A DNA stretch of 62,797 bases. Source: a virus. A program made the translations under genes and the position numbers. How positions within the stretch are numbered: the first letter of the stretch is position 1; each line of letters opens with the position of its first letter. Under the pieces are notes generated by a model. That model saw nothing but the letters and a program-made list of their open reading frames with translations. It made no database searches and was not told the origin of the DNA. Location of the stretch: positions 1 to 62,797 of IMG/VR virus record IMGVR_UViG_3300025410_000589; one strand, written 5' to 3'. Positions 1-62,797 of this stretch are shown here, one piece after another.

Positions 1-142
1 CTAAAATAATAATTTTTGATTTGTCTTTTGGAACACTTATATTATGTTTTTTATAAGCTCTATCGTTTTTACCTTTACCGATATAATAAGGTAAACCAGT
101 TTTTTTGTTTATATATGCGTATATGTAAAATTTATCATTCAT
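1..142 (-). CDS. GIY-YIG homing endonuclease, N-terminal fragment
   Basis: This minus-strand reading frame starts with ATG at 142 and runs off the left edge after 47 codons. The N-terminus carries the GIY-YIG nuclease signature: a first strand YIYAYI, then the YYIGKGKNDRAY segment at residues 19-30. That is the nuclease core of the free-standing homing endonucleases common in T4-like phages, which cut DNA to spread their own gene. The catalytic Arg and Glu helices expected downstream are not in the window. A minus-strand TATAAATA sits at 204-211 and could drive it. A C-terminal part of the same kind of gene enters from the right edge at 62797, also on the minus strand. Confidence 0.8.
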   Translation of the reverse strand, partial: MNDKFYIYAYINKKTGLPYYIGKGKNDRAYKKHNISVPKDKSKIIIL

Positions 143-203
143 AGCTGATGTCCTTTCCGACGTTAGAGTAGTTGGGACCGCCATCCGCGAACTACAATAT
201 ATG

Positions 204-211
204 TATTTATA
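204..211 (-). promoter_or_regulatory. Possible T4-type late promoter for the left-edge endonuclease
   Basis: On the minus strand the bases read TATAAATA, the exact T4 late promoter -10 box. It lies 62 bases before the endonuclease ATG. The motif alone is short and AT-rich, so chance occurrence is possible. Confidence 0.3.
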
Positions 212-238
212 TTAAAGAAAATCACAAAGGAGTAAGTT

Positions 239-412
239 ATGCTTTTAAGTCTGTTCGGAGCTTTTTCAAGATGGCTCAAGAAGGAAATGGAATACCGTAG
301 AACAGTTCACGATTTAAGTCTATTGTCTAATCGTGATCTTGCTGATCTCGGTATCAACCGTTGCGATATTGAATTTATCGCCCGTGGTGCATCCGATAAG
401 AAGTTTGCCTAA
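239..412 (+). CDS. DUF1127 (YjiS-like) small basic protein
   Basis: This 57-residue protein starts at 239 behind AAGGAG (226-231). Its C-terminal half reads LSNRDLADLGINRCDIEF, the hallmark of DUF1127: a Leu, then DLADLG, Arg and a final Ile. DUF1127 proteins are short and basic and are abundant in Alphaproteobacteria, where members have been tied to phosphate and carbon metabolism and to RNA handling. In a phage this is a likely host-derived regulator gene and a good pointer to an alphaproteobacterial host. It stands alone between the endonuclease fragment and the endolysin and is followed by a G/C hairpin. Its role in infection is unknown. Confidence 0.85.
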   Translation: MLLSLFGAFSRWLKKEMEYRRTVHDLSLLSNRDLADLGINRCDIEFIARGASDKKFA

Positions 413-421
413 TCATAAATA

Positions 422-442
422 GGGGGGACACTGGTTCCCCCC
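422..442 (+). terminator. G/C hairpin between DUF1127 gene and endolysin
   Basis: Seven G/A bases (422-428) pair with TCCCCCC (436-442) around a 7-base loop, followed by a weak T-rich stretch (TCATTTTA). It follows the DUF1127 stop by ten bases, so it probably ends that transcript, but the T-tract is imperfect. It also sits just before the endolysin ribosome-binding site and could influence its translation. Confidence 0.55.
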
Positions 443-461
443 TCATTTTATGGAGACTGAT

Positions 462-1073
462 ATGATTACTAAAGAACAACTTCAAAAATTCTTTGAAGAT
501 ACAGACGAAGAAATTATTGATTCTTTCGTTGATCCTCTTAACAAAACATTCGAACATTTTGAAATTAATACTCCAGAACGTATCTCTATGTTCTTGGCGC
601 AGGTTGGTGTTGAATCAGCTGGCCTGACTGCAACAAAAGAAAACTTAAACTACAAACCAGCAACCCTAGCTAAACTCTGGCCATCGCATTTCCGTGACGT
701 TGATGTAAATGATTACGCCCACAATCCAGAAAAGATTGCTAATCGTGTATATGCTGATAGAATGGGGAATGGTGATGAAGATTCAGGAGATGGCTACAAG
801 TACCGTGGTCGTGGTCTTATTCAGCTTACTGGCCATGATAACTACAAGCATTTTGCTGACAGCATGGGGATGGGTATTGATGAAGCTGTTTCTTACCTAG
901 AAGGCCCAGAAGGTGCTGCGATGTCAGCTGGCTGGTTCTGGGATAATCATAAATTAAATCATCTCGCCGATGTTGATAATGTTAAAGACGTAACCCACAA
1001 GATCAATGGTGGGTACAATGGTCTTGAAGAGCGTGAGTCTCTATACAAAGAAGCAAGAGAGATATTCGCATAA
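462..1073 (+). CDS. Endolysin, glycoside hydrolase family 19 (chitinase-like lysozyme)
   Basis: This 203-residue protein degrades peptidoglycan at the end of infection. Family GH19 features are visible: an early Glu in the helix MFLAQVGVESAG, the segment NYKPATLAKLWP, the block RVYADRMGNGDEDSGDG, and the strongly conserved YRGRGLIQLTGHDNY stretch. No signal peptide is seen, so it would need a holin or other export route. I place the start at 462, not the upstream in-frame ATG at 450, because GGAG (452-455) lies six bases before it. The promoter may be the CATAAATA at 414-421, one base off the T4 late box. Confidence 0.9.
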   Translation: MITKEQLQKFFEDTDEEIIDSFVDPLNKTFEHFEINTPERISMFLAQVGVESAGLTATKENLNYKPATLAKLWPSHFRDVDVNDYAHNPEKIANRVYADRMGNGDEDSGDGYKYRGRGLIQLTGHDNYKHFADSMGMGIDEAVSYLEGPEGAAMSAGWFWDNHKLNHLADVDNVKDVTHKINGGYNGLEERESLYKEAREIFA

Positions 1074-1081
1074 TATTTTAC

Positions 1082-1110
1082 TTTACTTTTTATTCGCCAC
1101 GAGGTATAAT
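1082..1110 (+). promoter_or_regulatory. Sigma70-like promoter of DNA polymerase gene
   Basis: TTTACT (1082-1087), 17 bases, then TATAAT (1105-1110), 43 bases before the polymerase ATG. The same architecture recurs through the window. Confidence 0.75.
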
Positions 1111-1131
1111 GGAATATATTATCTCGTGGCG
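1095..1131 (+). promoter_or_regulatory. Inverted repeat flanking the -10 box (possible operator)
   Basis: CGCCACGAG at 1095-1103 is matched by its perfect reverse complement CTCGTGGCG at 1123-1131, 19 bases apart, bracketing the -10 box and the expected start of transcription. The left arm lies upstream of the start, so this is a DNA-level palindrome rather than an mRNA hairpin for transcripts from this promoter. Confidence 0.6.
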
Positions 1132-1152
1132 TATTCATGTTTTGGAGTGTAT

Positions 1153-3639
1153 ATGAAATTCTATACTGATGTTTTTACTAGAGGCAATAAAGTTTATCTT
1201 CGTGGCTACGAGAATGGCAAGGCTGTAAAGAAGGTTGAGGAATATTCACCATATCTTTTTTTAAAAGCAGATAGAGGAACACATAAGACCCTAGATGGTT
1301 CGCCTGTAAAGAAGATTAACTTTCATAACATAAGCGAAGCTCGCGAATTCTATAAACAATATGAAGAGATAGATAACGCCGATGTCTATGGTTATAATAA
1401 CTGGGCGTACATGTATATCTATGATAACTATAAGGGCGATATCGATTATGATCCTAATCTAGTCAAGGTCGTCACGATAGATATTGAGTGTAAGTCTGAT
1501 AATGGTTTTCCCGATATTGAACTGGCTGATCAGCCATTGACTGCTATCACAATCCGCAAGAAGGGTTATAATCTAGTATTCGGCCTAGAGTATTACAAGA
1601 ACGAAGATCCTTATACAAAATACTTCATGTGTAAGGATGAAGTCGATATGATCAATAAGTTTCTATTGGTCTGGGGTTCCGATGAATGGTGTCCTGATAT
1701 TGTTACAGGCTGGAACATTGAGTTCTTTGATATTCCCTATCTCGTCAATCGTATACGCACTCTTGGTTTTGATATTAAACGTATGTCCCCATGGGGTATG
1801 GTTGACGAGAAGGTGATAGAATTCCGTAACAAAGAGAACAAGAGCTATTCACTGGCTGGTATTGCCGTCATGGATTATTATCAGCTGTATCGCAAGTTCT
1901 CGTTCGGTAACCAAGAATCATATAAGCTGGATTACATCGCACAGGTCGAGCTTGGTGAGAAGAAGGTTGACTACCGCGATCAGGGATACAAAGACCTGAC
2001 GGACCTCTACAATAAGAACCACCAGCTATTCATTGACTATAATATCAAGGATACCGTCCTAGTCGAAAAGCTAGATGATAAGATGAAGTTTATCGAGCAG
2101 GTCATGGCCATGGCTTATGATGCTAAAATTAACTTCTCGGATACTATGACGACAGTCCGCATGTGGGATACTATCATTCATAACTATCTTATGGATCAGA
2201 ATATTGTAATCCCACCATTCAAGAGGCAGAAAGATTACAACTCTCTTGTCGGTGGGTTCGTCAAAGAACCAAAGATTGGTCTTAGTAACTGGATAGTATC
2301 GTTTGACTTGAATAGTCTGTATCCGCATCTAATCATGCAGTATAATATCAGTCCTGAGACTTTTGTTGCCAAGATTGATAATTTTCCATCTATTGATGCT
2401 CTCCTAAAGAGCAATTCAAGTTTCGGTGAATATGGTGATGATGTAGCTTATGCAGCGAATGGATGCACTTATCGCAGGGACAAGCAAGGGTTCTTGCCTG
2501 CACTAATGGAGAAGATGTATAATGATCGTGTGGTTTACAAGAAAAAGATGCTCGAAGCCAAAAAGCAATACGAAGCGTCAAAGAACCCAGACGACGAAAA
2601 ACTTATCGCTCGTTACCACAATATGCAGCTTGCGAAAAAGATCCAGCTCAACTCCGCTTATGGTGCATTGGGGAACCAATACTTCCGATGGTTTAACTTT
2701 AACCATGCTGAGGCAATCACCACGTCAGGCCAACTCTCGATTCGTTGGATCGAAGGAAAGGTCAATAACTTTCTCAATCGACTACTCAAAACATCCGATC
2801 ATCGGGATTATGTGATCGCAGCTGATACCGATTCGATCTATGTTACTCTTGATGAGTTGGTAGAAAAAGTATGTAAAGATAAGACTGATCAGGAAATCGT
2901 ATCAATCCTTGATCAGTTTATTGAGGCAAAGATCCAACCTTATCTTGATAAATGTTATCAGGAACTGGCCGATATGATGAATGCATATCAGCAAAAGATG
3001 CAGATGAAGCGGGAGACCATCGCGAATAAGGGTATCTGGCGTGGTAAGAAGATGTATATCCTCAATGCCTGGAACGTTGAGGGCGTACAGTATGATAAGC
3101 CAAAGCTGAAGATCCAGGGTATTGAAGCTGTTCGTTCGTCAACTCCTCATGCCTGTCGTGAAAATATTAAGAAGGCTCTTGATATCATCATGAATAGCAA
3201 CAGGGAAAATCTTAAGAAGTTCGTCGAAGAATTCCGGAAAGAGTTTCTTGAGTTGCCGTTTGAAGATGTGGCTTTCCCGAGAGGTGTTAAGAACATGGAT
3301 AAGTATAAGGATTCGGCCAGAATCTATAAATCGGCCACTCCTATTCATGTCAAGGGCGCATTGCTGTTTAATGATCTAATCAAGAAGCATAAATTAAAAC
3401 ATATCATGCCAATTACCGATGGGGATAAGATTCGGTTTGCTTATCTTAAGGTTCCCAATCCTATTCATGATACTGTTATTGCTGTTCCTGAAGAACTCCC
3501 AGAGGAATTTAATCTAGATAAGTATGTCGACAGGCAACTGCAATTCGAAAAGAGTTTCCTTGATCCTTTGAAGTCTATAACTGAAGTCATAGGATGGGAG
3601 ATTGAAGAGAAAGCAACTCTAGATGACTTCTTCAATTAA
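1153..3639 (+). CDS. 43: Family B DNA polymerase (T4 gp43 type)
   Basis: This 828-residue replicative polymerase has the 3'-5' exonuclease motifs in order: DIE (110-112), NIEFFDIPY (188-196) and YNIKD (296-300). The polymerase motifs follow: A, DLNSLYP (385-391); B, KKIQLNSAYG (495-504); C, DTDS (558-561). Length is close to T4 gp43 (898 residues) and no intein or frame break is seen. I chose the ATG at 1153 after GGAG (1144-1147); the open frame extends upstream into the endolysin gene but that part has no conserved character. It has its own promoter and heads the replication operon. Confidence 0.97.
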   Translation: MKFYTDVFTRGNKVYLRGYENGKAVKKVEEYSPYLFLKADRGTHKTLDGSPVKKINFHNISEAREFYKQYEEIDNADVYGYNNWAYMYIYDNYKGDIDYDPNLVKVVTIDIECKSDNGFPDIELADQPLTAITIRKKGYNLVFGLEYYKNEDPYTKYFMCKDEVDMINKFLLVWGSDEWCPDIVTGWNIEFFDIPYLVNRIRTLGFDIKRMSPWGMVDEKVIEFRNKENKSYSLAGIAVMDYYQLYRKFSFGNQESYKLDYIAQVELGEKKVDYRDQGYKDLTDLYNKNHQLFIDYNIKDTVLVEKLDDKMKFIEQVMAMAYDAKINFSDTMTTVRMWDTIIHNYLMDQNIVIPPFKRQKDYNSLVGGFVKEPKIGLSNWIVSFDLNSLYPHLIMQYNISPETFVAKIDNFPSIDALLKSNSSFGEYGDDVAYAANGCTYRRDKQGFLPALMEKMYNDRVVYKKKMLEAKKQYEASKNPDDEKLIARYHNMQLAKKIQLNSAYGALGNQYFRWFNFNHAEAITTSGQLSIRWIEGKVNNFLNRLLKTSDHRDYVIAADTDSIYVTLDELVEKVCKDKTDQEIVSILDQFIEAKIQPYLDKCYQELADMMNAYQQKMQMKRETIANKGIWRGKKMYILNAWNVEGVQYDKPKLKIQGIEAVRSSTPHACRENIKKALDIIMNSNRENLKKFVEEFRKEFLELPFEDVAFPRGVKNMDKYKDSARIYKSATPIHVKGALLFNDLIKKHKLKHIMPITDGDKIRFAYLKVPNPIHDTVIAVPEELPEEFNLDKYVDRQLQFEKSFLDPLKSITEVIGWEIEEKATLDDFFN

Positions 3640-3700
3640 ATGTTTATGCGGTTTAAATATCAGATGCACTCCAATTTGTCCAAACTATGAGGAAAATAAG

Positions 3701-3991
3701 ATGAAAGTAGATGTAAATACGTCAGACGATTTCGGCTTCAGTCTAGTATCCGAACAAGAGCTTCGTAAACATGAGGAGCTCCTTAAGAAAAAGGTTGAAG
3801 AACAATCTAAGGTCGTTGTTAAGACACAACAGGATCTAACGGATAAACTCCATGGCCTACGCGATATGATCATGCCACTGTTGGTTAACCTTTCGCGAGA
3901 CGCAGAAAAAGATTATATCCTCTGGCCGGATCGTGCCGAAAAGATGAAAGCATTCATTCAGAAAGTAAATGATTACGTAGACAGCGAATGA
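3701..3991 (+). CDS. Small conserved phage protein in replication operon
   Basis: This 96-residue protein starts at 3701 with GAGGAAAATAAG before it. It opens with an acidic DDFGF segment, then a charged, probably coiled-coil helix (residues about 20-50), then a short C-terminal helical part ending DYVDSE. No catalytic motif is recognised. It sits between the polymerase and a membrane protein and overlaps the latter by four bases, so the genes are likely translationally coupled. An upstream in-frame ATG at 3623 would add a cysteine-rich extension overlapping the polymerase end; I consider that less likely. Confidence 0.7.
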   Translation: MKVDVNTSDDFGFSLVSEQELRKHEELLKKKVEEQSKVVVKTQQDLTDKLHGLRDMIMPLLVNLSRDAEKDYILWPDRAEKMKAFIQKVNDYVDSE

Positions 3992-4935
3992 TAAATTTCT
4001 TAGCACTTCTGGTTGCGCTAGTAGTATCAGGCGTATCAGCTTATTTCAGTATCATAGGACTTACAACATTATTTGCTGCTGCGTTTATACCAGTAGTAGT
4101 AATGGGCGGAGCTCTGGAAGTAGGTAAGCTGGTTACAGTCTCATGGCTACATCGCAACTGGCATACCTGCCCATGGTTATTGAAGTCGTATCTGTCAGTA
4201 GCCGTGGTGGTTCTTATGTTTATCACGAGCATGGGCACATTTGGGTTTCTATCAAGAGCACATATAGAACAACAGCTTAACATAACAACAGGCGATGCCG
4301 ATAAGCTGGCAATCATTGAGTCCCAGATTCAAAATAAAAATAGTATTATAGCAGATTATGATAAACAACTTCAACAGATAGACGATGCGTTGTCTAAGAT
4401 TACGGAGAAGGGTCGTGGTGAATCGTCATTACAGGCAGCCGACAAGCAGAGGAAGACGAGGAATGAGCTTGTGGCGAAGAAGAACGCTGAACTCGGATCG
4501 GTCTCTAAACTTAAAGAAGAAGTCGTTGGGCTTCGTTCAACCATTAGAAAAACTGAAGCAGAAGTCGGCCCTCTCAAATACATTGCCGAAGCGATCTATG
4601 GCGGGCAGGATACCTCTGTCGTGGATCTTGATCGAGCAGTTAGGATGGTTATTATTCTTCTGGTTGTTGTATTCGACCCTCTTGCCGTTGTTTTACTTAT
4701 TGCAGCTAACCATGGAATGAGTAAAACAAATAACTTGACTAATATAAACAATACAAGTATACTTACAATAGATGAAAATATATTCGGAGAAACACATGTC
4801 ATTAAAAGATCGCCTGATAAAGAACTCAACAATCGACTTCACCTCTACCCTAGAGGACAGCAAGATTTACACAAAGAAGGATATGATTCCGACGACAGTC
4901 CCTATGATCAACGTAGCACTGAGCGGATCAATTGA
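3988..4935 (+). CDS. Membrane protein with central coiled coil
   Basis: This 315-residue protein has two hydrophobic segments near the N-terminus (about 3-38), another at about 65-88, a long Lys/Glu/Gln-rich coiled coil (about 100-195), and a strong hydrophobic segment at about 220-243. Function is not recognised; proteins of this shape are often found beside uvsX in T4-like phages. The last 46 codons overlap the uvsX start in another frame by 140 bases, and that tail looks like an out-of-frame reading of uvsX, so an ancestral stop may have been lost. Confidence 0.75.
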   Translation: MINFLALLVALVVSGVSAYFSIIGLTTLFAAAFIPVVVMGGALEVGKLVTVSWLHRNWHTCPWLLKSYLSVAVVVLMFITSMGTFGFLSRAHIEQQLNITTGDADKLAIIESQIQNKNSIIADYDKQLQQIDDALSKITEKGRGESSLQAADKQRKTRNELVAKKNAELGSVSKLKEEVVGLRSTIRKTEAEVGPLKYIAEAIYGGQDTSVVDLDRAVRMVIILLVVVFDPLAVVLLIAANHGMSKTNNLTNINNTSILTIDENIFGETHVIKRSPDKELNNRLHLYPRGQQDLHKEGYDSDDSPYDQRSTERIN

Positions 4936-5833
4936 TGGCGGTATTACTCCAGGACTGACCATGCTTGCTGGGCCGAGTAAGCATTTTAAGACAGGGTTTG
5001 CTCTTCTGCTTGCTTCGGCTTATATTAAGAAGTATGAAGATGCTGTAATCTTGTTTTATGATTCGGAGTTTGGTACTCCTCAATCTTATTTTGATACCTT
5101 CAAGATTCCGCTTGGTTCGGTAGTCCATACGCCGATCACTGATATCGAAGAGCTGAAGTTTGACATCATGGCTCAGATGAAAGAGATCAAGCGTGAAGAT
5201 AAAGTGTTTATTGTTATTGACTCTATCGGCAATCTGGCTTCAAAGAAAGAAGTTGAAGATGCGCTTGATCAGAAATCAGTCGCGGATATGTCTCGTGCGA
5301 AACAGTTGAAGTCGCTGTTCCGCATGATCACTCCTCATCTGACTCTCAAAGATATTCCTTTGGTAGTGATCAATCATACTTACAAAGAGATTGGTTTATA
5401 CCCGAAGGATATTGTCGGTGGTGGTACTGGTTCATATTATGGCTCTGACAATATCTGGATTCTTGGTCGCCAGCAAGATAAGGATGGTGGTGAGATCGCT
5501 GGTTATCATTTTGTTATCAATGTAGAAAAGAGTCGTTATGTTAAAGAAAAATCAAAGATTCCTATTACTGTCTCCTTTGAAGGCGGGATTAATCGTTGGT
5601 CTGGGTTATTTGATGTTGCTATTGATGGTGGTTATATTACAAAGCCCAAGGTAGGCTGGTATAAGATTGTTCATCTTGGCGAAGACTCTAAGCTCTATCG
5701 CGCTGGTGAGATCGTAAATAATAAAGATGTCTGGTATGATATTTTCCAGAATACAGACTTCTCGACCTTCATTGAGAATAAGTATAAGATGGCGATGGGC
5801 GCTATTCTCGAAGAGGAAACAGATGACGAATGA
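4796..5833 (+). CDS. uvsX: UvsX RecA-like recombinase
   Basis: This 345-residue recombinase forms filaments on single-stranded DNA and drives strand exchange for recombination-dependent replication and repair. The Walker A segment reads GPSKHFKTG (59-67), the UvsX variant of the P-loop, and a Walker B strand VFIVIDSIGN follows. It is somewhat shorter than T4 UvsX (391 residues). The start at 4796 is preceded by CGGAGAAACAC. It lies within the end of the preceding membrane protein gene and overlaps the next gene by eleven bases. Confidence 0.95.
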   Translation: MSLKDRLIKNSTIDFTSTLEDSKIYTKKDMIPTTVPMINVALSGSIDGGITPGLTMLAGPSKHFKTGFALLLASAYIKKYEDAVILFYDSEFGTPQSYFDTFKIPLGSVVHTPITDIEELKFDIMAQMKEIKREDKVFIVIDSIGNLASKKEVEDALDQKSVADMSRAKQLKSLFRMITPHLTLKDIPLVVINHTYKEIGLYPKDIVGGGTGSYYGSDNIWILGRQQDKDGGEIAGYHFVINVEKSRYVKEKSKIPITVSFEGGINRWSGLFDVAIDGGYITKPKVGWYKIVHLGEDSKLYRAGEIVNNKDVWYDIFQNTDFSTFIENKYKMAMGAILEEETDDE

Positions 5834-6035
5834 TTTGTTTGTTACTAAACTATCAGAATTGATAGAAGGACTTTCTAATTCAGAGCCACACTTTTATACA
5901 GTGGCTCTGTTAAAAGAATGTAGAGAGAGAATTGATACCGTGAAAGATTTAGAAGTTGAACTGGCATATTATAGATCACTGTGCGATGGCTACGAACTCG
6001 TATTAAGAGGATTAGGAAAAGGAATTATCGAATGA
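5823..6035 (+). CDS. Hypothetical 70-residue protein
   Basis: Starts at 5823 inside the end of uvsX, with GAGGAAACAG as ribosome-binding site. The product is helical and acidic (SELIEGLSNSEPHF, then a second helix around ELAYYRSLCDGYELVLRGL). No family recognised. Position in the uvsX-helicase operon suggests a replication accessory role but nothing in the sequence shows it. Confidence 0.7.
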   Translation: MTNDLFVTKLSELIEGLSNSEPHFYTVALLKECRERIDTVKDLEVELAYYRSLCDGYELVLRGLGKGIIE

Positions 6036-6115
6036 ACAAATCAGATGTAATATATGGTTTATTGTTAGCATTAGCCATGGTTCTAGCTTTGGTGTTTATT
6101 AAAGATGTATTCTAA
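6032..6115 (+). CDS. Single-span membrane micropeptide (27 residues)
   Basis: ATG overlaps the previous stop (GAATGA). The product is a short polar start followed by one hydrophobic helix (IYGLLLALAMVLALVF) and a charged end, IKDVF. The four-base overlap and membrane-helix character support a real gene despite its size. Function unknown. Confidence 0.6.
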   Translation: MNKSDVIYGLLLALAMVLALVFIKDVF

Positions 6116-6160
6116 ACAACCAAGCTCTTGTAAATATGATTATCCGATTGAGGAGAGTGA

Positions 6161-7582
6161 ATGTCTATTGAAAAGATTATTTTTGCAAATCTTATTAAGA
6201 ATGAAGAATATACTCGCAAAGTTATACCGTTCCTGAAGCCTGACTATTTCTCAGACTTTAAAGATCGTACATTATTTCAATTAATTGATAGTTATGTTGG
6301 TGAATATAACACTCTTCCTTCTACTGAAGAGTTGCTTGTAAATTTGACAAATAAGGATGGGTTGAGTGATGAAGCATTTAAGAGTATCGGCAACACGATT
6401 ACTAATCTCGGTGAAGCCGAAGGGGCGAAGATCGAATGGCTCGTCGACCAGACTGAAAAGTTCTGCCAAGAAAAAGCAGTATACAATGCCATCATGTCCT
6501 CCATTCAAATTATCGACGATAAAACAGGCAAGACCGCGAAAGGGTCAATACCGCAGATTCTCTCAGATGCCTTGGCAGTATCGTTCGACACTCACATTGG
6601 TCATGACTTTATCGAAGATTCTGAATCAAGGTTTGAATTTTACCATAAAAAAGAAGTACGTATACCCTTTAGCCTTGATTACTTTAATAAGATCACCAAA
6701 GGCGGACTCCCAAGAAAAACTCTGAACATCGCACTGGCTGGCACTGGTGTGGGTAAATCACTATTCATGTGTCATTGTGCAGCGGCAAATATGGTTCAGG
6801 GTCAGAATGTATTATACATAACTATGGAGATGGCTGAAGAGCGAATTGCGGAACGCATTGACGCTAACCTGCTTGATACGCCACTAGACGAGCTTGAGCT
6901 TATTCCTAAAGATTCTTATGATAAGAAGTTTCAAAAGATCAAGAGCAAGATCAAGGGTAAGCTGATCGTAAAGGAATATCCTACAGCCTGTGCTGGTTCG
7001 GCTAATTTCCGCCACCTGCTGAATGAATTGAAAATTAAAAAGGATTTTGTCCCAGATATTATCTATATTGACTATTTGAATATCTGTATGTCGTCGAGGA
7101 TAAAGCATGGAGCCAACGTCAATTCTTATACCTATATCAAAGCAATTGCAGAAGAAATACGAGGGCTCGCAGTGGAGTTCGATGTACCTATCGTCTCTGC
7201 GACTCAAACAACTAGAAGTGGATATTCGAACAGCGACGTGGGACTGGAAGATACATCAGAGTCATTCGGACTCCCAGCCACAGCTGATTTTATGTTTGCA
7301 CTCATCTCAACCGACCAGCTACGTACGCTCAATCAAATCATGGTTAAGCAGCTCAAGAATCGCTATTCTGACCTTGGGAATACTGAGCGGTTCGTCGTTG
7401 GTATTGATCGTGCAAAAATGCGTCTCTATGATTGCGAGCAGTCAGCTAATGATGATGTTTTAAATGGTCCGAACAGAAAAACAAATGATTCTGTATTTGA
7501 CAATAGCTCATTTGGTGATCAGGATAACTTCAGAAACAATGTTACTAAGTTTGATAGAGAAAAGTTTAAAGATTTCAAGTGA
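6161..7582 (+). CDS. 41: Replicative DNA helicase (T4 gp41, DnaB-like)
   Basis: This 473-residue hexameric helicase unwinds DNA ahead of the fork. The RecA-type core starts around residue 165 and shows Walker A GTGVGKS (194-200) and a Walker B strand IIYIDYLNI (300-308). The N-terminal helical domain (1-150) is typical of the DnaB/gp41 group. Length matches T4 gp41 (475 residues). GAGGAGAGTGA precedes the ATG. The acidic, Asn-rich tail after about 430 is probably a flexible partner-binding end. Confidence 0.95.
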   Translation: MSIEKIIFANLIKNEEYTRKVIPFLKPDYFSDFKDRTLFQLIDSYVGEYNTLPSTEELLVNLTNKDGLSDEAFKSIGNTITNLGEAEGAKIEWLVDQTEKFCQEKAVYNAIMSSIQIIDDKTGKTAKGSIPQILSDALAVSFDTHIGHDFIEDSESRFEFYHKKEVRIPFSLDYFNKITKGGLPRKTLNIALAGTGVGKSLFMCHCAAANMVQGQNVLYITMEMAEERIAERIDANLLDTPLDELELIPKDSYDKKFQKIKSKIKGKLIVKEYPTACAGSANFRHLLNELKIKKDFVPDIIYIDYLNICMSSRIKHGANVNSYTYIKAIAEEIRGLAVEFDVPIVSATQTTRSGYSNSDVGLEDTSESFGLPATADFMFALISTDQLRTLNQIMVKQLKNRYSDLGNTERFVVGIDRAKMRLYDCEQSANDDVLNGPNRKTNDSVFDNSSFGDQDNFRNNVTKFDREKFKDFK

Positions 7583-7614
7583 TAAATAATTGATCAATCA
7601 CCAAGGAAAAGAAC

Positions 7615-7989
7615 ATGCTTTACAACAGAAATGATTTAGATTTTCAACAGGGCGCAACATTTCAATTGAGATTAAATGTGCAGAATGCCAATAACTGGCC
7701 AGTTGATCTTACTACATATTCTGCTGTAATGCAGATTAGACCTTCATATGATAGTAATACAGTATTAGAATCTATGTCAACTTCTAATGGCGAGATCGTA
7801 GTCTCTAATACTTACTTCTATGTTTTGACTCTACCAGCTAGCAGAACAGCTAACGTATCTACAAAGAATGCTATTGGTTATCCTCCAAAGGTAACATATG
7901 TTTATGATATGTCATTAACAAGCAATACAGGTATCACTACTAAGATAATGTATGGTCAGGTTAATTTCTATTCTCAGGTTACTAGATGA
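7615..7989 (+). CDS. Predicted virion protein (baseplate or fibre connector-like)
   Basis: This 124-residue, beta-rich, Thr/Asn/Ser-rich protein begins with the pattern LDFQQGATFQLRLNVQN, which recalls N-terminal domains of phage baseplate and receptor-binding proteins such as BppU. No enzyme motif. It is preceded by GATAAATA (7581-7588), one base off the T4 late box, fitting late expression. The identification rests on general character and is tentative. Confidence 0.55.
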   Translation: MLYNRNDLDFQQGATFQLRLNVQNANNWPVDLTTYSAVMQIRPSYDSNTVLESMSTSNGEIVVSNTYFYVLTLPASRTANVSTKNAIGYPPKVTYVYDMSLTSNTGITTKIMYGQVNFYSQVTR

Positions 7990-8216
7990 TAACTCAACAG
8001 CCAATAACTGTAACGCTACCACAGATACAGACGTATTCTCTGGCGTATCCTATTATCAAGACTCTGACCTCTCAGAGACCAAAAGAAAATACATTTACAG
8101 CCATTCTACCAGACCCAACACATATCACAGTTCGTAAACTGGAACCACTCGGCGACAATACATTGTTGAATCCTCTTAGTGGTGTTGGTCAGACTTATTC
8201 CCAAATCTCACAATAA
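7986..8216 (+). CDS. Hypothetical virion-associated protein
   Basis: A 76-residue Thr/Pro/Gln-rich protein overlapping the preceding structural gene by four bases (ATGA). Strand-rich composition, no recognised motif. Coupling to the gene before suggests a small structural component. Confidence 0.55.
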   Translation: MITQQPITVTLPQIQTYSLAYPIIKTLTSQRPKENTFTAILPDPTHITVRKLEPLGDNTLLNPLSGVGQTYSQISQ

Positions 8217-8221
8217 ATTAC

Positions 8222-8250
8222 TTTACATTTTGTTCAAATCGCGGTATAAT
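8222..8250 (+). promoter_or_regulatory. Sigma70-like promoter
   Basis: TTTACA (8222-8227), 17 bases, TATAAT (8245-8250), 26 bases before the next start codon. Confidence 0.75.
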
Positions 8251-8275
8251 TGATTCTCAGTTGAAGGAGAGCAGG

Positions 8276-8584
8276 ATGATATCCGAGTTAGACCCAATTA
8301 CTCAGGCTTATGTTCTTGGTTGGTTAAGCTGTCTCTTCTCAGCTATGCCGATTGCTATGCTTTTTCTCTTGCCGCATGATGGATGGAGTAAAGGTCATTA
8401 TGATAGAACTATAAAGAAATTAGAAATACAGTTGAAAGATCACAAAAAGATTATTGAGCAGTTGATAAAGGATCAGTGGAATGAGCATGCACCTAGTTGG
8501 CCCATACCTTACAACGACCAAGTACTCGCAAAAACAAAAGAAAAGCAAATCCAAGAAACTGGCCGAGGCGACAGCCCAGCATGA
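8276..8584 (+). CDS. Small membrane protein with one N-terminal helix
   Basis: The start at 8276 follows GGAGAGCAGG. The 102-residue product has a hydrophobic segment at about 10-35 (YVLGWLSCLFSAMPIAMLFL), then a Lys/Gln-rich helix that may form a coiled coil. Function unknown. Its last 104 bases are overlapped by the next gene in another frame, so the true end of this protein's conserved part is uncertain. Confidence 0.65.
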   Translation: MISELDPITQAYVLGWLSCLFSAMPIAMLFLLPHDGWSKGHYDRTIKKLEIQLKDHKKIIEQLIKDQWNEHAPSWPIPYNDQVLAKTKEKQIQETGRGDSPA

Positions 8585-8885
8585 AAAGTGGCTGAGGGAC
8601 CGAGGTCTTCACCCAGAACAACGAGCCTTGCAAAAAGCATACAGAGGCAAACATAAAAATTCTATTCCTGATTATAATACTGATCGTAGCATGCTTAGCA
8701 ACAGCGTGGGCAATGGTTTTACGAAAGGTATAATGGCTAACATACATAAAGAGTCTCCCGAGGTACAGCGTGCTATTCTTGAGAAAGCTAGTCGTGTCAT
8801 GCCTCTGTTTAACAAGGGTGGCTTACAGTATGCTACGCCAAGTACTGATATGACTATGGTTGGTTCTAAGAGCAGGAGGGGTTGA
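8481..8885 (+). CDS. Conserved phage protein of unknown function
   Basis: This 134-residue basic protein contains the blocks LAEATAQHEKWLRDRGLHP, NSVGNGFTKGIMANIHKE, and a C-terminus ending GSKSRRG. I recognise this pattern as a widespread conserved hypothetical of tailed phages. It is Lys/Arg-rich, especially at about 18-50. A start at 8487 is also possible. It overlaps the upstream membrane protein gene and its stop shares a base with the next start (TGATG). Confidence 0.75.
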   Translation: MSMHLVGPYLTTTKYSQKQKKSKSKKLAEATAQHEKWLRDRGLHPEQRALQKAYRGKHKNSIPDYNTDRSMLSNSVGNGFTKGIMANIHKESPEVQRAILEKASRVMPLFNKGGLQYATPSTDMTMVGSKSRRG

Positions 8886-9079
8886 TGGATTACAAGGTGA
8901 AGAAAGAAGACAATCAGTTTAAGGTTATCGAAACAAAGACTGATAAGATTATCTATGAATCTGTTGACGAAAAGAAAGCTCGTGAGCTTGCTAGGAAGTG
9001 GAATCTTGGTGGAGGATTTTCTGGTTGGACACCAACTTTTTTTCTTGACGAGCATAAATTTCAGCCCCAGACTGACTAA
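8885..9079 (+). CDS. Hypothetical 64-residue protein
   Basis: The ATG at 8885 has a consensus AGGAGG five bases upstream. The product has a short beta hairpin (QFKVIETKTDKIIYES), a helix (EKKARELARKWN) and a Gly/Trp loop. It resembles generic phage proteins with a YVV/IYE pattern but I cannot name a family. Confidence 0.65.
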   Translation: MDYKVKKEDNQFKVIETKTDKIIYESVDEKKARELARKWNLGGGFSGWTPTFFLDEHKFQPQTD

Positions 9080-9085
9080 ATAATA

Positions 9086-9191
9086 TCAGAAATGGTTTTG
9101 TATTGCTAGTGCACAGCAAAGAGGCAAGTCGATTTATCGAGAGGAATAGTTGAGAATAACGGTGGGGTTCCGCTCAACCGAACCATTCTGA
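9086..9191 (+). ncRNA. Candidate structured noncoding RNA (multibranch fold)
   Basis: No gene fits this stretch, but it folds by eye into a closed multibranch. The outer stem pairs TCAGA+AATGGTT (9086-9097) with AACCATTCTGA (9181-9191), with one bulged base. Three inner hairpins follow: TTGCT/AGCAA around a 7-base loop (9103-9119), TCGA/TCGA near 9129-9140, and GTTGAG/CTCAAC (9149-9178) containing CGG/CCG with a 7-base loop. It ends five bases before a strong terminator hairpin. It resembles a cloverleaf in outline but has no tRNA consensus. No clear promoter immediately upstream was seen. Confidence 0.5.
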
Positions 9192-9195
9192 TTCA

Positions 9196-9224
9196 GGGGG
9201 AGATCTTCGGGTCTCCCCCATTTT
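9196..9224 (+). terminator. Rho-independent terminator with UUCG tetraloop
   Basis: A ten-pair stem (GGGGGAGATC with GGTCTCCCCC, one T-G pair) is closed by a C(TTCG)G tetraloop at 9205-9210 and followed by ATTTTC. Ends the early transcript, or the RNA candidate just before it, ahead of the late structural block. Confidence 0.85.
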
Positions 9225-9230
9225 CATTGA

Positions 9231-9238
9231 TATAAATA
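9231..9238 (+). promoter_or_regulatory. T4-type late promoter (TATAAATA)
   Basis: Exact TATAAATA, 30 bases before the start of the virion-protein gene at 9268 and just after a terminator. This is where a late promoter is expected. Confidence 0.65.
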
Positions 9239-9267
9239 CATGATCTAATTTCTAAGAGGGTGTATTC

Positions 9268-10602
9268 ATGTTTAAGTTTAAAGATTTTCTAACGGAAGCG
9301 AAGAAAAAAGAAGAAGATGATTTTAAAACAGGCGATTCTGCTGGTAAACTTTTTGAATTACTTAAAGCCAGAGAACAAAATGGCGGAACGTTTCCCGAAT
9401 CTCACAGAGTTGAAGGCAAAACACCAACTGATATTCATAACAAGATGGCTGCTAAAATGTTTGGTGATGAATATGAAAAACATCCACAATATAAAAATCT
9501 TGTTAAAACAGCACAAATTGCTGCAAAAGCAAACGATACTTTCAACCAATCAGAACATGGTCATGATGTTAAGAAAGGTTATCAGAGAGTCGCATGGACA
9601 TCTCAACCAGCAGATCATCAAAAAGAAACAGGTCATGAAGATCCAAATTCTGTAGCCGATAGTATCCCGACATTAAGTCATGGCGCTATGATTGCGCATT
9701 CTGACAAATTAACAGGTAAAGGTCAATCAGTCAACTATAAGAATCCAGGTTCTAAGACTATGGAGATGTTGGCTCAGACTAGTTTAAAAAAACATACTGA
9801 ACCTCATGCAAAATTGTTAAAGGACAAAAAGTTAACGAGTGGCGAAGAAGGTCATAATCAATACAAAGCATTAAGAGATTCTGATAATCCAGAAGATCAA
9901 GAAACAGCAGCTTCAGTAAAGAAATCGGCTGATGTAGTCAACCAAAAATTTGCTAAAGATATACATGCTGGTCTGTTGGCTCAACAGGCTAGAGATGCTC
10001 AAAATGGTACTAATGAATTGAGAGATACTATCGTTAAAGCAGTAGCTCCTAAGACTCACCTTAAGACAGTCGTTACTCATACTGAAGTCGATAATCATGG
10101 TAATCATGCGCATACTAAAGTTTATGACTTGCACGATCACGTCAACCAATACTTAAATAATTTCGAAAATTTACACGTAGATCCAGTCCACAAACAAGGG
10201 CAATCTTCAGTCACAGTTTATGGTCATCATAAAAAAACTGGTAAAAGAATGAGATTGATGGGTCTTTCAGTTTATTCTGGGGGTAGACCAACAACCATTT
10301 CTCCTAGAGGCGCCATAACTCTTCCTAGCGAGAATCATCCTGATGTTGAATATACTAATCATCATATAGTTGGCGCTAATGGTGAACATCAAACAAATAC
10401 TCCTGTTAAACAGAAACATTCTGTAGAAAAACCAGTAGAACAAAAGAAACCAAAAACAAGAGAACCAGGCCCAAGAGCTTTATCGAGTATCGTAAAGCCA
10501 AGACCTAAAATTGTTACTAATCAAGAACAGAAACAACAGAAAACCAACAACAGCAGACAATCATCAATTGGTGGTAAGAATTTTTATGGTGAATCAGAAT
10601 GA
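9268..10602 (+). CDS. Putative capsid-packaged protein with T4-like targeting peptide
   Basis: This 444-residue, His/Lys/Gln-rich protein begins MFKFKDFLTE|A. That matches the ten-residue capsid-targeting sequence of T4 internal proteins, which the prohead protease cuts after [LI]-x-E. Four other proteins in this block share it. The rest is low in hydrophobics with many HKK, GHH and EH patches, a composition of DNA-associated internal proteins; no enzymatic motif recognised. The C-terminus (about 375-444) is basic and probably disordered. GAGGGTG precedes the ATG. Four-base overlap with the next gene. Confidence 0.7.
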   Translation: MFKFKDFLTEAKKKEEDDFKTGDSAGKLFELLKAREQNGGTFPESHRVEGKTPTDIHNKMAAKMFGDEYEKHPQYKNLVKTAQIAAKANDTFNQSEHGHDVKKGYQRVAWTSQPADHQKETGHEDPNSVADSIPTLSHGAMIAHSDKLTGKGQSVNYKNPGSKTMEMLAQTSLKKHTEPHAKLLKDKKLTSGEEGHNQYKALRDSDNPEDQETAASVKKSADVVNQKFAKDIHAGLLAQQARDAQNGTNELRDTIVKAVAPKTHLKTVVTHTEVDNHGNHAHTKVYDLHDHVNQYLNNFENLHVDPVHKQGQSSVTVYGHHKKTGKRMRLMGLSVYSGGRPTTISPRGAITLPSENHPDVEYTNHHIVGANGEHQTNTPVKQKHSVEKPVEQKKPKTREPGPRALSSIVKPRPKIVTNQEQKQQKTNNSRQSSIGGKNFYGESE

Positions 10603-12500
10603 TCAATTTCAGACAGTTTATCATTGAGGAAGAACAGCAAGAAGGCAAGAAACTCAAGCATCTAACTCACATCGAAGACATGCCAATCCATCATGGGCAT
10701 GAGGGTGTTGCTGCTGCCGATGCTATGCTTAGGGATACCCATAAGGCATTGACTGGCAAGGGAATGGGTAAGTCAACCATATCAACAAAATATGATGGCG
10801 CTCCTTCTATCGTTTATGGTCATCACCCAGAGACTGGTAAATTCTTTGTTGCTTCTAAGTCAGCTTTCAATAAAGATCCAAAGATAAACTATACACCTGA
10901 AGATGTAGAACGTAATCATGGTCACGCTCCAGGTCTGGTAGAAAAACTAAAGGCAGCATTAGAACATCTTCCTAAAGTCGCGCCCAAGAAAGGTGTGTTC
11001 CAGGGCGATGTTATGCATACGCCAAACGATGTTGAAGATCATGATGGTAAGTATCACTTTACGCCAAACACCATCAAGTATTCTGTAGGTAAAGATTCTA
11101 CTGAAGGTAAAAAGATTAAGAACTCGAAGTTCGGTATCGTTACTCATACTCAGTATGATGGTAAAGATATGGGTTCTATGAGCGCTGCTCCTATCAGTCA
11201 GGAAAACAAAGATAAGTTTAAGCAACATCCTGACGTACATCAGATCGACCCTGCGACGAATACGGAGGGTGCACACTATACTCCTGAGATGCAAAAAGAA
11301 TTTGCTAATCATATGGAGAATGCGAGACGCACCTACGCTAATATGGACCACTCAACCCCAGAAATCACAAAAGGCCATGAGATAAATCTTGAGGCTCATG
11401 TTAACGACATGGTTCGTAAGGGTGGCACTCCATCAGTCGAGGGTTTTATCTCACATCTTAAGAATAAGAAGATGAAAGATGTAGAGAAACTAAAATCCCC
11501 AGCTGGTAAAGAAAAGAAAGCCAGAGAGCATGACGATAACATAGGTCATGTCGAAGACAACAAAGAACACTTTAAGAATCTATTAGATCTACACAGTCAT
11601 CTACAGAAAGCCAAGAACGTTCTGGTTAGAGGATTGAATTCATCGGGTAGCCCATATGAGCATTCCGTTGACGGCAAGAAGACTGATCCCGAGGGATTCG
11701 TAATCAATCGTGGCGATCATATGTCTAAGCTGGTCAATCGCGATGAGTTCTCAAGAATGAACCTTCTTGGCGCTGGTAAGATGAGCAAGAGAAACGAACC
11801 AGCAAAAGAAGAAGATGATAAGCCAATCGTCTATGCGCATGGTAGAATGAATCCACCACATGCTGGCCATGAAGCTGTGATCAATAAAGTCCATGAGCTT
11901 GCTAATCAACAGGGTGCAGATCATAAGGTCGTATTGACTCATACTCAGGATCCTGAGAAGAATCCACTATCACCACAAGATAAGCTGGCTCATGCTAAGA
12001 AACTATTCCCAAAGACAAACTTCGGTCTATCGGATGACGAGCACCCAACACTAATAGAACAGCTTGCTAAACTAAACAAGGCTGGCCATAAGAAACTGAC
12101 AATGGTTGCTGGCGATGATCGCGTAGAGGGTTATAAAAAACTATTGAACGATCGCAACGGTAAAGATTTTGATTTTAAAAAGATTGATGTAGTATCGGCT
12201 GGTGGTCGAGATCCAGACTCTGAGGGCGTTGAGGGTCTTTCGGCTTCAAAGATGAGAGACCATGCTATCAACGGTCGTGCTAAAGAATTCGCTGCTGGGC
12301 TACCAAAAGGAACAAGCCCAGAACATGCTAAACAATTGATGCAAGATACAGCCAAGGGAATGGATATTCCTATCACTCCAAGCACTCATCCTGTTACTCT
12401 TAAACGTCATGCTCTAAGAAATGATCCGATCGGCCATGCTGCTCAGAAAGAGTTAAATAGAAGAGCTGCCGAAAAAGTAATGAGTAAGAAGAAAAAATGA
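10599..12500 (+). CDS. Packaged ligase-like / HxGH nucleotidyltransferase fusion
   Basis: This 633-residue protein starts MINFRQFIIE|E, a capsid-targeting-like peptide. Residues about 20-390 show motifs of the DNA/RNA ligase nucleotidyltransferase superfamily: motif I KYDG (64-67, Lys64 the likely nucleotide acceptor), a motif III-like FQGDVM (134-139), motif IV EGFVINR (365-371) and a Lys at 377 near motif V. Residues about 409-555 form a second, cytidylyltransferase/NMN-adenylyltransferase-like domain with HAGH (421-424) and LSASKMR (548-554 region), the counterpart of the ISSTxxR motif. Fusion of two nucleotidyl-transfer domains in a likely injected protein is striking. Substrates are unknown. 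Confidence 0.75.
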   Translation: MINFRQFIIEEEQQEGKKLKHLTHIEDMPIHHGHEGVAAADAMLRDTHKALTGKGMGKSTISTKYDGAPSIVYGHHPETGKFFVASKSAFNKDPKINYTPEDVERNHGHAPGLVEKLKAALEHLPKVAPKKGVFQGDVMHTPNDVEDHDGKYHFTPNTIKYSVGKDSTEGKKIKNSKFGIVTHTQYDGKDMGSMSAAPISQENKDKFKQHPDVHQIDPATNTEGAHYTPEMQKEFANHMENARRTYANMDHSTPEITKGHEINLEAHVNDMVRKGGTPSVEGFISHLKNKKMKDVEKLKSPAGKEKKAREHDDNIGHVEDNKEHFKNLLDLHSHLQKAKNVLVRGLNSSGSPYEHSVDGKKTDPEGFVINRGDHMSKLVNRDEFSRMNLLGAGKMSKRNEPAKEEDDKPIVYAHGRMNPPHAGHEAVINKVHELANQQGADHKVVLTHTQDPEKNPLSPQDKLAHAKKLFPKTNFGLSDDEHPTLIEQLAKLNKAGHKKLTMVAGDDRVEGYKKLLNDRNGKDFDFKKIDVVSAGGRDPDSEGVEGLSASKMRDHAINGRAKEFAAGLPKGTSPEHAKQLMQDTAKGMDIPITPSTHPVTLKRHALRNDPIGHAAQKELNRRAAEKVMSKKKK

Positions 12501-13780
12501 TGGATGAAGACAAGCTATTAAAAAATCTAGCAAAAGCTCTAGGTAATGAGAATTTATTAGAAGAGCTTGAACAGAAAAAAATAAAAGAAGAACAGCTCTT
12601 AGAAAATATCAATAGAGCGTTTACTGGTCTTTCTTTTAAAGAAAAGACGCAGGTCGAAGAGGCATTTGAGAATCCTGTTCCTATAATCGAAGATGTTCCT
12701 GTTGGGTTTACAGCCCCGCCATCAAAACCTGGAGAACCAGCTGCTATTCCGCTTGGAGCCCAGCCATTACCACAGCTTCCTCATAAAGATTTTGTTACCA
12801 AAGCAGTTGATGCATTATCTCAGAAACCAAGAGATGAATATGTAGCTGCTGTTGATGCTATTCCAAATAGTATCCGCAAGGAACTTGATATACTAAAGAA
12901 GACAGTTACTGATCTTCATCGCTTTTCTTCACGCATCTCTCAGATGGGCGGCGGCGGTGAAGTCAACCTTCGCCATTTAGATGACGTCAATAGATCATCT
13001 ATCGCTGACGGTCTCTATCTTCGCTACGACGCAGCTACAAAGAAGTTTGTGTTTGACGATCCAGTTTCCAGTCCAAACTTATTGAATGTCGCCTCTGATA
13101 TTATACCATCAACGACTCTAACATATACTATTGGTAATACAACACATCGCTGGGATTCATTATATGTTGGTTCTAACTCCATTACCTTTTCGGACTCTCT
13201 AGGTGGTCCAGATCAGGTATTGTCAGTTGCGAATCAGGTATTCTATATCACTCAAGGTGCAGGAACAAACACGGCATATAACGCCAATGCGGGATTCAAT
13301 GCTGGTGGGATCATTTTACAAAACTATACTATTCAGTTAGCAAATACATCGCAAAATTTGATAGTCGGTTCTACTTCCGTAAACACAAGCGTTATCTTTA
13401 ACCAAAACATCAAAGCAAATACAACTATTACTTTTACTGACAATACCGTACAAAATACAGCTTATAAGGCTCCTAACGTAAGAATAGCAAACGTAATATC
13501 AAATACAGTGTTAATTGATTTTGCATCGGACAACTTTGTCCACATTCATACCAACGATGGAACAGTTACTGCTAACTTACAGAATCTTACTGCTGGTAAA
13601 GTTGTTGAGCTATTCATCTTTAACAATGTCGGCGGTACTCAGCAGTTCAACCATGGCGTTTCCTCAACACAGGCTACAGGCGGTCAATCTTTTTATCTAA
13701 GCTCTCACAATACGATGTATGTTAAGTATTTCTGTTTAGATGGAACTGCAAACAATACGTTCGTAGCTGCTATAACATAA
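12497..13780 (+). CDS. Virion structural protein, fibre-like
   Basis: This 427-residue protein has a charged helical N-terminus (1-45), a Pro-rich linker (about 60-95), a helix, a Gly-rich turn (MGGGGEVN), then a Ser/Thr/Asn-rich beta region with fibre-like repeats (residues about 165-427), for example NTTHRWDSLYVGSNSITF, a pattern seen in tail fibre and appendage proteins. No signal peptide. It overlaps the preceding gene by four bases. Exact structural role is not known. Confidence 0.65.
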   Translation: MMDEDKLLKNLAKALGNENLLEELEQKKIKEEQLLENINRAFTGLSFKEKTQVEEAFENPVPIIEDVPVGFTAPPSKPGEPAAIPLGAQPLPQLPHKDFVTKAVDALSQKPRDEYVAAVDAIPNSIRKELDILKKTVTDLHRFSSRISQMGGGGEVNLRHLDDVNRSSIADGLYLRYDAATKKFVFDDPVSSPNLLNVASDIIPSTTLTYTIGNTTHRWDSLYVGSNSITFSDSLGGPDQVLSVANQVFYITQGAGTNTAYNANAGFNAGGIILQNYTIQLANTSQNLIVGSTSVNTSVIFNQNIKANTTITFTDNTVQNTAYKAPNVRIANVISNTVLIDFASDNFVHIHTNDGTVTANLQNLTAGKVVELFIFNNVGGTQQFNHGVSSTQATGGQSFYLSSHNTMYVKYFCLDGTANNTFVAAIT

Positions 13781-13787
13781 GTTATTT

Positions 13788-13795
13788 TATAAATA
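13788..13795 (+). promoter_or_regulatory. T4-type late promoter (TATAAATA)
   Basis: Exact TATAAATA eight bases after the preceding stop and 63 bases before the next start; located where a late transcript for the 13.86-18.5 kb block would begin. Confidence 0.6.
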
Positions 13796-13858
13796 TTACG
13801 TTGCAGAAGGCTACGGCAATCCTGCGTTGTAAACTGGTTAAGCCCAAGGGAAACACCA
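13796..13858 (+). promoter_or_regulatory. Structured leader with two hairpins, second masking the RBS
   Basis: TTAC-GTT-GCAG (13796-13806) pairs with CTGC-GTT-GTAA (13822-13832) with a wobble-rich middle. A second hairpin (13835-13858) pairs TGGT with ACCA and CC with GG, so the AAGGG ribosome-binding site lies in a stem that ends directly at the ATG. This could regulate translation. Fold made by eye. Confidence 0.4.
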
Positions 13859-14650
13859 ATGTCGAAAGAAAAAAGTCTCCATTCTAGTCCTCAGCTAGTA
13901 TTCGAAGAGCAACAAAGGGTTGTCGTAGACCCTTCGCACAAAGAAATTATGTCTTTGTATAGAAAATCAGAACAATCAGGCCACTCGTTTGATACTCTCT
14001 TAGAGGTGTATCGCCGTGGATTCATGGTGTCTGGCGATCAACAGAGCGCATTTAATAGAGTTAATTCGTTCATTGCAGAAGGTAAGGCGTACGAGATGGA
14101 TAAAGATTTAGTAGAAAAGCGTGGCCTCTGGGATAATATTCACGCCAAGCGCGAGAGAATCAAACATGGTTCTGGTGAACATATGCGCAAGCCTGGATCT
14201 AAAGGTGCACCGACTGCGCAAGCTCTTAAACAATCTCAGACTAAAGAAGCATATACAGGCGCTGAACCAACAACATCAAATACAGATAGTCCATCAAGTC
14301 GTTTTGTTGGAACAAATGAATTGACTGATACATATGCTAACATGACTCCAGGTCAATCAAAAGCAAAGACAATTAAGCGTATCGTTAAAGAAGTTAATGA
14401 AGATAAAAAAGGTTATAAGAATCCAACTGGTGGCTTGACTCAGAAGGGCAGAGACCATTATAATAGGGAAACTGGTGGTCATCTCAAAGCACCAGTAACT
14501 ACTCCTCCTTCAAAACTAAAGAAGGACAGTAAAGCTGCTGGTCGTCGTAGATCATTCTGTGCTCGTATGGGCGGTGTAAAAGGTCCGATGAGAGACGAAC
14601 ACGGTAAGCCAACTCGTAAGGCTCTCGCTCTAAGAAAGTGGAACTGTTAA
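13859..14650 (+). CDS. Late protein with C-terminal DUF6321-type domain
   Basis: This 263-residue protein has a basic middle and a strongly patterned C-terminus of about 75 residues: GGLTQKGRDHYNRETGG, LKAPVT, PSKLKKDSKAAGRRRSFCAR, and GKPTRKALALRKWNC. I recognise this end as a widespread phage domain recently catalogued as DUF6321; it is very basic and suits nucleic acid binding. Function is not established. It overlaps the next gene by one base (TAATG) and lies among likely packaged proteins. Confidence 0.7.
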   Translation: MSKEKSLHSSPQLVFEEQQRVVVDPSHKEIMSLYRKSEQSGHSFDTLLEVYRRGFMVSGDQQSAFNRVNSFIAEGKAYEMDKDLVEKRGLWDNIHAKRERIKHGSGEHMRKPGSKGAPTAQALKQSQTKEAYTGAEPTTSNTDSPSSRFVGTNELTDTYANMTPGQSKAKTIKRIVKEVNEDKKGYKNPTGGLTQKGRDHYNRETGGHLKAPVTTPPSKLKKDSKAAGRRRSFCARMGGVKGPMRDEHGKPTRKALALRKWNC

Positions 14651-14817
14651 TGAAAACTTTTAAACAATTTGTCTCAGAATTAACTACGCCAGTAAGCACT
14701 ACTGGCAAGAGACAGACTGTGCATATGAAGACTGGCCCTGCTCGCGACATGACTGGTAAGATAATCCATACTCCAATATTCAAGAGTGCAAGCTCAAGAA
14801 GTGGTGGTGGAAAATGA
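14650..14817 (+). CDS. Short protein with capsid-targeting-like N-terminus
   Basis: A 55-residue reading frame coupled on both sides (TAATG before, ATGA after). It begins MKTFKQFVSE, nearly the T4 internal-protein targeting peptide MKTYQEFIAE, although the residue three before the predicted cut is Val rather than Leu/Ile. The rest is basic (GKRQTVHMKTG, KSASSRSGGGK). It may be a small DNA-packaged internal protein. Confidence 0.65.
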   Translation: MKTFKQFVSELTTPVSTTGKRQTVHMKTGPARDMTGKIIHTPIFKSASSRSGGGK

Positions 14818-15440
14818 AAACGTTCCTTCAGTATCTAGAAGAGTCAAGAAGAGGGACTCATCACTACGTAGATATTGACGATACACTGTTCCATACTACT
14901 GCCAAGATTGGTGTTAAAGATCAACATGGTAAAATCTATAAGAGATTGAGTAATAGCGAATTTAATACCCATGAATTACCAAAAGGTCATTCGTATGATT
15001 TTGCTGAGTTTAGAGACGCTGATAAATTCTCAAAAGAATCTAAACCCATCAATCCGATGATATCTAGAGTTAAGAAGATAGCAGATAATATTAAGAAACA
15101 CCCAAACAGTAAGGTGCATCTATTGACTGCTAGAGCTGATTTTGATGACAGAGAAAAGTTTCTTGATACGTTCCGTAAACATGGTTTAAATATGAATGAT
15201 ATACATGTCCACCGTGTAGGTAATGTACCTGGGAATGAATCACCTGCTAAGAAAAAAGCCGATCTTATTCGCCAACATCTACATAAGTTTGGTAATAAGA
15301 AGGTAGTGATGTATGACGATAGTAAAGCTAATCTTAAAGCATTGCTAAATATGAAGAAGGAACACCCTGATGTGAATTTTTCTGCATTTCATGTTGGGCC
15401 ACATGGGGAAATGACACCACATAAAGATGGAGATAAATGA
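14814..15440 (+). CDS. HAD-family phosphatase with capsid-targeting-like N-terminus
   Basis: This 208-residue protein begins MKTFLQYLEE|S, matching the targeting peptide with an L-x-E cut. The HAD nucleophile motif VDIDDTLF follows at 18-25, motif II HLLTAR at about 102-107, then a Lys-rich helix and KKVVMYDDSKANL as motif IV. The fold resembles acid phosphatases and the 3'-phosphatase domain of T4 polynucleotide kinase. If cut and packaged, it would be delivered with the DNA. Substrate unknown. Confidence 0.75.
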   Translation: MKTFLQYLEESRRGTHHYVDIDDTLFHTTAKIGVKDQHGKIYKRLSNSEFNTHELPKGHSYDFAEFRDADKFSKESKPINPMISRVKKIADNIKKHPNSKVHLLTARADFDDREKFLDTFRKHGLNMNDIHVHRVGNVPGNESPAKKKADLIRQHLHKFGNKKVVMYDDSKANLKALLNMKKEHPDVNFSAFHVGPHGEMTPHKDGDK

Positions 15441-15763
15441 TGGAATTTTTAATTGCAATTGGATTTATGGCAGTAGTTTCTACTGTTGTCTATAAAATGA
15501 TCACCAAGAAAGAGACAGCTGAAGTTGCAGCTACTGAGACTGCAAAAGAAGTTGTTACTGCAGCCGAGCCAGTCGTTGAACAGGTTGCTAACACTGTTCT
15601 TGCTGAAGTAAAGGCTGAGGCACCAGTAGTAGCAGCTGCTATTGAAGCTGTAACTGAACCAGTTGTTGAACAAGTTGCTGCTGCTGTTGAAACAAAGGTT
15701 GAAGAAGCAGTAACTGAAGTTGTTGCTAAGATTAAGAAGCCAAGAGCTAAGAAGGCAAAATAA
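15437..15763 (+). CDS. Membrane-anchored Ala/Val/Glu-rich helical protein
   Basis: A 108-residue protein with one N-terminal membrane helix (about 3-20) then a long low-complexity helix rich in Ala, Val and Glu with the near-repeat EPVVEQVA (twice), ending in the basic tail KIKKPRAKKAK. Likely a helical spacer tethered to membrane. Overlaps its neighbours by four bases and one base. Function unknown. Confidence 0.65.
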   Translation: MMEFLIAIGFMAVVSTVVYKMITKKETAEVAATETAKEVVTAAEPVVEQVANTVLAEVKAEAPVVAAAIEAVTEPVVEQVAAAVETKVEEAVTEVVAKIKKPRAKKAK

Positions 15764-16200
15764 TGGATGAGCTTATTGAACAGATGAAAGTTGTGTTGGC
15801 GAGTGTATTTGCACTCTATTTAAAGACACATTATTTTCATTGGAATATTGAAGGACCAAACTTCCCTCAATACCATTCTTTCTTAAACGAACTCTATGAA
15901 GAGATCTTTGAATCGGTTGATGCTCACGCTGAACAGATTCGCACCATGGGTGCATATGCTCCAGGTTCTTTTGTTCGTTTCAAGGATCTATCAATCATCC
16001 AGGATGAGATAAACATTCCTAGTGCTATGTCTATGTTGACTCAGCTTCAGAAAGATAATCTGGCAGTCATAGTAGAATTAAAGAAAGCAAATGATCTCGC
16101 CGAGAGAGAAAATGCTGTCGGCACTGCGAACTTTCTACAGGATAGAGTTGATAAACATTATAAGCATGATTGGATGCTTAAATCTATTACAAAGGCATAA
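15763..16200 (+). CDS. dps: Dps-like mini-ferritin
   Basis: This 145-residue four-helix protein matches the Dps family: THYFHWNIEGPNFPQYH followed by a helix ending VDAHAEQIR. The inter-subunit ferroxidase ligands map to His26, His38, Asp53 and Glu57; the position equal to E. coli Asp67 is Asn42, so iron chemistry could be weakened. Dps proteins store iron, protect DNA from peroxide and may bind DNA. Length is slightly below the usual 160-170 residues. It lies in the late block among predicted internal proteins, without a targeting peptide. Confidence 0.85.
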   Translation: MDELIEQMKVVLASVFALYLKTHYFHWNIEGPNFPQYHSFLNELYEEIFESVDAHAEQIRTMGAYAPGSFVRFKDLSIIQDEINIPSAMSMLTQLQKDNLAVIVELKKANDLAERENAVGTANFLQDRVDKHYKHDWMLKSITKA

Positions 16201-16202
16201 AA

Positions 16203-17462
16203 ATGGACAACAAATTTAAGTCACTAGAAACGATTATCAAAGAGATGGCAAATATCCATCGCAACTCAGAATTGCGTAAGAAGGTGACTAATGTTGCTCG
16301 TCCAGATACAGCGACTGATCCGACTGATGTAAAGTCAAAGATTGCTAAACAGGCTGAGATCAAGAATAAGATAATTGATGAGGCTAAGGACGAAGCTCCT
16401 AAAAAAGATAGCAAGAGCGACGAATCCCATATGGATGATCCTAAAAAGGTCAAGGGCGGAAAGACTGAAGTTGACGTCCAGCCAACAACCGATGATAGAC
16501 TGAGCGATGATTCGGCTGAGACTAAAGATTCAGATAAGACTCGCAGAAAAGAAAACAAGAAGATCGGTCAGAAGGGCGCACCAATTAAAGAGGCAGCTGA
16601 TACTTCTGTTAAAAAATATGAAGGCCCAAAACATACATATGGCCCAGACGGTACTCGTCATAAAGAAGTCTTAAAACAGATTAAAGACGTAATAACTAAA
16701 CACCTAAATCACACTAATTTTAACAAGGAGGAGACTCAGATGTTCTCAGACAAGAAATTCGGAGTTTCCGAATCAGTAATCAAATCAGTTCTTGCTATCG
16801 TAGAAGCCGACAAGAATAAGTCAATTGACGGTGCTGAATCAGGTGCGAAGTCAGAAAAAGACGAGACTAAAAAAGTAGCTAAGATGAAAGGTATGTGCCC
16901 ATCTTGCAAAAAGAGTCCTTGTGAATGCATGAAAGAAGAAAAGTCATGTGGTTGTGGTGGTAACTGCAAGTGCTCTACAAATGAAGAGCTAAAGGGCGGT
17001 CAGAAGAAGCTAGATAAGAACCACAACGGTCATCTAGATAAGCAAGATTTCGAGATGCTTCGTGGCAAGAAAAAAATGAAAGAAGAAGCTGAACATCTTG
17101 ACGAGATCTCAAAGAAAACAGCAATGAGTGCTTATCAAAGCGCAACTTTTGTAGACGATGAACACCCAAAAGCTGATGCGATTCGTGGTCACATTGAAAA
17201 GAAGTGGGGTAAGGAAATGGGTAAGCATGCTGATGCTCATGCTCATCTTTCAAACTATCCTCGCCACAATCCATTTCAAAAAGATGATAAGTTAAAGAGT
17301 GCAAAGCCAGCCTCAAAAATGAGAACAACTGCTTCAGGTAAAATCCATAAGCAAGACATTGCTGCAAAGAAAACGGAAATTAAGTCACGCATGAAAGAAG
17401 AAGTTGAATTTTCTGCTGAAGAAATTGCACGTATCGAAGCAATCGCCAAGGAAATGGAATAA
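16203..17462 (+). CDS. Lys/Glu-rich late protein with Cys cluster and EF-hand-like loop
   Basis: This 419-residue, highly charged protein is mostly low complexity. Two islands stand out: eight cysteines between 232 and 257 (CPSC, PCEC, CGCGGNCKC), probably binding metal, and DKNHNGHLDKQD (271-282), which has the spacing of an EF-hand calcium loop. Its composition and place in the late block recall prohead core or internal proteins, but this is an inference. An AAGGAGGAG at 16724-16732 precedes an internal ATG at 16741, so an internal start producing a shorter form is possible. Confidence 0.65.
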   Translation: MDNKFKSLETIIKEMANIHRNSELRKKVTNVARPDTATDPTDVKSKIAKQAEIKNKIIDEAKDEAPKKDSKSDESHMDDPKKVKGGKTEVDVQPTTDDRLSDDSAETKDSDKTRRKENKKIGQKGAPIKEAADTSVKKYEGPKHTYGPDGTRHKEVLKQIKDVITKHLNHTNFNKEETQMFSDKKFGVSESVIKSVLAIVEADKNKSIDGAESGAKSEKDETKKVAKMKGMCPSCKKSPCECMKEEKSCGCGGNCKCSTNEELKGGQKKLDKNHNGHLDKQDFEMLRGKKKMKEEAEHLDEISKKTAMSAYQSATFVDDEHPKADAIRGHIEKKWGKEMGKHADAHAHLSNYPRHNPFQKDDKLKSAKPASKMRTTASGKIHKQDIAAKKTEIKSRMKEEVEFSAEEIARIEAIAKEME

Positions 17463-18241
17463 TGCACAGTTTCAGCCAGTGGCTAGAAGAAGCCAAGAAA
17501 AAAACATCAGAGAAGTATCCTGTATCTGCTGATGGCATCCAGAAAGGTGCCAACGGCGGTCAGGGCGGCGTAAACGATAAGAACGATTCAACAGATGATC
17601 GTACTGAGAGCGTCGAAGAAGGTTTTGTTTCTGGCAATAGACCAAACTCAAAACCAAATGCTTCTACCCACTCAAAGGCAGCGAATGCTCCTTCTAGCGC
17701 AGCATCATCACAAAATGCAGCGAATGCTGTTGTTGCTAAGAATATGGCTGCTTCGATAGCTGCTAAGAAACAACAAGAAAAACAAGCTGAGGACCAAAAG
17801 AAGATAGCTCAGAAGAATGCTGAAGCCGAAAAGGCCAAGGCGATTAATCCACCATCTTCAAATCAGAAACCAACTACAGTTTCTAAACCAGCGAAGGCAA
17901 TGGGTGAAGAGCTTGTTACTGAGGGTCGCCCAAGAAAAGATGCTAATCCTGATGAGGGTCCGTCAAAACACCCAATCAATCAGCTAAGATTGGTTATCTC
18001 TACTCGTGGCATGCATCATTTTGAACATAAGAATGGCAAGAAAACAGCCATGAGCCCACCAACTGCTCATAAGCTGCTTGCTAGACATGATAATATGAAG
18101 ACACCAGCAGAAAAAGATGAATATGCACAGCGTATGCATCATAGCCCAGAATCATTGAAAGATGTAATTCATGGTAAACCTGCTGAACATAAGCCAAAGA
18201 TCTCTCTTGGTGGTTCTAAGAATGTAGGTGGGGTAAAATGA
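17462..18241 (+). CDS. Putative capsid-packaged protein with targeting-like N-terminus
   Basis: This 259-residue protein begins MHSFSQWLEE|A, fitting the ten-residue targeting peptide and L-x-E cut. Residues about 15-150 are Ala/Ser/Asn/Lys-rich with a helical, possibly coiled-coil stretch. The C-terminal 90 residues (from about RPRKDANPDEGPSKHPINQL) are more ordered, with a His-rich helical region. No enzyme motif. One-base overlap with the gene before, four bases with the next. Confidence 0.65.
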   Translation: MHSFSQWLEEAKKKTSEKYPVSADGIQKGANGGQGGVNDKNDSTDDRTESVEEGFVSGNRPNSKPNASTHSKAANAPSSAASSQNAANAVVAKNMAASIAAKKQQEKQAEDQKKIAQKNAEAEKAKAINPPSSNQKPTTVSKPAKAMGEELVTEGRPRKDANPDEGPSKHPINQLRLVISTRGMHHFEHKNGKKTAMSPPTAHKLLARHDNMKTPAEKDEYAQRMHHSPESLKDVIHGKPAEHKPKISLGGSKNVGGVK

Positions 18242-18516
18242 GTTTAAATGTGAACAATCTAGTTATTGTTCCGCCTCCCCCAAAAGAAACAATGGGTGGA
18301 GTTACTGCGTCTAAGATTGTCATTTTAGGAAAACCAGAAGAAATTACTCCTCAGACAACTGGAGCCATATCTGCTGGTAATATTGTAATTCAGAATAAAC
18401 CAAAAGCTAGTTATGCAGTATTAAGAGATCCTAGAGTATTGCAGAAAAAGACCCCAGATAAGACTAAAAGGGTATCTAGTTTTATGCATGACATGACGAC
18501 AGTTCGTAAAATATAA
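18238..18516 (+). CDS. Hypothetical late protein
   Basis: A 92-residue protein made of two similar halves: NNLVIVPPPPKE and SKIVILGKPEE, then GNIVIQNKPKAS, suggesting a short hydrophobic strand motif (VIV/IVIL/IVIQ followed by Pro/Lys) used three times. The basic C-terminus follows. Probably a small virion component. Not recognised. Confidence 0.6.
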   Translation: MSLNVNNLVIVPPPPKETMGGVTASKIVILGKPEEITPQTTGAISAGNIVIQNKPKASYAVLRDPRVLQKKTPDKTKRVSSFMHDMTTVRKI

Positions 18517-18519
18517 ATA
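18512..18519 (+). promoter_or_regulatory. T4-type late promoter (TATAAATA)
   Basis: Exact TATAAATA overlapping the preceding stop codon and 32 bases before the ATG of a large structural gene. Confidence 0.6.
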
Positions 18520-18551
18520 ATAAAAAACAATTCCTTAGGAGGATATCTAAA

Positions 18552-19823
18552 ATGGCACAATGGGGTAGAAACGATCAAGGTGTTACTGCGAATAGCAGCA
18601 CTACAAAGGAGACTTCAAATGGCGCTCCTATGGGACTATGGTCTAGAGTAAAAGGCGGTGGTGAAGTTGCATCTGTTCGTTCAGATGGCGCCAACGCTCA
18701 CTTCGGTAATACATCTTCAGGCTCTCGCGCTGCTGTGGACGTAACACTATTCGGTAATACTACCGTTGGTGCGTTTATACCAGGAAAAGCTGTTGGTGTG
18801 TTTGCTGTTAATGCTGCGATGATGGCATCGACAGGTGGTAACGTTGTTATTGCTTATGTTACATCAGGCGGTTCTGGTTATCAAGCAAATGCTGCAGTTA
18901 CTCTAACAGTAACAAATGGTGGGTCTGGTGCAGTCGTTAACGCTCATGCTAATACTTCAACAAATGCAGGTCGTATCGATTCTCTTCTAATCTCGACTCC
19001 AGGTGCTGGATACGTTACTTCACCAACAGTAGCAATTGCTGCTCCAGGTGCAATTAACATCGCAGCAAATACAAACACTATCCCAGTACCAGCTGCAAAT
19101 AACATTACAGCAAACACTGCTGGTGTTGTTAATAACGCATTGCTTATCACTTCAGCGAATACAAAATGGAACGTAAATGACCACTTGTATTATGGTGTTC
19201 CTGCTTCCAACACTGCAATCCCAGGTCTAACTGGTAACTCTTACTACTATGTAGCATTCGCTAACTCAACTGGTATCCAACTTTCAAGCACAGTTGGTGG
19301 CTCTGTAATTACATTGTCTCCAGGTACTTCTAGCAGCGGCGAAACTCATACAGTTACTGGCGATGCTTCTTTCATTAAAGTTACAACTGCTAACTCATAC
19401 TGGCAGATTGGTGATAGATTCTACTATGGCGTTCCAACTTCTAACACTGCTTTTGGTGGCCTAAGCAGTAACTCTTACTACTATATCTCTTTCGCGAATA
19501 CTACTGGTATTAAGATTGCTAACAGCCCAACTGGCGCTAACTTGACATTCGGTGTTACTACAATTCCAACTGCTTCTTCGCCAGAAACTCATACAATCAA
19601 GGGCGATACAGCAACTGGTTATGTTGACGTAAATACCGATAATCCTCTAGTAACTCACGTTGGTTGGGTTCTTCGTACAGAAGGTACTGGTGGTCGTGCT
19701 GGTCGCGTTCATTATGAGACTCTTGTAGCGATGCACTCAATCGGCCAGAGCGGAACTACTGCTACAGGCGTAACTGGTCCATCTAATACTGTTACTTCGA
19801 ATACTGTTGACCAATACGTATAA
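18552..19823 (+). CDS. Major virion structural/decoration protein with internal duplication
   Basis: This 423-residue Ser/Thr/Asn/Gly-rich protein has a strong ribosome-binding site (AGGAGG, 18537-18542) and its own late promoter, implying high expression. Two domains of about 70 residues are repeated: about 202-271 and 280-352, sharing patterns such as YYGVP.SNTA, NSYYY and ETHT. The C-terminus carries GTGGRAGRVHYETLVAM, which I recognise from structural proteins of marine T4-like phages. Likely a head decoration or other abundant surface protein. Confidence 0.7.
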   Translation: MAQWGRNDQGVTANSSTTKETSNGAPMGLWSRVKGGGEVASVRSDGANAHFGNTSSGSRAAVDVTLFGNTTVGAFIPGKAVGVFAVNAAMMASTGGNVVIAYVTSGGSGYQANAAVTLTVTNGGSGAVVNAHANTSTNAGRIDSLLISTPGAGYVTSPTVAIAAPGAINIAANTNTIPVPAANNITANTAGVVNNALLITSANTKWNVNDHLYYGVPASNTAIPGLTGNSYYYVAFANSTGIQLSSTVGGSVITLSPGTSSSGETHTVTGDASFIKVTTANSYWQIGDRFYYGVPTSNTAFGGLSSNSYYYISFANTTGIKIANSPTGANLTFGVTTIPTASSPETHTIKGDTATGYVDVNTDNPLVTHVGWVLRTEGTGGRAGRVHYETLVAMHSIGQSGTTATGVTGPSNTVTSNTVDQYV

Positions 19824-19837
19824 TCGGTAACTAGATA

Positions 19838-20440
19838 ATGGCAAATGACTCTAGAAGAGTTTCACAACTAAGTCAGACCTCGAGCCTTTCAGCAAATGAT
19901 AGGCTCGTGGTCTTAACAGGCATAACAGCCAATACCCCAAATACACAGACAATCTCTGTTAACAATTTTATATACGCTACAATAAACAATTTTCCTGTTG
20001 CCAACACATCACAAGTTGGCGTAGTTAAGACCGACGGTCTAACAATATCTGCAGCAGCAAATGGTGTCATATCTACTACTAGAACTAATATTCTCAGTGT
20101 TACAACAGCAACATATTCTGGTTCTACAGTTGAAGTTGATCTAACAAAATCAATAGTAAAACTTGCCCCACATAATAACACAGGTAGCCCACACTATCAT
20201 ATTGCAGATGGTGTAGAAGGTCAGATAATGTATCTTGTTGCTGGTGGTGCTTTGAGTGGAAACTATACTAATATCAGATTTGCTCACTGTAGATTTTCAG
20301 ATGCTAACAGTGGTTCTCCTAATACCATATACGAATATAATGATAATGGTTGGTGGTTGCCTTTCCAAAATGGTGGTACGATCGTCACTATAATTTTTAC
20401 TAATGGCTACTGGAATCTTCCGCATAACATTTTTGACTAA
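19838..20440 (+). CDS. Virion structural protein, fibre or head-fibre like
   Basis: This 200-residue protein has an N-terminal pattern (DSRRVSQLSQTSSLSANDRLVV) common in phage fibre and appendage proteins, then beta-rich sequence with Thr/Asn repeats and a C-terminal Trp/Gly/Asn-rich region. Coupled closely to the decoration-protein gene. Role inferred from composition and context. Confidence 0.6.
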   Translation: MANDSRRVSQLSQTSSLSANDRLVVLTGITANTPNTQTISVNNFIYATINNFPVANTSQVGVVKTDGLTISAAANGVISTTRTNILSVTTATYSGSTVEVDLTKSIVKLAPHNNTGSPHYHIADGVEGQIMYLVAGGALSGNYTNIRFAHCRFSDANSGSPNTIYEYNDNGWWLPFQNGGTIVTIIFTNGYWNLPHNIFD

Positions 20441-20451
20441 AGAAATAGATA

Positions 20452-20841
20452 ATGCATGAAAAATTGACTGATGATAATTTTGTGATTTATGCAGCTAAAC
20501 ATTATGACAATCCCCACTGTCTATCTACAGATGAGTTTTTGGAAGATCTGAAAAGAATTAAATATATTAAGAAATTGTTGACAAGATACATTGAGAACAG
20601 TGATTTGAAAGAGCGACTAATACTCAATCATCTCATAGTTCTCAATAATCTTTTTGGGGCTGAACATCTCTGTCGCATATTATATCTTAAGATGAGACTA
20701 CAGTTTAAATATCTTAAACCATTTTTATTAATGATGAATATACTTCCTGAAAAGATGTATAACATTAAAGATGAAAAAATAATAGAAATAGATATGATTC
20801 CGATGGATGATCGAATTATCGAGGTACTAAGAAATGTCTAA
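20452..20841 (+). CDS. Conserved phage helical protein (possibly DUF7207)
   Basis: This 129-residue protein starts MHEKLTDDNFVIYAAKHYDNP and continues with EDLKRIKYIKKLLTRY and LKERLILNHLIVLNN. I recognise this as a widespread conserved family in T4-like marine phages. All-helical, no catalytic residues evident. It stands between structural genes and the lysis-like gene. Confidence 0.75.
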   Translation: MHEKLTDDNFVIYAAKHYDNPHCLSTDEFLEDLKRIKYIKKLLTRYIENSDLKERLILNHLIVLNNLFGAEHLCRILYLKMRLQFKYLKPFLLMMNILPEKMYNIKDEKIIEIDMIPMDDRIIEVLRNV

Positions 20842-21010
20842 TATAAAAGAAGATTCTGGTGCTATTGCTCCTGCAGCTGTTAATTCGGTCGGCGCTGGTG
20901 GTATGGGTTCGACCAGTCAAGGGCCAATCCAGGGTTATGATCCTTTTCTTGAGAAGCCAAAGAAAAAGAAACTACGCGATATTGTAAGAAGAAAGATGCC
21001 AAATGGTTGA
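20834..21010 (+). CDS. Short Gly-rich protein with basic tail
   Basis: 58 residues: a low-complexity Ala/Gly half (AVNSVGAGGMGSTSQGP) then PKKKKLRDIVRRKM. Overlaps both neighbours by eight bases, a typical phage coupling. Such Gly-rich plus basic-tail proteins occur at this place in related phages; function unknown. Confidence 0.6.
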   Translation: MSNIKEDSGAIAPAAVNSVGAGGMGSTSQGPIQGYDPFLEKPKKKKLRDIVRRKMPNG

Positions 21011-21380
21011 TCAAATTGATCGTTTAGAAAGTGCAATCGAACGCCTAGCCGATATATCAACGGATCTAAAAGCGATGTTGGCAGCACACGAACAGCGTAT
21101 CAATCAATCTGAAAAAGATACAGGCGTGCTGTTTAAGCTCGCCGAGAATAGAAGAAAAGAATACGACGCAAAAATCGACGAAGTCTATAACAGCATGAAC
21201 GAAAAAGACGATAAGATTCTCTCAGAACTAAAAGCCCATCGCGAGGCTTCCGCGAAGGAACACGAATCTCTATCAAAAAGAATTACAATATTAGAAAAAT
21301 ATATCTGGCTCGCGATTGGCGGCGCCACTGTAATATCTTCGCTAATGCCATATATGATAAAAATGGTAACTGGCCACTAA
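21003..21380 (+). CDS. Coiled-coil protein with C-terminal membrane anchor
   Basis: 125 residues: a charged helix (1-95, heptad-like) then one hydrophobic helix (about 100-121, WLAIGGATVISSLMPYMI). Layout resembles phage XhlA-like haemolysin/lysis accessory proteins. A role in lysis or membrane attachment is possible, not shown. Confidence 0.65.
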   Translation: MVDQIDRLESAIERLADISTDLKAMLAAHEQRINQSEKDTGVLFKLAENRRKEYDAKIDEVYNSMNEKDDKILSELKAHREASAKEHESLSKRITILEKYIWLAIGGATVISSLMPYMIKMVTGH

Positions 21381-21388
21381 AATAATCC

Positions 21389-21416
21389 TTGCTTTTTTCA
21401 CAGAAACCAGTATAAT
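21389..21416 (+). promoter_or_regulatory. Sigma70-like promoter
   Basis: TTGCTT (21389-21394), 16 bases, TATAAT (21411-21416), 29 bases before the primase start. Confidence 0.75.
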
Positions 21417-21444
21417 TATATTGTGAACGTGATGAGGATTATGA

Positions 21445-22467
21445 ATGAATTGGTTAGAGCACAAATACGTAGGTCTATTATCACCGCGACTTAGAAACTA
21501 TAAGCGTAAGTCAGCAGGTCTCTATAACTTCTCCTGCCCCATATGTGGTGACTCTGAGAGCAATAAATCAAAAGCAAGAGCATATATTTATGAGAAGAAG
21601 GGCAAGTCAGCCTTTCATTGTCATAACTGTAATGCATCGATGGGTGTTCCGAACTTCATCAAGATGATTGATCAGAACATCTATAATGAATTTATCATGG
21701 AGAGGCTGAAAGATAACAAGTCTCCAGAACAGACTGAGTTGGATAATTTCGTCAGTAAGATGAAGAAGCCAGTGTTTCTCAAGGAGGGGCCACTGAAGGG
21801 TCTTAAAAAGATCAGCCAACTATCCCCAGACCACCCAGCTAAATTACTTATTGATAGTAGAAAGATTCCTACGCCATACCATGCTAAGTTGTTCTTGTGT
21901 CCTAATTTTAAAACATTTACGAATGACTTAATTCCAGATAAATTTTCTGAAGAGAGTCTGAAGAGAGATGAGACAAGAATACTTATACCGTTCTTTGATA
22001 AGAGCAAGAGACTTCATGCTTATCAGGGAAGGGCGATTGGTAAATCTGAGCCGAGATATATTACTATTATACTCGATGAGGAGGTACCAAAAATATATGG
22101 GCTGGACACTGTTGATGAGAGATATAAGATCTACGTCTTCGAGGGCCCAATTGATTCTATGTTTATTCCTAACGGTGTTGCCACTGCTGGTGGTGATCTC
22201 GTATCTTCTCTTAAGGGATTCGATAAGTCTAACATCGTTATCGTCTATGATAATGAACCAAGAAATCGTGATACAATTAAAAAACTTGACAAAGCCATAA
22301 TGCAGGGTTATAATGTATGCATATGGCCAGAGAATCTAGATTCGAAAGACGTAAATGATATGGTGAAGACGGGTCTATCGCCCGAGTTCGTAAAACACAT
22401 TATTGACACGAATACATATAAGGACTTGGCTGCTAAATTGGCGCTTACAAAATGGAGTAAAAGTTGA
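21445..22467 (+). CDS. 61: DNA primase (T4 gp61 type)
   Basis: This 340-residue primase makes RNA primers with the gp41 helicase. The N-terminal zinc finger is clear: CPIC (31-34) and HCHNC (58-62). A TOPRIM-type core follows, with FEGPIDSMF around residue 230 (the Glu-Gly and Asp positions) and IVIVYDNEPRN as the second acidic strand. Length equals T4 gp61 (342). It opens a new operon behind a promoter. Confidence 0.93.
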   Translation: MNWLEHKYVGLLSPRLRNYKRKSAGLYNFSCPICGDSESNKSKARAYIYEKKGKSAFHCHNCNASMGVPNFIKMIDQNIYNEFIMERLKDNKSPEQTELDNFVSKMKKPVFLKEGPLKGLKKISQLSPDHPAKLLIDSRKIPTPYHAKLFLCPNFKTFTNDLIPDKFSEESLKRDETRILIPFFDKSKRLHAYQGRAIGKSEPRYITIILDEEVPKIYGLDTVDERYKIYVFEGPIDSMFIPNGVATAGGDLVSSLKGFDKSNIVIVYDNEPRNRDTIKKLDKAIMQGYNVCIWPENLDSKDVNDMVKTGLSPEFVKHIIDTNTYKDLAAKLALTKWSKS

Positions 22468-22468
22468 G

Positions 22469-22672
22469 ATGATGGTAGAATTTACGAATACTGGCATGCA
22501 TGCTGGTAATCCTATATGGATCAATAAGAATCAAATCATAGCATGTTATGAGATCCCAACAGAGGGTGGGAGCCTGTCGACTAGAATTTATGGCGGTTCT
22601 CCTGCCATTGAATGGATTGTTGAAGAAAGTTTGAATGAAGTAATAAGGAAGATTAATGATGAACAGCGCTAA
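22469..22672 (+). CDS. Small conserved phage protein
   Basis: 67 residues starting at 22469, with GGAG at 22454. Pattern VEFTNTGMHAGNPIWIN, then EIPTEGGSLSTRIYGG and VEESLNEVIRKI: a compact beta fold plus helix often seen as a conserved hypothetical in T4-like phages. Function unknown. Overlaps the thyX start. Confidence 0.65.
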   Translation: MMVEFTNTGMHAGNPIWINKNQIIACYEIPTEGGSLSTRIYGGSPAIEWIVEESLNEVIRKINDEQR

Positions 22673-23363
22673 GATCGTAGCAGTAACACAACCAACTATT
22701 AGCAACCCAGATGATCCATTTGATTCTCTGATGGAAATAAATGACTTCATCGCCTATGTTGCCCGAGTCTCTAATCCGTCTAATCAGAATAACACTCTTA
22801 CGGCCAACAAACTATTGAAGTATCTGGCCAAGCATAAGCACTGGTCGCCGTTTGAGATGGTTCATGTTGTGATGGAGATTAACACGACTCGTGACATTGC
22901 CCGTCAGATTCTGCGTCACCGTAGCTTTACGTTTCAGGAGTTTAGTCAGCGTTATGCTGATCCTACAAATGACTTGGGGTTTGTTACTCGCGAAGCTCGT
23001 TTGCAAGATCCCAAGAATCGCCAGAATAGTATAGCAATTAATCCAGGCGATGGGGAAAATGTTGCTAATTTTATGAGTGATTGGCACTGGCAACAGCAAA
23101 ATATGATTGATGCAGCAAAGAGTGCATATGATTGGGCAATTGAAAATGGAATCGCAAAAGAACAAGCAAGAGCAGTACTCCCAGAAGGTCTTACAGTTTC
23201 TCGCATGTATATGGCTGGCTCTCTGCGTAGTTGGATACATTATTGCCAATTGAGAATGGCAAACGGAACCCAGAAAGAACATCAGGAAGTTGCTACTGAT
23301 GCTTGGTATCAACTGACTTCAAAATTCTCATCATTAAAGGATAGTCTCAATGATCTCAGTTAA
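22656..23363 (+). CDS. thyX: Flavin-dependent thymidylate synthase ThyX
   Basis: This 235-residue enzyme makes dTMP from dUMP using FAD and methylene-tetrahydrofolate. The ThyX motif RHRx7S is present as RHRSFTFQEFS (87-97), followed by QRYA. The C-terminal helix carries AGSLRSWIHYCQLR. It supplies thymidine for phage DNA, together with the ribonucleotide reductase encoded further on. Two in-frame ATGs (22656, 22659) are possible starts. Confidence 0.95.
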   Translation: MMNSAKIVAVTQPTISNPDDPFDSLMEINDFIAYVARVSNPSNQNNTLTANKLLKYLAKHKHWSPFEMVHVVMEINTTRDIARQILRHRSFTFQEFSQRYADPTNDLGFVTREARLQDPKNRQNSIAINPGDGENVANFMSDWHWQQQNMIDAAKSAYDWAIENGIAKEQARAVLPEGLTVSRMYMAGSLRSWIHYCQLRMANGTQKEHQEVATDAWYQLTSKFSSLKDSLNDLS

Positions 23364-23844
23364 GGGTGCTTCTAACTATCTTACTAAGAAAGAATTGTGG
23401 TACGTTAAGGATCTCTGCGAATTTATATGTGACAAATTTTTCACAAAACGTCTACAAGATAAGCTCGAGATTACTGTAAAGTTTTCAGATTTTTTAGAAA
23501 AGGAAGGTTTCTTGGGCGACTGTGGATGGGAAGATAATCATTATCGTCCTAGGGAATTTACCATTAATGTCGATCGCCACGGTAGGTTTGCTCAGATCAT
23601 CAACACCGTAGCCCATGAGATGGTTCATGTTAAACAGATGGCTAAGGGCGAGTTCTATCAGCTCATGCGCCAGCCATCAGGCATACACAAATACAACGGT
23701 AAGATCGTAGATCAGAATAAGGTTGATTATTGGGATCAGCCTTGGGAGATTGAAGCCCACGGTAGAGCAATTGGATTGGTCAACCAGTGGGCTAGAGATA
23801 GGAAGTTTTCTATTTCTGTCTGCGAGAAAGTAATCTTAGATTAA
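23350..23844 (+). CDS. SprT-like zinc metalloprotease
   Basis: This 164-residue protein contains HEMVHVKQ at about 96-103, an HExxH zinc site, and a downstream Glu in DQPWEIEAHGRA. SprT/Spartan-type proteases act on proteins cross-linked to DNA; phage versions are common and of unknown target. Overlaps thyX by 14 bases and converges with a minus-strand gene, with nine bases shared. Confidence 0.8.
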   Translation: MISVKGASNYLTKKELWYVKDLCEFICDKFFTKRLQDKLEITVKFSDFLEKEGFLGDCGWEDNHYRPREFTINVDRHGRFAQIINTVAHEMVHVKQMAKGEFYQLMRQPSGIHKYNGKIVDQNKVDYWDQPWEIEAHGRAIGLVNQWARDRKFSISVCEKVILD

Positions 23845-24309
23845 CAACATATAACCTTGGGCGAATAGTAGGCTGGCAAATACCGCACAACCTACACTCG
23901 CCCAGAGTAGCTCCATACTGACAGCAAGTATGGAAGTGGAAGAGAGAACCATGGCAATCTGAAGGAATGTAATAGCCATTGAATACCATGGGCTACGCTT
24001 CTTAGCTTCGTCTCTATCAGCTTCGAGTTTACGAGCCTCGTTCATGATCTCTTTCTTTTCATTCTCATACTTTGCTATTACTTTCTCGTCCGGCTCTACG
24101 CGAAGCTCATAGATGTTCTGCTTGATAGACTTTGCCTGATAGAAAGACCAAGTGTCGTTGATCGATAATGTGTTGCTAAGAATCTTAGAACTGTTGCCAT
24201 TTGATACTAAAGTGAATGTTGCAAGAAGTAAAGCAAAAACTGAAATGGTGATAGCACCACGTCCCTTCATTACTGCTTCGCCCTCCGATCTCGACATACC
24301 TTTTAACAT
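23836..24309 (-). CDS. Membrane protein, DUF4337-like
   Basis: This 157-residue protein has one N-terminal membrane helix (about 18-35), a soluble segment with NDTWSFYQAKSIKQ, a Lys/Glu helix, and two C-terminal membrane helices (about 107-157). The NDTWSFYQAKS pattern recalls DUF4337 bacterial membrane proteins. Consensus GGAGG precedes the ATG on the minus strand. Last gene of a four-gene leftward operon; start overlaps the previous stop by one base. Confidence 0.7.
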   Translation of the reverse strand: MLKGMSRSEGEAVMKGRGAITISVFALLLATFTLVSNGNSSKILSNTLSINDTWSFYQAKSIKQNIYELRVEPDEKVIAKYENEKKEIMNEARKLEADRDEAKKRSPWYSMAITFLQIAMVLSSTSILAVSMELLWASVGCAVFASLLFAQGYMLLI

Positions 24310-24611
24310 TATTTTCCTCCAATTAAACTCTTAAGTAAACCTACACCCTGTTTTGCCTGCATCATATCTACTGGGCCACTCTGTATTGAACCCCAAACCA
24401 CAGCAAAAAGCAATAGTAGTGTCAGACCACAATTGATGATCTGTATGACTGAGCCAATGCCGAGTAGGTGCTCGACTCTAACTAACTCGCGGATCAGCAA
24501 GCTAACCATCTCAACTTCAGTCTTACATCTTTCAGCTTCATTTAACCAGAATGCTTTTTCTTTCATCTCTGGTGGATATCTACGTTTAACTTCTTGATCT
24601 ACGATTGCCAT
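24309..24611 (-). CDS. Single-span membrane protein
   Basis: 100 residues: a charged N-terminal half (about 1-50) and one membrane helix (about 58-77, IINCGLTLLLLFAVVWGSI), then a short amphipathic end. Both ends overlap neighbours by a single base (TAATG), so the genes are translationally coupled. Third gene of the leftward operon. Not recognised. Confidence 0.65.
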   Translation of the reverse strand: MAIVDQEVKRRYPPEMKEKAFWLNEAERCKTEVEMVSLLIRELVRVEHLLGIGSVIQIINCGLTLLLLFAVVWGSIQSGPVDMMQAKQGVGLLKSLIGGK

Positions 24612-25162
24612 TATTTTATACCAGCTTTAAATTCTAGTATCGACAATCTCTTATCAACGTTACCTCTTGATACAGCAGCATCTAAAGCTAGTTTATCTAT
24701 ACGGTCGCCTAATTCTTCTCTCAACTGTTGTCTACCCAATGCAGCTTCTGCTTTTATCGCTGCCCTCGCTTGCGCAGCGTCAGCCTGCATCTCGAGTGTA
24801 ATCTTTTGATTGGATGCGATACTTTTTTCTCTGTCGAGAGTCATAGCGGCTCTTGCCAAAGCTGCGTCCCTTTCCACTTTGTCTATCTTTTCATTTAGTG
24901 ATTCTCTGATTTGTGCCATATCAATAGTTGTTCCTTGTGGAGGAATAGCTTTATTATCAGCATTAACAACTACAGCGATTTTAGACTTGAGTTGAATGAT
25001 CTCGTTGTTAGCACTGCTCAATGCTGACATCAAGTAAACGACGCAGCTAAAAAGAATAGGAATGCCAGCGAATACAATTTTTTCAATCAACGCACCCTTA
25101 GTTTGGTTAGAAGCTAATTGTTGTTCAACCGCTGCAATTTTTTTGTCTTCATCAGTTAACAT
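24611..25162 (-). CDS. Membrane-anchored coiled-coil protein
   Basis: 183 residues: a cytoplasmic start, one membrane helix (about 27-48, IVFAGIPILFSCVVYLMSAL), then about 130 residues of Ala/Arg/Glu/Leu-rich coiled coil. GGAG lies seven bases before the start on the minus strand. No family recognised. Second gene of the leftward operon. Confidence 0.65.
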   Translation of the reverse strand: MLTDEDKKIAAVEQQLASNQTKGALIEKIVFAGIPILFSCVVYLMSALSSANNEIIQLKSKIAVVVNADNKAIPPQGTTIDMAQIRESLNEKIDKVERDAALARAAMTLDREKSIASNQKITLEMQADAAQARAAIKAEAALGRQQLREELGDRIDKLALDAAVSRGNVDKRLSILEFKAGIK

Positions 25163-25187
25163 GGTTTACTCCATTTTTTTTTTATTA

Positions 25188-25667
25188 TTAGAATCCTGGT
25201 AATATTTTTGATAACATGTGGTAGGTTGCATAATCTCCGCTTGCTTTTGATAGCATAGCAAACCCAGCTAGCATTACCCAAAGAAGAGCAGGAAGAACAA
25301 TCAGTAGAACGAAAGCAAGAACCATTAACTGTTCTCTTTCCTCAGCAGCTTCTTTTGCTTCAACTTCTGCACGTGCAGCTGCTTTGGCTAATTCAGCCTT
25401 ATCTTTAAAGTATTTTTCTTTTTCTGCGGTGGAAAGTGTCATGAGCATGCGAGCTTCTTCTTCTTGAAGTTTCTTCGCATTTTCTGCTTTAATCTTGGCA
25501 TTCTTAATCATCTGTCTCTGGTTCTGCAACTTCATCTTGTTGTTTGCAGCTTCTTTCATACCTTTTTGATTCTTGAAAAGGTCTGTAATACCAAAAATAG
25601 ACTCAGTGAGAACTTCGCCCCAAGCCTTGCCGAGCTTGGCAGCTTCTTTCGGATCTGACGGTAACAT
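25188..25667 (-). CDS. Coiled-coil protein with C-terminal membrane helix
   Basis: 159 residues: an N-terminal DPKEAAKLGKAWGEVLTESI segment, a long Lys/Ala/Glu coiled coil (about 38-112), then one membrane helix (about 115-140, LAFVLLIVLPALLWVMLAGFA). GAGG precedes the ATG. First gene of the leftward membrane operon, mirror-oriented to the next gene's membrane topology. Function unknown. Confidence 0.65.
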   Translation of the reverse strand: MLPSDPKEAAKLGKAWGEVLTESIFGITDLFKNQKGMKEAANNKMKLQNQRQMIKNAKIKAENAKKLQEEEARMLMTLSTAEKEKYFKDKAELAKAAARAEVEAKEAAEEREQLMVLAFVLLIVLPALLWVMLAGFAMLSKASGDYATYHMLSKILPGF

Positions 25668-25782
25668 GGAATACCTCTTTATTAAAATTTACTATAATCA
25701 GAAAAAAATAATAAAGAATCAGACGTGGTATTTATTAACAACTGATACTATAAGTAGGTAGTAATCAGAAAAAGAGGCATGT

Positions 25783-26532
25783 ATGAAGTATAAAAGCATA
25801 TTCATTTCCGACGTTCATCTTGGAACAAGAGGAAGTAAGCCAGAATTATTACTATCATTCCTAAAAGATGCTGAATGTGACAATCTATTTCTTGTTGGTG
25901 ACATATTTGATGGCTGGAGGCTGAAAAAAGGCTGGTACTGGCCAGAGCAGCACTCTACAGTGATACAAAAGATACTTCGTATGTCCCGCAAAGGAACGAA
26001 GATTATCTATATCCCAGGCAATCATGACGAGTTTATGCGTCAGTTCGTGGGCCATCAGTTTGGCGAGATAACACTTACTGATGAATATCTATATCATGCA
26101 TTGAACGGTAAAGATTATATTATCGTTCATGGTGATAAATTTGATCTAGTAACAATGAATATGAAATGGCTTTCCCACGCTGGTGACTGGGCTTACACAT
26201 TGCTCTTGAATATAAATACAGTTTTACATTGGGTCCGTTCTTATTTCAGATTACCCTATTGGTCATTGTCTAAGTGGGCAAAGAAACAAGTTAAAGAAGC
26301 AGTAAATTTTATAGGTAACTATGAATCCTCCCTTGCTCATTATGCTCGAATTAAAAACGTTGATGGTGTTATCTGCGGGCATATTCATTCGGCTGCTATG
26401 GATATTATAGAAGATGTTGAGTATATGAATTGTGGTGACTGGGTTGAATCCTGCACAGCATTAGTTGAACATGTAAACGGAACATGGGAGATAATCTATG
26501 TGGGTATTGATAATTCTAGCAGTACACATTAA
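25783..26532 (+). CDS. plcP: Calcineurin-like phosphoesterase, PlcP/LpxH family
   Basis: This 249-residue metallophosphoesterase shows all five metal-binding motifs: DVH (10-12), GDIFD (39-43), GNHDE (79-83), HGD (116-118) and GHIH (199-202). Blocks such as HLGTRGSKPELLL, GWYWPEQH, PYWSLSKW and GDWVESCTALVEH are characteristic of the alphaproteobacterial branch that includes the phosphate-starvation phospholipase PlcP, rather than classical LpxH. PlcP removes head groups from phospholipids to leave diacylglycerol. The gene is directly followed by a GT4 glycosyltransferase, the usual partner. Whether the phage enzyme is a phospholipase is inferred. Confidence 0.8.
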   Translation: MKYKSIFISDVHLGTRGSKPELLLSFLKDAECDNLFLVGDIFDGWRLKKGWYWPEQHSTVIQKILRMSRKGTKIIYIPGNHDEFMRQFVGHQFGEITLTDEYLYHALNGKDYIIVHGDKFDLVTMNMKWLSHAGDWAYTLLLNINTVLHWVRSYFRLPYWSLSKWAKKQVKEAVNFIGNYESSLAHYARIKNVDGVICGHIHSAAMDIIEDVEYMNCGDWVESCTALVEHVNGTWEIIYVGIDNSSSTH

Positions 26533-26668
26533 CAATCCTGCAGATAATCCAGGACGTGTTACAATAAAATTTGATACGGAGCAACAATGCCAAAAGGCGA
26601 AAGGCTCTATGGAATACTGGTTAAAATTTGATCAATTTAAAGTTATATCTGAATGCAAAAGATCCTAA
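26498..26668 (+). CDS. Small secreted-type protein with two cysteines
   Basis: 56 residues, overlapping the phosphoesterase end and the glycosyltransferase start in other frames. A hydrophobic N-terminus (MWVLIILAVHI) is followed by a strand (GRVTIKFDTEQQC) and an amphipathic end with SEC; two Cys could form a disulphide. This build is common among tiny phage periplasmic proteins. No ideal ribosome-binding site was seen. Confidence 0.5.
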   Translation: MWVLIILAVHINNPADNPGRVTIKFDTEQQCQKAKGSMEYWLKFDQFKVISECKRS

Positions 26669-27732
26669 TAGTAACAGATTGTTATGAGCCATCTATCAAT
26701 GGTGTAGTGACAACTCTCAAAAATATAAAGAAACAGGCTGAGTTGGACGGATACAAAGTATTGATCGTCGAGCCATCATTGTTTCATAATTTCAGTTCTA
26801 TGATCTATCCAGATATTCGTATATCTATTCCTTTCAGTTTTACTAAGATGGTTGATGAGTTTCAGCCAGATTTTATTCATATTGCCACAGAAGGTGTGCT
26901 TGGTGTAACAGCTCTAAACTATTGTGCGAAACGTAATTATAATTTTACGACTGCGTTTCACACAAAATGGGGTGAGTTTTTAAATAGCATACTCCATATA
27001 CCAGTAAGCTGGACTAATACATGGCTCCGCAGATTCCATAGAGATAAAATAGTATTCTGCACCTCTAAATCTATGATTGAATACTTGACAAATAACAAGA
27101 TTGGAGGTAAACTTATAAATTGGTCGAGGGGAGTAGATACAGACATATTTGGCCCACCAAGACTGATGAAAAACCAGACCAATACTTTTATAAAGCCAAG
27201 AAATCTGTTGACAGTGAATAGAATTAGCAAAGAAAAGAATCTGGATGCATTCTGTCAGCTATCAACTTTCCTATATAACCTTACCGTCGTAGGCGATGGT
27301 CCTTATCTAAAAGAACTAAAGAAAAAATACCCAAAGGTAAAATTTACTGGAGCTCTGGTTGGTGAAGAGTTAGCTGCTGCCTATAGAGAAGCTGACTGTT
27401 TTGTGTTTCCTAGTAAGAATGATACGTTTGGTGTTGTGATTATTGAGGCGCAGATGTTGGGAACGCCAGTCGCTGCTTATCCCGTGACTGGGCCAATTGA
27501 TATTATTAAAGATGGAATAAATGGAATTACACACAAAAGTTTAGAATTTGCTGTGAGAAAAGCATTAACGCTTGACAGGAAGACTGTTTACGAGTATACT
27601 TATGAAAATTACTCTTGGAAGAGCGTCTGGAATACATTTAAAGAAAATATGGTAGGAGTAGAAAAAAATGATAACAAGCCCAATCCTAGTGACGAAACGA
27701 GATGGAACGAAAGAACCGATAGATCTCAATAA
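26653..27732 (+). CDS. GT4 glycosyltransferase, Agt/alpha-mannosyltransferase-like
   Basis: This 359-residue GT-B enzyme has an N-terminal Rossmann half (MQKILIVTDCYEPSINGVV, FIHIATEGVLG, FTTAFHTKW) and a C-terminal donor half with LLTVNRISKEKN, VVGDGPYLKELKKKYP, FPSKNDTFGVVIIEA. It looks like bacterial diacylglycerol or mannose glycosyltransferases that pair with PlcP in lipid remodelling. It follows the phosphoesterase with only a tiny gene between. The last 65 bases overlap nrdA in another frame. Donor and acceptor are unknown. Confidence 0.8.
   Translation: MQKILIVTDCYEPSINGVVTTLKNIKKQAELDGYKVLIVEPSLFHNFSSMIYPDIRISIPFSFTKMVDEFQPDFIHIATEGVLGVTALNYCAKRNYNFTTAFHTKWGEFLNSILHIPVSWTNTWLRRFHRDKIVFCTSKSMIEYLTNNKIGGKLINWSRGVDTDIFGPPRLMKNQTNTFIKPRNLLTVNRISKEKNLDAFCQLSTFLYNLTVVGDGPYLKELKKKYPKVKFTGALVGEELAAAYREADCFVFPSKNDTFGVVIIEAQMLGTPVAAYPVTGPIDIIKDGINGITHKSLEFAVRKALTLDRKTVYEYTYENYSWKSVWNTFKENMVGVEKNDNKPNPSDETRWNERTDRSQ
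27572..27600 (+). promoter_or_regulatory. Sigma70-like promoter inside glycosyltransferase gene, for nrdA
   Basis: TTGACA (27572-27577), 17 bases, TATACT (27595-27600), 68 bases before the nrdA start. It separates nrd expression from the lipid genes upstream. Confidence 0.65.
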
Positions 27733-29956
27733 ATTCCATAAAGTTGTTGCTTGGGCTTGTGAAGGATTAACTGGTGTATCAGAATCTGTAATTGAGATAA
27801 AGTCTCATATTCAGTTTTATAATGGCATCAAATCTACTGATATTCAAGAAACATTAATCAAAGCAGCCTCTGAATTGATCAGCGAGGAAACTCCTAACTA
27901 TCAGTATGTTGCTGGCAATCTGATCAATTACAATTTGAGAAAAGAGGTATACGGTGGGTATGATCCTTGTAGTCTGCATGAGCATATTGCTAATGTTACC
28001 AGTGCTGGATATTATGACTCTTCCATTCTGGAATGGTACTCTGCTCAGGAACTTGACTTACTTAATTCTTACATTGATCATCGCCGCGATTTTAATATTA
28101 CATATGTTGGGATGGAACAGTTTCGCGGTAAGTATCTAGTCAAGAACAGAGTAACAGGAAAATATTTTGAGACGCCACAGATGGCGTTTATGCTTATTGG
28201 TATGGTGTTGTTCCGTAAATACAAAGAAGATAGATTAAAATGGGTTAAGGACTTTTATGATGCAGTTTCTAATTTCGAAATTTCTCTCCCTACGCCAATC
28301 ATGGCTGGACTACGTACGCCTCAAAAGCAATTCAGCTCTTGTGTTCTTGTTGAGACTGGAGACTCGCTTGACTCAATTAATGCAACAACATCTGCCATCG
28401 TTAAGTACGTCAGCCAAAAGGCTGGTATCGGGATTGGTGCTGGCTCCATTCGCGCTATCAATTCTCCTATTCGTAACGGTGATGCAAGTCATACTGGCGT
28501 TATACCGTTCTATAAACTATTTTCTAGCGCAGTTAAGTCTTGCAGCCAAGGAGGTGTTCGCGGAGGCGCTGCTACTCTATACTATCCTATTTGGCACCTA
28601 GAAATTGAAGACCTATTAGTACTAAAGAACAACAAGGGAACGGAGGATAATCGTGTCAGACATCTCGACTATGGAGTCCAATTCAATAAGATTATGTATG
28701 AGCGATTGCTTGCTGGCTCACACATTACCCTTTTCTCGCCGCAAGATGTTCCAGGCTTGTACGATGCGTTTTTCGCAGATAGCGACAGGTTCAGAGAACT
28801 CTACGAAAAAGCTGAGCGTTCTACAAAAATCCGCAAGAAGCAAATCCCCGCGATTGACCTCTTCTCGGCTTTCATCCAAGAGCGTAAAGACACTGGCAGA
28901 ATTTATCTTCAAAACGTAGACCATTCAAATGACCACGGCGCATTTCTTAAAGATATTGCACCTATCCGCCAATCTAATCTGTGCTGTGAGATTAATCTAC
29001 CAACCAAACCACTAAATGATTTTAATGATCCTGATGGAGAAATTTCATTATGCACACTAGCAGCTATTAACTGGGGGAAGATACGTGATCCAAATGACTT
29101 TGAAAAACCTTGCACTCTTGTTGTGCGTGCTCTGGATGAGCTTCTCGACTATCAGGACTATCCAGTTTTGGCTGCAAGAAACTCAACGTATAATCGTCGT
29201 CCTCTTGGCATTGGTATCATCAATCTGGCTTATTGGCTTGCTCGTAATGATCTATCTTATCAACATATAGATAGTGACGGACTAGTAAAACTACATGAGT
29301 ATGCCGAGGCATGGTCGTACTACTTGATCAAAGCATCCGTTGATCTTGCTAAAGAAAAGGGTGCATGTCCTAAGACTAATGAGACAAAATACTCTGCAGG
29401 GTTAATGCCGATTGACACATATAAGAGGGATCTAGATGAAATCGTTGCACCTGAATACAAGAAAGACTGGGAAACACTTAGAGCGGAAGCAGCGAAGCAT
29501 GGCATTCGCAATTCGACACTCATGGCTCTTATGCCAGCTGAAACGTCAGCTCAAATATCCAACTCGACCAATGGTATCGAGCCACCAAGGAGTCTGGTAT
29601 CGGTTAAACAGAGCAAAGACGGTGTTCTCAAACAGGTCGTTCCCGAAGTTAGGAGGCTTAAGAACAAGTATGACCTACTTTGGGATCAAAAATCCCCACA
29701 AGGTTATCTCAAGATATGCGCAGTTTTACAAAAGTTTATCGATCAAGGAATCAGTGTCAATACGTCTTACAATCCAAAATACTTTGAGGAAGAAAAGATT
29801 CCATTGAGTGTTATGTTACAGGACTTGTTGATGTTCTATAAGTATGGCGGTAAACAACTCTATTATTTCAACACCAACGATCAGGCTGGTGAGATTGATG
29901 TTCCATTAGCAGCAGGTGAAATTGATGACGAAGATTGTGAATCATGTAAAATCTAA
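27668..29956 (+). CDS. nrdA: Ribonucleotide reductase, class Ia large subunit
   Basis: This 762-residue enzyme reduces ribonucleoside diphosphates to deoxy forms. An N-terminal ATP-cone segment (about 5-95) is followed by the barrel with SSCVLVETGDS (an active-site Cys), NLCCEINLP, and the C-terminal redox pair CESCK (758-762 region), which is re-reduced by the glutaredoxin encoded at 36.3 kb. Length matches T4 NrdA (754). The start at 27668 follows GGAG and overlaps the glycosyltransferase end. nrdB follows after two small genes. Confidence 0.96.
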   Translation: MITSPILVTKRDGTKEPIDLNKFHKVVAWACEGLTGVSESVIEIKSHIQFYNGIKSTDIQETLIKAASELISEETPNYQYVAGNLINYNLRKEVYGGYDPCSLHEHIANVTSAGYYDSSILEWYSAQELDLLNSYIDHRRDFNITYVGMEQFRGKYLVKNRVTGKYFETPQMAFMLIGMVLFRKYKEDRLKWVKDFYDAVSNFEISLPTPIMAGLRTPQKQFSSCVLVETGDSLDSINATTSAIVKYVSQKAGIGIGAGSIRAINSPIRNGDASHTGVIPFYKLFSSAVKSCSQGGVRGGAATLYYPIWHLEIEDLLVLKNNKGTEDNRVRHLDYGVQFNKIMYERLLAGSHITLFSPQDVPGLYDAFFADSDRFRELYEKAERSTKIRKKQIPAIDLFSAFIQERKDTGRIYLQNVDHSNDHGAFLKDIAPIRQSNLCCEINLPTKPLNDFNDPDGEISLCTLAAINWGKIRDPNDFEKPCTLVVRALDELLDYQDYPVLAARNSTYNRRPLGIGIINLAYWLARNDLSYQHIDSDGLVKLHEYAEAWSYYLIKASVDLAKEKGACPKTNETKYSAGLMPIDTYKRDLDEIVAPEYKKDWETLRAEAAKHGIRNSTLMALMPAETSAQISNSTNGIEPPRSLVSVKQSKDGVLKQVVPEVRRLKNKYDLLWDQKSPQGYLKICAVLQKFIDQGISVNTSYNPKYFEEEKIPLSVMLQDLLMFYKYGGKQLYYFNTNDQAGEIDVPLAAGEIDDEDCESCKI

Positions 29957-30017
29957 AGAAAGTGAATGGGATGATTTTGTTTATGATTGCTTTTTAGAAG
30001 TATTTAAGGAGATTGAA

Positions 30018-30170
30018 ATGAATGAATTGATTGAGAAAGTTGCTATTGAAATGGCAATGGGTAATAATGGTGGTGACTGGGCTGGGCATTATAATGAAGA
30101 TCAGAAGAATATTTGGCGTGAACGAGCTAAAAAAGTTATTGAGTTTGTGAAAGAGGGTCTTGTAAAATGA
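30018..30170 (+). CDS. Hypothetical 50-residue helical protein
   Basis: Start at 30018 behind AAGGAG (30006-30011). Pattern MNELIEKVAIEMAMGNNGGDWAGHYNEDQKN is split here into short helix, Gly/Asn/Trp loop and helix (WRERAKKVIEFV). Small proteins of this type (Trp-x-x-Arg-A-x-x-V) are frequent phage hypotheticals. Lies between nrdA and nrdB. Confidence 0.6.
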   Translation: MNELIEKVAIEMAMGNNGGDWAGHYNEDQKNIWRERAKKVIEFVKEGLVK

Positions 30171-30442
30171 AAAAGATTGAGCGACCAATTGCCACTTCAC
30201 TTGTCGATGAACCAATATTCCATTATTGTAGATCAGAAGATGAAGTAAAAAATGCTTTTGCTGGTGTAGACCCAAAAGACATATATGTCTACAAGCGTTG
30301 GGTTGATATGGAAACATTCCAACCTTTGTTATTGGTCCTTGTTAAGAATGGCAAGGAGACTGTCAGCGAATGGTATAAATGGGTCGTTCCATTACAATAT
30401 GTTGGAGACACACTAAAAGATGTTGATAAGGAATTATTATGA
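30167..30442 (+). CDS. Hypothetical protein between nrdA and nrdB
   Basis: 91 residues, mixed alpha/beta, with PKDIYVYKRWVDMETFQP and LLLVLVKNGKETV strands. Overlaps both neighbours by four bases. Not recognised; expression is tied to the reductase genes. Confidence 0.6.
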   Translation: MKKIERPIATSLVDEPIFHYCRSEDEVKNAFAGVDPKDIYVYKRWVDMETFQPLLLVLVKNGKETVSEWYKWVVPLQYVGDTLKDVDKELL

Positions 30443-31545
30443 GTGTATTTGATTCGACTAACCGTAAAGATTCGACAAAAGTGCGAGCATTTTTTGATGA
30501 TGCACCAACAATCGCACGTTATGATAAGCAAAAGTATCCATTCCTTGAAAAGCTAACAGAGAAACAACTTGGGTTCTTCTGGCGCCCAGAGGAAATTGAC
30601 ATCTATCGTGATGCTAAAGACTTTAAAGGATTGACAGAGCATGAGCAGCACATCTTCACTTCTAACCTCAAACGTCAGATCCTACTCGACAGTGTTCAAG
30701 GCAGAGCTCCTACAGTCGCCTTCGGTCCAATTTGTAGTTTACCAGAACTTGAGAACTGGATCCTTACATGGGCATTTTCAGAGTCAATTCACTCAAGAAG
30801 CTACACCCACATCATCAGAAATATCTACGCCAACCCATCAGAAGTTTTCGACGGAATCCTAGATATGCAGGAGATCGTGGACTGTGCTGGTGACATCAGC
30901 AAGTACTACGACAGCTTGATTGCTTATAATAACGACTTGGAACATGCAAAAAATTTAGGTCAAAAAATTCTTCATGAAAAGTATGAGCACAAGAAAGCTC
31001 TATGGCTCACGCTCATGTCGGTCAACATCCTTGAGGGTGTTCGCTTCTACGTCAGCTTCGCCTGCTCATGGGCGTTCGCCGAGCTGAAGAAGATGGAAGG
31101 CAACGCGAAGATCATTAAGTTGATTGCTCGCGATGAGAACTTGCATCTTGCTGGGACTCAGCAGTTGCTAAAGGTGTTACCAAATGATGATCCTGACTTT
31201 GCTAAGATCAAGGAAGAAACCAGAGATGAATGCATCAAAATGTTCCGTGATGCAGCTGAGCAGGAAAAGGCATGGGCGCACTATCTATTCAAAGATGGTT
31301 CGATGATTGGTCTTAATGAGTCTCTACTCAACGAATATGTCGAGTGGATTTGCAATAAAAGAATGACAGCAGTAGGTCTGCAGCCTATATATAAGAACGG
31401 ATCAAATCCACTACCATGGACTCAAAAATGGATTAGTGGAGCTGAAGTCCAGGTCGCGCCGCAGGAAACTGAGATTACAAGCTATGTTAATGGTGGGGTG
31501 AAGAAAGATGTCAACAACGAAACATTCAAGGGTTTCTCATTATGA
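30439..31545 (+). CDS. nrdB: Ribonucleotide reductase, class Ia small subunit
   Basis: This 368-residue subunit holds the di-iron/tyrosyl radical cofactor. Ligand helices are visible: SESIHSRSYTHIIRN (Glu, His and the radical-Tyr region), LEGVRFYVSF and ARDENLHLAGTQ (Glu, His). Length is close to T4 NrdB (388). Starts four bases inside the preceding gene. Works with NrdA, glutaredoxin and ThyX in dNTP supply. Confidence 0.95.
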   Translation: MSVFDSTNRKDSTKVRAFFDDAPTIARYDKQKYPFLEKLTEKQLGFFWRPEEIDIYRDAKDFKGLTEHEQHIFTSNLKRQILLDSVQGRAPTVAFGPICSLPELENWILTWAFSESIHSRSYTHIIRNIYANPSEVFDGILDMQEIVDCAGDISKYYDSLIAYNNDLEHAKNLGQKILHEKYEHKKALWLTLMSVNILEGVRFYVSFACSWAFAELKKMEGNAKIIKLIARDENLHLAGTQQLLKVLPNDDPDFAKIKEETRDECIKMFRDAAEQEKAWAHYLFKDGSMIGLNESLLNEYVEWICNKRMTAVGLQPIYKNGSNPLPWTQKWISGAEVQVAPQETEITSYVNGGVKKDVNNETFKGFSL

Positions 31546-31730
31546 GTGGAAGTTATTTGGGTGGCTCTACTGTTATAAAACCAAAATATAACAAAAAAAG
31601 AGCAAAACATTTAAGAGAGAGAATGAAAAAACACATAGAAGTGTTAAATAAAAAGAACACTAGCGATAGAGAAATACTTGAAAATTTCGTTTCTGAAAGT
31701 TTTTTAATAAAAAAGGAAGATAAATTATGA
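31542..31730 (+). CDS. Small basic protein
   Basis: 62 residues, very basic in the middle (KPKYNKKRAKHLRERMKKH) and acidic near the end. Four-base overlaps on both sides. Possibly nucleic-acid binding; no family recognised. Confidence 0.6.
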   Translation: MSGSYLGGSTVIKPKYNKKRAKHLRERMKKHIEVLNKKNTSDREILENFVSESFLIKKEDKL

Positions 31731-32533
31731 GATTACTATTTAATTTTCTAATTCTAGTATTAGCAACTGTTGGTTTTGCTCGTGCTGCGGATCAATTACC
31801 ACCGAAGCCAGTCGCTTCTTGTTCGGTACAGGTGCCATATGGAACACCATCTACAGTCGCTAATCACCCTGTCATTTGTAGGACTGCTTATTTGCTCGAG
31901 CATGATCCTGTTGCCAAAATCCCAAACTGGGTCGCTTGGACTCTTACCCCAGATCATGCTATCGGGTGCGTGGCTCGCACTAATGCTTTTGCTGCCGACC
32001 AGTCTCTACCAGCTGGTGCTAGATCTGCCCCATCTGATTATGCTGGTTCTGGATATGATCAGGGGCATCTAGCCAACGATGCTGATATGTCTTGGGACAA
32101 TCAAGTCGAGCATGAATCATTCTATATGTCTAACATGAGCCCACAACTTCCATCCGTTAATCGCGGTACTTGGAAAAATCTAGAGTCGGCAGCTCGTGCT
32201 TGGGTCTATCAGACTAAACATCCACATACGATCTATGCGGGTAACATTTACTCATCCGGATCAAAAACTATTGGTGCTGATAAGGTTGTCGTTCCTGACA
32301 CTCTATTTAAAATTGTTATTGATGATGTTACTAAAAAGTCATATGCTTTCATGTTCCCTCACAAGGACGGTTTATCATCTGACTTTACACAATATCAGGT
32401 AACGGTTGCTGAAGTCGAAGTTGCTTCTAAGATTACATTCCCTGTTCCTGATTCAAAAACAGTAAAGAATCCTCCTCTTGTTGCTGATCTAAAGACTATC
32501 GCAGCCGACAAGAAGAAGCAATGTAAGGAGTAA
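31727..32533 (+). CDS. Secreted DNA/RNA non-specific endonuclease
   Basis: This 268-residue protein has a clear signal peptide (cut after about residue 20, AARA-like GFARA) and then a beta-beta-alpha-metal nuclease domain of the Serratia/NucA type: DQGH (111-114; His114 the general base, Gln in place of the usual Arg) and NMSPQLPSVNRGTWKNLE (136-153). Export would place it in the periplasm, where it could cut host or incoming DNA. Four-base overlap with the gene before. Confidence 0.85.
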   Translation: MRLLFNFLILVLATVGFARAADQLPPKPVASCSVQVPYGTPSTVANHPVICRTAYLLEHDPVAKIPNWVAWTLTPDHAIGCVARTNAFAADQSLPAGARSAPSDYAGSGYDQGHLANDADMSWDNQVEHESFYMSNMSPQLPSVNRGTWKNLESAARAWVYQTKHPHTIYAGNIYSSGSKTIGADKVVVPDTLFKIVIDDVTKKSYAFMFPHKDGLSSDFTQYQVTVAEVEVASKITFPVPDSKTVKNPPLVADLKTIAADKKKQCKE

Positions 32534-32536
32534 TAA

Positions 32537-32713
32537 ATGTCTGAAACAGTTTTCCCATTTACATGTCAGGGTTGTGATGCTGAATTTGATGTTCAATCTG
32601 ATTTGTCTGAAGTGGTTGAATATTGCCCATATTGTGGTGAAATGATTTATGAGGACGAACCAGATGATTATTATGACGATGAAGAAGAAGATGAGTTAGA
32701 AGAAGAAGAATGA
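32537..32713 (+). CDS. Small zinc-ribbon protein with acidic tail
   Basis: 58 residues with paired CQGC (about 10-13) and CPYC (about 30-33), the spacing of a zinc ribbon, and a C-terminus that is almost all Asp/Glu. Such proteins can mimic DNA or bind RNA polymerase, but no role is shown. Preceded by AAGGAG; overlaps the next gene by four bases. Confidence 0.65.
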   Translation: MSETVFPFTCQGCDAEFDVQSDLSEVVEYCPYCGEMIYEDEPDDYYDDEEEDELEEEE

Positions 32714-33120
32714 GCTATGACAATCCGTGGTTTTATAACGGAGTTGTAGTTGATTCGGAAATACTTGAAGAATACTTAGGATTCGTATATAAGATAACCA
32801 ATCTGGCCAGCCAGAAGAAGTATATTGGTAAAAAGTTACTCAAGAGAACCAAGACCAGACAGGTCAAGGGTAAAAAGAAACGCACTCTCGTTGAGTCGGA
32901 TTGGAAAGACTATTACGGTTCTAATAAAGAATTACAGGAAGATGTGATAAATCTCGGCGCACACAATTTTAAGAGAGAGATCATAAGGTTTTGTAAGACT
33001 AAAGGCGAGTGTAATTATTTTGAAGCGAAACAGCAATTTTTGCTTGACGTTTTAGAAAATACGGAGTATTATAATTCCTGGATAAGTGTTAAAGTACACA
33101 GAAAACATTTGCCCACGTGA
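32710..33120 (+). CDS. GIY-YIG family endonuclease (Seg-like)
   Basis: This 136-residue protein carries the GIY-YIG core: GFVYKITNLASQKKYIGKK at about 24-42, followed by a basic insertion (KRTKTRQVKGKKKR), WKDYYGSNKEL, a strand with REIIRF and a helix with EAKQQFLL holding the likely catalytic Glu. It matches the single-domain GIY-YIG proteins common in T4-like phages. Its final ten bases overlap the tRNA-Leu gene, so coding and tRNA sequence are shared. Confidence 0.8.
   Translation: MSYDNPWFYNGVVVDSEILEEYLGFVYKITNLASQKKYIGKKLLKRTKTRQVKGKKKRTLVESDWKDYYGSNKELQEDVINLGAHNFKREIIRFCKTKGECNYFEAKQQFLLDVLENTEYYNSWISVKVHRKHLPT
33044..33072 (+). promoter_or_regulatory. Sigma70-like promoter for the tRNA gene
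   Basis: TTGACG (33044-33049), 17 bases, TATTAT (33067-33072), inside the end of the endonuclease gene and 39 bases before the tRNA. Confidence 0.65.
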
Positions 33121-33187
33121 CGTAATAGGTAACCGTATCGGACTTAAAATCCGAGTTCTGGGAGTTCGAGTCTCCCCGTGGGCACCA
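33111..33187 (+). tRNA. tRNA-Leu(UAA), short variable arm, CCA encoded
   Basis: A full cloverleaf can be drawn. Acceptor GCCCACG (33111-33117) pairs with CGTGGGC; the anticodon stem TCGGA/TCCGA holds loop CTTAAAA, giving anticodon TAA; the T arm is GGGAG-TTCGAGT-CTCCC; discriminator A is followed by an encoded CCA. The variable loop is only five bases, whereas tRNA-Leu normally has a long variable arm. The D stem has three pairs plus a mismatch. It reads UUA codons. Confidence 0.88.
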
Positions 33188-33202
33188 AAATACAGGTGAG
33201 TT

Positions 33203-33682
33203 ATGAGACCTAAATTTGATCTAGAAGAAATTCGCGAATTTATTCGTAACACTTCAGAAACTACATCAATCTATATTGGTGCTGATTCTGAACGCTATCG
33301 TAAGAAGAAATCACAACTCTGGATGGCCGATTACACATTGGCTGTTGTCGTCCATCACGACAGTTGCAGAGGCTGTAAGGTATTCGGCGAAGTTGTTACT
33401 GAGCGCGATTATGATCAAAAGATGGATAAGCCAGCAATGCGTCTAATGAATGAAGTTATGAAGGCAGCGCAGCTTTATCTTGATCTGGCTGAAGCTATCG
33501 GGGATCGTCACTTTGAGGTCCATCTAGATATCAATCCAGATATTAGACATGGCTCATCATGCGTGGCACAACAGGCAGTTGGCTATATCCGTGGTATGTG
33601 TAATGTTATACCAATGATTAAACCAGATGCTTTTGCTGCCTCATATGCGGCTGATAGATTAAAAGATATTCTTGCAGCATAA
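33203..33682 (+). CDS. RNase H-like protein, DUF458/YkuK type
   Basis: This 159-residue protein matches the YkuK/DUF458 family with an RNase H-like fold: IYIGADSERYR (first acidic strand), YTLAVVVHHD, RLMNEVMKAAQLYLDLAEAI, VHLDINPDIRHGSS and KPDAFAASYAADR. The acidic residues Asp27-like, Asp-in-HLD and terminal Asp fit a two-metal nuclease site. Substrate unknown; possibly RNA or structured DNA. Confidence 0.75.
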   Translation: MRPKFDLEEIREFIRNTSETTSIYIGADSERYRKKKSQLWMADYTLAVVVHHDSCRGCKVFGEVVTERDYDQKMDKPAMRLMNEVMKAAQLYLDLAEAIGDRHFEVHLDINPDIRHGSSCVAQQAVGYIRGMCNVIPMIKPDAFAASYAADRLKDILAA

Positions 33683-33689
33683 ATAGCAT

Positions 33690-34115
33690 ATGAAAAAGAC
33701 AGCAAATCTGCTGTTCCTATTGGCACTGTTGTTTTCTTTTAGTGAAGCCCACGGAGCAGCTAAACAATACAAAGCATCAGCAACATGGTATGAATGTTGC
33801 GAAAAGACAGCTAACGGTGAGCGTTTCCATCCCTATGGGTTTACAGCCGCTCACCGCACATTTCCTTTTGGGACTGTATTAAGATTGACTAATGAAAAGA
33901 CTGGTAAATCTATCATAGTAAGAGTGAATGATAGAGGGCCATATATTCGTGGTAGAGATATAGATGTGACGAAAGGCGGAGCAATTGCTCTTGGTTTCTT
34001 TCACAGTGGGACTGCTAAGTTGTTGATAGAAGTTTTGGAAAAAGGAAAAAAGAATGATAAATCTATTCGAAAAGTACGTAGGTCAAACATTCGATACGGT
34101 GCACGATCAAATTAA
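33690..34115 (+). CDS. RlpA-like double-psi beta-barrel protein (predicted lytic transglycosylase)
   Basis: This 141-residue exported protein has a signal peptide (1 to about 23) and an RlpA domain: ATWYECCEKTANGERF, TAAHRTFPFGT (His55) and VNDRGPYIRGRDIDVTKGGA (Asp81), the His and Asp that are catalytic in RlpA transglycosylases. It would act on peptidoglycan in the periplasm and may help lysis or cell-wall remodelling. The typical C-terminal SPOR domain of bacterial RlpA is absent. Confidence 0.85.
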   Translation: MKKTANLLFLLALLFSFSEAHGAAKQYKASATWYECCEKTANGERFHPYGFTAAHRTFPFGTVLRLTNEKTGKSIIVRVNDRGPYIRGRDIDVTKGGAIALGFFHSGTAKLLIEVLEKGKKNDKSIRKVRRSNIRYGARSN

Positions 34116-34251
34116 GCAAGAAGCTCGCGCGAATAATCTATCAATTAATGTCATTCCTGATGGTGTAAATAACATTGATGTGGACGATAATAGACTTAAT
34201 GTCTGGGTCGACCTCATCACAGACGAAATTAACAAATTTACCATAGGCTAA
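34054..34251 (+). CDS. I78-like small protease inhibitor
   Basis: This 65-residue protein begins around a GQTFDTV motif and ends in DDNRLNVWVDLITDEINKFTIG, which follows the I78/potato-inhibitor-I pattern (D-x-R-x-N-V-x-V-D then a final Ile-Gly). No signal peptide, so it would act in the cytoplasm, perhaps protecting phage proteins from a host protease. It overlaps the RlpA-like gene by 62 bases in another frame. Family call is moderate. Confidence 0.65.
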   Translation: MINLFEKYVGQTFDTVHDQIKQEARANNLSINVIPDGVNNIDVDDNRLNVWVDLITDEINKFTIG

Positions 34252-34931
34252 TGAAAACAATAATAAAACACATTTTTGGTAATATTGATGAATATGATTT
34301 ACAGGTTTATAAATTATCATTAGATCTTGAGGGGGAACCAGAGTATAAAGCATTAGAACAGGGTTGGTCTGTTCAATATGGTAACTGGTATCCTTCTAGA
34401 ATGGTAAGGCTAGATCTCTCGAGATATAATAAGACGCCAAAACAAATCAAGAACTATACGTTTACTCATCACGATAACCCAGAAGATTATTCTGAGTTTG
34501 AAAGGGTGTTTGAGGAATTCGTAGTAGCAAGAGACTTTACCCCACAATATAAGATAGCCACTGATCTTGATAGGACTAGCTGGCTATCAGTGCATAAAGA
34601 AGATAGATTGGTAGCTTTCACTAAGTTTATCAATTATGACGGTGGATTAGAGAGTCAGTTTACTGCTTGGGATTACTCTGAGCCTAAATTGTCTATTGGC
34701 GTAAAGATAGTTGACTATGAAGTTGAGGTAGCAAGATCTAAAGGATTGGACTATCTTTACATCGGTCCTGGGTATGGTAAATCCTGTTTCTATAAGTCTA
34801 AATTTCAGGGTTTCGAGTGGTGGACTGGTACTGAATGGTGCGGCGACATACAGGCATATCAAGAAATATGTATGCGCGATTCAACTATAAATACATTTGA
34901 TGATTTATCCAAACTGATATGGGACCACTGA
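34251..34931 (+). CDS. GNAT-fold protein, arginyltransferase (ATE)-like
   Basis: 226 residues. The C-terminal half has KIVDYEVEVARSKGLDYLYIG followed by FYKSKFQGFEWWTG, close to the ATE/Bpt pattern in which a YxYLG strand precedes a YK...P-E-W segment. Those enzymes add amino acids to protein N-termini to mark them for degradation. N-terminal half is unrecognised. Start shares one base with the previous stop. Function is a cautious inference. Confidence 0.55.
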   Translation: MKTIIKHIFGNIDEYDLQVYKLSLDLEGEPEYKALEQGWSVQYGNWYPSRMVRLDLSRYNKTPKQIKNYTFTHHDNPEDYSEFERVFEEFVVARDFTPQYKIATDLDRTSWLSVHKEDRLVAFTKFINYDGGLESQFTAWDYSEPKLSIGVKIVDYEVEVARSKGLDYLYIGPGYGKSCFYKSKFQGFEWWTGTEWCGDIQAYQEICMRDSTINTFDDLSKLIWDH

Positions 34932-34932
34932 T

Positions 34933-36180
34933 ATGCCTGGAGTAATAAGCAAAAAGGGTAAAAAGAACCCAAAGCTAATTAAAGTCTTGACTAAGAGAGC
35001 AAGACAACTGATGAACGATAATCGTTTCAAAGTCAGAATGGCAACTATCAACAGAGTTCCTATCAATAAGAAATTTGATATTCCCTATCTAGCAGGTTAT
35101 TCTAAAGACGGCAAGACAGTATACATTGACCGTCATCTTAAGACAATATTTCAGGGTGTTGATATATCTCAGTTCCTTCGCATACATGAGATAGCAGAAA
35201 AGACACTACTAGATTTAGATCATCTTACATATCAAGAAGCCCACCATATCGCTACACATCTAGAGCGCATGGCTGTTGAAAAGGTAGGTCTTAACTGGGA
35301 AAAATATACAAAATTCCTAGAACCATACATTAAGAGAGTCCATGGTGAAGATTTAAAGATAGTTCCTAAAGATTTAGATCTTGAGCCATACGCCGATGAA
35401 CATGATCCTATCCTCAGAAATCTTATGAAGAAGGAAGGCGTAAGGGATATTAAAGCCAGAACGGTCAGAGAATCAATAGGACTTGATGAAGTCAAGATCA
35501 GCCTAGAATATCATGACGAGCTGAATCCTGTTCTGTGGGATGGTTTTAAATTAAAGCCAGAAGTAAGAAACAAACTGATGGAATTTGCGAAGGCATGGGC
35601 CAGTTTCGCGAAAATACCACTTGACATTATACAGGATATCATTATAATAGGTGGTAATGTTAATTATAACTACACATCTAAATCAGACATAGACGTCCAT
35701 CTTATCCTTGATCGCGATCAGCTGGGCCAAAACAGAGAGATGGTTGATGAATATCTCCAAGACAAGAAAGTCCTATGGACTCTCACACATAAGGTGTCTG
35801 TACTCGGATACCCAATCGAACCCTATGCGCAAGACTCACATGCAAGTTATCCCCGTGGTCAAGGCGTCTACAGTATCAAACGAAACACGTGGGTTCAATA
35901 CCCTCCTCGCGGGAAATACGACTTTAAGAACGATCCAGCTCTAAAGAGAAAAGTCTTATTCTATAAGAGACTGATCGATACCATCATCAAAGATAAGATG
36001 GATGTTGGTGCTGTTAGAGATCTAAAGGCAAAGTTGAGAGATATGCGTGCTGCTTCTATTGCCGATGGTGGTGAGTTTGGTTTCGAGAATCTAGTGTTCA
36101 AGGAACTAAGGAACCGTGGTTATCTTGATAAGATGAACAAATATGAATTAACAATGAAAGATCAGGAGTTGAGTTTATGA
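34933..36180 (+). CDS. Two-domain protein: HExxE peptidase-like region plus nucleotidyltransferase
   Basis: This 415-residue protein has an N-terminal segment RIHEIAEKTLLD (83-94) and AHHIATHLE (103-111), resembling an H-E-x2-E metallopeptidase-like helix pair seen in phage proteins. At 240-258 it has GGNVNYNYTSKSDIDVHLI, the GG...DxD motif of polymerase-beta-type nucleotidyltransferases. The remainder supports that fold. Substrate unknown: it could modify RNA, protein or an antibiotic-like molecule. Confidence 0.7.
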   Translation: MPGVISKKGKKNPKLIKVLTKRARQLMNDNRFKVRMATINRVPINKKFDIPYLAGYSKDGKTVYIDRHLKTIFQGVDISQFLRIHEIAEKTLLDLDHLTYQEAHHIATHLERMAVEKVGLNWEKYTKFLEPYIKRVHGEDLKIVPKDLDLEPYADEHDPILRNLMKKEGVRDIKARTVRESIGLDEVKISLEYHDELNPVLWDGFKLKPEVRNKLMEFAKAWASFAKIPLDIIQDIIIIGGNVNYNYTSKSDIDVHLILDRDQLGQNREMVDEYLQDKKVLWTLTHKVSVLGYPIEPYAQDSHASYPRGQGVYSIKRNTWVQYPPRGKYDFKNDPALKRKVLFYKRLIDTIIKDKMDVGAVRDLKAKLRDMRAASIADGGEFGFENLVFKELRNRGYLDKMNKYELTMKDQELSL

Positions 36181-36281
36181 TGCTACTCGAGACTATGGTA
36201 ATTAAAGATATGTGGGAACGAGGATTTAATCCTTGCTTTCAGTCAGATATCGAACTATACTGGAAGGAGTTGTTAGGATGA
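36177..36281 (+). CDS. Small hypothetical protein upstream of glutaredoxin
   Basis: 34 residues (MMLLETMVIKDMWERG, then FNPCFQSDIELYWKELLG), overlapping both neighbours by four bases. It contains a promoter for the next gene. Coupling supports it; nothing known about function. Confidence 0.45.
   Translation: MMLLETMVIKDMWERGFNPCFQSDIELYWKELLG
36233..36261 (+). promoter_or_regulatory. Sigma70-like promoter for the glutaredoxin-to-sugar operon
   Basis: TTGCTT (36233-36238), 17 bases, TATACT (36256-36261), 17 bases before the glutaredoxin ATG. It could drive the uninterrupted plus-strand run to 44.1 kb. Confidence 0.65.
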
Positions 36282-36532
36282 TTGAGATTTACAGCAAACC
36301 AAACTGCCCATACTGCACTAAAGCAAAACAACTTCTTCGTACCATGGATATTCCTTTCAATGAATATAAACTGGATGAAGATTTTACCCGTGAGATCGTG
36401 TTGGAAAAGTTTCCTAATGCTAAATCTTACCCAATCGTAGTCGTTGATGGTTTCCATATCGGTGGTTACAGTCAACTAGCAGAAAAGATCAATTCTGAAA
36501 CTAATGACAATCGTAAACTCTTAGCTGAATAA
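36278..36532 (+). CDS. Glutaredoxin
   Basis: 84 residues with the classic active site CPYC (about 9-12) in EIYSKPNCPYCTKAKQLL, the cis-Pro strand YPIVVVDG and the GGYSQL turn. It reduces the C-terminal disulphide of NrdA using glutathione. Starts at 36278 with a GGAG upstream. An equivalent protein in T4 is NrdC. Confidence 0.9.
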   Translation: MIEIYSKPNCPYCTKAKQLLRTMDIPFNEYKLDEDFTREIVLEKFPNAKSYPIVVVDGFHIGGYSQLAEKINSETNDNRKLLAE

Positions 36533-36543
36533 GGACTTATATT

Positions 36544-36813
36544 ATGCAATTTCAACGTGACCACCTTCTTGAGGATCTCAAGGCTCATGTCTGTGAGATC
36601 CATTTCACTAAAGTAAACGGCGATTTTCGTAAGATGCGTTGTACTCTTCGCTGGGATCTTGTGCCTGCTAATACTGATATCAAGCATCTAGATGAAGAGC
36701 ACAAGAAAGAACCAAACCTCAATACAGTTGTTGCCTGGGATGTAGAAAAGGGCGGATGGCGTTCTTTCCGTATTGATACAGTCCAATACGCTCAGATCAT
36801 TGAGGCTTACTGA
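36544..36813 (+). CDS. SH3-barrel phage protein (DUF2693-like)
   Basis: 89 residues with CEIHFTKVNGDFRKMRCTLR and VAWDVEKGGWRSFRIDTV, the pattern of the DUF2693-type SH3-barrel proteins frequent in T4-like phages. No catalytic residues. Start follows a short AAGGAC. Shares one base with the next gene. Confidence 0.75.
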   Translation: MQFQRDHLLEDLKAHVCEIHFTKVNGDFRKMRCTLRWDLVPANTDIKHLDEEHKKEPNLNTVVAWDVEKGGWRSFRIDTVQYAQIIEAY

Positions 36814-37091
36814 TGACAAAAATTGTTATGGTTGATGTGCTTACGAGTTTTCGTAATCGTTATGCTGTTGAATTGAATGATGAAGACCCAGCCGAGTGGG
36901 CTGTGGATACTGTCGTTTGTGAGATGCATGATGTAAAACTCACAGAATTCAGCCAATATCACATTGGTGATCAGGTAATGTCTCATAGAGAGATTACTAA
37001 AGAAGAATATCTCCGTATGTTTGACGAAGATAATGATTATCTAAAGGATTGGACTGAGAAACAAAAACTCTCATTCATCAACAATAAATAA
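36813..37091 (+). CDS. Conserved phage protein
   Basis: 92 residues, acidic, beginning TKIVMVDVLTSFRNRYAVEL and containing DPAEWAVDTVVCEMHD and FSQYHIGDQVMSHREITKEE. The pattern is familiar from T4-like phages as a conserved hypothetical. No function can be given. Confidence 0.65.
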   Translation: MTKIVMVDVLTSFRNRYAVELNDEDPAEWAVDTVVCEMHDVKLTEFSQYHIGDQVMSHREITKEEYLRMFDEDNDYLKDWTEKQKLSFINNK

Positions 37092-37124
37092 TGTTTTTCA
37101 ACACTCTTAAGGAGGTCAAATGAA

Positions 37125-37490
37125 ATGAGCGATTACTGGGGTTTTCACCTTATCTTAGACGCATCTGGCTGTGATCATGATGCTATTACCTCTCACGATA
37201 ACATCTATAATTTTGTTAAACAGCTAGTGACTGATATTGATATGGTTGCCTATGGTGAACCTCAGATTATCAATTTTGGTTCAGGAAATAAAGCAGGATA
37301 CACTCTCGTTCAATTGATTGAGACCAGTAATATCTGCGCCCATTTCGTCAACGAACATAATCATATGTATCTTGACGTTTTCTCCTGTAAGACTTTTGAC
37401 CCAGAAGTTGTTATTAGACTTGTTGCTGAATATTTCAAGTCAACAAACTATAATACAGCTTTCATTGAAAGGCAAGCGCCAAACACATGA
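37125..37490 (+). CDS. speD: S-adenosylmethionine decarboxylase-like protein
   Basis: 121 residues with YWGFHLILDASGCDHDAI, YTLVQLIETSNICAHF and MYLDVFSCKTFDPEVV, matching the SpeD/AdoMet decarboxylase family (single-domain bacterial form), which self-cleaves at a Ser to make a pyruvoyl group. Decarboxylated SAM feeds spermidine synthesis, helpful for DNA compaction. AAGGAGG lies eight bases before the start. It overlaps the sugar nucleotidyltransferase gene by four bases, so it leads the cassette. Confidence 0.8.
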   Translation: MSDYWGFHLILDASGCDHDAITSHDNIYNFVKQLVTDIDMVAYGEPQIINFGSGNKAGYTLVQLIETSNICAHFVNEHNHMYLDVFSCKTFDPEVVIRLVAEYFKSTNYNTAFIERQAPNT

Positions 37491-37915
37491 TAACAGGATT
37501 TACTTGTGGAGCCTTTGATCTTTTGCATCCAGGGCATATTGCTATGTTGAAAGACTGTAAGAGTCAGTGTGATTGGCTTATCGTTGGCCTTCACACTGAC
37601 CCAACAATAGATAGACCAGAAAAAAATAAACCTATACAGACTGTGTTCGAGAGATGGATGCAGTTAGATTCATGCGTTCATGTTGATTATATCATTCCTT
37701 ATGATACTGAACACGACCTAATAAATATGATGGCGACGCTAGATATCAACAAGAGATTTGTCGGAATAGATCATCAGCTGGATGTTATAACAGGCCAATC
37801 TATATGCGATAGGCGTGGTATAGAAATTATATACAATGAAAGAAATCATGATTACAGTTCAAGTGAATTGAGGAGCAGAATACGTAATGACACACGTCGA
37901 AGAATATTTTTCTGA
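37487..37915 (+). CDS. Sugar-phosphate nucleotidyltransferase (TagD/HldE-C-like)
   Basis: 142 residues with GAFDLLHPGHIAML (HPGH at 14-17) and SSSELRSRI (124-132), the HxGH and SSTxxR-type motifs of cytidylyltransferases and the C-terminal half of HldE. It would activate a sugar phosphate with CTP or ATP. In context, heptose 1-phosphate made by the following genes is the likely substrate. Overlaps GmhA by 29 bases. Confidence 0.85.
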   Translation: MITGFTCGAFDLLHPGHIAMLKDCKSQCDWLIVGLHTDPTIDRPEKNKPIQTVFERWMQLDSCVHVDYIIPYDTEHDLINMMATLDINKRFVGIDHQLDVITGQSICDRRGIEIIYNERNHDYSSSELRSRIRNDTRRRIFF

Positions 37916-38474
37916 AGTTGCTCGCATCGGCGAGTTGATCGATAAACAAAAGATAGAGAGTTTTGCCAATGCCCTGCGCACCACCCGTGACATTTCGAAT
38001 GGACGAGTATTTGTTCTCGGCGTGGGTGGGTCTGCTGGCAATGCATCCCATATGGTTAATGACCTGCGAAAACTCTGCGGCATCGAGGCTTATGCTCCAA
38101 CAGACAATGTTAGCGAACTCTCTGCTCGCACAAACGATGAAGGGTTTGATACAGTATTCATCGAGTATCTACGCACCTCACGGTTTACACAAGGAGACAC
38201 AGTAATTGTTCTCTCTGTTGGTGGTGGTAGCGTTGAGCGTAACGTATCTGTTGGTCTTATTAAGGCAATTGATTACGCACATAAAATGGAGGGTTGCGTA
38301 CTTTCGATTGTGGGTAAAGAAGATGGCTACGCTGCTACAAAGTCTGACCTAGCAGTCGTTGTTCCCCCAGTAAATCCAGATAGAATTACACCACATAGTG
38401 AAGCGTTCCAGGCTGTCGTCTGGCATTGTGTAGTTTCACATCCTGAATTGCAAATGAGAAAAACAAAATGGTAA
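37887..38474 (+). CDS. gmhA: Sedoheptulose-7-phosphate isomerase, GmhA-like (SIS domain)
   Basis: 195 residues with the SIS-domain fingerprint GVGGSAGNASHMVNDLRKLCG (45-65, shown as its parts: GVGGSAGNASH, NDLRKLCG), DNVSELSARTNDEGF and SVGGGSVERN. GmhA turns sedoheptulose 7-phosphate into D-glycero-D-manno-heptose 7-phosphate, the first committed heptose step. Sits between the nucleotidyltransferase and phosphatase genes. Confidence 0.88.
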   Translation: MTHVEEYFSEVARIGELIDKQKIESFANALRTTRDISNGRVFVLGVGGSAGNASHMVNDLRKLCGIEAYAPTDNVSELSARTNDEGFDTVFIEYLRTSRFTQGDTVIVLSVGGGSVERNVSVGLIKAIDYAHKMEGCVLSIVGKEDGYAATKSDLAVVVPPVNPDRITPHSEAFQAVVWHCVVSHPELQMRKTKW

Positions 38475-39025
38475 AAGCAGTATTTTTTGATAAAGACGGT
38501 GTATTGAATAAGCTAGTCAAGCGGCCAACTAAGATGACTGCTCCCTGGACTATTGAAGAGTTGGAGTTCAACTGGCAGTCAAAAGCAGCAGTTAATCTCG
38601 TAAAGAAATATGGTTGGAAGACGTTTATGATTACCAATCAGCCAGATTTCTCCGACGAAGATCCAACAGAAGGTACGGATATCGCAGATCTGTTCGCTAT
38701 TATGCAGTGTACTCTGTCTTATTTTAGGTTTGATGGGTTTGACTATTGCACCGAGAGAAGCTCAGATCATTATAAACCAGCAACAGGAATGGTTGATGAT
38801 ATTGCCAAAGAACATGATATTGATCTGAAACATAGCATCATGATTGGTGATAGCTGGCGCGATATGGTTCTGGCTTACAAGTGCGGAATGAAGAGCTACT
38901 ATATAGGTAGTAAAGAAGATATAGATTTCTGGCCAGAAGAATGGCGTAATGTAAGACCAGATTATTTCGTCAATAATGTATATGCTGCTTGTAATCATAT
39001 CGTAAACGGTGGAGCTATGGAATGA
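38468..39025 (+). CDS. gmhB: HAD phosphatase, GmhB-like (heptose-1,7-bisphosphate phosphatase)
   Basis: 185 residues: nucleophile motif VFFDKDGVLNK near the start, MITNQPD as motif II, KPATGM, and IGDSWRDM as motif IV, as in GmhB/histidinol-phosphatase-type HADs. The usual zinc-binding Cys/His loop of GmhB is degenerate here (only one Cys near YCTERSSDHY). It would release phosphate from heptose 1,7-bisphosphate. Seven-base overlap with gmhA. Confidence 0.82.
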   Translation: MVKAVFFDKDGVLNKLVKRPTKMTAPWTIEELEFNWQSKAAVNLVKKYGWKTFMITNQPDFSDEDPTEGTDIADLFAIMQCTLSYFRFDGFDYCTERSSDHYKPATGMVDDIAKEHDIDLKHSIMIGDSWRDMVLAYKCGMKSYYIGSKEDIDFWPEEWRNVRPDYFVNNVYAACNHIVNGGAME

Positions 39026-39753
39026 AACTATTTGCTGATGGTGCTGACTTTGATGGTATTATTGAGGCGGCAAAGGATCTCGAGATTAAAGGATTCACGA
39101 CTAATCCTACATTGATGCGTAAAGCAGGTGTAACTGATTATGTTAAATTCTCTCAGAGTCTAATTGAATACCTATACAATAAGAGACCAGACACTTGCTT
39201 GAGTCTTGAGGTATTCGCTGATGATAATGAGGGAATGATTCGTCAAGCCAGAGAGATTGACTCTTGGTCTGATGAATATCCAGTGTATGTTAAGATTCCT
39301 GTAATGAATACGAAAGGCGAATCAACAGAAGAAGTAATCTCTGTATTGTCTAATGAAGGAATCAAGCTCAACGTAACAGCAGTGTTTACTATCGATCAGG
39401 TACGGGATATCGTGAAGTGTATCACTAAAGATACCCCAACTATCATCTCTGTGTTTGCTGGACGTATTGCTGACTTGGGTCATAATCCAATCCACATCAT
39501 GGAAGAAGCAATACAGATTATTGACGCTGGTCTACGCAATTATCCAAACAAGACTACTGAATTGCTATGGGCCAGCCCACGCGAGGCATATAATTATATT
39601 GAAGCATCTAATATTGGTTGTGATATTATTACGATGACACCTGACCTAATTAAGAAGGTAAAGGGTTTCCGTTCTAAGTCACTAGAGCAGTTCTCAAAAG
39701 AAACGGTTCAAATGTTTTGTAATGATGCGGTGGCAAGTGGATTTAAAATATAA
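39022..39753 (+). CDS. talC: Transaldolase (TalC/MipB type)
   Basis: 243 residues with KGFTTNPTLMRKAG near the start, the Schiff-base strand VYVKIPVM (Lys91) and SVFAGRIADLGHNP. Transaldolases interconvert pentose-phosphate sugars, including sedoheptulose 7-phosphate. TalC is known from cyanophages as a carbon-metabolism gene; here it lies inside a heptose cassette and may feed GmhA. Four-base overlap with gmhB. Confidence 0.9.
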   Translation: MKLFADGADFDGIIEAAKDLEIKGFTTNPTLMRKAGVTDYVKFSQSLIEYLYNKRPDTCLSLEVFADDNEGMIRQAREIDSWSDEYPVYVKIPVMNTKGESTEEVISVLSNEGIKLNVTAVFTIDQVRDIVKCITKDTPTIISVFAGRIADLGHNPIHIMEEAIQIIDAGLRNYPNKTTELLWASPREAYNYIEASNIGCDIITMTPDLIKKVKGFRSKSLEQFSKETVQMFCNDAVASGFKI

Positions 39754-40510
39754 AAAAGCACTCGTAACAGGTGGTACTCGCGGACTCGGTAAAGTTGTTG
39801 CTGAGTTGTTTACGTCAAAGGGTATTGATGTCGTAACCTGTTCTAGAGGAAAACAGGATACACCAAATCATTACCAGTGTGATGTATCCAGTGCTTGGAC
39901 TGTATCTAGGATGATTAAAGATCATCAAGATCTAGATATTATCGTCTGTAACGCTGGTATATATGGGCCGATTGGGCCACTAGAAACTATCAAACCAGAC
40001 AACTGGAAACAGACCATAGAAGTCAATCTAATGGGTGTTGTTAATGTGTGTCGGTTTGCCGTTCCCATCTTAAAAGCAAATGGTAAGGGTAAGATCATCA
40101 TCCTATCGGGTGGTGGTGCTACTCAACCCATGCCTAATTTCTCAGCGTATGCAGCATCAAAGGCAGCTGTCGTTAGATTCGGCGAGACACTAGCAGAAGA
40201 GCTGAGGGAATTTAACATTGATGTTAATTGTGTTGCTCCAGGATCATTGAATACTGACTTTATGGAACAGGCAATTGCCGCTGGCCCAGAGCTAGCGGGT
40301 CAGTCATTTTATGATAGGATGATAAAGCAACAACAAGAGGGTGGTGCTGATATCAATATAGCTGCTGAGTTGTGTTACTTCCTAGCATCAGAACAGAGTG
40401 ATGGATTAACAGGTAAATTAGTAGCAGCCCAGTGGGACGACTGGAAAAATATGGATAAATACAATACGACTGGTGATTTATATACATTAAGAAGAGTGAA
40501 TAAACAATGA
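39722..40510 (+). CDS. Short-chain dehydrogenase/reductase
   Basis: About 262 residues with TGGTRGLG for NAD(P) binding, CNAG(IY), a Ser in ILSGGGA and YAASK as the catalytic Tyr-x-x-x-Lys. Extra residues near the end depart from the standard family. Probably modifies the activated sugar (oxidation, reduction or epimerisation). The annotated ATG lies 32 bases inside talC without an obvious ribosome-binding site; a GTG at 39735 is an alternative start. Confidence 0.82.
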   Translation: MMRWQVDLKYKKALVTGGTRGLGKVVAELFTSKGIDVVTCSRGKQDTPNHYQCDVSSAWTVSRMIKDHQDLDIIVCNAGIYGPIGPLETIKPDNWKQTIEVNLMGVVNVCRFAVPILKANGKGKIIILSGGGATQPMPNFSAYAASKAAVVRFGETLAEELREFNIDVNCVAPGSLNTDFMEQAIAAGPELAGQSFYDRMIKQQQEGGADINIAAELCYFLASEQSDGLTGKLVAAQWDDWKNMDKYNTTGDLYTLRRVNKQ

Positions 40511-41487
40511 ATATAGCTATAGTAGGATGTGGCCTTGTAGGTAACAAGAGAGCAAAACAACTGGCTGGTTGTAAGTTAGTTGCCGTCCACGATATAAACA
40601 AACAAAAATGCATTGACTTAATTTCCGCAACAGGTTATACTGATTGTGTGATAGAAAACGACTGGAAGAATGCCGTTACCCGAAACGATGTTGATGTTGT
40701 CATCGTTGCTACAATGCATAATATGTTAGCAGAGATTACGATCGCAGCATTAGAAGCAGGTAAACATGTATTGGTTGAGAAGCCAGTCGGTAAAGATATT
40801 GAAGACATCAACAATATCATCCTAGCAGCAGATAAAGCTGGTAAGATGGTTCGTGTTGGTTTCAATCATCGCTACCATCCTGCTATGATGAAAGCAACCA
40901 AGCTGATCGAACAGGGATACATTGGTGATATCATGTATATCCGTGCTCGCTACGGGCATGGTGGTCGCGTAGGATACAACAAAGAATGGCGTGGTGACCC
41001 TAAGTTGGCTGGCGGTGGTGAGCTGGTCGAACAGGGTATTCATATCATTGACCTCGCTCAGAAGTTCTTGGGTAAATTTACTGATGTAAAGGGTTTCGCC
41101 GAGACATTCTATTGGGATCAGGTGTTGGATGATAATGCTTTCCTAACACTGCGTAACGATAAGAAACAGACAGCATTCATTCATGTAAGCTGTACCGAAT
41201 GGAAGAATACCTTCTCGTTTGAGATCTACGGCAAGAAGGGTAAGCTAGAAGTCAATGGTCTTGGCGGTAGCTACGGTATTGAGACTCTCAAGTATTATGA
41301 AGTCAGACCAGAGATGGGCCCACCACATACAACTATCTGGGAATACCCACAGGAAGATAAGTCTTGGGAACAAGAGATCATCGAATTTATGGAAGATATT
41401 AGAACTAACAGAACACCAGAAGCAGGACTACAGAGTGCTAGGAATGCTTGGGAAGTAATCAACATAATCTATGGAGCAAGTAAATAA
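40507..41487 (+). CDS. Gfo/Idh/MocA-family sugar oxidoreductase
   Basis: 326 residues with the nucleotide-binding GCGLVGNKRAKQ at the start, VEKPVGKD (the conserved EKP) and GGELVEQGIHIIDLA containing the usual His/Asp pair. The family oxidises or reduces sugars bound to nucleotides. Together with the SDR it probably alters the heptose. Four-base overlap before, one base after. Confidence 0.87.
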   Translation: MNIAIVGCGLVGNKRAKQLAGCKLVAVHDINKQKCIDLISATGYTDCVIENDWKNAVTRNDVDVVIVATMHNMLAEITIAALEAGKHVLVEKPVGKDIEDINNIILAADKAGKMVRVGFNHRYHPAMMKATKLIEQGYIGDIMYIRARYGHGGRVGYNKEWRGDPKLAGGGELVEQGIHIIDLAQKFLGKFTDVKGFAETFYWDQVLDDNAFLTLRNDKKQTAFIHVSCTEWKNTFSFEIYGKKGKLEVNGLGGSYGIETLKYYEVRPEMGPPHTTIWEYPQEDKSWEQEIIEFMEDIRTNRTPEAGLQSARNAWEVINIIYGASK

Positions 41488-42095
41488 TGGCTATCGAGAA
41501 AAGATTATTGTTAACAAGATTGGCTAACTGCCCTGTGCTTAATCTTGGTGAATACACATATGGTATGCCGCAAGGATTGGTGTTAGAATTTGGCGTTCAC
41601 GTTGGTAATACTATCAGAGCAATCTCTCATTTTACTGATCGACCAGTGTTTGGCTTCGATTCCTTTGAGGGATTGCCAGAAGATTGGTCTGGTGCTGGTG
41701 GTGTAAAGAAAGGCCATTTCGCCTGTGAGATCCCAGAAAATCTCAGACACAATGTGGTTCTTGTAAAGGGTTGGTTCGAGGATACACTGGGCCCATTCTG
41801 TAAGGCAATGAACCATAACAAAGTTGCTTTCGTTCATATTGACTGCGACATTTACTCTGGTGCTAAGACTATCTTTGGTGAGTTGACCAAGGCAGATATG
41901 TGGCAAGATGGTAGCGTTATTGTATTTGATGAGATTGCTGGCTATCCTGGATGGGAAGAAGGCGAGTTCAAAGCATTCAATGAGTTTCTTGATGCTACTG
42001 GTTGGAGATGGAAACTGTTAGGTATTCATGGCGGTAACAGAGCAGACCTAGACCAAGGTGGTGAAGTTAAGTGTGCCTTTAAGATCTTTAAGTGA
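41487..42095 (+). CDS. SAM-dependent methyltransferase, TylF/MycF-like
   Basis: 202 residues. LEFGVHVGNTI is the SAM-binding strand-loop, GFDSFEGLPEDW and HIDCDIYSGAKTIF are the segments typical of sugar O-methyltransferases such as TylF/MycF and CmcI relatives. Probably O-methylates the sugar or glycan. Shares one base with the preceding gene. Confidence 0.82.
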   Translation: MAIEKRLLLTRLANCPVLNLGEYTYGMPQGLVLEFGVHVGNTIRAISHFTDRPVFGFDSFEGLPEDWSGAGGVKKGHFACEIPENLRHNVVLVKGWFEDTLGPFCKAMNHNKVAFVHIDCDIYSGAKTIFGELTKADMWQDGSVIVFDEIAGYPGWEEGEFKAFNEFLDATGWRWKLLGIHGGNRADLDQGGEVKCAFKIFK

Positions 42096-42102
42096 GAGTA
42101 AA

Positions 42103-43131
42103 ATGGAAAATAACTTTGATCTAATAGAACAGAATGAAGCAGGTAAGAATGCAAACGGCGGAACCGAACTATTCATGCGGTTCCTCTATGGTGGTAGAAT
42201 TCCTCGTGAGTTGTTAGTCAATACTCAGATTATACCTGGACGTATCAGAGAATTAGATTCGTCAAAGATTCGCGTATTAACATTACATGATCTACCAGAA
42301 GATCCTGAATGTCAGAAACTGAAGGACGCTCATTTCCGTAAGAAATTTCATAAGATAGTATTCATCTCAAACTGGCAGTATCAACGGTTCAGAGATATTT
42401 TACGTGTTCCCTATTCAACAGAACATACTGTTATTGAAAATGGTTTAGAGCCAATAGATGTTGATATTGATAAGAAACCAGATGTTGATGATGTCGTTAA
42501 TATCTGTTACATTACTACACCTCATCGTGGCCTAGAACTATTGGTACCGATGTTTGAGATGTTAGCCAAGGAAGATAAGAAGATACACCTACACGTTCAC
42601 TCTTCCTTCAATATGTATGGCTGGCCCGATGCTGATAAGCCATACGAAAAACTATTTGATACATGTAAGAGTCACCCACAGATTACATATCACGGATATA
42701 CTGAGTTCAACCAACTTAGAGGGATGATGAAAGACTATCATATCTGTGCCTATCCTTCTATCTGGGAAGAGACTGCCTGTCGTTCTATCCTAGAAGCAAT
42801 GAGTGCTGGTATGTTGTGCGTTCATCCTAACTTTGGTGCATTGTTTGATACGACTGGCGGCATGAATTTTATGTATGATGGTTCTGCTGATAAGAGACAA
42901 CATGCTGATATGTTTGGCGAACACCTCTATTCTGCTATCATGGCTGTTAGAACTAAGTCTGATGCTGTTCGTTCTCGTCTGTTGTTTAACAAGTCATATG
43001 TTGATACACGCTATCATCCTGACCTAGCAATCAGCCGCTGGAACAGAATGCTTGGTGATCTAAACGATAAGTATGATACACCAGAAAAGAGAAAACTAGA
43101 AACACAAATGTTCTCATACAAGGTAGGATAA
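42103..43131 (+). CDS. GT4-type glycosyltransferase
   Basis: 342 residues. Pattern includes KNANGGTELFMR near the start (donor-binding Gly loop), ICYITTPHRGLELLV at about 145-160, and YPSIWEETACRSILEAMSAG (the E-x7-E motif of GT-B retaining enzymes, within these 20 residues). It would transfer the cassette's activated sugar to its target. The target (virion protein, DNA base or host envelope) is not shown by sequence. Start at 42103, after GAGAGTAAA. Confidence 0.83.
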   Translation: MENNFDLIEQNEAGKNANGGTELFMRFLYGGRIPRELLVNTQIIPGRIRELDSSKIRVLTLHDLPEDPECQKLKDAHFRKKFHKIVFISNWQYQRFRDILRVPYSTEHTVIENGLEPIDVDIDKKPDVDDVVNICYITTPHRGLELLVPMFEMLAKEDKKIHLHVHSSFNMYGWPDADKPYEKLFDTCKSHPQITYHGYTEFNQLRGMMKDYHICAYPSIWEETACRSILEAMSAGMLCVHPNFGALFDTTGGMNFMYDGSADKRQHADMFGEHLYSAIMAVRTKSDAVRSRLLFNKSYVDTRYHPDLAISRWNRMLGDLNDKYDTPEKRKLETQMFSYKVG

Positions 43132-44117
43132 TGATCTTAACAAAGACTCCATTACGTATCAGTTTCTTCAGCGGTGGCAGCGATCTGCCATCGTTTTATT
43201 CTAAGGAAGATGGTGCTGCTCTCTCTGTTACTATAAGCAAATACATCTATGTCATGGTTCATAAGACACCTCACCTCGGTGTTAAAGTGATGTACGATCA
43301 GATTGAAGAATTTCCTGATGTTGAGGCAATGCAAACAAACATTACCAGCGAGACATTGAAGTACTTCAACATTGAGAAAGAAATAACAGTAGCATCTATA
43401 TCTGATATTCTATCTAAGGGATCAGGTCTAGGATCATCATCTGCTTTTACCGTTGGTCTGATTAATGCATTATCAGCAAGTAAATGGGGTGTTGCCTCTA
43501 ATGGTTACCTAGCAGATATTGCCTGCGAGATAGAGATGAATAGATGTAACTATCCCGTAGGAAAACAAGACCAGTATGCTGCTGCTTATGGTGGGCTGAA
43601 CCTATTTCGTTTTAGAAAAAATGGTGAGGTATCAGTAGACCATACAAATGTTTCCCTTTCTACCCTAGGCAAATTAGAATCAAATCTAATGCTAGTATAT
43701 AGTGGAAAGGGCAGATCAGCAAATAGTATCTTACAGAAACAATCAGCAGCAATGAGTGATGCTGATAAGTTCAATCTAGTAAGACGTAGCAGAGACAAAG
43801 CATTTACTGGTCTTGAATACCTGCGCAATGGTGATGTTGACTCTTTTGGTGACCTATTACATGAGGCATGGCTAGATAAGAAAGGAGTAGTCAGCGAGAT
43901 AACACAAGACTACTTCGATGACGTGTATCAAAATATAAGAATAGCTGGAGCAATTGGTGGTAAACTACTTGGTGCTGGCGGTGGTGGTTTCTTTATATTC
44001 TATGTTACTCCTGATAAACAAGAGCATGTCAGACATCATATTGAAAACTATACTTCATGTAAAGTGTATGACTTCAAATTCACTGATCGTGGATCCCAAA
44101 TAGTTTCAATTTGCTAA
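43131..44117 (+). CDS. hddA: GHMP kinase, D-glycero-D-manno-heptose 7-phosphate kinase (HddA-like)
   Basis: 328 residues beginning TKTPLRISFFSGGSDLPSFY, characteristic of HddA. The ATP-binding GHMP motif is GSGLGSSSA (97-105) and the C-terminal Gly motif is GAGGGGFFIFYV. HddA phosphorylates heptose 7-phosphate to alpha-heptose 1,7-bisphosphate, the substrate for GmhB. It closes the cassette, sharing one base with the glycosyltransferase. Confidence 0.9.
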   Translation: MILTKTPLRISFFSGGSDLPSFYSKEDGAALSVTISKYIYVMVHKTPHLGVKVMYDQIEEFPDVEAMQTNITSETLKYFNIEKEITVASISDILSKGSGLGSSSAFTVGLINALSASKWGVASNGYLADIACEIEMNRCNYPVGKQDQYAAAYGGLNLFRFRKNGEVSVDHTNVSLSTLGKLESNLMLVYSGKGRSANSILQKQSAAMSDADKFNLVRRSRDKAFTGLEYLRNGDVDSFGDLLHEAWLDKKGVVSEITQDYFDDVYQNIRIAGAIGGKLLGAGGGGFFIFYVTPDKQEHVRHHIENYTSCKVYDFKFTDRGSQIVSIC

Positions 44118-44127
44118 ATAATAGTGC

Positions 44128-44156
44128 TTGACTTATTACGAGAAAAGCATTATTAT
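44128..44156 (+). promoter_or_regulatory. Sigma70-like promoter
   Basis: TTGACT (44128-44133), 17 bases, TATTAT (44151-44156), in the AATAGTGCTTGACT context shared with the small-gene array. Confidence 0.7.
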
Positions 44157-44173
44157 AATCATAGGTAAAACAT

Positions 44174-44554
44174 ATGGATAATGTAATCAAGTTTCCTAAG
44201 AACAACATTAATCCTTCGTTCGTTCCCAACGATCTGAACGAGATTGATGAAAGAATGCAAATGATAAAGTTCCAACATATCATTGAGACTCTTGAGACTA
44301 TTCTACCTACACTATTCCAGCAGATTGAACTTGCTGGTTTCAATATAAACGACGAAGAAGATATATCTATTAAAGATGGTGCGTTTGTGATAGAAGCAAT
44401 TAGATCATTCCTATGTAAGACGCATGGTATAGACCATCCGTTTCAGACAATAGCAGAGGAAGTATTTGAGCGAACAAGCGATACTACCTTTAGAATTATT
44501 GATAAGCTGAATGTTACACTTAAAGAAGACATGATGGAGAAAGGAACCAGCTAA
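44174..44554 (+). CDS. Conserved phage protein
   Basis: 126 residues, helical, starting MDNVIKFPKNN. A hydrophobic helix patch (IIETLETILPTLFQQI) and SFLCKTHGIDHPFQTIAEEVF are visible. Similar hypotheticals occur beside rnh in T4-like phages. No function recognised. Confidence 0.65.
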   Translation: MDNVIKFPKNNINPSFVPNDLNEIDERMQMIKFQHIIETLETILPTLFQQIELAGFNINDEEDISIKDGAFVIEAIRSFLCKTHGIDHPFQTIAEEVFERTSDTTFRIIDKLNVTLKEDMMEKGTS

Positions 44555-44571
44555 TAACTGGTTGTTATAAT

Positions 44572-45420
44572 ATGATTATTGTTGACCTCAATCAAGTAAT
44601 GCTGTCTAATCTACTAATGCAATTGGGTAATCATACAAACGCTCAACTAGAAGAGAACATGGTACGCCATATGGTTCTCAATTCATTACGTTCTTATAGG
44701 CAGAAGTTCGGTAGTGAATATGGTGAGTTGGTGATTGCTTGTGATAACACCAACTACTGGCGTAAACAGGTTTTCCCATATTATAAGGCGAACCGTAAAA
44801 AGAATCAAGAGAAATCTGAGCTTAACTGGCAATCAATCTTTGAGTGCATGAATAAGATTCGTGCTGAGCTCAAGGAGTATTTCCCATACAAAGTAATTGA
44901 TATTGAATCAGCTGAGGCGGATGATATCATTGCCACACTCGTGAAAGAGTTTAGCGAGTTTCCAGCCCAAGATATCCTAATCTTATCTGGTGATAAAGAC
45001 TTCATTCAATTACATGTGAATGATAACGTAAAGCAGTATGATCCAGTACGTAAAAAGTATATCAAACATGCTGATCCTGTACGTTACCTCAAAGAGCATG
45101 TATTAAAGGGAGACTCGGGCGATGGCGTACCTAATGTGCTTTCTAATGACAATTGTTTTGTTGTTGGTGAGCGTCAGAAGCCATTGACTCAAAAGAAGAT
45201 TGATGCTTTGTTAGATACAGATATTGATGAAAAGCATCCTAACTATCGCAATTACATGCGAAACAAACAACTGATTGACCTAAGTATGGTTCCTATTGAT
45301 ATTTCTATGAAAGTGATGGAATCATATGATAGTCAGTCATCAAAAGGTCGTGAGAAATTACTTAATTATTTTATCGTGAACAAACTGAAACATTTAACAG
45401 AACATATTTCGGAGTTTTAA
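44572..45420 (+). CDS. rnh: RNase H (T4 rnh, FEN-1/5'-3' exonuclease family)
   Basis: 282 residues; removes RNA primers from lagging-strand fragments. Acidic active-site segments are spread as in T4 RNase H: VDLNQVML (N-terminal Asp), ACDNTNYWRKQVFPYYKANR, IESAEADDIIATL, ILSGDKDFIQL and LKGDSGDGVPN. Length near T4 RNase H (305). Start lies 17 bases after the previous stop without a strong ribosome-binding site. Confidence 0.94.
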   Translation: MIIVDLNQVMLSNLLMQLGNHTNAQLEENMVRHMVLNSLRSYRQKFGSEYGELVIACDNTNYWRKQVFPYYKANRKKNQEKSELNWQSIFECMNKIRAELKEYFPYKVIDIESAEADDIIATLVKEFSEFPAQDILILSGDKDFIQLHVNDNVKQYDPVRKKYIKHADPVRYLKEHVLKGDSGDGVPNVLSNDNCFVVGERQKPLTQKKIDALLDTDIDEKHPNYRNYMRNKQLIDLSMVPIDISMKVMESYDSQSSKGREKLLNYFIVNKLKHLTEHISEF

Positions 45421-45424
45421 TAAT

Positions 45425-45919
45425 ATGGCAACTAGAGTAGGCGTGGCCGAGTTCTTAGAGAAGGTAAGTAAACTAGGAACAGAACAAGAAATGATAGATG
45501 CGCTCAAATTTAATGATAGCGTAATCTTGCGAATGGTGCTTCAGGGAGCATATGATCCCGCAGTAAAATGGTTGTTACCTGAAGGTAGACCACCATACAA
45601 AGTAAATGATCTAGTAGATCAAGAGAATGTATTCATTCGCGAACACCGTAAGCTGACCTATTTTGTTGAGGGATTCTATCCTAATCTACCTCAGACCAAG
45701 CGCGAACAGATGTTTATTGAATTGTTAGAGACGATAGCACCAGCCGATGCTGAAATGTTATGCGCGATCAAAGATAAACAGTTTCCTTGGCCTAGAATCA
45801 CAGAAGAAGTTGTAAGAACAGCATTCCCTGATATGATACCTACACCAATGGAACCAAAGTTGGTTTTGCCTACACCAAAAAAGAAGTTATCCGACAAAGT
45901 AAAGGAGATCACTGGTTAA
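45425..45919 (+). CDS. Conserved T4-like phage protein (DUF6433-like)
   Basis: 164 residues with ALKFNDSVILRMVLQGAYDP, WLLPEGRPPYK, REQMFIELLETIAPADAEML and FPWPRITEEVVRTAFPDMIP. I recognise this as a conserved family of marine T4-like phages, catalogued as DUF6433. Position between RNase H and PhoH suggests DNA metabolism. Confidence 0.75.
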   Translation: MATRVGVAEFLEKVSKLGTEQEMIDALKFNDSVILRMVLQGAYDPAVKWLLPEGRPPYKVNDLVDQENVFIREHRKLTYFVEGFYPNLPQTKREQMFIELLETIAPADAEMLCAIKDKQFPWPRITEEVVRTAFPDMIPTPMEPKLVLPTPKKKLSDKVKEITG

Positions 45920-45920
45920 C

Positions 45921-46124
45921 ATGTCTAAGTCTAAGAACACAAGGTATAACAATCATAATGATGATCGTGATTATATTGATGGTGATGATGTTAGAAGGGA
46001 ACGTAATAATAAACGAGATAAGCGACTGTCTCGCGCTATTAAGACCAAGAACATAGATCAATTGCTTGAGTTGGAAGAATACAACGAGGAACAATATAGT
46101 TATGCCAACATATACGTTCGTTAA
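45921..46124 (+). CDS. Small Asp/Arg/Asn-rich protein
   Basis: 67 residues, highly charged (DDRDYIDGDDVRRERNNKRD) and probably disordered in its first half, with a short helix in its second half. Starts one base after the previous stop. No family recognised. Confidence 0.6.
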   Translation: MSKSKNTRYNNHNDDRDYIDGDDVRRERNNKRDKRLSRAIKTKNIDQLLELEEYNEEQYSYANIYVR

Positions 46125-46338
46125 CAATGATACTGGTGATTACTTTGAAGAATTCATGTCAATGAGTGAGTTAGATAATTATCTAAAAGCAAACCCAAAT
46201 GTAACACAAACGATTGGTGCAGTGAACCTAATATCTGGTGTGCCTAAGAAACCAGATGATAGCTTTAGAGACATTCTAAGAAACATCAAAAAGGGTAACT
46301 CTAAAGGATTTACAAGGAGCACGATCAATACTTTCTAG
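46102..46338 (+). CDS. Conserved small phage protein (MPTYTF family)
   Basis: 78 residues starting MPTYTFVNNDTGDYFEEF, with LISGVPKKPDDSFRDILRNI and a Ser/Asn end. The N-terminal pattern recalls FmdB-type regulators without their cysteines. It is a frequent conserved hypothetical near phoH in T4-like phages. The start at 46102 lies 23 bases inside the previous gene. Confidence 0.7.
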   Translation: MPTYTFVNNDTGDYFEEFMSMSELDNYLKANPNVTQTIGAVNLISGVPKKPDDSFRDILRNIKKGNSKGFTRSTINTF

Positions 46339-46347
46339 GAATATTAA

Positions 46348-47094
46348 ATGGTTCAACCCCCAAGAATATCAAGAAAAGAAAAAAGAAAACAACAACAAGA
46401 GGGTAATAATAAGAACGATAACAGTGTAAAACTGAACTTCAAACTAAGAAACATTGAACCGTTAACGGAGAATCAAAAGAGAACGTTTGAAGCATACTAT
46501 GAAGGCAAGAACCTAATGTTACATGGTATTGCCGGAACGGGTAAGTCCTTTATCGCTAACTATCTAGCAACCAAAGAGATACTAGAAGAGAATAGCAGAT
46601 ATAAGAAACTAGTAATCGTTAGATCAGTGGTACCAACTAGAGATATGGGCTTTCTACCAGGAAGCAATAGAGAGAAGACCAAGGTATATGAAGCACCATA
46701 TCAGGCAATCTTTACTGAGTTGTTTAATAGGGGTGACGCTTATGAATACCTCAAGCAACGAAACATTGTTGAATTCATTAGCACATCGTTCATTCGCGGT
46801 ATAACATTGAATGATTGTATTGTTGTCGTTGATGAGATAGCAAATCTTACATTACATGAGCTTGATTCTGTTATCACTCGTGTTGGTCGTAATTGTAAGA
46901 TACTATTCTGTGGTGATTTTAGACAATCAGACTTCACCAAAGAACATGAAAAGAATGGGCTGGTTGACTTTATGAAAATAATAGATAGAATGAAGTCGTT
47001 CGAATTTATAGATTTCGACGAGAACGACATAGTTAGATCAGCAATGGTGAAGGAATATATAATTGCAAAAGATAGACTCAAAATCGTCGCATAA
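46348..47094 (+). CDS. phoH: PhoH-like ATPase
   Basis: 248 residues. Walker A GIAGTGKSF at about 60-68 and Walker B IVVVDEIAN at about 162-170 identify the PhoH P-loop family, related to helicase cores. Bacterial phoH is phosphate-starvation-induced and the gene is widespread in phages; its biochemical role is debated (RNA processing or unwinding). The basic N-terminus (RKEKRKQQQ) may bind nucleic acid. Confidence 0.92.
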   Translation: MVQPPRISRKEKRKQQQEGNNKNDNSVKLNFKLRNIEPLTENQKRTFEAYYEGKNLMLHGIAGTGKSFIANYLATKEILEENSRYKKLVIVRSVVPTRDMGFLPGSNREKTKVYEAPYQAIFTELFNRGDAYEYLKQRNIVEFISTSFIRGITLNDCIVVVDEIANLTLHELDSVITRVGRNCKILFCGDFRQSDFTKEHEKNGLVDFMKIIDRMKSFEFIDFDENDIVRSAMVKEYIIAKDRLKIVA

Positions 47095-47734
47095 CTTTGA
47101 CCTACAACTATTACCAAAGTCAAAGATAGTACGAGAAGTAATAAACGGAAAGCGCCATTATGTAACACCTGATGGCGTTTTCCCATCTGTAACGACTGTA
47201 CTTGGTAGAGTACAAGATAAGACAGCATTGAACGAGTGGCGTGCTAGAGTAGGCGAAGCAGAAGCCAATAAGATAAGCACTCAAGCAGCAAACAGAGGTA
47301 CAGCAGTACATGATATGCTTGAGAAATACGTCAAGAGAGAAGACTATCAAGTAGGCCAGATGCCCGCCAACAAATTGATGTTTGACTCTATTAGATCTGT
47401 ACTAGACAAGAACCTAACCAAAGTATACGGTATAGAGTATCCACTCTGGTCTAAGCGATTGTATACTGCTGGAACTACTGATATGATTGGTGAATACAAT
47501 GGAGTAACAAGTATTGTTGACTTCAAGACCAGTCGTAGACTCAAGGAAGAGAGTTGGATCGAGTCATATTTCCTACAATCAACAGTATATGCTATGATGA
47601 CCGAAGCAAGGACTGACCTAATAGTTCCTCAGATCGTAATCATTATTGGTGTTGATGATGAACCAGAGCCACAAATATTTGTGAAGTCTTCCTATGACTT
47701 CCGTGATAAGGTTCAAACCATTTTCAAAAAATAA
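47063..47734 (+). CDS. PD-(D/E)XK nuclease (RecB/Cas4-like exonuclease)
   Basis: 223 residues with RGTAVHDMLE (the His/Glu helix), AGTTDMIG (Asp), IVDFKTS (the DxK) and YFLQSTVYAMM (the Gln-x3-Tyr motif), as in RecB-family nucleases. Probably processes DNA ends in recombination. The likely start is a TTG at 47063, 32 bases inside phoH; AAGGAATATATAA precedes it. Confidence 0.82.
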   Translation: MQKIDSKSSHNFDLQLLPKSKIVREVINGKRHYVTPDGVFPSVTTVLGRVQDKTALNEWRARVGEAEANKISTQAANRGTAVHDMLEKYVKREDYQVGQMPANKLMFDSIRSVLDKNLTKVYGIEYPLWSKRLYTAGTTDMIGEYNGVTSIVDFKTSRRLKEESWIESYFLQSTVYAMMTEARTDLIVPQIVIIIGVDDEPEPQIFVKSSYDFRDKVQTIFKK

Positions 47735-47757
47735 TTTAATTTTTTCAAAAAAAGTGG

Positions 47758-47787
47758 TTGACTTTTTTTAGCACATTCACGTATGAT
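47758..47787 (+). promoter_or_regulatory. Sigma70-like promoter
   Basis: TTGACT (47758-47763), 18 bases, TATGAT (47782-47787). ATG at 47794 lies exactly at the expected start of transcription and is in frame with the gene start at 47815. Confidence 0.75.
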
Positions 47788-47814
47788 GATAATATGATGA
47801 ATGAGGGAAAGCAA

Positions 47815-48009
47815 ATGACAAACCAAGAGATCGCTAAGTCAATCCGCCATAATCTGTTCGCTGAACGTGACAATCTGAAGGAGGCGTTTGATTATGCCTT
47901 TAAGACATTCCGTACGCTTGGCGCCAATGAACTGGCGGCGACCACGGCATTGTTCGTGGTGCTGAATACGCTCGCAAATGAATTAGAGAAAAGTGAAAAA
48001 ACTGTTTGA
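47815..48009 (+). CDS. Hypothetical helical protein, first of the small-gene array
   Basis: 64 residues starting at 47815 after AGGGAAAGCAA. Largely one or two helices (QEIAKSIRHNLFAERDNL, AATTALFVVLNTLANELEK). An in-frame ATGATG at 47794 could extend the N-terminus by seven residues. No family recognised. Confidence 0.65.
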   Translation: MTNQEIAKSIRHNLFAERDNLKEAFDYAFKTFRTLGANELAATTALFVVLNTLANELEKSEKTV

Positions 48010-48034
48010 CTTTTTTTCAAAATGAACGTATGAT
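48006..48034 (+). promoter_or_regulatory. Sigma70-like promoter
   Basis: TTGACT (48006-48011) overlapping the previous stop codon, 17 bases, TATGAT (48029-48034). ATG at the expected start base (48041), in frame with 48068. Confidence 0.75.
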
Positions 48035-48067
48035 GATAATATGATGATGAAGCAAAGGAAGAGCGAT

Positions 48068-48358
48068 ATGAGCGGCATTGAAATCCTGATCGGCGACCAC
48101 CAAGGTATCTATATCCCCCAACAGTTTGCCATGTATCACGAGGATATGGATAATGTATCCGCCGAAGATATGGAAATCCTTAAGACTGGCCCAGACCACG
48201 AACACTACTGGGAAGCATGGGATTCCGTGCTTCAGAATGCCACGGCAACCCATAACGGTAATGTGTGGCGTCTGTACCAAGACGGTGATCTGTTTGCCGT
48301 ATGCTATGAGCTGATGACCGATCAGGAGTATAAAGATTTTTTCGGCGAGGAGCGATAA
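48068..48358 (+). CDS. Hypothetical acidic protein
   Basis: 96 residues, start at 48068 after AAGGAAGAGCGAT; acidic and mixed alpha/beta (GDHQGIYIPQQFAMYHED, NVWRLYQDGDLFAVCYE). Resembles many phage proteins with the pattern YIPQ-F plus WRLYQDGD-LF. Function unknown. Confidence 0.65.
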   Translation: MSGIEILIGDHQGIYIPQQFAMYHEDMDNVSAEDMEILKTGPDHEHYWEAWDSVLQNATATHNGNVWRLYQDGDLFAVCYELMTDQEYKDFFGEER

Positions 48359-48376
48359 TTTTTTCAAAAAAACTAT

Positions 48377-48405
48377 TTGCTTTTTATCAGGAAATGACCT
48401 ATACT
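48377..48405 (+). promoter_or_regulatory. Sigma70-like promoter
   Basis: TTGCTT (48377-48382), 17 bases, TATACT (48400-48405). ATG at the expected start base (48412), in frame with 48433. Confidence 0.75.
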
Positions 48406-48432
48406 GATAATATGATGATGGAGGGAAATGAT

Positions 48433-48636
48433 ATGTATACTTTTGTGATCGGCGTATATGAAGCTGGCGTATTCCGTGATGACCGAACCAACCGATTGTT
48501 AAAATATGAGACAGTCCGTGCTCGTACCCCAAAAGACGCTCTGAACCTAGTCAAAGATATGTATACAATCAGTATTACCCCAGTAGGTAATATATCCTAT
48601 TCAATCCTTCGCTCTGATTATAAGGAAATAGCATAA
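48433..48636 (+). CDS. Hypothetical small protein
   Basis: 67 residues starting at 48433 after GAGGGAAATGAT. Mixed beta/alpha (YTFVIGVYEAGVF, then RTPKDALNLVKDMY). Shares one base with the next gene. Not recognised. Confidence 0.6.
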   Translation: MYTFVIGVYEAGVFRDDRTNRLLKYETVRARTPKDALNLVKDMYTISITPVGNISYSILRSDYKEIA

Positions 48637-49025
48637 TGGCTACTCGTTCTTTCATTGCTATCTATGACCCCCAAGACCCATCAATCATCAATGGTATCTA
48701 TTGCCATTATGATGGCTATGTTAGTGGCGTCGGTGCTATGTTACTTAAACATTACAATAATCAGTTTCTGGCAGATATGTTAGTTTACAATGGTGATATT
48801 AAGATTCTGGCTGCTAAGATATCTGATTGTGATATGTCCTATACCGTAAAGAACCCTTTCTGTCAGTATGTATCAGAAAAAGAACTATTAGAAGAAGCAG
48901 AAGACCAAGGTATTGAATATGTATACCTGTATACTAATAGTGAATGGAAAGTGTATAGAGTATTAGACCGAAACAAATGGGAATCAGTCTCTGATATACT
49001 CCAGGAAACCAAACAATATGCCTAA
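48636..49025 (+). CDS. Conserved phage protein (MATR...CHYDGY family)
   Basis: 129 residues with ATRSFIAIYDPQDPS and NGIYCHYDGYVSGVGAMLLKHY, a pattern found in many phage and plasmid accessory regions. Compact alpha/beta fold likely; no catalytic residues identified. Confidence 0.75.
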   Translation: MATRSFIAIYDPQDPSIINGIYCHYDGYVSGVGAMLLKHYNNQFLADMLVYNGDIKILAAKISDCDMSYTVKNPFCQYVSEKELLEEAEDQGIEYVYLYTNSEWKVYRVLDRNKWESVSDILQETKQYA

Positions 49026-49365
49026 TATACTATCATTCATCAATACACCAGAACAAGAACGTAAGAATAGAATCAAACTATCACTTGCTGCATATGCATA
49101 TGAGTTCGATAATAACTCTATAATGAGTGATGGTGACTTTGATGAACTGTCTAAATGCATTGATGTTACTATGCCTACTACTGAAACATACCATACTAAG
49201 GAGCAACTACTAAGATATACTGCTCTTGATGCCTTCTTTATTAAGGAATTCCAAGCAGATACTGGTCAATGGATACATAAACACCCAGAACTACCAGTAC
49301 TTGCTGCTCTCTATACTAAGCTGTATAAGTCAAATACTCGTAAACGTAGGAAGAAAACAAAATGA
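49018..49365 (+). CDS. Conserved phage protein of unknown function
   Basis: 115 residues with RIKLSLAAYAYEFDNNSIMSDGDFDEL and TGQWIHKHPELPVL segments (longest contiguous match cited in parts). Familiar from T4-like phages. The basic tail KSNTRKRRKKTK suggests nucleic acid contact. Overlaps the preceding gene by eight bases. Confidence 0.7.
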   Translation: MPNILSFINTPEQERKNRIKLSLAAYAYEFDNNSIMSDGDFDELSKCIDVTMPTTETYHTKEQLLRYTALDAFFIKEFQADTGQWIHKHPELPVLAALYTKLYKSNTRKRRKKTK

Positions 49366-49478
49366 AAACATCATCATCTCGGAATTCCTCGATTAAATCC
49401 ATCAAACCTATTGGCTCTAAGCGTAAGATTGCTAAGATTGGCAGTATTAAACCAATTAAACCACGGGGTAAACGGTAA
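49362..49478 (+). CDS. Small Lys/Ile/Pro-rich basic protein
   Basis: 38 residues; ATGA overlap with the preceding stop. Motif SIKPI occurs twice (SIKPIGSKRKIAKIG, SIKPIKPRGKR), giving a strongly basic peptide. Likely real because of the coupling, though short. Confidence 0.5.
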   Translation: MKTSSSRNSSIKSIKPIGSKRKIAKIGSIKPIKPRGKR

Positions 49479-49482
49479 TCTA

Positions 49483-49574
49483 TAGTGGTATTCACTAAGA
49501 TATACTGATACTGTAGTGTTTTCCACTAGTAAATGGCGTGTATTTAGTGTGGCTTTAAATCCCCTTTATTTAAA
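49483..49574 (+). other. Intergenic region with three short hairpins
   Basis: In the roughly 200-base gap after the small basic gene, TAGTG/CACTA hairpins with 5-base loops occur twice (49483-49497 and 49514-49528), followed by TTTAAAT/ATTTAAA with a 7-base loop (49554-49574). No gene or good terminator T-tract was found. A promoter lies at its end (49639). Confidence 0.45.
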
Positions 49575-49638
49575 TGGTGGCGTGTCGTGTTCTGGTCGTG
49601 TCTGTGCGAAAAAAAATAAAAAAAGATAGAAATAGTGG

Positions 49639-49667
49639 TTGCTTTTTTTCGTGATGTGGCGTATGAT
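49639..49667 (+). promoter_or_regulatory. Sigma70-like promoter
   Basis: TTGCTT (49639-49644), 17 bases, TATGAT (49662-49667), preceded by AATAGTGG. Confidence 0.75.
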
Positions 49668-49696
49668 GATAATATAAGTTGAAAAGGAAAAACCAA

Positions 49697-49909
49697 ATGA
49701 CCGCCATTGAAATTCTTCGTCTCGCTGCTACCACCCAATTCCGTCCTTTCGATAAAGCCGATTGGATGAGCTTTGCTGGCTGTAACTCACAAAACCCACT
49801 GATCGGTGAGGCGGGTAATTATATTGTCATTATAGACGACGAAGTCATTGCCGTCCTAGACGAAGATAACAACGAATTCTCCGTTGAGGTTTCTCTCGTT
49901 CAAAAATAA
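49697..49909 (+). CDS. Hypothetical small protein
   Basis: 70 residues starting at 49697 after AAAAGGAAAAACCAA. Helix (AIEILRLAATTQF), Trp/Phe loop, then strands (NYIVIIDDEVIAVLDED). Not recognised. Own promoter. Confidence 0.6.
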   Translation: MTAIEILRLAATTQFRPFDKADWMSFAGCNSQNPLIGEAGNYIVIIDDEVIAVLDEDNNEFSVEVSLVQK

Positions 49910-49917
49910 AATAGTGC

Positions 49918-49946
49918 TTGCTTTATTTCTGATCTTAGGGTATGAT
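49918..49946 (+). promoter_or_regulatory. Sigma70-like promoter
   Basis: TTGCTT (49918-49923), 17 bases, TATGAT (49941-49946). Nearly identical in and around the -35 (AAATAGTGCTTGCTTTATTTC) to the promoter at 50231. Confidence 0.75.
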
Positions 49947-49975
49947 GAATTATAGTTTGAAAAAGGAAAAGTGTT

Positions 49976-50221
49976 ATGCAAACGATTCAGTATAATGGTG
50001 TTACCTACCCCATCACCCAAGACTTTCTTCTTGCTGTTGCTGAGCTTGATGGTCGTCTAGTAGATAATGATGGTGAGTTCGCGGTAGAATTTCCCACCCA
50101 TGACGAGTCAGATCTATTCGAGTGGTTCCTCGAGGATGGTGCTATTAATCTTAGCTGGGGCGATGATGACGGCCAGCCAAGCGAGATGGATGAGTGGCTG
50201 GATTTTGATCCTGACTGCTAA
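49976..50221 (+). CDS. Hypothetical acidic small protein
   Basis: 81 residues, strongly acidic in the second half (GDDDGQPSEMDEWLDFDPD), which could mimic nucleic acid. Own promoter, AAAAGGAAAAGTGTT before the ATG. No family recognised. Confidence 0.6.
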   Translation: MQTIQYNGVTYPITQDFLLAVAELDGRLVDNDGEFAVEFPTHDESDLFEWFLEDGAINLSWGDDDGQPSEMDEWLDFDPDC

Positions 50222-50230
50222 AAATAGTGC

Positions 50231-50259
50231 TTGCTTTATTTCATTGTCTAGGCTATGAT
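50231..50259 (+). promoter_or_regulatory. Sigma70-like promoter
   Basis: TTGCTT (50231-50236), 17 bases, TATGAT (50254-50259). Confidence 0.75.
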
Positions 50260-50285
50260 GAATTATAGTTTGAAAGGGAAAAGCA

Positions 50286-50600
50286 ATGGCTGAGTATGGA
50301 TATCAGTATACCGAAGAAGAACTCGTGTTGATGCGGGCACTGTTTGATGATAGTCGCACTGACCGACCCGAATTATTCAAAGCCATTGCCGAGAGCACAG
50401 CCAAGACTCAGGCTGAACGGTCTCAATATAAGAGCTTCATTCAGGGTCAGGTCAGACGTTTAGAGGAGCGAGCAGCACAGCTTGGCTTCATTAAACTGAA
50501 CGTAGCACCACATGATATCCAGGACTTAGAGCTTTACTTAAATGAGCTCTTGGGGTATATTGCCTTCAAGGAAATCGTCGACGAATATCACAGCTACTAG
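50286..50600 (+). CDS. Hypothetical helical protein
   Basis: 104 residues, mostly helical with a charged middle (ERSQYKSFIQGQVRRLEERAA contains heptad-like spacing; cited in part) and an end rich in Leu/Tyr. Own promoter and a terminator after it. Function unknown. Confidence 0.65.
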   Translation: MAEYGYQYTEEELVLMRALFDDSRTDRPELFKAIAESTAKTQAERSQYKSFIQGQVRRLEERAAQLGFIKLNVAPHDIQDLELYLNELLGYIAFKEIVDEYHSY

Positions 50601-50610
50601 AAAAAAAAGA

Positions 50611-50642
50611 GCAGCCACCGAGAGAAAGTGGTTGCGTTTTAT
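50611..50642 (+). terminator. Terminator hairpin overlapping the next promoter
   Basis: GCAGCCAC (50611-50618) pairs with GTGGTTGC (50628-50635) with one G-T pair, then GTTTTATC. The 3' arm contains the first bases of the next -35 box (TTGCGT, 50632-50637). Confidence 0.6.
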
Positions 50643-50660
50643 CCCAGTCTAGGGTAAGAT
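50632..50660 (+). promoter_or_regulatory. Sigma70-like promoter nested in a terminator
   Basis: TTGCGT (50632-50637), 17 bases, TAAGAT (50655-50660). The -35 lies within the right arm of the preceding terminator stem. Confidence 0.65.
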
Positions 50661-50688
50661 GATAATATAAGTTGAAAAGGAAGCTACT

Positions 50689-50808
50689 ATGACCGAAGAT
50701 ATCTTGGAATTCGTTGCTGGCGTGGCCCTGTTGGCTATCACTCTGTTCGCCCTCACCCCAGCATTCTGGTTGATGATCCAGTCTCTCGGGCGAGCGATCG
50801 GAAAATAG
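50689..50808 (+). CDS. Single-span membrane micropeptide
   Basis: 39 residues with AAGGAAGCTACT before the ATG. A negative start (MTEDILEF), one membrane helix (VAGVALLAITLFALTPAFWLM), a positive end (GRAIGK): a typical small inner-membrane protein. Own promoter. Unknown function. Confidence 0.6.
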   Translation: MTEDILEFVAGVALLAITLFALTPAFWLMIQSLGRAIGK

Positions 50809-50811
50809 TGC

Positions 50812-50840
50812 TTGCTTTATTACTGGTATTACCGTATAAT
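50812..50840 (+). promoter_or_regulatory. Sigma70-like promoter
   Basis: TTGCTT (50812-50817), 17 bases, TATAAT (50835-50840), beginning four bases after the preceding stop. Confidence 0.78.
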
Positions 50841-50872
50841 CATATTGTGATGATGATAAATGGAGAATGTGA

Positions 50873-51340
50873 ATGTCTAAACGTGCAGTAATGGTCGCAG
50901 TGATCAATGACAATCAAGACAAGCCATATGAGACTGTGGTGCAGATGATTGCTGATGCTGTATCGATCCCAATGACGAATGCCCGAGGTGCCTATCGGTT
51001 CCTCGTCAAGAACGGACTGGCTAATGGATCGCTGGATAATATCCCAGCTCGTACCAAGAAGCCCAAGACCGTCACCCTAGCGTCGATCCATAAGAAAGTA
51101 GCACAGAAGTATCGTGAGAAGGCAGCAGCGAAAGCTGTAGTCGATCCTGAGATCAAGGCACGTAACCTGGCAAAGCTGCGGATGGCTGGTGAGTCATTCG
51201 TGAAGCGTCCGAAGGAAGTAGTGCAGCTCCGCGAGCAGGTCAAGGACATGTATCGTGAGATCGACGAGCGTAAGGAACTGCAGGACGAGCTGCGTGCTAA
51301 CATCCCATCGTCACTGCATCGTGATCTTGGACTAGTCTGA
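50873..51340 (+). CDS. Putative DNA-binding protein (winged-helix-like N-terminus)
   Basis: 155 residues. The segment YETVVQMIADAVSIPMTNAR then GAYRFLVKNGLA resembles a helix-turn-helix with a wing; the rest is Lys/Arg-rich and helical with a C-terminal coiled coil. Codon use here is visibly more G/C-rich than in the metabolic block. Own promoter before and strong terminator after, so a monocistronic unit. Confidence 0.65.
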   Translation: MSKRAVMVAVINDNQDKPYETVVQMIADAVSIPMTNARGAYRFLVKNGLANGSLDNIPARTKKPKTVTLASIHKKVAQKYREKAAAKAVVDPEIKARNLAKLRMAGESFVKRPKEVVQLREQVKDMYREIDERKELQDELRANIPSSLHRDLGLV

Positions 51341-51365
51341 TATTTGTTGTGTTGATAACGACTTG

Positions 51366-51392
51366 GTGGGGCTTCGGCTCCACTTTTTTTTT
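51366..51392 (+). terminator. Rho-independent terminator
   Basis: GTGGGGC (51366-51372), TTCG loop, GCTCCAC (51377-51383), then nine T. A textbook terminator 25 bases after the preceding stop. Confidence 0.92.
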
Positions 51393-51403
51393 AGAAATAC
51401 TGC

Positions 51404-51432
51404 TTGCTTTTTTTCAGCATCCGAGGTAAGAT
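51404..51432 (+). promoter_or_regulatory. Sigma70-like promoter
   Basis: TTGCTT (51404-51409), 17 bases, TAAGAT (51427-51432). ATG at the expected start base (51439), in frame with 51460. Confidence 0.75.
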
Positions 51433-51459
51433 GATAATATGATGATGAAGGAAAATGAT

Positions 51460-51708
51460 ATGCTGACGATCGAGATGATACTTCCCCGCCACTGGGCATA
51501 TGCTCTCAACTATGGTGAGATGGATGGTCTCGATGAAGACGAGATCAAGTCCATTGAAGAGTTCCAGCAATGGATGATTAAGGAATATGGTGGATGCTGG
51601 TGCCTCGAGGTCTCTGGTGACTACTGGTTCTCGAAGTTCCATGATGCATCTGAGTGGGTGCTTCCCTGCGACGTTTCCACTTTCACATTTGACATTACAC
51701 CGGAGTAA
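51460..51708 (+). CDS. Hypothetical acidic protein
   Basis: 82 residues from 51460 after AAGGAAAATGAT. Pattern ILPRHWAYALNYGEMDGLDEDE and GGCWCLEVSGDYWFSKFHDA resembles a class of phage/plasmid proteins with Trp/Cys-rich strands; no function known. Confidence 0.65.
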   Translation: MLTIEMILPRHWAYALNYGEMDGLDEDEIKSIEEFQQWMIKEYGGCWCLEVSGDYWFSKFHDASEWVLPCDVSTFTFDITPE

Positions 51709-51711
51709 GCC

Positions 51712-51909
51712 ATGAGAGAAGAGACACTCGAGCGCCTCTATGAGAAACAGATGGATCACCTAGACAGCGATCTCATGAAGAATCTCCTGACTCAGGAGCA
51801 GTATGAGCAGAGGGTCGCGAATCTTGACAGGTGGCTGGCTTCTTGGCAGGGACTGATCTGGACCAGTCGGTCGACCGACTTCGACGTGTCGGTGCGCACC
51901 AAAAAATAA
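51712..51909 (+). CDS. Hypothetical helical protein
   Basis: 65 residues, charged and helical (REETLERLYEKQMDHL, LTQEQYEQRVANLDRWLASW). Starts three bases after the previous stop and shares its promoter. Confidence 0.55.
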   Translation: MREETLERLYEKQMDHLDSDLMKNLLTQEQYEQRVANLDRWLASWQGLIWTSRSTDFDVSVRTKK

Positions 51910-51922
51910 TTAAAATAATCGC

Positions 51923-51951
51923 TTGCTTTATTTCACGAATCGGCGTATACT
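51923..51951 (+). promoter_or_regulatory. Sigma70-like promoter
   Basis: TTGCTT (51923-51928), 17 bases, TATACT (51946-51951). ATG at the expected start base (51958), in frame with 51979. Confidence 0.75.
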
Positions 51952-51978
51952 CTTAATATGATGATGAAGGAGTTGAAA

Positions 51979-52176
51979 ATGACAGTATCTGAAGCAAGAG
52001 TGATTATCGAACGTGTCCGCGAAGAGAATGGCTTCGGCCTCCTGGAGCTCCTTGAAATTATGCATGATGAGCGCGAGGCTGGTAAGGATTTCTTCAACAG
52101 CATCTATTCCAAAGAAGAGCGTCAGGCGTATGACGTGATGATGACTGGTTTCTATCAATTGTTCCATGGAGCTTGA
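51979..52176 (+). CDS. Hypothetical helical protein
   Basis: 65 residues from 51979 with AAGGAG upstream. Helical, acidic (SEARVIIERVREENGFGLLE, IMHDEREAGKDFF). First gene of a run of six tightly packed genes to 53135. Confidence 0.6.
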   Translation: MTVSEARVIIERVREENGFGLLELLEIMHDEREAGKDFFNSIYSKEERQAYDVMMTGFYQLFHGA

Positions 52177-52177
52177 T

Positions 52178-52417
52178 ATGTTTGTATATGTTTTGACTTC
52201 CGCTACTGCATATGAGGGTGAAGATCTCGTCGGTGTGTATTCCGATCTGCCATCAGCCCAATTCGCTGCAGGCCACTATGCAGCTCGTTCTGAACGGGAC
52301 GATCGCTCCGAGGGGTACTGTGCAGGTGGCGATTACTACAACGTCTATTGTGTAGAGGTCGGTCGTGCAGGTCGCTGGTACACCGATGAAGATGTGGTCT
52401 GGTCCTCAGGAGAATGA
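52178..52417 (+). CDS. Hypothetical small protein
   Basis: 79 residues starting at 52178 after GGAGCTTGAT. Strand-rich N-terminus (MFVYVLTSATAYEGEDLVGV) and helix (LPSAQFAAGHYAARSERDD); similar layouts recur among phage accessory proteins. Unknown function. Confidence 0.6.
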   Translation: MFVYVLTSATAYEGEDLVGVYSDLPSAQFAAGHYAARSERDDRSEGYCAGGDYYNVYCVEVGRAGRWYTDEDVVWSSGE

Positions 52418-52418
52418 T

Positions 52419-52631
52419 ATGACCGATTATGATACACGCCATGGTGGTGCATATGATCGTGGTGGCGCCGATGCCTACTATGGTCGTGCCTTCGATCCTC
52501 ACTATTATGTTGGTAGCAGTGAGAAGTCCCTTCGCATAAAGATCGATGATCCTGACAGCGAAGATTGGAAGGCATATGCTGCAGGCTTCCGTGATACTGT
52601 AGAGGCTGGCGACTTCAAGGATTGGGGCTGA
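52419..52631 (+). CDS. Conserved phage protein (DRGxADxYYGR family)
   Basis: 70 residues from 52419 after AGGAGAATGAT. Carries YDRGGADAYYGRAFDPHYY and an AYAAGFRD...GDFKDWG end, a pattern I recognise from many T4-like and other phages. No function assigned. Confidence 0.7.
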   Translation: MTDYDTRHGGAYDRGGADAYYGRAFDPHYYVGSSEKSLRIKIDDPDSEDWKAYAAGFRDTVEAGDFKDWG

Positions 52632-52633
52632 GA

Positions 52634-52840
52634 ATGGCTAAGTTGGTATACTGGATCTGCGATGTTCGGGAAGATTCGAAGTGTTACAATATCCGTGCTC
52701 GCACCAAGAAGGCAGCTGTCAAGCGTCGCGAGGAGCTCGGTCCCTGGAACTACGACGAGCCAAGGAAGCATGTAATCGAATACATCAATACCTACGACCT
52801 GATGGATATCTGCCTGAGTGAAGCGCGAGGATACGAGTGA
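52634..52840 (+). CDS. Hypothetical small protein
   Basis: 68 residues starting at 52634. Strand with two Cys (LVYWICDVREDSKCYNIRAR) followed by a basic helix (KKAAVKRREELG). Shares one base with the next gene. Not recognised. Confidence 0.55.
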   Translation: MAKLVYWICDVREDSKCYNIRARTKKAAVKRREELGPWNYDEPRKHVIEYINTYDLMDICLSEARGYE

Positions 52841-52992
52841 TGGAATCTTTCTTACGTCTTATTATGAATATCTTGATCGTGTGGTGCTCGATCTATTTCG
52901 TCGAGTGGCTGTGCAACGGAGACTTCCAGCGCGAGGTCGTCTATCTGTTTGCACTAGTGATGGTCGATCTGATGATGCTGCGCCAGTCATGA
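52840..52992 (+). CDS. Small two-helix membrane protein
   Basis: 50 residues with two hydrophobic segments (LRLIMNILIVWCSIYFVEWL and VVYLFALVMVDLMML). Coupled to both neighbours (1-base and 4-base overlaps), which supports this frame over a longer overlapping frame in this stretch. Confidence 0.6.
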   Translation: MESFLRLIMNILIVWCSIYFVEWLCNGDFQREVVYLFALVMVDLMMLRQS

Positions 52993-53135
52993 GAGTCACT
53001 TTCAGTGCCTTTACTCAGGGTGGAGCGAATCGTATGGCGATGGTCTATAAGAAGGCAGGATGGAAGATCCTGAACGTCCCCGTCCTTAATGAGAAGACTA
53101 CATTATGGGAATGGAGCATGGAAAAAGCCGATTGA
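52989..53135 (+). CDS. Hypothetical 48-residue protein
   Basis: ATGA overlap with the membrane protein. Product RVTFSAFTQGGANRMAMVYK then GWKILNVPVL: a beta hairpin plus helix. Its stop overlaps the next promoter's -35. Short, supported mainly by coupling. Confidence 0.5.
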   Translation: MRVTFSAFTQGGANRMAMVYKKAGWKILNVPVLNEKTTLWEWSMEKAD

Positions 53136-53160
53136 CTTTTTTCAAAATATGACGTATACT
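53132..53160 (+). promoter_or_regulatory. Sigma70-like promoter for the DUF932 gene
   Basis: TTGACT (53132-53137), 17 bases, TATACT (53155-53160). An ATG at 53168 lies about one base past the expected start and is in frame with 53195. Confidence 0.78.
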
Positions 53161-53194
53161 TATTATAATGAATACTTGCCTAGAGGAGATAAAC

Positions 53195-54142
53195 ATGGCT
53201 CATGAGATTGAAATCGTCGATGGTGTTGCAAAGATGGCCTATGCAGGGGACGTTCCCTGGCATGGTCTTGGTGTTCGAGTCCCTGATGACGTGACCCCTG
53301 AACAGATGCTTCAGGCTGCAGGTCTAGACTGGACCGTAGAGAAGATCCCTGGATTCGCCACTATCAATGGCGTCCAGACTCCCATCGACCGTTCTGCACT
53401 GGTTCGCTCCAGTGATCATAAGATCCTCGATGTGGTGTCCGATGACTGGAATCCCGTTCAGAATCGCGAGGCATTCGAGTTCTTCAATGACTTCGTTGCT
53501 GCAGGTGATATGGATATGCATACGGCAGGTTCACTGAAGGACGGTCAGATCGTCTGGGGTTTGGCGAAGGTCAAGGAGAGCTTCGAGCTCTTCAAGGGAG
53601 ATCGTGTTGAGGGATATCTGCTCTTCTCGAACTTCCATCGTTATGGCAACTCGACGACCGTTCAGTTCACACCGATCCGTGTCGTATGCAATAACACCCT
53701 GACGCTCTCGCTCAATACGAAGGTCGAGAACATGGCGAAGATCTCTCACCGTCGCGTATTTGACGGAGACTCAGTGAAGGAGATGCTGGGAGTCGCGAAG
53801 CACAAGCTCGCTGCATACAAGGAGATGGCAGCATTCCTTGGTGATCGTCGCTACAATGACGAGAACATCGTAGAGTACTTCACACGGGTCTTCCCTGTGG
53901 CTGGCTCTAAGAAGGACATGTCAAAGAACGCCGAGCTGGCATTCCACGTCTTGGAAGAGCAGCCTGGGACGGAGTTCGCTCCAGGGTCTTGGTGGCAGGC
54001 GTTCAATGCAGTCACCTACCTGACGGATCACTTGGCAGGTCGCTCTGCTGACAATCGCCTCCAGTCAGCATGGTACGGTCAGAACAAGGGAGTCAAGACT
54101 CGTGCTCTTGAGTTGGCCGTCGAGATGGCGGAGGCTGCGTAA
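53195..54142 (+). CDS. DUF932 phage/plasmid-like protein
   Basis: 315 residues starting at 53195 behind GAGGAGATAAAC. Pattern includes AYAGDVPWHGLG at the start, VVSDDWNPVQNREAFEFF, FHRYGNSTTVQFTPIRVVC and a C-terminal region with GSWWQAFNAVTYLTDH. This is the DUF932/TIGR03299 family, common on phages and plasmids, without a proven function. Strong start signals suggest high expression. Codon use is G/C-rich. Confidence 0.88.
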   Translation: MAHEIEIVDGVAKMAYAGDVPWHGLGVRVPDDVTPEQMLQAAGLDWTVEKIPGFATINGVQTPIDRSALVRSSDHKILDVVSDDWNPVQNREAFEFFNDFVAAGDMDMHTAGSLKDGQIVWGLAKVKESFELFKGDRVEGYLLFSNFHRYGNSTTVQFTPIRVVCNNTLTLSLNTKVENMAKISHRRVFDGDSVKEMLGVAKHKLAAYKEMAAFLGDRRYNDENIVEYFTRVFPVAGSKKDMSKNAELAFHVLEEQPGTEFAPGSWWQAFNAVTYLTDHLAGRSADNRLQSAWYGQNKGVKTRALELAVEMAEAA

Positions 54143-54173
54143 TAGAATGAGTGGATATCGGAGTAAGGTAAAA

Positions 54174-54515
54174 ATGGCTGATTCCCGTTGGGATGATTAT
54201 GATGTCGCGCATGGGCATACGCTCGAGCTCTCAGTAGAGACTTGTGATAGGCTGTTTCGTGATATCTTGGTTCAGAATTATCGTGACAATCTTGGTGAGA
54301 TCGCCGAGCTAGAGTCAAAGGATAGCCTCGGTCACTGGGAGATTCGAGATCTGATTGAAATGATAGAGCGCTCCAGGGCAATGGAAGTCTTGATTAAGTA
54401 CTACTTTCCTGAGAGCGAGTATATCGGAATCATCGGCAATCAATTCGATCCGAATGAGGAAGACGAGTATGAGATCGATCTTTTGCGTAGTATGAGAGAG
54501 GGTAAGTTTCGATGA
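54174..54515 (+). CDS. Hypothetical acidic protein
   Basis: 113 residues from 54174 (AAGG five bases upstream); an upstream ATG at 54147 is an alternative. Acidic helices (ETCDRLFRDILVQNYRDNLG, DLIEMIERSRAMEVLIKYY). Overlaps the next gene by four bases. Not recognised. Confidence 0.6.
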   Translation: MADSRWDDYDVAHGHTLELSVETCDRLFRDILVQNYRDNLGEIAELESKDSLGHWEIRDLIEMIERSRAMEVLIKYYFPESEYIGIIGNQFDPNEEDEYEIDLLRSMREGKFR

Positions 54516-55024
54516 GTGATGCTGGTACCATAGCCGAGAGGCTTCACAACATCGAGATCCTCCAGAGAAAGATGATGGATCGTATCATTGCACTTGAAGA
54601 TGTTCGAGATCAGAAGTCTGAGCCTGACTGGCGGGCGATCGCTAGTGGCTTTAATGGAGGTCAGTCAGCAGAAAACCTGATCTCCAATAAGCATAGAGAG
54701 ATCGAAGAGCTCAAGCGGACTGTCAATCAACAGTCAGCATCTATGCATAATCTGTATACCCAGAACCAGGAGCTCGAGAAAGACAAAAAGTACTGGGAGG
54801 AGCAGGTCGAGAGGCTGCAAAAGGCATATGCTGATATCAGATGGCGCTTCGACAATCAGCTACTCGTTGAGAAGCAGACCGCTCGTAAGTGCTTCGACAT
54901 AGTCAATAGGATCAAAAACGAGCCAAATAACCCGATCGAATCCCAGATCAAGAAAGCTCCGCACAAGTGGTGGATCGTCTGCGAGGACATCGAGAAGGCA
55001 ATTAAGAAGGAATTTGATTTATGA
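54512..55024 (+). CDS. Coiled-coil protein
   Basis: 170 residues dominated by a long coiled coil (about 60-125, ELKRTVNQQ, QELEKDKKYWEEQVERLQKA). N- and C-terminal ends are helical with Trp. Four-base overlaps on both sides. No family recognised. Confidence 0.6.
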   Translation: MSDAGTIAERLHNIEILQRKMMDRIIALEDVRDQKSEPDWRAIASGFNGGQSAENLISNKHREIEELKRTVNQQSASMHNLYTQNQELEKDKKYWEEQVERLQKAYADIRWRFDNQLLVEKQTARKCFDIVNRIKNEPNNPIESQIKKAPHKWWIVCEDIEKAIKKEFDL

Positions 55025-55470
55025 AAGCATTCAGCGTGGTGGTATTCGACATCGACGGAACGATCGCCAACAACGAACACCGTCGCAAATGGCTTGAACA
55101 ATCTCCAAAGGACTGGAAGCGGTACAACGAGGGGATGGCTGAGGACGGGGTTTACCACGACATCGTTCACCTGATGTCCCAGCTCTACTACAACAACAAG
55201 ATCATCCTTTGCACTGGTCGCGAGGAGACTTTCCGCGAAGTTACTGAAGAGTGGCTGGAAAAGAACGATATATCTGAGTACGTCGACGACATCTACATGC
55301 GTCCTGCTAAGGACTACCGCTCAGACGCAATCGTCAAAGTAGAGCTGCTAAAAAAGATCACTTATGACTATGCCAGTCCATGGCTCTGGATCGACGATCG
55401 TCAGCAGGTTGTCGATGCAATCCGTGCTGAGGGGATCCGTGTCCTTCAGGTTGCTCCAGGAGACTTCTGA
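55021..55470 (+). CDS. HAD phosphatase, polynucleotide 3'-phosphatase-like
   Basis: 149 residues with VVFDIDGTIANNEHRRKWL at about 7-25, SPKDWKRYNEGMAED, ILCTGREE as motif II and PWLWIDDRQQVVDAI as motif IV. This closely resembles the phosphatase half of T4 PseT and free-standing phage relatives that remove 3' phosphates from nucleic acid ends or act on nucleotides. No kinase domain is present. Confidence 0.8.
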   Translation: MKAFSVVVFDIDGTIANNEHRRKWLEQSPKDWKRYNEGMAEDGVYHDIVHLMSQLYYNNKIILCTGREETFREVTEEWLEKNDISEYVDDIYMRPAKDYRSDAIVKVELLKKITYDYASPWLWIDDRQQVVDAIRAEGIRVLQVAPGDF

Positions 55471-55616
55471 TGGCTAGATTATTATCAATCAAATGGATTG
55501 GCTTTGCGGGTCATCCTCGTGATTGGTTTTATTGGAACATCAGTAGGTTCAATTCTGGTTATCCTTATACTAGTTATAGGTTGGGTCCATTCTTAATTAA
55601 GAGATGGTGGAGGTGA
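55470..55616 (+). CDS. Small aromatic-rich protein
   Basis: 48 residues, rich in Trp, Tyr and Phe (KWIGFAGHPRDWFYWNIS, NSGYPYTSYRLGP) with a basic tail RWWR. Shares one base with the preceding gene. I recognise similar short proteins in phages; function unknown. Confidence 0.55.
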   Translation: MARLLSIKWIGFAGHPRDWFYWNISRFNSGYPYTSYRLGPFLIKRWWR

Positions 55617-55619
55617 GTG

Positions 55620-55826
55620 ATGGGAATGTTTGATAAGCCAAAGAAATATAAGATCGACTTGATCCAGGACAGCGACACCAAGGAGATCGTCTATGGGTTG
55701 TATGTCTGGAGAAACTCTCTGGGTGGATACTACGACCTGCGATTCGTGTTTCACTCGGAACAAAAGGCTAGGGACTTCGTCGAAAAGTGGAAAGAGTTTC
55801 CAAAGTACTTTGATGCGGAAAAGTGA
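55620..55826 (+). CDS. Hypothetical small protein
   Basis: 68 residues starting at 55620 after GGAGG. Beta sheet (KYKIDLIQDSDTKEIVYGLY) and helix (EQKARDFVEKWKEF). One-base overlap with the next gene. Confidence 0.55.
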   Translation: MGMFDKPKKYKIDLIQDSDTKEIVYGLYVWRNSLGGYYDLRFVFHSEQKARDFVEKWKEFPKYFDAEK

Positions 55827-55987
55827 TGGATCGAGACGAATTTTATAAATTGGTCAATCCCGTAAGGATGCTGATATGCAACAAGATGTATGAGCACGCT
55901 TATCAGAGAATTATTGACTTGACTAAAATGAAGATATACGTTATAGTTAATGATGATGGTTACAACGAGTGGAAAAGAAAACAATGA
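55826..55987 (+). CDS. Hypothetical small protein
   Basis: 53 residues bounded by one-base and four-base overlaps. Helical start, strand (MKIYVIVNDDGYNEW), basic end. Not recognised. Confidence 0.5.
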   Translation: MDRDEFYKLVNPVRMLICNKMYEHAYQRIIDLTKMKIYVIVNDDGYNEWKRKQ

Positions 55988-56163
55988 ACGAGCGTATCAA
56001 AGAACTTTGGGAACAATCTCGAACTTCTGGAGTTCATCCTAAGTTTGGGGTTTATGACAAATACAGTGTAGAAAAGTTTGCCGAGTTGATTGTCAGGGAA
56101 TGTGCCAGAGTTGAAAGCGAAATGAACAATCCAGATCATGTCGATGGCAAGTCGTTTAATTAA
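55984..56163 (+). CDS. MNERIKEL-family protein, probably truncated
   Basis: 59 residues starting MNERIKELWEQS with SVEKFAELIVRECARV, a repeated small-protein family of T4-like phages. After the TAA at 56161 the frame continues as TILEHFGVK to a second stop overlapping the next ATG; the family normally ends with this HFGV motif (the paralogue at 56531 ends KKHFGVEE). So a nonsense change seems to have removed the last residues. ATGA overlap with the previous gene. Confidence 0.65.
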   Translation: MNERIKELWEQSRTSGVHPKFGVYDKYSVEKFAELIVRECARVESEMNNPDHVDGKSFN

Positions 56164-56192
56164 ACGATCTTGGAACACTTCGGAGTTAAATA

Positions 56193-56315
56193 ATGTTTCA
56201 CATAAGAGAAGAAGGCGAAACTACTAAAACAGGATTTAATTTTTATCCGCTTAAAAGTAGCCAACTTGGGTTTGTATTTAAGCTGGGCAATTTTGTTGGT
56301 TATTTTATTGGCTGA
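56193..56315 (+). CDS. Hypothetical 40-residue protein
   Basis: Starts at 56193 after CGGAGTTAAATA; contains KTGFNFYPLKSSQLG and a hydrophobic aromatic end (GFVFKLGNFVGYFIG). Short and unproven. Confidence 0.45.
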   Translation: MFHIREEGETTKTGFNFYPLKSSQLGFVFKLGNFVGYFIG

Positions 56316-56333
56316 AAGATAGAGTAGTAAAAA

Positions 56334-56531
56334 ATGATGACTGAAGATGAAATATTAGAATCGCTAAAGGCAGCTGCCCGCACTATTGGAATTCATACTT
56401 TTACGATCATGCTTCACGAATATCACGGTCGAACAGAACAGGCGGAAATTGTCCGTGGGCAAAAACAAAAACTAGAAGATCAACTGCGTAGAAGAATTGA
56501 GTTATTCTATGTGATGAAGGAGATAGAGTGA
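56334..56531 (+). CDS. Small helical protein, paralogue of the gene at 56764
   Basis: 65 residues; LKAAARTIGIHTFTIMLHEY then GRTEQAEIVR matches LESVAQTIGINMLQIRIHEL and GLTEEAEKIR of the gene at 56764. The second helix is basic. The pair with the next gene forms a repeated two-gene unit. Function unknown. Confidence 0.6.
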   Translation: MMTEDEILESLKAAARTIGIHTFTIMLHEYHGRTEQAEIVRGQKQKLEDQLRRRIELFYVMKEIE

Positions 56532-56767
56532 TGAACCAGCGTATCAAAGAACTTGCCAAACAGGCTGGGTTTGCTATGGAAATTGATAATGATCCTAATA
56601 GCCCACCAGGATGGTGGGGTGCTGGACATAATCCAACATTTGAAAAGTTTGCCAAGTTGATCATCGCCGATCTTGACAAGGTGTTGACGGATAACTTCTA
56701 TGGTGATCCACATGAGATACCAGACTTCATCGAAGATGTAAAGAAACATTTTGGAGTTGAAGAATGA
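56531..56767 (+). CDS. MNERIKEL-family protein, full length
   Basis: 78 residues, start at 56531 after AAGGAGATAGAGTG. Shares MNQRIKELAKQAGF, TFEKFAKLII and the terminal DVKKHFGVEE with this phage family. One-base and four-base overlaps. Paralogue of the truncated gene at 55984. Role unknown. Confidence 0.7.
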   Translation: MNQRIKELAKQAGFAMEIDNDPNSPPGWWGAGHNPTFEKFAKLIIADLDKVLTDNFYGDPHEIPDFIEDVKKHFGVEE

Positions 56768-56970
56768 ACGAGTATAAAGTAAAATTTCCCGAACAATATA
56801 AAACATTGGAGTCAGTGGCTCAGACAATTGGAATAAACATGCTCCAGATTAGGATACATGAACTTGAGGGACTTACGGAAGAAGCTGAAAAAATTAGGTC
56901 ATTCAATACCGCAACAGTAGAATTTATGGAATATCTAATTAAAAATTATATTGAGACCAAAAACAAGTGA
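56764..56970 (+). CDS. Small helical protein, paralogue of the gene at 56334
   Basis: 68 residues, coupled by four bases to the preceding gene. Shares the TIGI...HE...EEAEKIR pattern with 56334. Helical and charged. Unknown function. Confidence 0.6.
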   Translation: MNEYKVKFPEQYKTLESVAQTIGINMLQIRIHELEGLTEEAEKIRSFNTATVEFMEYLIKNYIETKNK

Positions 56971-57224
56971 TGACAATAGATTATGAACAACAATTTGAAG
57001 ATATAATAGAAAGCATTTTTGAAGCGGGGCGCGATGATGCAGAAGAAGCACTTCGCATTCTAATTCGTCATGGTATGCATGATGGAGAGCATCACAAGAT
57101 GTGGGTGATAGATCAGGCTGTCCGTGCATTGGCTGGTGGTTACTATGAAGAACTAATCGCAGCTGCAAATGGCGGTGAAGATGGTCCGGAAACATATTCA
57201 TGGGATGTAGGAATTGCTCCATGA
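56970..57224 (+). CDS. Hypothetical acidic helical protein
   Basis: 84 residues from 56970: FEDIIESIFEAGRDDAEEAL, then HGMHDGEHHKMWVIDQAVRA. Acidic and helical. Similar small proteins with this Glu/His pattern are known in phages; no function. Confidence 0.6.
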   Translation: MTIDYEQQFEDIIESIFEAGRDDAEEALRILIRHGMHDGEHHKMWVIDQAVRALAGGYYEELIAAANGGEDGPETYSWDVGIAP

Positions 57225-57430
57225 GTGAAGATGCTGGTAAGCCAAAATACGATGTAGTCCTCTATACTTTGCAGAAACGCTACGACAAGTTAGATGCGAT
57301 GGATAAGAACACAAACGTGTTTGGCATTATGCAACAGATTCGTATGGAACATTGCTATCAGTTGCAGAAAGCGATGAATATGTGGAAGAAATACAAAGAA
57401 GAACATCCTGAGGAGTTTGATTATGAATAG
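57221..57430 (+). CDS. Hypothetical small protein
   Basis: 69 residues starting at 57221 (ATGA overlap). Helical with a basic C-terminal half (MQQIRMEHCYQLQKAMNMW, KKYKEEHPEE). Not recognised. Confidence 0.55.
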   Translation: MSEDAGKPKYDVVLYTLQKRYDKLDAMDKNTNVFGIMQQIRMEHCYQLQKAMNMWKKYKEEHPEEFDYE

Positions 57431-57719
57431 ACGTGGATTATTTGCAGCACTTGCACTGGCGCCTGTTATGGCTGTCGAGGCATTTGCAAAGCCAAAGCCC
57501 GAGGGCGAGCCTCACAGTTCACAAAACTCTCTTGTATTGTCAGGAACTAAAAAACAAACCAAACCTGCTGTTAGTAGTGCAAATGGTATGTTTTTAACAT
57601 TGGATGGCGGCTGGGGCGCCAATGATCCAGACAAACAGGTTTCAATGGCTGTCGGTCAAGATGGCAATCTTTGGTTGAAGTCCAAGGGTGGCGATTGGAA
57701 GCGTGTGGTGACAGAATGA
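57423..57719 (+). CDS. Exported small protein with Tat-like signal peptide
   Basis: 98 residues starting at 57423 behind GAGGAG. The N-terminus MNRRGLFAALALAPVMAVEA has a twin Arg, hydrophobic core and an Ala-x-Ala-like cut near residue 19-21. The mature part is Lys/Ser-rich with FLTLDGGWGANDPDKQ and DGNLWLKSKGGDWKRVV. A periplasmic role is likely; the function is unknown. Confidence 0.6.
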   Translation: MNRRGLFAALALAPVMAVEAFAKPKPEGEPHSSQNSLVLSGTKKQTKPAVSSANGMFLTLDGGWGANDPDKQVSMAVGQDGNLWLKSKGGDWKRVVTE

Positions 57720-57985
57720 AAGTATACATTGATGACTACAATGTGATGTGGTGTGGAACAGATGATATTCCCCGTGGTGTCGGTGACCACACCAATATTA
57801 TTGATTGGGACCTTGTTAAGGATACTGATTGGGAAGCATGTAGCTACGGTAAAGACTACAAGCCTCCGATTGCAGAAATATCTGAAGAAGACTACGCTAA
57901 GTTCCACGAGGCATGTGAGACGATCAATCAAATTATAGATAAAGTATATCAACTGAGAACAGAGTATTGTGATGCGGAAGATTAA
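57716..57985 (+). CDS. Hypothetical acidic protein
   Basis: 89 residues from 57716 (ATGA overlap with the exported protein). Acidic with Trp/Cys (MWCGTDDIPRGVGDHTN, DTDWEACSYGKDY) and a C-terminal helix. Not recognised. Confidence 0.55.
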   Translation: MKVYIDDYNVMWCGTDDIPRGVGDHTNIIDWDLVKDTDWEACSYGKDYKPPIAEISEEDYAKFHEACETINQIIDKVYQLRTEYCDAED

Positions 57986-58250
57986 TGTAACAAAAAGAAC
58001 CATGACCCTTGAAGAAGAGGAGCGGCTGTATGGCTACCTCGAGGGTAAACACTGTGCTCTCGACGAGCAGCGTGATGGTGCAAATTTCTATATGAATATG
58101 CAGATGTGGTTCAGCGGTAACAGGAATATCTGGCGTTCCTTCCGCGAGGGCTACCTGAAACACACCAAGGGTCGTGCTCCAAGGAAATTTGACCAGAGCT
58201 GGCGTAACGTTCCTCGCCCAGCCAATCCCCCAGCTGTAGGAAGCTTCTGA
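57972..58250 (+). CDS. Hypothetical basic protein
   Basis: 92 residues from 57972, overlapping the previous gene by 14 bases; an internal ATG at 58002 is an alternative. Aromatic and basic (NFYMNMQMWFSGNRNIWRSF, GRAPRKFDQSW). Shares one base with the glycosylase gene. Confidence 0.5.
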   Translation: MRKINVTKRTMTLEEEERLYGYLEGKHCALDEQRDGANFYMNMQMWFSGNRNIWRSFREGYLKHTKGRAPRKFDQSWRNVPRPANPPAVGSF

Positions 58251-58639
58251 TGAGAGAAGATCTGATGGTCCAGCAACAGATTGATGGCCCATGGCAACAT
58301 ATGGTCGGAGTCATGATGCTGAACCTGACTGATCGAAAGGTAGTAAAACAGATACTGCCACAGTTTCTTGAACGCTGGCCAACACCAGAGGCTCTACTTC
58401 GCAGCCGCATCATTGATATAGAAGAGATGATTAAGCCTCTGGGCCTCTACCGTCGGCGTGCAAAGGCGATCTATCGGATGAGCATAGACTTCCTAAGCTG
58501 GGATGGTAAGGACGCTACACAGCTTCATGGTATCGGTCAGTATGGTTCGGAGAGTTATCGCATCTTCTTTCTTGGCGAGACCCTCGAGCCACAAGATAAG
58601 GAATTAAAAAAATACATGCTTGACATTAATACCAAATGA
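58250..58639 (+). CDS. HhH-GPD-type DNA glycosylase-like protein
   Basis: 129 residues with PWQHMVGVMMLNLTDRKVV, RWPTPEALLRSRIIDIEEMI and a helix-hairpin-helix LHGIGQYGSESYRIFFLG, as in endonuclease III/MBD4-type base excision enzymes. It is only about two thirds of the usual size and lacks an iron-sulphur cluster. It might remove a modified or mismatched base. Confidence 0.75.
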   Translation: MREDLMVQQQIDGPWQHMVGVMMLNLTDRKVVKQILPQFLERWPTPEALLRSRIIDIEEMIKPLGLYRRRAKAIYRMSIDFLSWDGKDATQLHGIGQYGSESYRIFFLGETLEPQDKELKKYMLDINTK

Positions 58640-58648
58640 GGGTATGAT
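58620..58648 (+). promoter_or_regulatory. Sigma70-like promoter inside the glycosylase gene end
   Basis: TTGACA (58620-58625), 17 bases, TATGAT (58643-58648). The next gene's ATG (58655) is exactly at the expected start base. Confidence 0.72.
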
Positions 58649-58654
58649 GTTGAA

Positions 58655-58828
58655 ATGATGAAACATGACCTTATCCCAATGATCGTTCTCTACTGTCGCG
58701 CCAAGAATCTGATCCTGAGTGATTATCTCCAGGGTCTCTTTGGTGGTTTGACTGATGAGAATATGCCCAAAAATTTCCTCGCGATGCAGCTGAAGTATCA
58801 CGAGGATTGGTTAAACAAAGGTGTATGA
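58655..58828 (+). CDS. Hypothetical protein, possibly from a leaderless mRNA
   Basis: 57 residues beginning MMKHDLIPMIVLYCRAKN. No ribosome-binding site precedes the ATG, but it lies seven bases after a -10 box, so the mRNA would begin with AUG. Helical with FLAMQLKYHEDWL. Overlaps the next start. Confidence 0.55.
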   Translation: MMKHDLIPMIVLYCRAKNLILSDYLQGLFGGLTDENMPKNFLAMQLKYHEDWLNKGV

Positions 58829-59514
58829 TGTTTGATAAACCTACGGCTGAGTTTTTCGAGACTCTTGGTCAGTACGTATACATGTATAGCAGCAAAGATG
58901 AGATACTGTATATTGGCAAGGGTGTAAACGATCGTTGCCTCTTTCATCTAAAGGACAAAGGTTTTGAATATGAAGACTGCTATATAGTCGGTCGTAATCT
59001 TGAGAGCTTTAATGATAAACCATCACTACTGTTTGAATCTTATCTGATTAAGAACTATAATCCAACCCATAATGCAGTTTCTGGCCATTACAAGGAGTGT
59101 TTCGATATGGTCTCTCTTGCCTCTCTCTATTCTGAATTTAAATCTACACAACACGATAACTTCGAAACTCTGCCCGATTGGTATATTGAAGACTATCATC
59201 TAATCAAGGGCAACATTAGGGAAGTATCGATAGCAAAAGATAAATTCACTGTAATAAGTACTGCTAATTCTGGCGTTTATATTCATATCATTGTATCTTC
59301 TGTTGATAGTTCCACTCAAGTTCTTCTTGAGATGTCAAACTATTTTACCAATAAACCAAATAAAATTATTGAAACTAGAGAGAAACTCTTTCATTGGCTC
59401 AAAGCCTGTGGTAAAAAAGAAATAACTGAAGATAAGAATCAGTTAAAAATTTATGTTAACTGCGATTCTCCTAACGAAGCTGCTGTCCTCTTTTCTGAAT
59501 TTTTTGGAGTCTGA
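58825..59514 (+). CDS. GIY-YIG nuclease-like protein with extra C-terminal domain
   Basis: 229 residues. Residues about 15-85 form a GIY-YIG module: YVYMYSSKDEILYIGKG, a conserved basic position in NDRCLFHL, and LLFESYLIKNYNPTHN with the catalytic-type Glu. The second half (about 95-229) is unrecognised, beta-rich and ends near FSEFFGV. It could be a repair or homing nuclease or a restriction-like enzyme. Starts by overlapping the preceding stop. Confidence 0.7.
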   Translation: MMFDKPTAEFFETLGQYVYMYSSKDEILYIGKGVNDRCLFHLKDKGFEYEDCYIVGRNLESFNDKPSLLFESYLIKNYNPTHNAVSGHYKECFDMVSLASLYSEFKSTQHDNFETLPDWYIEDYHLIKGNIREVSIAKDKFTVISTANSGVYIHIIVSSVDSSTQVLLEMSNYFTNKPNKIIETREKLFHWLKACGKKEITEDKNQLKIYVNCDSPNEAAVLFSEFFGV

Positions 59515-59516
59515 TC

Positions 59517-60104
59517 ATGCCTAATTGGTGTTATAACTATGCTACCTTCTCTCATAAAGATCCAGAACAGGTCAAGCGTCTGGTAAATGCTGTTAAAGAA
59601 CACAATCTCTTTACCGAGTTTGTTCCCTGCCCATCTGAGATTATGGAACATGTTGAAGAGGGCGAGAATTATAATGAACGATGCGAGGCTAAAGCTAAGA
59701 GTAATCTAGAGAAGTATGGTTACTCTGGCTGGTATGACTGGAACTGTGGTAACTGGGGAACTAAGTGGGATATCGGCAATCCTGATGTCTATGAAGAGAG
59801 TGATGGCTCAGCTGTATGCTCTTTTGATACTGCTTGGGGACCTCCGATTGCTTTCTATGAAAAGATGGTAGACATGGGCTGGGAAGTCGATGCCGAATAT
59901 ACAGAAGAGGGTATGGGGTTCGTTGGTTACTTTACAAATGAAGAGGGTGACGAATGTTTTGACTTAAACTTTGATGCTTTTGACGAAGATTGGAAAGATA
60001 ATTTTCCCGAGCGTCTTCATGAACGTATTCAATATCAGTATGATGACTGGTTAGAATGGCAGGAAGAAGAGAATAAAACATTTAAAGATGAGATTGGGTG
60101 TTAA
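59517..60104 (+). CDS. Api92-like (DUF1281-type) phage/plasmid protein
   Basis: 195 residues starting MPNWCYNYATF, with LFTEFVPCPSEI, NCGNWGTKWDIG and CSFDTAWGPPIAF. These are the hallmark pieces of the Api92/YubB-type family with a ferredoxin-like fold, common on phages and plasmids. Acidic C-terminus. Function unknown. Confidence 0.8.
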   Translation: MPNWCYNYATFSHKDPEQVKRLVNAVKEHNLFTEFVPCPSEIMEHVEEGENYNERCEAKAKSNLEKYGYSGWYDWNCGNWGTKWDIGNPDVYEESDGSAVCSFDTAWGPPIAFYEKMVDMGWEVDAEYTEEGMGFVGYFTNEEGDECFDLNFDAFDEDWKDNFPERLHERIQYQYDDWLEWQEEENKTFKDEIGC

Positions 60105-60106
60105 GA

Positions 60107-61228
60107 ATGGCTCGTCGTCCAGCATTAATTAAACGAAAAGCAAAGACCGTTCGAAAGACTCATAGTGAGGTTTTCCTGGTCAATCGTAAATATCTGGGCG
60201 ACGAGCCTGAGAATGTGGTTACTCGCGCAGATCTTCTCAATGCTACCAACTGGTATGGTATCATGTGCGACCGAGAGGATGCTCGCGAGTACTTACATAC
60301 TTGGCTGATGGAGGTAGGTCAGGGAGAACTGGCCAAGGGTATCAAAAAGATTCCTGATACCTGGATTCCCTTTCATGTGGCTTGGCAGTGCCGTATCGCC
60401 AGTAAACATAAGAGAGTCCTTGAGGCTGATGCTTATGACCGCATGATTCGCGACATCAAGTATGCGATCTCTAAGGGTTCAAATGATGAGCCTGAGGAAA
60501 AACCAAAGGCAGCTGTCGTATCTATTCAGGATCGCATGCGCGAGAAGCTCAGTGATATCATTGGTGATATTGAGGCTCTGATTGATTCAGGCGAAACATT
60601 TTCATTATACGACTGGCTAAAGACCAACGAGGTTCCAGCTGCGTATGCCTCTAAGATTGCTGACTATTATCGTCCCATCGAGACAGAGATGCGTCTAGCA
60701 TTGATTCCTAAAGGTCAGGATGGTTATCTAGATGGGTATGAGAACTGGACCAAGTTACAGATCCGTGCACGAGCTGAGTTTTATGGCAAGATTATGTCAG
60801 ATGCTGAACGCTACGGTGATGTGACTAAGAAGGTTCGTAAGCCTCGCAAGCCTCGTGCAGTATCGGTTGACAAGAAGCTGCAGCACCTTCGCTACCTAAA
60901 GGAGAGCAATGAGTTTAAGCTCGCATCAGTAGCTCCAGAGAAGATCCTCGGAGCCTCAGAGGTCTGGTTGTTTAATGTGAAGTATAAGGTCTTTACAGTC
61001 CTTCGAGCACTAGACCGTGGCGGTCTTGATGTGAATAGGTCAACCATCACAAAATATGACGAGAAAACCAGTCAGTCTAAGAAGGGCGGACGTAAGCCAG
61101 AATTGGTGCTTGACAAAATCCAGAATGGAGGTAAGATAATGCTAAGGAAAGTCTTAGACGATCTTAAGCCAGACGGAAAGATTCAAGATCGTCTTAACGA
61201 ACATGTAATTATTTTGAAGGTCGTATGA
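60107..61228 (+). CDS. Conserved large hypothetical protein of T4-like phages
   Basis: 373 residues from 60107. A basic N-terminus (RRPALIKRKAKTVRKTH), a helical middle, a Lys/Arg linker (KKVRKPRKPRAVS) and a C-terminal domain with LRYLKESNEFKLASVAPEKI, WLFNVKYKVFTVLRALDRGG and KGGRKPELVLDKI (parts). I know the C-terminal pattern from T4-like phage hypotheticals. Likely nucleic-acid-associated; no proven role. Confidence 0.72.
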   Translation: MARRPALIKRKAKTVRKTHSEVFLVNRKYLGDEPENVVTRADLLNATNWYGIMCDREDAREYLHTWLMEVGQGELAKGIKKIPDTWIPFHVAWQCRIASKHKRVLEADAYDRMIRDIKYAISKGSNDEPEEKPKAAVVSIQDRMREKLSDIIGDIEALIDSGETFSLYDWLKTNEVPAAYASKIADYYRPIETEMRLALIPKGQDGYLDGYENWTKLQIRARAEFYGKIMSDAERYGDVTKKVRKPRKPRAVSVDKKLQHLRYLKESNEFKLASVAPEKILGASEVWLFNVKYKVFTVLRALDRGGLDVNRSTITKYDEKTSQSKKGGRKPELVLDKIQNGGKIMLRKVLDDLKPDGKIQDRLNEHVIILKVV

Positions 61229-61668
61229 TGAAACCAGTAAATAAGTTTTTTGATGATGAGCATATCGCAAAGATTGAAGAAAAATACAATGCTAAGTATG
61301 TCATTGATACTTGTCTTAAATCTCTGGGCGGTTCTTGGGTAAATTCTCCTGCTGCAATTTTTTATACAGAAGAACCACACCCTGAAGGCTCAAACTACAT
61401 GGCTCTGTATTGGTCAGATATTCACAATGGGTGGATGATCACGAATGCTATCAAAGCTATCGAGGGTCAGTTTGGTGGCTTTCTGTTTGAAGATGGTGAG
61501 CTAGTCCATAGTCGTTTTCGGCACGATTGTTTCGTTCATCGCGGAGCAATGGTAGATGGTGGTCGTGACTACTTTAAATCGTCTGCAAATGTTGAAGGCG
61601 CAAGACGAATTAGTTTTAAAATTGAAAAAGATCAGATTGTAGAGGTGCAAAATGAAAGAGCTGCTTGA
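61225..61668 (+). CDS. Hypothetical protein
   Basis: 147 residues with four-base overlap before. Mixed alpha/beta with NYMALYWSDIHNGWMITNA and FGGFLFEDGELVHSRFRHD. No family recognised, but it looks like a compact folded domain. Confidence 0.6.
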   Translation: MMKPVNKFFDDEHIAKIEEKYNAKYVIDTCLKSLGGSWVNSPAAIFYTEEPHPEGSNYMALYWSDIHNGWMITNAIKAIEGQFGGFLFEDGELVHSRFRHDCFVHRGAMVDGGRDYFKSSANVEGARRISFKIEKDQIVEVQNERAA

Positions 61669-62020
61669 TGCTTATTACCAAGAACGCCGCCAGAATGAAG
61701 CTCTGAAAGGCAATATCGCATTGCTACAGGCTGAGCTGAAGCGTGTTAAAGAAAACTACGACTATGTTGTTCATATGAGCCAGAACTATAAAGATATTAG
61801 CGAAGAAGAAAAACAGGCTGAAATTGATGAAGGAAAAATTGCCGTCCATAATATATCGAAACCAAAATATGTTATTGGTTCTGGCGCAGTTCCTTTCTCA
61901 GTAACTGGTGTTGATGCCAGCCAGCATGCACCTAAAGGAAACATCAATACTAGCTTGGTTGATTATGAGTATGATACTGGTCATGTAATTCCTCGTGACG
62001 ATTCACATAATTGGGGTTGA
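61652..62020 (+). CDS. Hypothetical coiled-coil protein
   Basis: 122 residues starting at 61652 inside the previous gene. Coiled-coil N-terminus (ERRQNEALKGNIALLQAELK), then a polar, probably disordered C-terminus. Not recognised. Confidence 0.55.
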   Translation: MKELLDAYYQERRQNEALKGNIALLQAELKRVKENYDYVVHMSQNYKDISEEEKQAEIDEGKIAVHNISKPKYVIGSGAVPFSVTGVDASQHAPKGNINTSLVDYEYDTGHVIPRDDSHNWG

Positions 62021-62021
62021 T

Positions 62022-62138
62022 ATGATTCCTAGCTGGTATAAAATCTACACACGCATCATTGACAATACTATAAAGATAGTTTGGTTGATATTACTGATAA
62101 CATGGCTGCTTGATGGCGCCAAATTGCTTGTAAAATAA
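62022..62138 (+). CDS. Single-span membrane micropeptide
   Basis: 38 residues starting one base after the previous stop: MIPSWYKIYTRIIDNTIKI then a hydrophobic helix (IVWLILLITWLLDGAKLLV). Last protein gene before the tmRNA. Confidence 0.55.
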   Translation: MIPSWYKIYTRIIDNTIKIVWLILLITWLLDGAKLLVK

Positions 62139-62139
62139 C

Positions 62140-62168
62140 TTGACTTTTTACCCAATGTAGGCTATAAA
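62140..62168 (+). promoter_or_regulatory. tmRNA promoter
   Basis: TTGACT (62140-62145), 17 bases, TATAAA (62163-62168), which also forms a TATAAATA late-type box (62163-62170). Transcription would begin near 62175, at the start of the acceptor piece. Confidence 0.78.
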
Positions 62169-62174
62169 TAATAT

Positions 62175-62503
62175 GCGATGGTCGTTGACGTTATACGGCA
62201 TAAGCACACTGGACTCGGGGGCGGTACCCGACGCCTCCACCATAGATACATGGTGCTGTTACCAATTAAGGTGTAAGGATGCCATCAAAAAGAACGTACA
62301 GCTCCGTTCTGGCAAATCGTCATCATGTATCTTTGCTGGGGGCGAAATAGGATCGACAGGTGTGATAAAGGTATTACTGAGATCATAGCAAACGTCATAG
62401 ATGCAAACGATAATGCACCTATCGCTATGGCACTAGCTGCCTAAGCATGAGCTTTTGGTAGTTTTGGCTTGGAAACAGAACAAAACTACCGTCAATAACA
62501 ACT
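62175..62503 (+). ncRNA. ssrA: Permuted, two-piece tmRNA (ssrA)
   Basis: The acceptor piece comes first: T-stem TCGGG/CCCGA and acceptor CGCCTCC (62232-62238) followed by A and CCA (62240-62242). The coding piece begins GGGGGCG at 62338, pairing completely with that acceptor and giving the G3-U70 alanine identity pair. The typical GGATCGACAGG follows. The tag reads from GCA at 62403 as ANDNAPIAMALAA with a TAA at 62442, preceded by TAGAT as in other tmRNAs. The piece ends in a ten-pair hairpin, and CCGT/ATAAC near 62489-62499 can pair with acceptor bases 62190-62198. This order is the alphaproteobacterial permuted form. The T-loop (GGCGGTA) departs from TTCGA. Exact ends are estimated. Confidence 0.93.
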
Positions 62504-62797
62504 TCGTTGATGTAATACTAATCCATTAACTGAAATTATTTTTTTACAATTCAAACAACATACCTTTTTTTGTTGTTTTCCTTGCATTGGATTTTTACCA
62601 TTTCGGCTTTGTTCTTTTCTTTTTTCTATTAAATGTTCTTTCATTCCAGGCATTTTCCACATATTTAATATTTTATTTTTTTGTTGTTCTTTATTTTTAG
62701 GTAATTTATTCATATGCCAAGAATTTCTTTTACCATTTTCCGACATGGTTAACGATATAATTTTTTCTTTATCTATCATTTTAGATAAACCAAGCCA
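62492..62797 (-). CDS. GIY-YIG homing endonuclease, C-terminal fragment
   Basis: The minus-strand frame enters from the right edge with no stop and ends at 62492-62494, giving 101 codons. The protein contains LSKMIDKEKIIS, repeated Lys/Asn-rich DNA-binding motifs like NUMOD3 (NGKNPMQGK) and a terminal CCLNC...C zinc-finger-like end. Such C-termini belong to GIY-YIG homing endonucleases, whose N-terminal nuclease part is seen at the left edge. The stop overlaps the tmRNA 3' end by about 11 bases. Confidence 0.75.
   Translation of the reverse strand, partial: WLGLSKMIDKEKIISLTMSENGKRNSWHMNKLPKNKEQQKNKILNMWKMPGMKEHLIEKRKEQSRNGKNPMQGKQQKKVCCLNCKKIISVNGLVLHQRSCY

Follow-up and report, generated by a model that had tools for sequence, protein, structure and literature searches.

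GOLLD and ROOL, phage RNAs of unknown function, are precedents. ROOL, like OLE, is several hundred nucleotides long. The phi29 pRNA is a phage RNA of about 120 nt that has a three-way junction and intermolecular loop pairing; its sequence is unrelated to the four-way-junction RNA described here. IMES RNAs and marine psRNAs reportedly come from metagenome papers of 2009. If an IMES, psRNA or 224-motif entry turned out to be the RNA described here, the family would already be known and only the phage unit would be new.

Excerpts of PMC12286853 present GOLLD, ROOL and OLE as structured noncoding RNAs with palindromic kissing loops, the first two being carried by phages. The same excerpts give GOLLD a length of several hundred nucleotides, in contrast to the roughly 100 nt found here, and the phage RNA has no Rfam match to GOLLD, ROOL or OLE. 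Structured RNAs of T4-like aquatic phages include wcaG, manA, glnA and PhotoRC-II, which are described as cis elements, manA and others lying in the 5' UTRs of metabolic genes (passages of PMC2864571 and PMC9964418). Unlike these, the RNA found here has its own terminator, a second promoter motif behind it and no Rfam match. The abiF sRNA of cyanophage S-CREM1 is likewise an sRNA in a T4-like phage, according to a section of PMC9964418, but it is a curated Rfam family with no match to the phage RNA. T4 itself encodes two small stable RNAs, RNA C with 139 nt and RNA D with 119 nt (NC_000866); they sit beside the tRNA cluster, however, and neither is found by R1, the covariance model built from the family described below.

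The window, meaning the whole stretch of DNA that was analyzed, is a 62,797-base virus record with the candidate RNA at 9086-9191. Judged from sequence comparison, this segment probably encodes a small structured RNA that stands alone, belongs to a new family and would be expressed late and act in trans. What is new is the class of RNA; a promoter, an RNA and a terminator in a row are ordinary anatomy. It is a structured class without a relative among 4227 Rfam families, and the searches turned up no cultured carrier in the large T4-like group to which it belongs.

The locus and its predicted fold

The RNA lies in a stretch of about 190 gene-free bases between a 65 aa open reading frame (8882-9079, + strand) and one of 444 aa (9268-10602), and the + strand between 9079 and 9268 holds no ORF of 60 aa or more. 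Upstream in the window, PHROGs matches identify a T4-type DNA polymerase, UvsX and a gp41-type helicase. An earlier note, made from the window alone, had described a candidate structured noncoding RNA in front of the late genes, and its sequence and coordinates are correct. The description is supported by plentiful compensatory changes, a late-type promoter motif and a terminator.

Comparison across the family indicates that the RNA is a four-way junction in which P1 closes the structure, P2 and P3 are variable hairpins and P4 bears the heptaloop UGGGGUU. On the + strand of the window, the 5' strand of P1 (9086-9100, bulged in this copy) pairs with its 3' strand at 9179-9191, a pairing favored by both fold and covariation. 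P2 (9103-9119) is the hairpin TTGCT-AGTGCAC-AGCAA, with the palindrome GTGCAC in its loop. It is followed by the conserved junction strand J23 (AGAGGCAAG, 9120-9128), the variable P3 hairpin (TCGATTTATCGA, 9129-9140) and a second conserved junction strand, J34 (GGAATA, 9143-9148). The P4 arm (9149-9178) consists of a six-pair outer stem (GTTGAG/CTCAAC), a 5' bulge (AATAA), a three-pair stem (CGG/CCG) and the heptaloop, L4 (TGGGGTT in the DNA, 9163-9169).

The fold is supported by covariation. In an alignment of 84 rows, 95.5% of the cells are paired, as opposed to 79.0% after shuffling, and 16 of the 18 modelled pairs, including all nine of P1, have changed on both sides, the kind of compensation among related phages that the earlier note had asked to see. 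The score for covariation reaches 0.542, compared with 0.215 for shuffled alignments (none of 500 shuffles as high) and at most 0.097 when the pairing is slid; the relatedness of the copies inflates this shuffle control. Since the alignment was fitted to a model containing P1 and P4, it favors both stems. The outer and inner stems of P4 are paired in 100% of the 84 sequences. The pair closing the three-pair L4 stem is C-G in 54 copies, T-A in 22, A-T in nine and G-C in one, so that it is Watson-Crick in 86 of 86. In two copies outside the training set of R1, L246 and L241, A-U takes the place of L4-stem G-C pairs that do not vary elsewhere, with both sides changed; the loop of L241 reads UGGUGGUU.

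Folding energy says less. The segment 9086-9191 alone has a z of -1.49 (15 of 200 shuffles as good), which improves to -3.28 (1 of 200) when the terminator is included. The note had held that the outer stem (9086-9097 with 9181-9191) was unlikely to arise by chance; the stem is present, with bulges, and its energy is weak evidence for that judgment, but diverged homologues keep it through double changes. Three inner hairpins exist, as had been proposed, but the P2, P3 and P4 favored by comparison differ from the inner pairs of the minimum-energy fold of the window RNA. RNAalifold on the 84-row alignment recovers P1 and chooses other inner pairs, ones without double changes. Because RNAalifold and the minimum-energy fold both differ inside the RNA, P4 is trusted on covariation and not on energy. 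For the two variable hairpins, 97% of the 77 distinct P2 segments fold better than their shuffles (mean z -2.39), and the 69 distinct P3 segments have a mean z of -1.50, with 77% below zero. By eye, L137, L139, L142 and L206 have an additional hairpin within the P4 bulge. Geometric reasoning argues against a pseudoknot between GGAA and UUCC in P4, and the idea was rejected.

A family in uncultured T4-like phages

The initial search for relatives used the neighboring 65 aa protein, not the RNA, and returned nine loci. Six carry the RNA, two being nearly identical to the window and four diverged (L006, L007, L008 and L011); L009 and L010 lack it, and L012 ends too early. A pattern of the shared core then matched at least 119 stretches in IMG/VR. 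The only match to the core pattern in 84,980 genomes, L132, is without the fold and was dropped as a chance match. A pattern of J23 plus GGAATAGT gave 21 stretches, 19 of them already in the core scan; the two new ones, L133 and L134, also have the GGTGGGGTTCC loop, which had not been asked for. J23 plus the loop gave 61 loci, some of them strongly diverged. Letters that belong to the first pattern are invariant by construction; the constancy of the two junction strands was not built in, given that GNGGC (J23) is present in 75 of 75 distinct copies from a pattern without J23 and GGAA in 11 of 11 distinct copies beyond the reach of the first pattern. Among the matches listed, 151 were parsed, and removal of duplicates and of one copy with an N left 86 distinct copies. 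R1 has 31 rows and models only P1 and P4; L137, L139 and L142, misplaced by MAFFT, were left out of its training, and the other rows were thinned to 31. The 84-row alignment was made with R1 from 86 sources, with 84 matches, L139 and L142 falling short of E 0.01.

On these comparisons the RNA is a member of a widespread family in uncultured T4-like phages. Its usual site is just after uvsX, gp41 and a gene of 60-75 aa. At 59 of 89 loci, many of which are on short contigs, one of the four closest ORFs upstream has the size of gp41, and at 67 of 89 a small ORF lies within 130 nt, the call at L087 being spurious. Nine uncultured records searched with R1 hold exactly one copy each. In the named or single-cell records Melnitz, AG-345-D19, C48C1, S-SM2, AG-345-E15, DLP6, HTVC008M, T4, P-SSM2 and phiM12, it finds nothing better than E 0.3, and the matches in T4 (E 0.318, inside e.5) and P-SSM2 (E 0.555) are taken as chance.

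Loci chosen by the gp41 protein confirm the RNA, though not as a universal feature. R1 matches below 1e-4 occur at 8 of 80 such loci; two of these (L182 and L183) are on known contigs, so six are new, L246 and L241 among them. The other 72 show no RNA at E < 1e-4, many of the loci being fragments. Weak matches at L201, L237, L222, L243 and L248 (E 0.3-1.1) are regarded as chance, and the DNA of all but L243 was read. At L185 and L187, downstream of gp41, a late promoter motif and the next gene come straight after the small gene, and the RNA unit is absent from its usual place. Given these two loci and the 72 without a match, the RNA would not be essential to the group; it appears to be a lineage accessory, gained or lost at its usual place. 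The 65 aa gene is a regular neighbor of the RNA. That the small protein is an obligate partner was rejected, as 10 of the 16 gp41 loci with the protein show no RNA, although two of these, L236 and L250, end soon after it. In L206 (4287-4406, - strand) and L233 (2346-2449, - strand), the RNA unit runs in the opposite direction to gp41, and in L233 it still adjoins the small gene.

The protein encoded by this small gene belongs to a family of 60-75 aa with a conserved tail resembling LNxGGxFxGxTPxF and weak matches to PHROG 29065. A model of the 65 aa protein shows beta-beta-beta-alpha at a mean pLDDT of 80.8 and has no match in the PDB at E <= 0.001.

Rfam returned only chance matches for the window RNA, none near gathering score, so that the proposed Rfam check produced no catalogued family. 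None of 33 other family loci reached gathering score; matches up to E 1 were viewed for 10 + 7 of these loci, and the gathering score was applied for 16. A Ysr35 match in L068 over the 3' part of the unit scored 19.7 bits (E 0.15), far under 428. Blastn found no copy with the window DNA as query, nor did it with seven members of the family searched against 50,697 phage records, where five matches to L139 span only its terminator end (query 124-161). No description of the RNA came up in listings of open-licence papers.

Expression and function

The unit has the anatomy of a late small RNA, that is, a late-type promoter motif and a terminator of its own. In the window, the upstream element CTAAATAA (9076-9083, + strand) overlaps the end of the 65 aa ORF with its first bases. 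All 86 distinct copies have TAAATA no more than 40 nt upstream, compared with 11.5% of shuffled upstream stretches, and in 80 of them the motif sits 6-12 nt before the 9-bp core of P1. The T4 late promoter consensus is the standard to which these motifs are likened, and by that likeness they would be late promoters. The intrinsic terminator (9196-9224) has the ten pairs (9196-9219) and the UUCG loop reported in the earlier note, followed by a T-rich tail; a terminator within 75 nt downstream is found in 82 of 82 testable copies and in 21 of 410 shuffles. Another TAAATA lies at +20 to +160 in 76 of 82 copies, represented in the window by TATAAATA (9231-9238), which would serve the next gene. 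Transcription would thus start near 9086-9089, late in infection, and end near 9224, and the transcript may owe its stability to P1, which would seal its 5' end.

Conservation as a late-type unit across very diverged phages suggests that the RNA, and not a protein, does something useful late. J23 holds GGC (GGA in L241), and L4 starts with UGG in every copy read. The unchanging GGC of J23, GGAA of J34 and UGGGGUU of L4 would most likely make up a single surface that binds a macromolecule of the host or the phage, and such constancy suggests a binding function in trans. Action in trans is also suggested by an antisense next gene at 4 of 77 loci and by the inverted units of L206 and L233. The RNA may work as a ligand, decoy or scaffold and not as a message leader; the regulatory small RNA or decoy proposed earlier would fit the anatomy of the unit. 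The loop complement AACCCCA occurs twice on the + strand of the window (11354 and 24389), and no target pattern is apparent.

Several other readings account for part of these observations. A folded domain directly before an intrinsic terminator resembles a riboswitch, and 73 of 77 called loci have the next gene on the same strand, as would suit a cis-acting leader or attenuator whose folded part senses a signal and whose terminator controls the following late gene. This is unlikely because 76 of 82 copies have a second late-type promoter motif after the RNA, the loci L008, L021, L054 and L143 (the 4 of 77) have an antisense next gene, and the longest exact complement between terminator and aptamer in the window is 5 nt, so that no switch is visible. 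The inverted units also speak against it, and a same-strand regulated gene lacking its own promoter, the mark of a cis riboswitch, was not found. Another proposal is an oligomerizing, pRNA-like or virion-associated RNA, in which palindromic P2 loops kiss and the late RNA helps in assembly or packaging. Its late-type promoter would suit such a role, and 23 of the 66 distinct P2 hairpins hold a 6-nt palindrome, where 2000 shuffling runs gave a mean of 8.7 and at most 20. The palindromes switch among CUGCAG, GUGCAC, UGCGCA, UCUAGA, AUGCAU and others, and CUGCAG and UCUAGA recur in L246 and L190. Similar switching is taken as evidence of homodimers for GOLLD and OLE in excerpts of PMC12286853. The copies are related, however, and the palindrome counts are not independent; 43 of the 66 hairpins are without a palindrome, and a stricter off-centre count of 15 falls inside the shuffle range (mean 7.2, maximum 18). 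T4 is not known to have a packaging RNA. We regard an oligomerizing RNA as improbable.

The P4 loop suggests a further idea. The ribosomal P-loop binds the CCA ends of tRNAs, a role also played by the UGGN bulge of T-boxes. In Escherichia coli 23S rRNA, positions 2249-2255 are a heptaloop, UGGGGCG, within GAC/GUC, close to the phage UGGGGUU, and the L241 loop keeps UGG. An L4 that captured CCA ends and so sequestered or protected tRNA late in infection is quite unlikely, though, as the likeness is a five-letter match noted post hoc and UGGGG is present six times in 23S rRNA. The combination of both ideas, a homodimerizing P-loop mimic that would capture CCA ends late as a T-box-like receptor in trans, must be called very unlikely. 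The palindromic stretches between replication and late genes could instead mark a recombination or replication site acting as DNA, but the stems contain G-U pairs and are flanked by a strand-specific promoter motif and a terminator, which makes a DNA element highly improbable. Least probable of all is the degenerate tRNA or tRNA-like element raised in the earlier note. It has a four-way junction and a length of about 100 nt in its favor, but ARAGORN and Rfam report no tRNA in the interval, a cloverleaf with T-arm and anticodon arm is not seen, and T4 rnaC, which ends in the T-arm-like GGGTTCGAATCCC, has by eye no motif in common with the RNA. The P4 loop also lacks the letters of a T-loop. A stand-alone small RNA acting in trans is thus the reading we prefer.

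Other features of these loci are of interest in their own right. In L008, L021 and L054, an antisense ORF of 167-204 aa lies directly behind the RNA unit. The window encodes a 633 aa protein (10599-12500, + strand) in which a region matching PHROG 455 is joined to a C-terminal part resembling a cytidyltransferase. At 62136-62535 (+ strand), it also carries a permuted two-piece tmRNA of the alphaproteobacterial type with the tag ANDNAPIAMALAA; permuted two-piece tmRNAs are known from Melnitz-like marine phages, as reported in a passage of PMC9004378.

Follow-up and report, generated by a model that had tools for sequence, protein, structure and literature searches.

A fused DUF6267 and adenylyltransferase protein of a T4-like phage as a candidate virion-delivered nucleic-acid end-repair enzyme

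The described systems closest to the gene analyzed here include a protein family known by label only, Pfam PF19782 (DUF6267, ‘unknown function’) and PHROG 455, which likewise has no function assigned; a literature search for DUF6267 and ‘cytitidyltransferase’ found no paper naming either. ATP-dependent RNA ligases (Naegleria NgrRnl, T4 Rnl2, T4 Rnl1, and fungal Trl1) combine a core fold with motifs I, Ia, III, IIIa, IV, and V in that order and carry accessory helices after motif V. The adenylyltransferases NadM, NadR, NadD, and PPAT/CoaD share a fold and two signature motifs. The internal proteins of phage T4 and Alt are injected and have a capsid-targeting start, and their cargo is a restriction inhibitor or an ADP-ribosyltransferase. 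RNA repair sets, such as T4 Pnkp with Rnl1 or the bacterial Pnkp/Rnl/Hen1 set, provide a further comparison. The locus described below shares features with each of these systems.

The window (the whole analyzed stretch of 62,797 nucleotides, IMG/VR record IMGVR_UViG_3300025410_000589) derives from a T4-like phage. Within the replication block, following the genes for DNA polymerase, UvsX, and helicase, a single ORF with an ATG start encodes a 633-aa protein comprising a T4-type capsid-targeting start, a DUF6267 domain that is a full-length member of its family, and an HxGH nucleotidyltransferase (Table 1). An earlier note had read KYDG, FQGDVM, and EGFVINR together with HAGH and LSASKMR in one protein; all are indeed encoded by this ORF, and their conservation in relatives shows that they are not chance matches. 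A PHROGs search identified a cytidyltransferase at residues 400–589 (E = 1e-55), and phrog_455 (764 positions) itself covers both enzyme domains together. Relatives were found in more than 500 sequenced phage records, for the most part from cyanophages. A scan of prokaryote genomes returned 35 loci, nearly all on MAG contigs, and these are probably viral contigs binned with MAGs. An identical protein (100% identity) is encoded on a second IMG/VR contig (L001). Sequencing or assembly error as the origin of the fusion is unlikely, because L001 repeats it and other phages, including the cultured S-PM2, have separate fusions of their own.

Table 1. Positions of the fused gene, its domains and motifs, and its partner genes in the window.
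Feature	Position	Strand	Residues	Details and basis
Whole fused gene	10599..12500	+		633 aa; capsid-targeting start, DUF6267 (ligase-like), HxGH adenylyltransferase; ORF and family matches
T4-type capsid-targeting-like sequence MINFRQFIIE	10599..10628	+	1–10	strict pattern counts
DUF6267 domain, predicted RNA-ligase-like covalent nucleotidyltransferase fold	10656..11765	+	20–389	PF19782, E = 5e-96 (Pfam search); AlphaFold2 model; structural matches
Motif I, KYDG	10788..10799	+	64–67	predicted nucleotidyl-accepting Lys64; K64, D66, G67 invariant (69/69)
Motif III, FQGDVM	10998..11015	+	134–139	D137 replaces the usual Glu; invariant (69/69)
Helical insertion between motifs IIIa and IV	11283..11639	+	229–347	AlphaFold2 secondary structure; compared with T4 Rnl2 sequence
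Motif IV, EGFVINR	11691..11711	+	365–371	E365, G366, V368 invariant (69/69)
Motif V, KLVNR	11727..11741	+		usual second Lys of KxK absent; K377, R381 invariant (69/69)
HIGH-superfamily adenylyltransferase domain	11820..12359	+	408–587	AlphaFold2 pLDDT 88.9; fold matches
HAGH motif	11859..11870	+	421–424	R416, P419, H424 invariant in 48 rows
LSASKMR motif	12237..12257	+	547–553	counterpart of NMNAT SGTxIR; alignment with MJ0541 SGTEIR
Upstream partner gene overlapping the fused gene	9268..10602	+		444 aa; capsid-targeting-like start MFKFKDFLTEAKK
HAD phosphatase-like partner	14814..15440	+		208 aa; DIDDT; capsid-targeting-like start MKTFLQYLEES; PHROG ‘polynucleotide kinase’ phrog_415, E = 7e-8

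To the family label PF19782 we add a predicted fold, motifs, partners, and a start peptide. Alignment of the window protein with its IMG/VR relatives (69 rows) comprised divergent DUF6267 sequences with 34–55% identity to the window protein, in which the motif residues marked in Table 1, K87 of motif Ia, and G179...H183 of motif IIIa are invariant. The superfamily motifs I, Ia, III, IIIa, IV, and V stand in the expected order, and K64, E365-G366, and K377 are also retained in nine annotated phages; motif III of syn9 reads QAD where others read QGD. When the AlphaFold2 model of DUF6267 (pLDDT 92.5, pTM 0.89) was compared to known structures with VIA-align, all 50 matches listed were ligases, with RNA ligases at ranks 1–22 and no mRNA capping enzyme among the 50. 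The best match was the Naegleria RNA ligase (Z = 9.1, rmsd 3.8, 187 aligned residues), and T4 Rnl2 and T4 Rnl1 scored 7.9 and 7.6, respectively. A Z of 9 is modest. Searches of DUF6267 against PDB sequences with phmmer and hmmsearch yielded chance matches and no ligase; the ligase case therefore rests on predicted structure and motifs. Collectively, the evidence from the modeled fold and the ordered motifs is strong.

Within this predicted common core, DUF6267 departs from the RNA ligases at several points. Its motif III has D for E and its motif V one Lys together with an R, and its additional helices lie between motifs IIIa and IV rather than after motif V, alongside a fusion to a HIGH adenylyltransferase. 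The second lysine of the KxK in motif V, which is usual but not universal, was not found; V occupies K+2 in 62 of 69 rows and R381 stands at K+4. Because the missing lysine weakens the claim to a classical ligase, we refer to DUF6267 as a distinct ligase-like family. T4 Rnl2 has KYSSLEN in place of the N-terminal HxxHxED of DUF6267 and a IIIa–IV interval about 100 aa shorter than that of the window protein. Sequence homology between the two was not detectable with hhalign, in which the alignment was limited to the motif IV region (prob 0.2).

As modeled, the C-terminal domain is an NMN/phosphopantetheine adenylyltransferase fold (Z of 13–15), with scores of 14.8 for PPAT, 13.4 for NadM, 13.2 for an archaeal NMNAT, and about 13 for NadD, the last of which was also matched by Foldseek (E = 1e-6). 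The Rossmann-like fold of the domain contains both an (H/T)xGH and an S-x(4)-R motif; the conserved GR...P..xGH motif begins at G415-R416, and among 48 aligned rows S548 is invariant and R553 is present in at least 90%. Likely counterparts of MthNMNAT Arg11 and Arg136 are conserved, and the NadR NMN-transferase model matched 25 of the 48 rows. With respect to substrate, family models weakly favor NMN, although the PPAT and NMNAT folds score alike. Unlike described NMNAT and PPAT enzymes, many relatives have TxGH instead of HxGH, and the family has an extra conserved AGxRDPDAEG loop and a ligase-like partner domain. The earlier note had assigned the two parts of the protein to the ligase superfamily and the cytidylyl/NMN-adenylyltransferase fold, naming mismatched folds as one finding that would speak against it; both predicted folds match, and family-wide motif conservation supports the same assignment.

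In most phages, DUF6267 and the adenylyltransferase are separate, adjoining genes. The fused state changed at least six times on the tree, and in L089, L075, and L092 DUF6267 is fused with other HIGH-type domains in the opposite order; fusion arose repeatedly. Genes or domains for a P-loop kinase or a HAD phosphatase often adjoin the pair. The kinase, which is similar to Zeta toxin, PNK, and seryl-tRNA kinase, was identified in 17 relatives (2 free-standing and 15 fused behind the adenylyltransferase) and thus in some DUF6267 loci only. The fused form may be inactive, because its P-loop reads GKD in place of GKT/S. A HAD protein of the PNK phosphatase PHROG was identified in 16 relatives, adjoining DUF6267 in 15 and fused to it in L092. 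A search of its profile against the PDB matched nothing, so its assignment as a polynucleotide phosphatase follows the PHROG label. In L013 and L076, DUF6267 is immediately preceded by a relative of the 444-aa upstream protein. The upstream neighbors in HTVC008M and Melnitz contain a TPKTD...SLK pattern like that of PD-(D/E)XK nucleases; because a Pfam search of the upstream partner genes identified no family, this pattern stands by eye alone. Overall, the gene context favors end repair. As in known RNA repair sets, a ligase-like domain is repeatedly found beside a PNK/Zeta-like kinase or HAD phosphatase, whereas here the HIGH adenylyltransferase is the constant partner, the kinase and phosphatase are optional, and many members bear a capsid-targeting start.

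The capsid-targeting-like start named in the earlier note is real and conserved. A strict form of the pattern was detected in 56 of 86 DUF6267 proteins, compared to 30 of 691 other ORFs, with shuffling giving an expectation of about 0.4. Roughly one in four DUF6267 proteins, several of them from cultured cyanophages, have no such start. T4 IPII and IPIII (MKTYQEFIAE) fit the pattern of MINFRQFIIE, which includes an (I/L)xE site, and, by analogy with T4, a cut by the prohead protease would be expected after E10. A likeness to T4 Alt, also proposed earlier, holds for route and timing and fails for activity, Alt being an ADP-ribosyltransferase and the cargo here a ligase-like/adenylyltransferase fusion. 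Published proteomics of purified S-SCSM1, S-SZBM1, and S-CREM2 virions detected homologs of the C-terminal domain (PMC9602691, PMC9146016, PMC10665884), although the authors concede that proteins of this type could stem from lysate carry-over (PMC9602691, PMC10665884). The start peptide was read in two of these three cyanophages, and both the S-SCSM1 NMNAT (MKSFLQFLKEA) and the S-SZBM1 cytidylyltransferase (MRFRQFIIEA) bear a capsid-targeting start; the DUF6267 protein of S-SZBM1 does not and is absent from the virion list. The earlier suggestion that the protein is probably injected is indirectly supported by the conserved start and the three virions, and tempered in that neither DUF6267 domains nor this protein are among those shown in virions. 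Packaging of the fusion is likely, with direct virion evidence coming from C-terminal homologs only.

We tentatively favor, at somewhat less than an even chance, the reading that the fusion arrives with the virion and repairs nucleic-acid ends, RNA being the most likely substrate. The 10-residue start would likely bring the protein into the prohead core by the route of T4 internal proteins, where the prohead protease would clip it after E10, and the protein would enter the cell together with the DNA. DUF6267, with its predicted fold and residues, would transfer AMP (or GMP) from a nucleotide to Lys64 and on to a 5′-phosphate end, which it would then seal to a 3′-OH in the fashion of T4 Rnl1 and Rnl2. 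With ATP as donor, the fused adenylyltransferase may transfer AMP to a partner ending in a phosphate, judging by the enzyme's motifs most likely NMN, and so could keep NAD+ up where host defenses cut tRNAs and drain NAD+. End preparation may fall to the kinase and HAD phosphatase domains found nearby or fused. The phage would thereby gain repair ahead of any expression of its own genes. A broader proposal, to which we give somewhat less weight, sees in DUF6267 a new RNA ligase family that is packaged in the head; with the fused or neighboring adenylyltransferase (plus kinase or phosphatase), it would form a repair kit that is injected and acts in the first minute against tRNA-cutting and NAD-draining defenses.

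Other readings place the activity elsewhere. The virion-delivered C-terminal domain could act chiefly as an NMN adenylyltransferase that rebuilds NAD+ against NAD-depleting defenses or tunes host metabolism, with the ligase-like domain using the NAD+ made (as AMP donor, with NMN recycled) or merely binding nucleotides. The NMNAT-type motifs (GR..P..xGH and SGTxxR), the NadR, NadM, and NadD matches, and the NadR-like domain order of the fusion of the C-terminal domain with a kinase are consistent with this, as are the NAD regulation proposed by the authors of the cyanophage proteomics and the phage NadM/NadR salvage described by Iyer et al. (PMC9503650). Nevertheless, we consider it unlikely. 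The DUF6267 model has one helix only (25–51) between the start peptide and motif I, with no separate N-terminal NMN-binding (Ia) domain of the kind in NAD+-dependent ligases evident in it; RNA ligases outrank LigA among the structural matches listed; the kinase resembles Zeta, PNK, and adenylate kinases, with the NadR-type kinase family absent from the reported matches; and PPAT scores as high as NMNAT. Less likely still is a DNA role, in which a packaged ligase would close nicks or join ends in the phage DNA after injection, helped in end processing by the upstream nuclease-like protein and the HAD phosphatase. DNA ligases do belong to the superfamily and come first in Foldseek, by itself weak for this domain (best E = 0.05), and both the location in the replication block and the nuclease-like pattern in HTVC008M and Melnitz would suit such a role. 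However, among the VIA-align matches listed RNA ligases score 9.1–7.3 and DNA ligases 7.0 and less, and DNA ligases need an OB domain after motif V, where DUF6267 has neither an OB nor a helical C-terminal domain.

The lack of these usual appendages, the KxDGxP form of motif I, and a motif V unlike that of classical ligases could also suggest that the domain attaches GMP or AMP to RNA ends or proteins of the host, in a capping-like or AMPylation-like manner and without ligation, and Foldseek weakly lists vaccinia and human capping chains. With kinase and phosphatase partners that better fit end repair and listed structural matches that are ligases throughout, we regard this as improbable. Finally, a lysine-rich protein of packaged type, in a family where kinase copies with altered P-loops exist, might be an ordinary internal head or scaffold protein that keeps enzyme folds without catalytic use. 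Non-catalytic folds seldom retain catalytic motif residues, however, and five nucleotidyltransferase motif residues are all invariant over the 69 divergent sequences, making this reading very improbable.

Hundreds of genomes of marine T4-like phages encode DUF6267, which has so far gone unannotated. Predicted structure now connects it with the ligase superfamily, recurrent fusion with an adenylyltransferase, and the conserved start with the capsid. A gene that was widespread but anonymous thereby becomes an enzyme candidate open to test, with Lys64 as the residue to mutate. Should the fusion prove to act in repair after injection, marine phages would carry RNA repair pre-loaded in their heads, and the view of tRNA-cleaving and NAD-depleting defenses in the ocean would change.

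The fused gene encodes a single chain in which Pfam placed DUF6267 at residues 20-389 (E 5e-96) and, by a weak match, a cytidylyltransferase-like family at residues 413-507; in PHROGs, residues 10-388 matched phrog_455 and residues 400-589 matched a family labeled 'cytidyltransferase' (E 1e-55). An identical 633 aa protein (100% identity) is encoded by the IMG/VR contig L001. The window also encodes T4-like replication genes (DNA polymerase, UvsX, DnaB-type helicase, primase, and NrdA/B), and the alphaproteobacterial type of the permuted tmRNA on this phage contig suggests an alphaproteobacterial host.

Features of the window and of related loci (L005, HTVC008M; L004, Melnitz; L002 and L092, IMG/VR relatives)
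Feature	Location	Strand	Description
Upstream overlapping protein	window 9268-10602	+	capsid-targeting-like start
Fused DUF6267-adenylyltransferase gene	window 10599-12500	+	single ORF, 633 aa
HAD protein	window 14814-15440		phrog_415 'polynucleotide kinase' match
Permuted tmRNA, alphaproteobacterial type	window 62136-62535	+	Rfam alpha_tmRNA, 131 bits; tag ANDNAPIAMALAA
Genes directly upstream of DUF6267	L005 6914-7972; L004 6932-8017		shared TPKTD...SLKxGxAQLMSGG, nuclease-like by eye
HIGH-type + HAD + DUF6267 fusion	L092 3009-6140		1043 aa, one chain
DnaB-type helicase gene	L002 89-1406		apparently intein-interrupted (CLALNTQVF... to ...ILTHNSS)

An AlphaFold2 model of DUF6267 built from a 69-sequence alignment had a pLDDT of 92.5 and a pTM of 0.89. 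Matches from Foldseek alone were weak; DNA ligase IV came first (E 0.05), with ligases of several kinds filling the rest of the leading rows. Ligases made up 50 of the 50 VIA-align matches listed, led by the Naegleria RNA ligase (Z 9.1, rmsd 3.8, 187 residues) and followed by a fungal tRNA ligase (Z 7.9), T4 Rnl2 (7.9), and T4 Rnl1 (7.6). Residues K64, D66, G67, K87, D137, E365, G366, V368, K377, and R381 were identical in all 69 rows, and nine DUF6267 proteins of cultured phages kept the motif residues with few changes. Unlike textbook ligases, however, DUF6267 has Asp in motif III, lacks the second lysine of motif V, has its motifs IIIa and IV set apart by approximately 100 additional helical residues, and has no domain after motif V. 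Because of these departures, and because no profile-level similarity to the T4 Rnl2 sequence was found beyond motif IV, DUF6267 as modeled is a distinct, unrecognised ligase-like family, separate from Rnl1 and Rnl2.

The C-terminal domain (AlphaFold2 pLDDT 88.9) is predicted to be an adenylyltransferase-type HIGH enzyme. Its closest Foldseek match was NadD (E 1e-6), and VIA scores did not separate substrates (PPAT 14.8, NadM 13.4, archaeal NMNAT 13.2, NadD ~13). Family models favor NMNAT, with the NadR NMN-transferase model matched by 25 of 48 rows, and in alignment the conserved GR..P..xGH and SGTxxR match archaeal NMNAT, which we take to be a better fit for these motifs than PPAT. Since family models and motifs point to NMNAT, the everyday name 'cytidylyltransferase' is probably a misnomer. 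On these models, it is highly likely that both folds are as assigned.

A short N-terminal capsid-targeting sequence takes T4 internal proteins into the head (PMC3012670, PMC5694885); both IPII and IPIII of T4 start with MKTYQEFIAE. Possible starts were screened with the pattern M..[FY]..[FYL][ILV].E, the sensitivity of which is imperfect, as T4 IPI fails it. The pattern occurred on 56 of 86 DUF6267 ORFs, 21 of 64 adenylyltransferase ORFs, and 30 of 691 other ORFs at the same loci (~0.4 expected after shuffling), counts that come from related loci and imply no p-value. Among the 228 window ORFs of at least 60 aa, only three matched, those starting at 9268, 10599, and 14814. Proteomics detected the homologous adenylyltransferase in purified virions of S-SCSM1, S-SZBM1, and S-CREM2 (PMC9602691, PMC9146016, PMC10665884), where it starts with MKSFLQFLKEA in S-SCSM1 and MRFRQFIIEA in S-SZBM1; the DUF6267 protein of S-SZBM1 has no head-targeting start and is absent from the virion table. 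The concordance of start and virion content in these two phages is small, yet in the expected direction. Taken with the pattern counts, it makes delivery of the window protein in the phage head likely.

Relatives of the window protein were detected by tblastn in 530 of 50,697 phage records, the majority cyanophages, and most of the protein was present in 291. In the annotated records of Melnitz, HTVC008M, P-RSM6, DLP6, C48C1, S-SZBM1, and syn9, DUF6267 and the adenylyltransferase have a gene each, arranged in the same order and either adjoining or separated by up to two small genes. The two genes are likewise split in L002 (52% identical), where they overlap and each has a head-targeting-like start. 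Fused genes were detected in the cultured phage S-PM2 and nine more times among 80 further IMG/VR loci. At least six changes of the fused state are needed on a 78-row tree, on which the later recognised fusions in L071, L089, L075, and L092 were left unlabeled; the fusion therefore recurs. The HIGH-type domain lies at the C-terminal end in L071 and at the N-terminal end in L089, L075, and L092, with Pfam E values of 1e-5 to 0.06 for the domain in these four. Eight loci (L025, L032, L033, L035, L029, L036, L044, and L045) have another adenylyltransferase gene near DUF6267, a paralogue whose start resembles MKDYKQLLKELPSKT, and some phages thus have two copies.

Other enzymes recur beside this pair. 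In HTVC008M, a P-loop kinase of the Zeta-toxin/AAA_33/PNK type sits between DUF6267 and the adenylyltransferase; in 15 loci this kinase follows the adenylyltransferase in one fused chain. Sequence comparison with PDB entries relates it to adenylate kinase, Zeta toxin, bacterial Pnkp, and seryl-tRNA kinase. Fused kinases in ten loci (L031, L034, L040, L042, L048, L052, L054, L055, L030, and L043) have the P-loop GGPGSGKD and may be inactive because GKD replaces GKT/S, activity possibly having been lost after fusion; the free-standing copies in HTVC008M and L083 retain GKT/S. In 15 relatives the HAD protein adjoins DUF6267, and in L092 the two are fused. End-healing enzymes of the kinase/HAD kind accompany phage RNA ligases, according to one survey (PMC7824862). 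For the upstream overlapping protein and its relatives, Pfam found no family. Its relatives in L013 and L076 carry DPNSDAD...LSxKYGK, PD-(D/E)XK nuclease-like by eye and altered in the window copy, and the Melnitz upstream gene has a capsid-targeting-like start.

Throughout, we infer function from fold. Covalent nucleotidyl transfer via Lys64 is probable on the model, and RNA end sealing is our tentative choice for the main role, at slightly less than even chances. Sealing of DNA and attachment of nucleotides are rival outcomes for the ligase-like domain. NMN has about an even prospect of being the substrate of the second domain, and an NAD-centered function is a further rival, as is an inert head protein.

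A literature search found no paper mentioning DUF6267, which also goes unmentioned in PMC9503650, a survey covering phage NadM/NadR. The portions of PMC9503650 and PMC7824862 that treat phage NadM/NadR and RNA ligases describe neither the family nor the fusion. What is likely new is an unrecognised family within known superfamilies, a recurrent fusion for which no report was found, and a role that is likely delivered in the phage head.

Follow-up and report, generated by a model that had tools for sequence, protein, structure and literature searches.

The window, the whole 62,797-base stretch of DNA analyzed here, is an IMG/VR virus record that represents part of a T4-like myovirus genome; PHROG matches to DNA polymerase, DnaB-like helicase, primase, NrdA, NrdB, and PhoH, among others, underlie this assignment. 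At 23836-25667, four tightly coupled leftward genes (P1 to P4; Table 1) were found exactly where an earlier note on this DNA had placed them. The P2/P3 and P3/P4 junctions share a TAATG stop/start, P1 and P2 are separated by 25 nt that contain GGAG, and the convergent plus-strand gene overlaps P4 by 9 bp. Related loci (L-numbers) were fetched, genes in them were called as plain ATG open reading frames (ORFs), and gene families (F-numbers) were defined by blastp clustering.

Table 1. Coordinates of the P1-P4 operon, its signals, and other features of the window
Feature	Position	Strand	Description
P1	25667-25188	-	159 aa; charged helical N-terminal part, one C-terminal transmembrane helix (TM; tail-anchored look)
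P2	25162-24611	-	183 aa; N-terminal TM, then conserved juxtamembrane segment NKAIPPQGTTIDMAQIRE, helical tail
P3	24611-24309	-	100-aa bitopic protein; homologous to small protein F59 of relatives
P4	24309-23836	-	157 aa; DUF4337 three-TM protein with W-x-x-Y-Q-A-K-S-I-K motif
GGAG	25169..25172	-	Probable ribosome-binding site of P2, from sequence
T4/cyanophage-type late promoter motif	25729..25736	-	AATAAATA, 68 bp upstream of P1 start codon
Convergent neighbor gene	23350-23844	+	
Edge-cut ORF	2-184	-	
Candidate endolysin	450..1073	+	Clusters with GH19 endolysins, family F14
Coiled-coil protein	21003-21380	+	DUF7201, just upstream of primase
Endonuclease-domain protein	31727-32533	+	N-terminal hydrophobic segment and DNA/RNA nonspecific endonuclease domain (PF01223, E=1.5e-44)
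DPBB-domain protein	33690-34115	+	DPBB lytic-transglycosylase-type domain (PF03330, E=2.5e-19) after hydrophobic N terminus
tmRNA	62136-62535	+	Permuted alphaproteobacterial type (RF01849, 131 bits); ARAGORN tag ANDNAPIAMALAA

Hydropathy predicted one TM each in P1 (residues 114 to 132, C-terminal), P2 (29 to 47, N-terminal), and P3 (54 to 72) and three in P4, in agreement with the suggestion that every protein carries at least one membrane helix. Of the long coiled coils with opposite anchors that had also been described, the charged helical stretches and the opposite anchoring of P1 and P2 were recovered, and the coiled-coil nature of the two arms is inferred from composition.

Nucleotide changes in P1 to P4 fall mostly at third codon positions, with dN/dS ratios of 0.015 to 0.09 against the nearest relatives. 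Against close relatives, the ratio was 0.046 to 0.093 for P1 (L147 and L146, where P1 identity is 76% and 83%, respectively), 0.025 for P2, 0.015 for P3, and 0.092 for P4. By this codon comparison, the four genes are coding and under purifying selection, strong against close relatives; P1 compared with the more distant P1 of L065 gave 0.32, dS being close to 2 in that pair, and saturation affected several distant pairs. They had been called the only complete minus-strand genes of the window, and this holds: no other complete minus-strand ORF has a homolog in the fetched relative loci, and the ORF at 2-184, which has one, is cut by the window edge.

Elsewhere in the window, the phage-borne tmRNA of alphaproteobacterial type may hint at the host, and the product of 31727-32533 is possibly a secreted phage nuclease. 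A relative of the DUF7201 protein (family F47) comes after the holin gene in L107.

Families, distribution, and gene order

P4 is a genuine member of DUF4337 (PF14235, residues 19 to 153; E=7.1e-31; 108 bits against a 27-bit gathering cutoff), which turns what had been noted as a DUF4337-like pattern into a Pfam match. It keeps the W-x-x-(Y/F)-Q-A-K-S motif of most bacterial members sampled; nonetheless, viral copies form one group, set apart from six bacterial sequences by a supported branch (100/97), a rough picture because the six are all of one phylum and their rows are long. In L157, by sequence inspection, the bacterial DUF4337 gene lies between serS-like and ndk-like genes. P1, P2, and P3 belong to no known family in Pfam or PHROG, as had been stated, with no convincing match in NCBIfam or PADLOC either. 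P2 hardly varies among relatives over most of the TM and the segment NKAIPPQGTTIDMAQIRE. P3 is homologous to F59 (hhalign, 92.5%). For P1 and F8, hhalign gave 57%, confined to the C-terminal part, and F8 is treated here as a P1 look-alike rather than a proven homolog. F8 is itself homologous to F3 (hhalign, 99.2%), a protein with a C-terminal TM and the commonest neighbor of P4, within three genes of it at 29 of 59 loci.

Searches (tblastn) of 50,697 GenBank phage records with P1 to P4 found none of them, and those with a P2 relative (L129) and a P4 relative (L011) likewise returned nothing from GenBank phages. In IMG/VR, an alignment search for P4 matched at least 570 contigs (64 loci with a single-sequence P4 query), and P2 was present in at least 298; among bacterial and archaeal genomes, P2 occurred on one contig, phage-like in appearance. 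Presence in other phages, which the earlier note had left for checking, can therefore be affirmed: the module is widespread in IMG/VR but part of no known structural set, so that the note's refuting condition of wide occurrence as such a set does not apply.

P1, P2, and P4 are kept together in several relatives (L002/L067, L065, L077, and L083), with P3 or F59 before or after P2. In L147, a gene of holin family F19 stands directly upstream of P1 and is followed by P1, P3, and P4, without P2. In L107, P2 is followed by Rz1-like (PF23793) and Rz-like genes on the other strand, beyond which lie an endolysin of GH19 type and a holin of family F19.

Late promoter motif

The motif upstream of P1 is of the T4 late type, summarized as (N)ATAAATA; the consensus NATAAATA has been reported for the late promoters of T4-like cyanophages (PMC2984593). 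Of the 10 relatives listed, among which L002 and L146 are one contig, 8 have ATAAATA at a distance of 62 to 95 bp upstream of P1. For each run of same-strand genes in both locus sets, the leader of the opening gene was scored for the motif 10 to 120 bp upstream, with identical upstream sequences counted once. By this measure, the motif precedes P1 in 10/12 leaders, P4 in 47/89, and F3 in 20/46, against 1/85 control leaders (polymerase, helicase, primase, UvsX, NrdA, PhoH, and phosphoesterase). This conserved motif indicates that the operon is probably transcribed late in infection. Lateness alone does not imply lysis, since GH19 endolysins rarely have the motif (1/18); holin F19 has it in 3/10 leaders. 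The candidate endolysin of the window, which falls under the Pfam cutoff for GH19 (E=0.039), has ATAAATA 35 bp upstream and sits outside the operon, 23 kb away, a distance that counts against a lysis role for the operon.

The late motif is shared with the structural-type family F77 (3/3 leaders), and the proteins might instead serve virion morphogenesis or DNA ejection, scaffolding prohead assembly at the membrane or traveling in the virion. Sequence inspection of L065 also shows genes resembling virion-structural genes downstream of P4. Against such a role, which we consider quite unlikely, none of P1 to P4 has a PHROG structural match above noise, and P2 and F8 adjoin holin and endolysin genes.

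The motif bears also on superinfection exclusion or immunity, in which a membrane complex would block DNA entry by a second phage late in infection. Small membrane proteins encoded in isolation and in opposite orientation would suit it, and the very conserved TM and juxtamembrane segment of P2 could bind a host channel. T4 Imm and Sp, however, are early-acting, whereas this operon has a late promoter motif; P1 to P4 have no match above cutoff to a known anti-phage, exclusion, or immunity family (Pfam and PADLOC), and the lysis-gene neighborhoods of P2 and F8 point elsewhere. Exclusion is accordingly an unlikely function.

Lysis-gene neighborhoods and the phage's own lysis genes

The lysis families marked were GH108, GH24, GH19, muramidase, and SLT endolysins, holin F19 (one member matches PHROG 3427 holin, with a PF11351 match just under cutoff), holin-like F2 (named from annotation in two phages and endolysin neighbors), and spanin-like families. 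In the first set of loci, a lysis gene lay within two genes of P2 in 47 of 66 distinct neighborhoods (control mean 13.7, maximum 23, 300 draws), of P1, F8, and F3 jointly in 26 of 57 (8.3, 16), and of P4 in 11 of 55 (5.2, 11). Holins F19 or F2 were within two genes of P4 in 9/55 (control 2.1, maximum 5), a modest link. A second set was fetched later, partly from the same contigs. Here F8 had a lysis gene within three genes in 38/43 (control mean 17.0, maximum 24) and P2 had one in 11/18 (4.3, 9); the P4 count, 9/59, was not significant (5.8, 10). Restricting the set to proteins absent from the first gave 34/37 for F8, 5/12 for P2 (at loci reached through P4 or F8), and 6/50 for P4. All these counts lend support but fall short of proof, as the lysis families were chosen after the neighborhoods had been seen and related phages, not being independent, inflate the numbers. 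P4 was rejected as a lysis gene on neighborhood alone, there being no excess in the second set.

Among GenBank phages, MW202496 carries an F8 relative two genes from a PF11351 holin, while HMO-2011 and Limnohabitans phage DC31 each have one near a lysozyme or endopeptidase. The GH24/GH19 endolysins of three P2-bearing loci (L070 and L120, family F79; L072, an F14 member) have an apparent C-terminal TM.

Part of the operon might itself be a holin or spanin set, with P2 as a T4 T-like or Rz-like protein. i-Spanins are anchored by one N-terminal TM from which a long C-terminal arm extends, and P2 shares this layout, with one N-terminal TM and a long helical arm. T4 holin T likewise has just one TM, at the N terminus, and a long arm on its C-terminal side (PMC12162936; for the role of i-spanins, see PMC9636201). 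P1 to P4, however, match neither PF11031 nor PF11351 (Pfam scan). A separate PF11351 match is present in 12 of 15 relatives' records (9 over cutoff), PF11031 is found in none of the 15, and separate Rz/Rz1-like genes are present in relatives including L044 and L107. By inspection, P1 to P4 contain no lipobox, and the operon holds no o-spanin (lipoprotein) partner. We therefore rejected the idea that P1 to P4 supply this phage with its holin or its spanin pair and regard a holin or spanin identity for part of the operon as improbable. A separate three-TM holin in most relatives, and separate spanins in several, argue for an accessory or regulator.

Candidate role of the operon

We propose that the operon encodes a late-expressed inner-membrane module that most likely assists or regulates host lysis, a reading to which we give about an even chance and which draws on the lysis-gene neighborhoods of P2 relatives and of F8. 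We consider superinfection exclusion and virion assembly less probable. Of the three functions offered by the earlier note, lysis timing gained from the late promoter and the P2 and F8 neighborhoods, exclusion is treated above, and anti-defense found no PADLOC match for any of P1 to P4.

The operon would act beside the holin, endolysin, and spanins of the phage itself. P1, with its helical arm and C-terminal anchor, and P2, with its N-terminal anchor and helical arm, may form a pair across the membrane around a core of P3 and P4; the resulting complex could bind or gate the holin, or condition the envelope, leading to timed endolysin release. More speculative, and rather unlikely in this specific form, is a lysis-timing complex of a new kind, in which a DUF4337 core and two oppositely anchored helical proteins would sense the envelope from both membrane sides and gate an ordinary three-TM holin.

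Two known systems offer partial parallels. XhlA of PBSX, a helical protein that has a C-terminal TM and adjoins a holin, resembles P1 and F8 in these respects, although P1 has no Pfam XhlA match. T4 holin T and antiholin RI-RIII, which time lysis, resemble the module, itself probably late, in being late single-TM proteins of the inner membrane whose arms lie outside it, and holin genes are nearby in some relatives; P1 to P4 differ in forming a four-protein set in which no RI-type protein was identified.

The analysis gives a candidate late, lysis-linked role to families present in hundreds of IMG/VR contigs and not found by tblastn in the GenBank phage records searched, and it places DUF4337 in a phage context. 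If the proposed role is true, a multiprotein accessory layer would be added to the holin-controlled lysis of T4-like phages.
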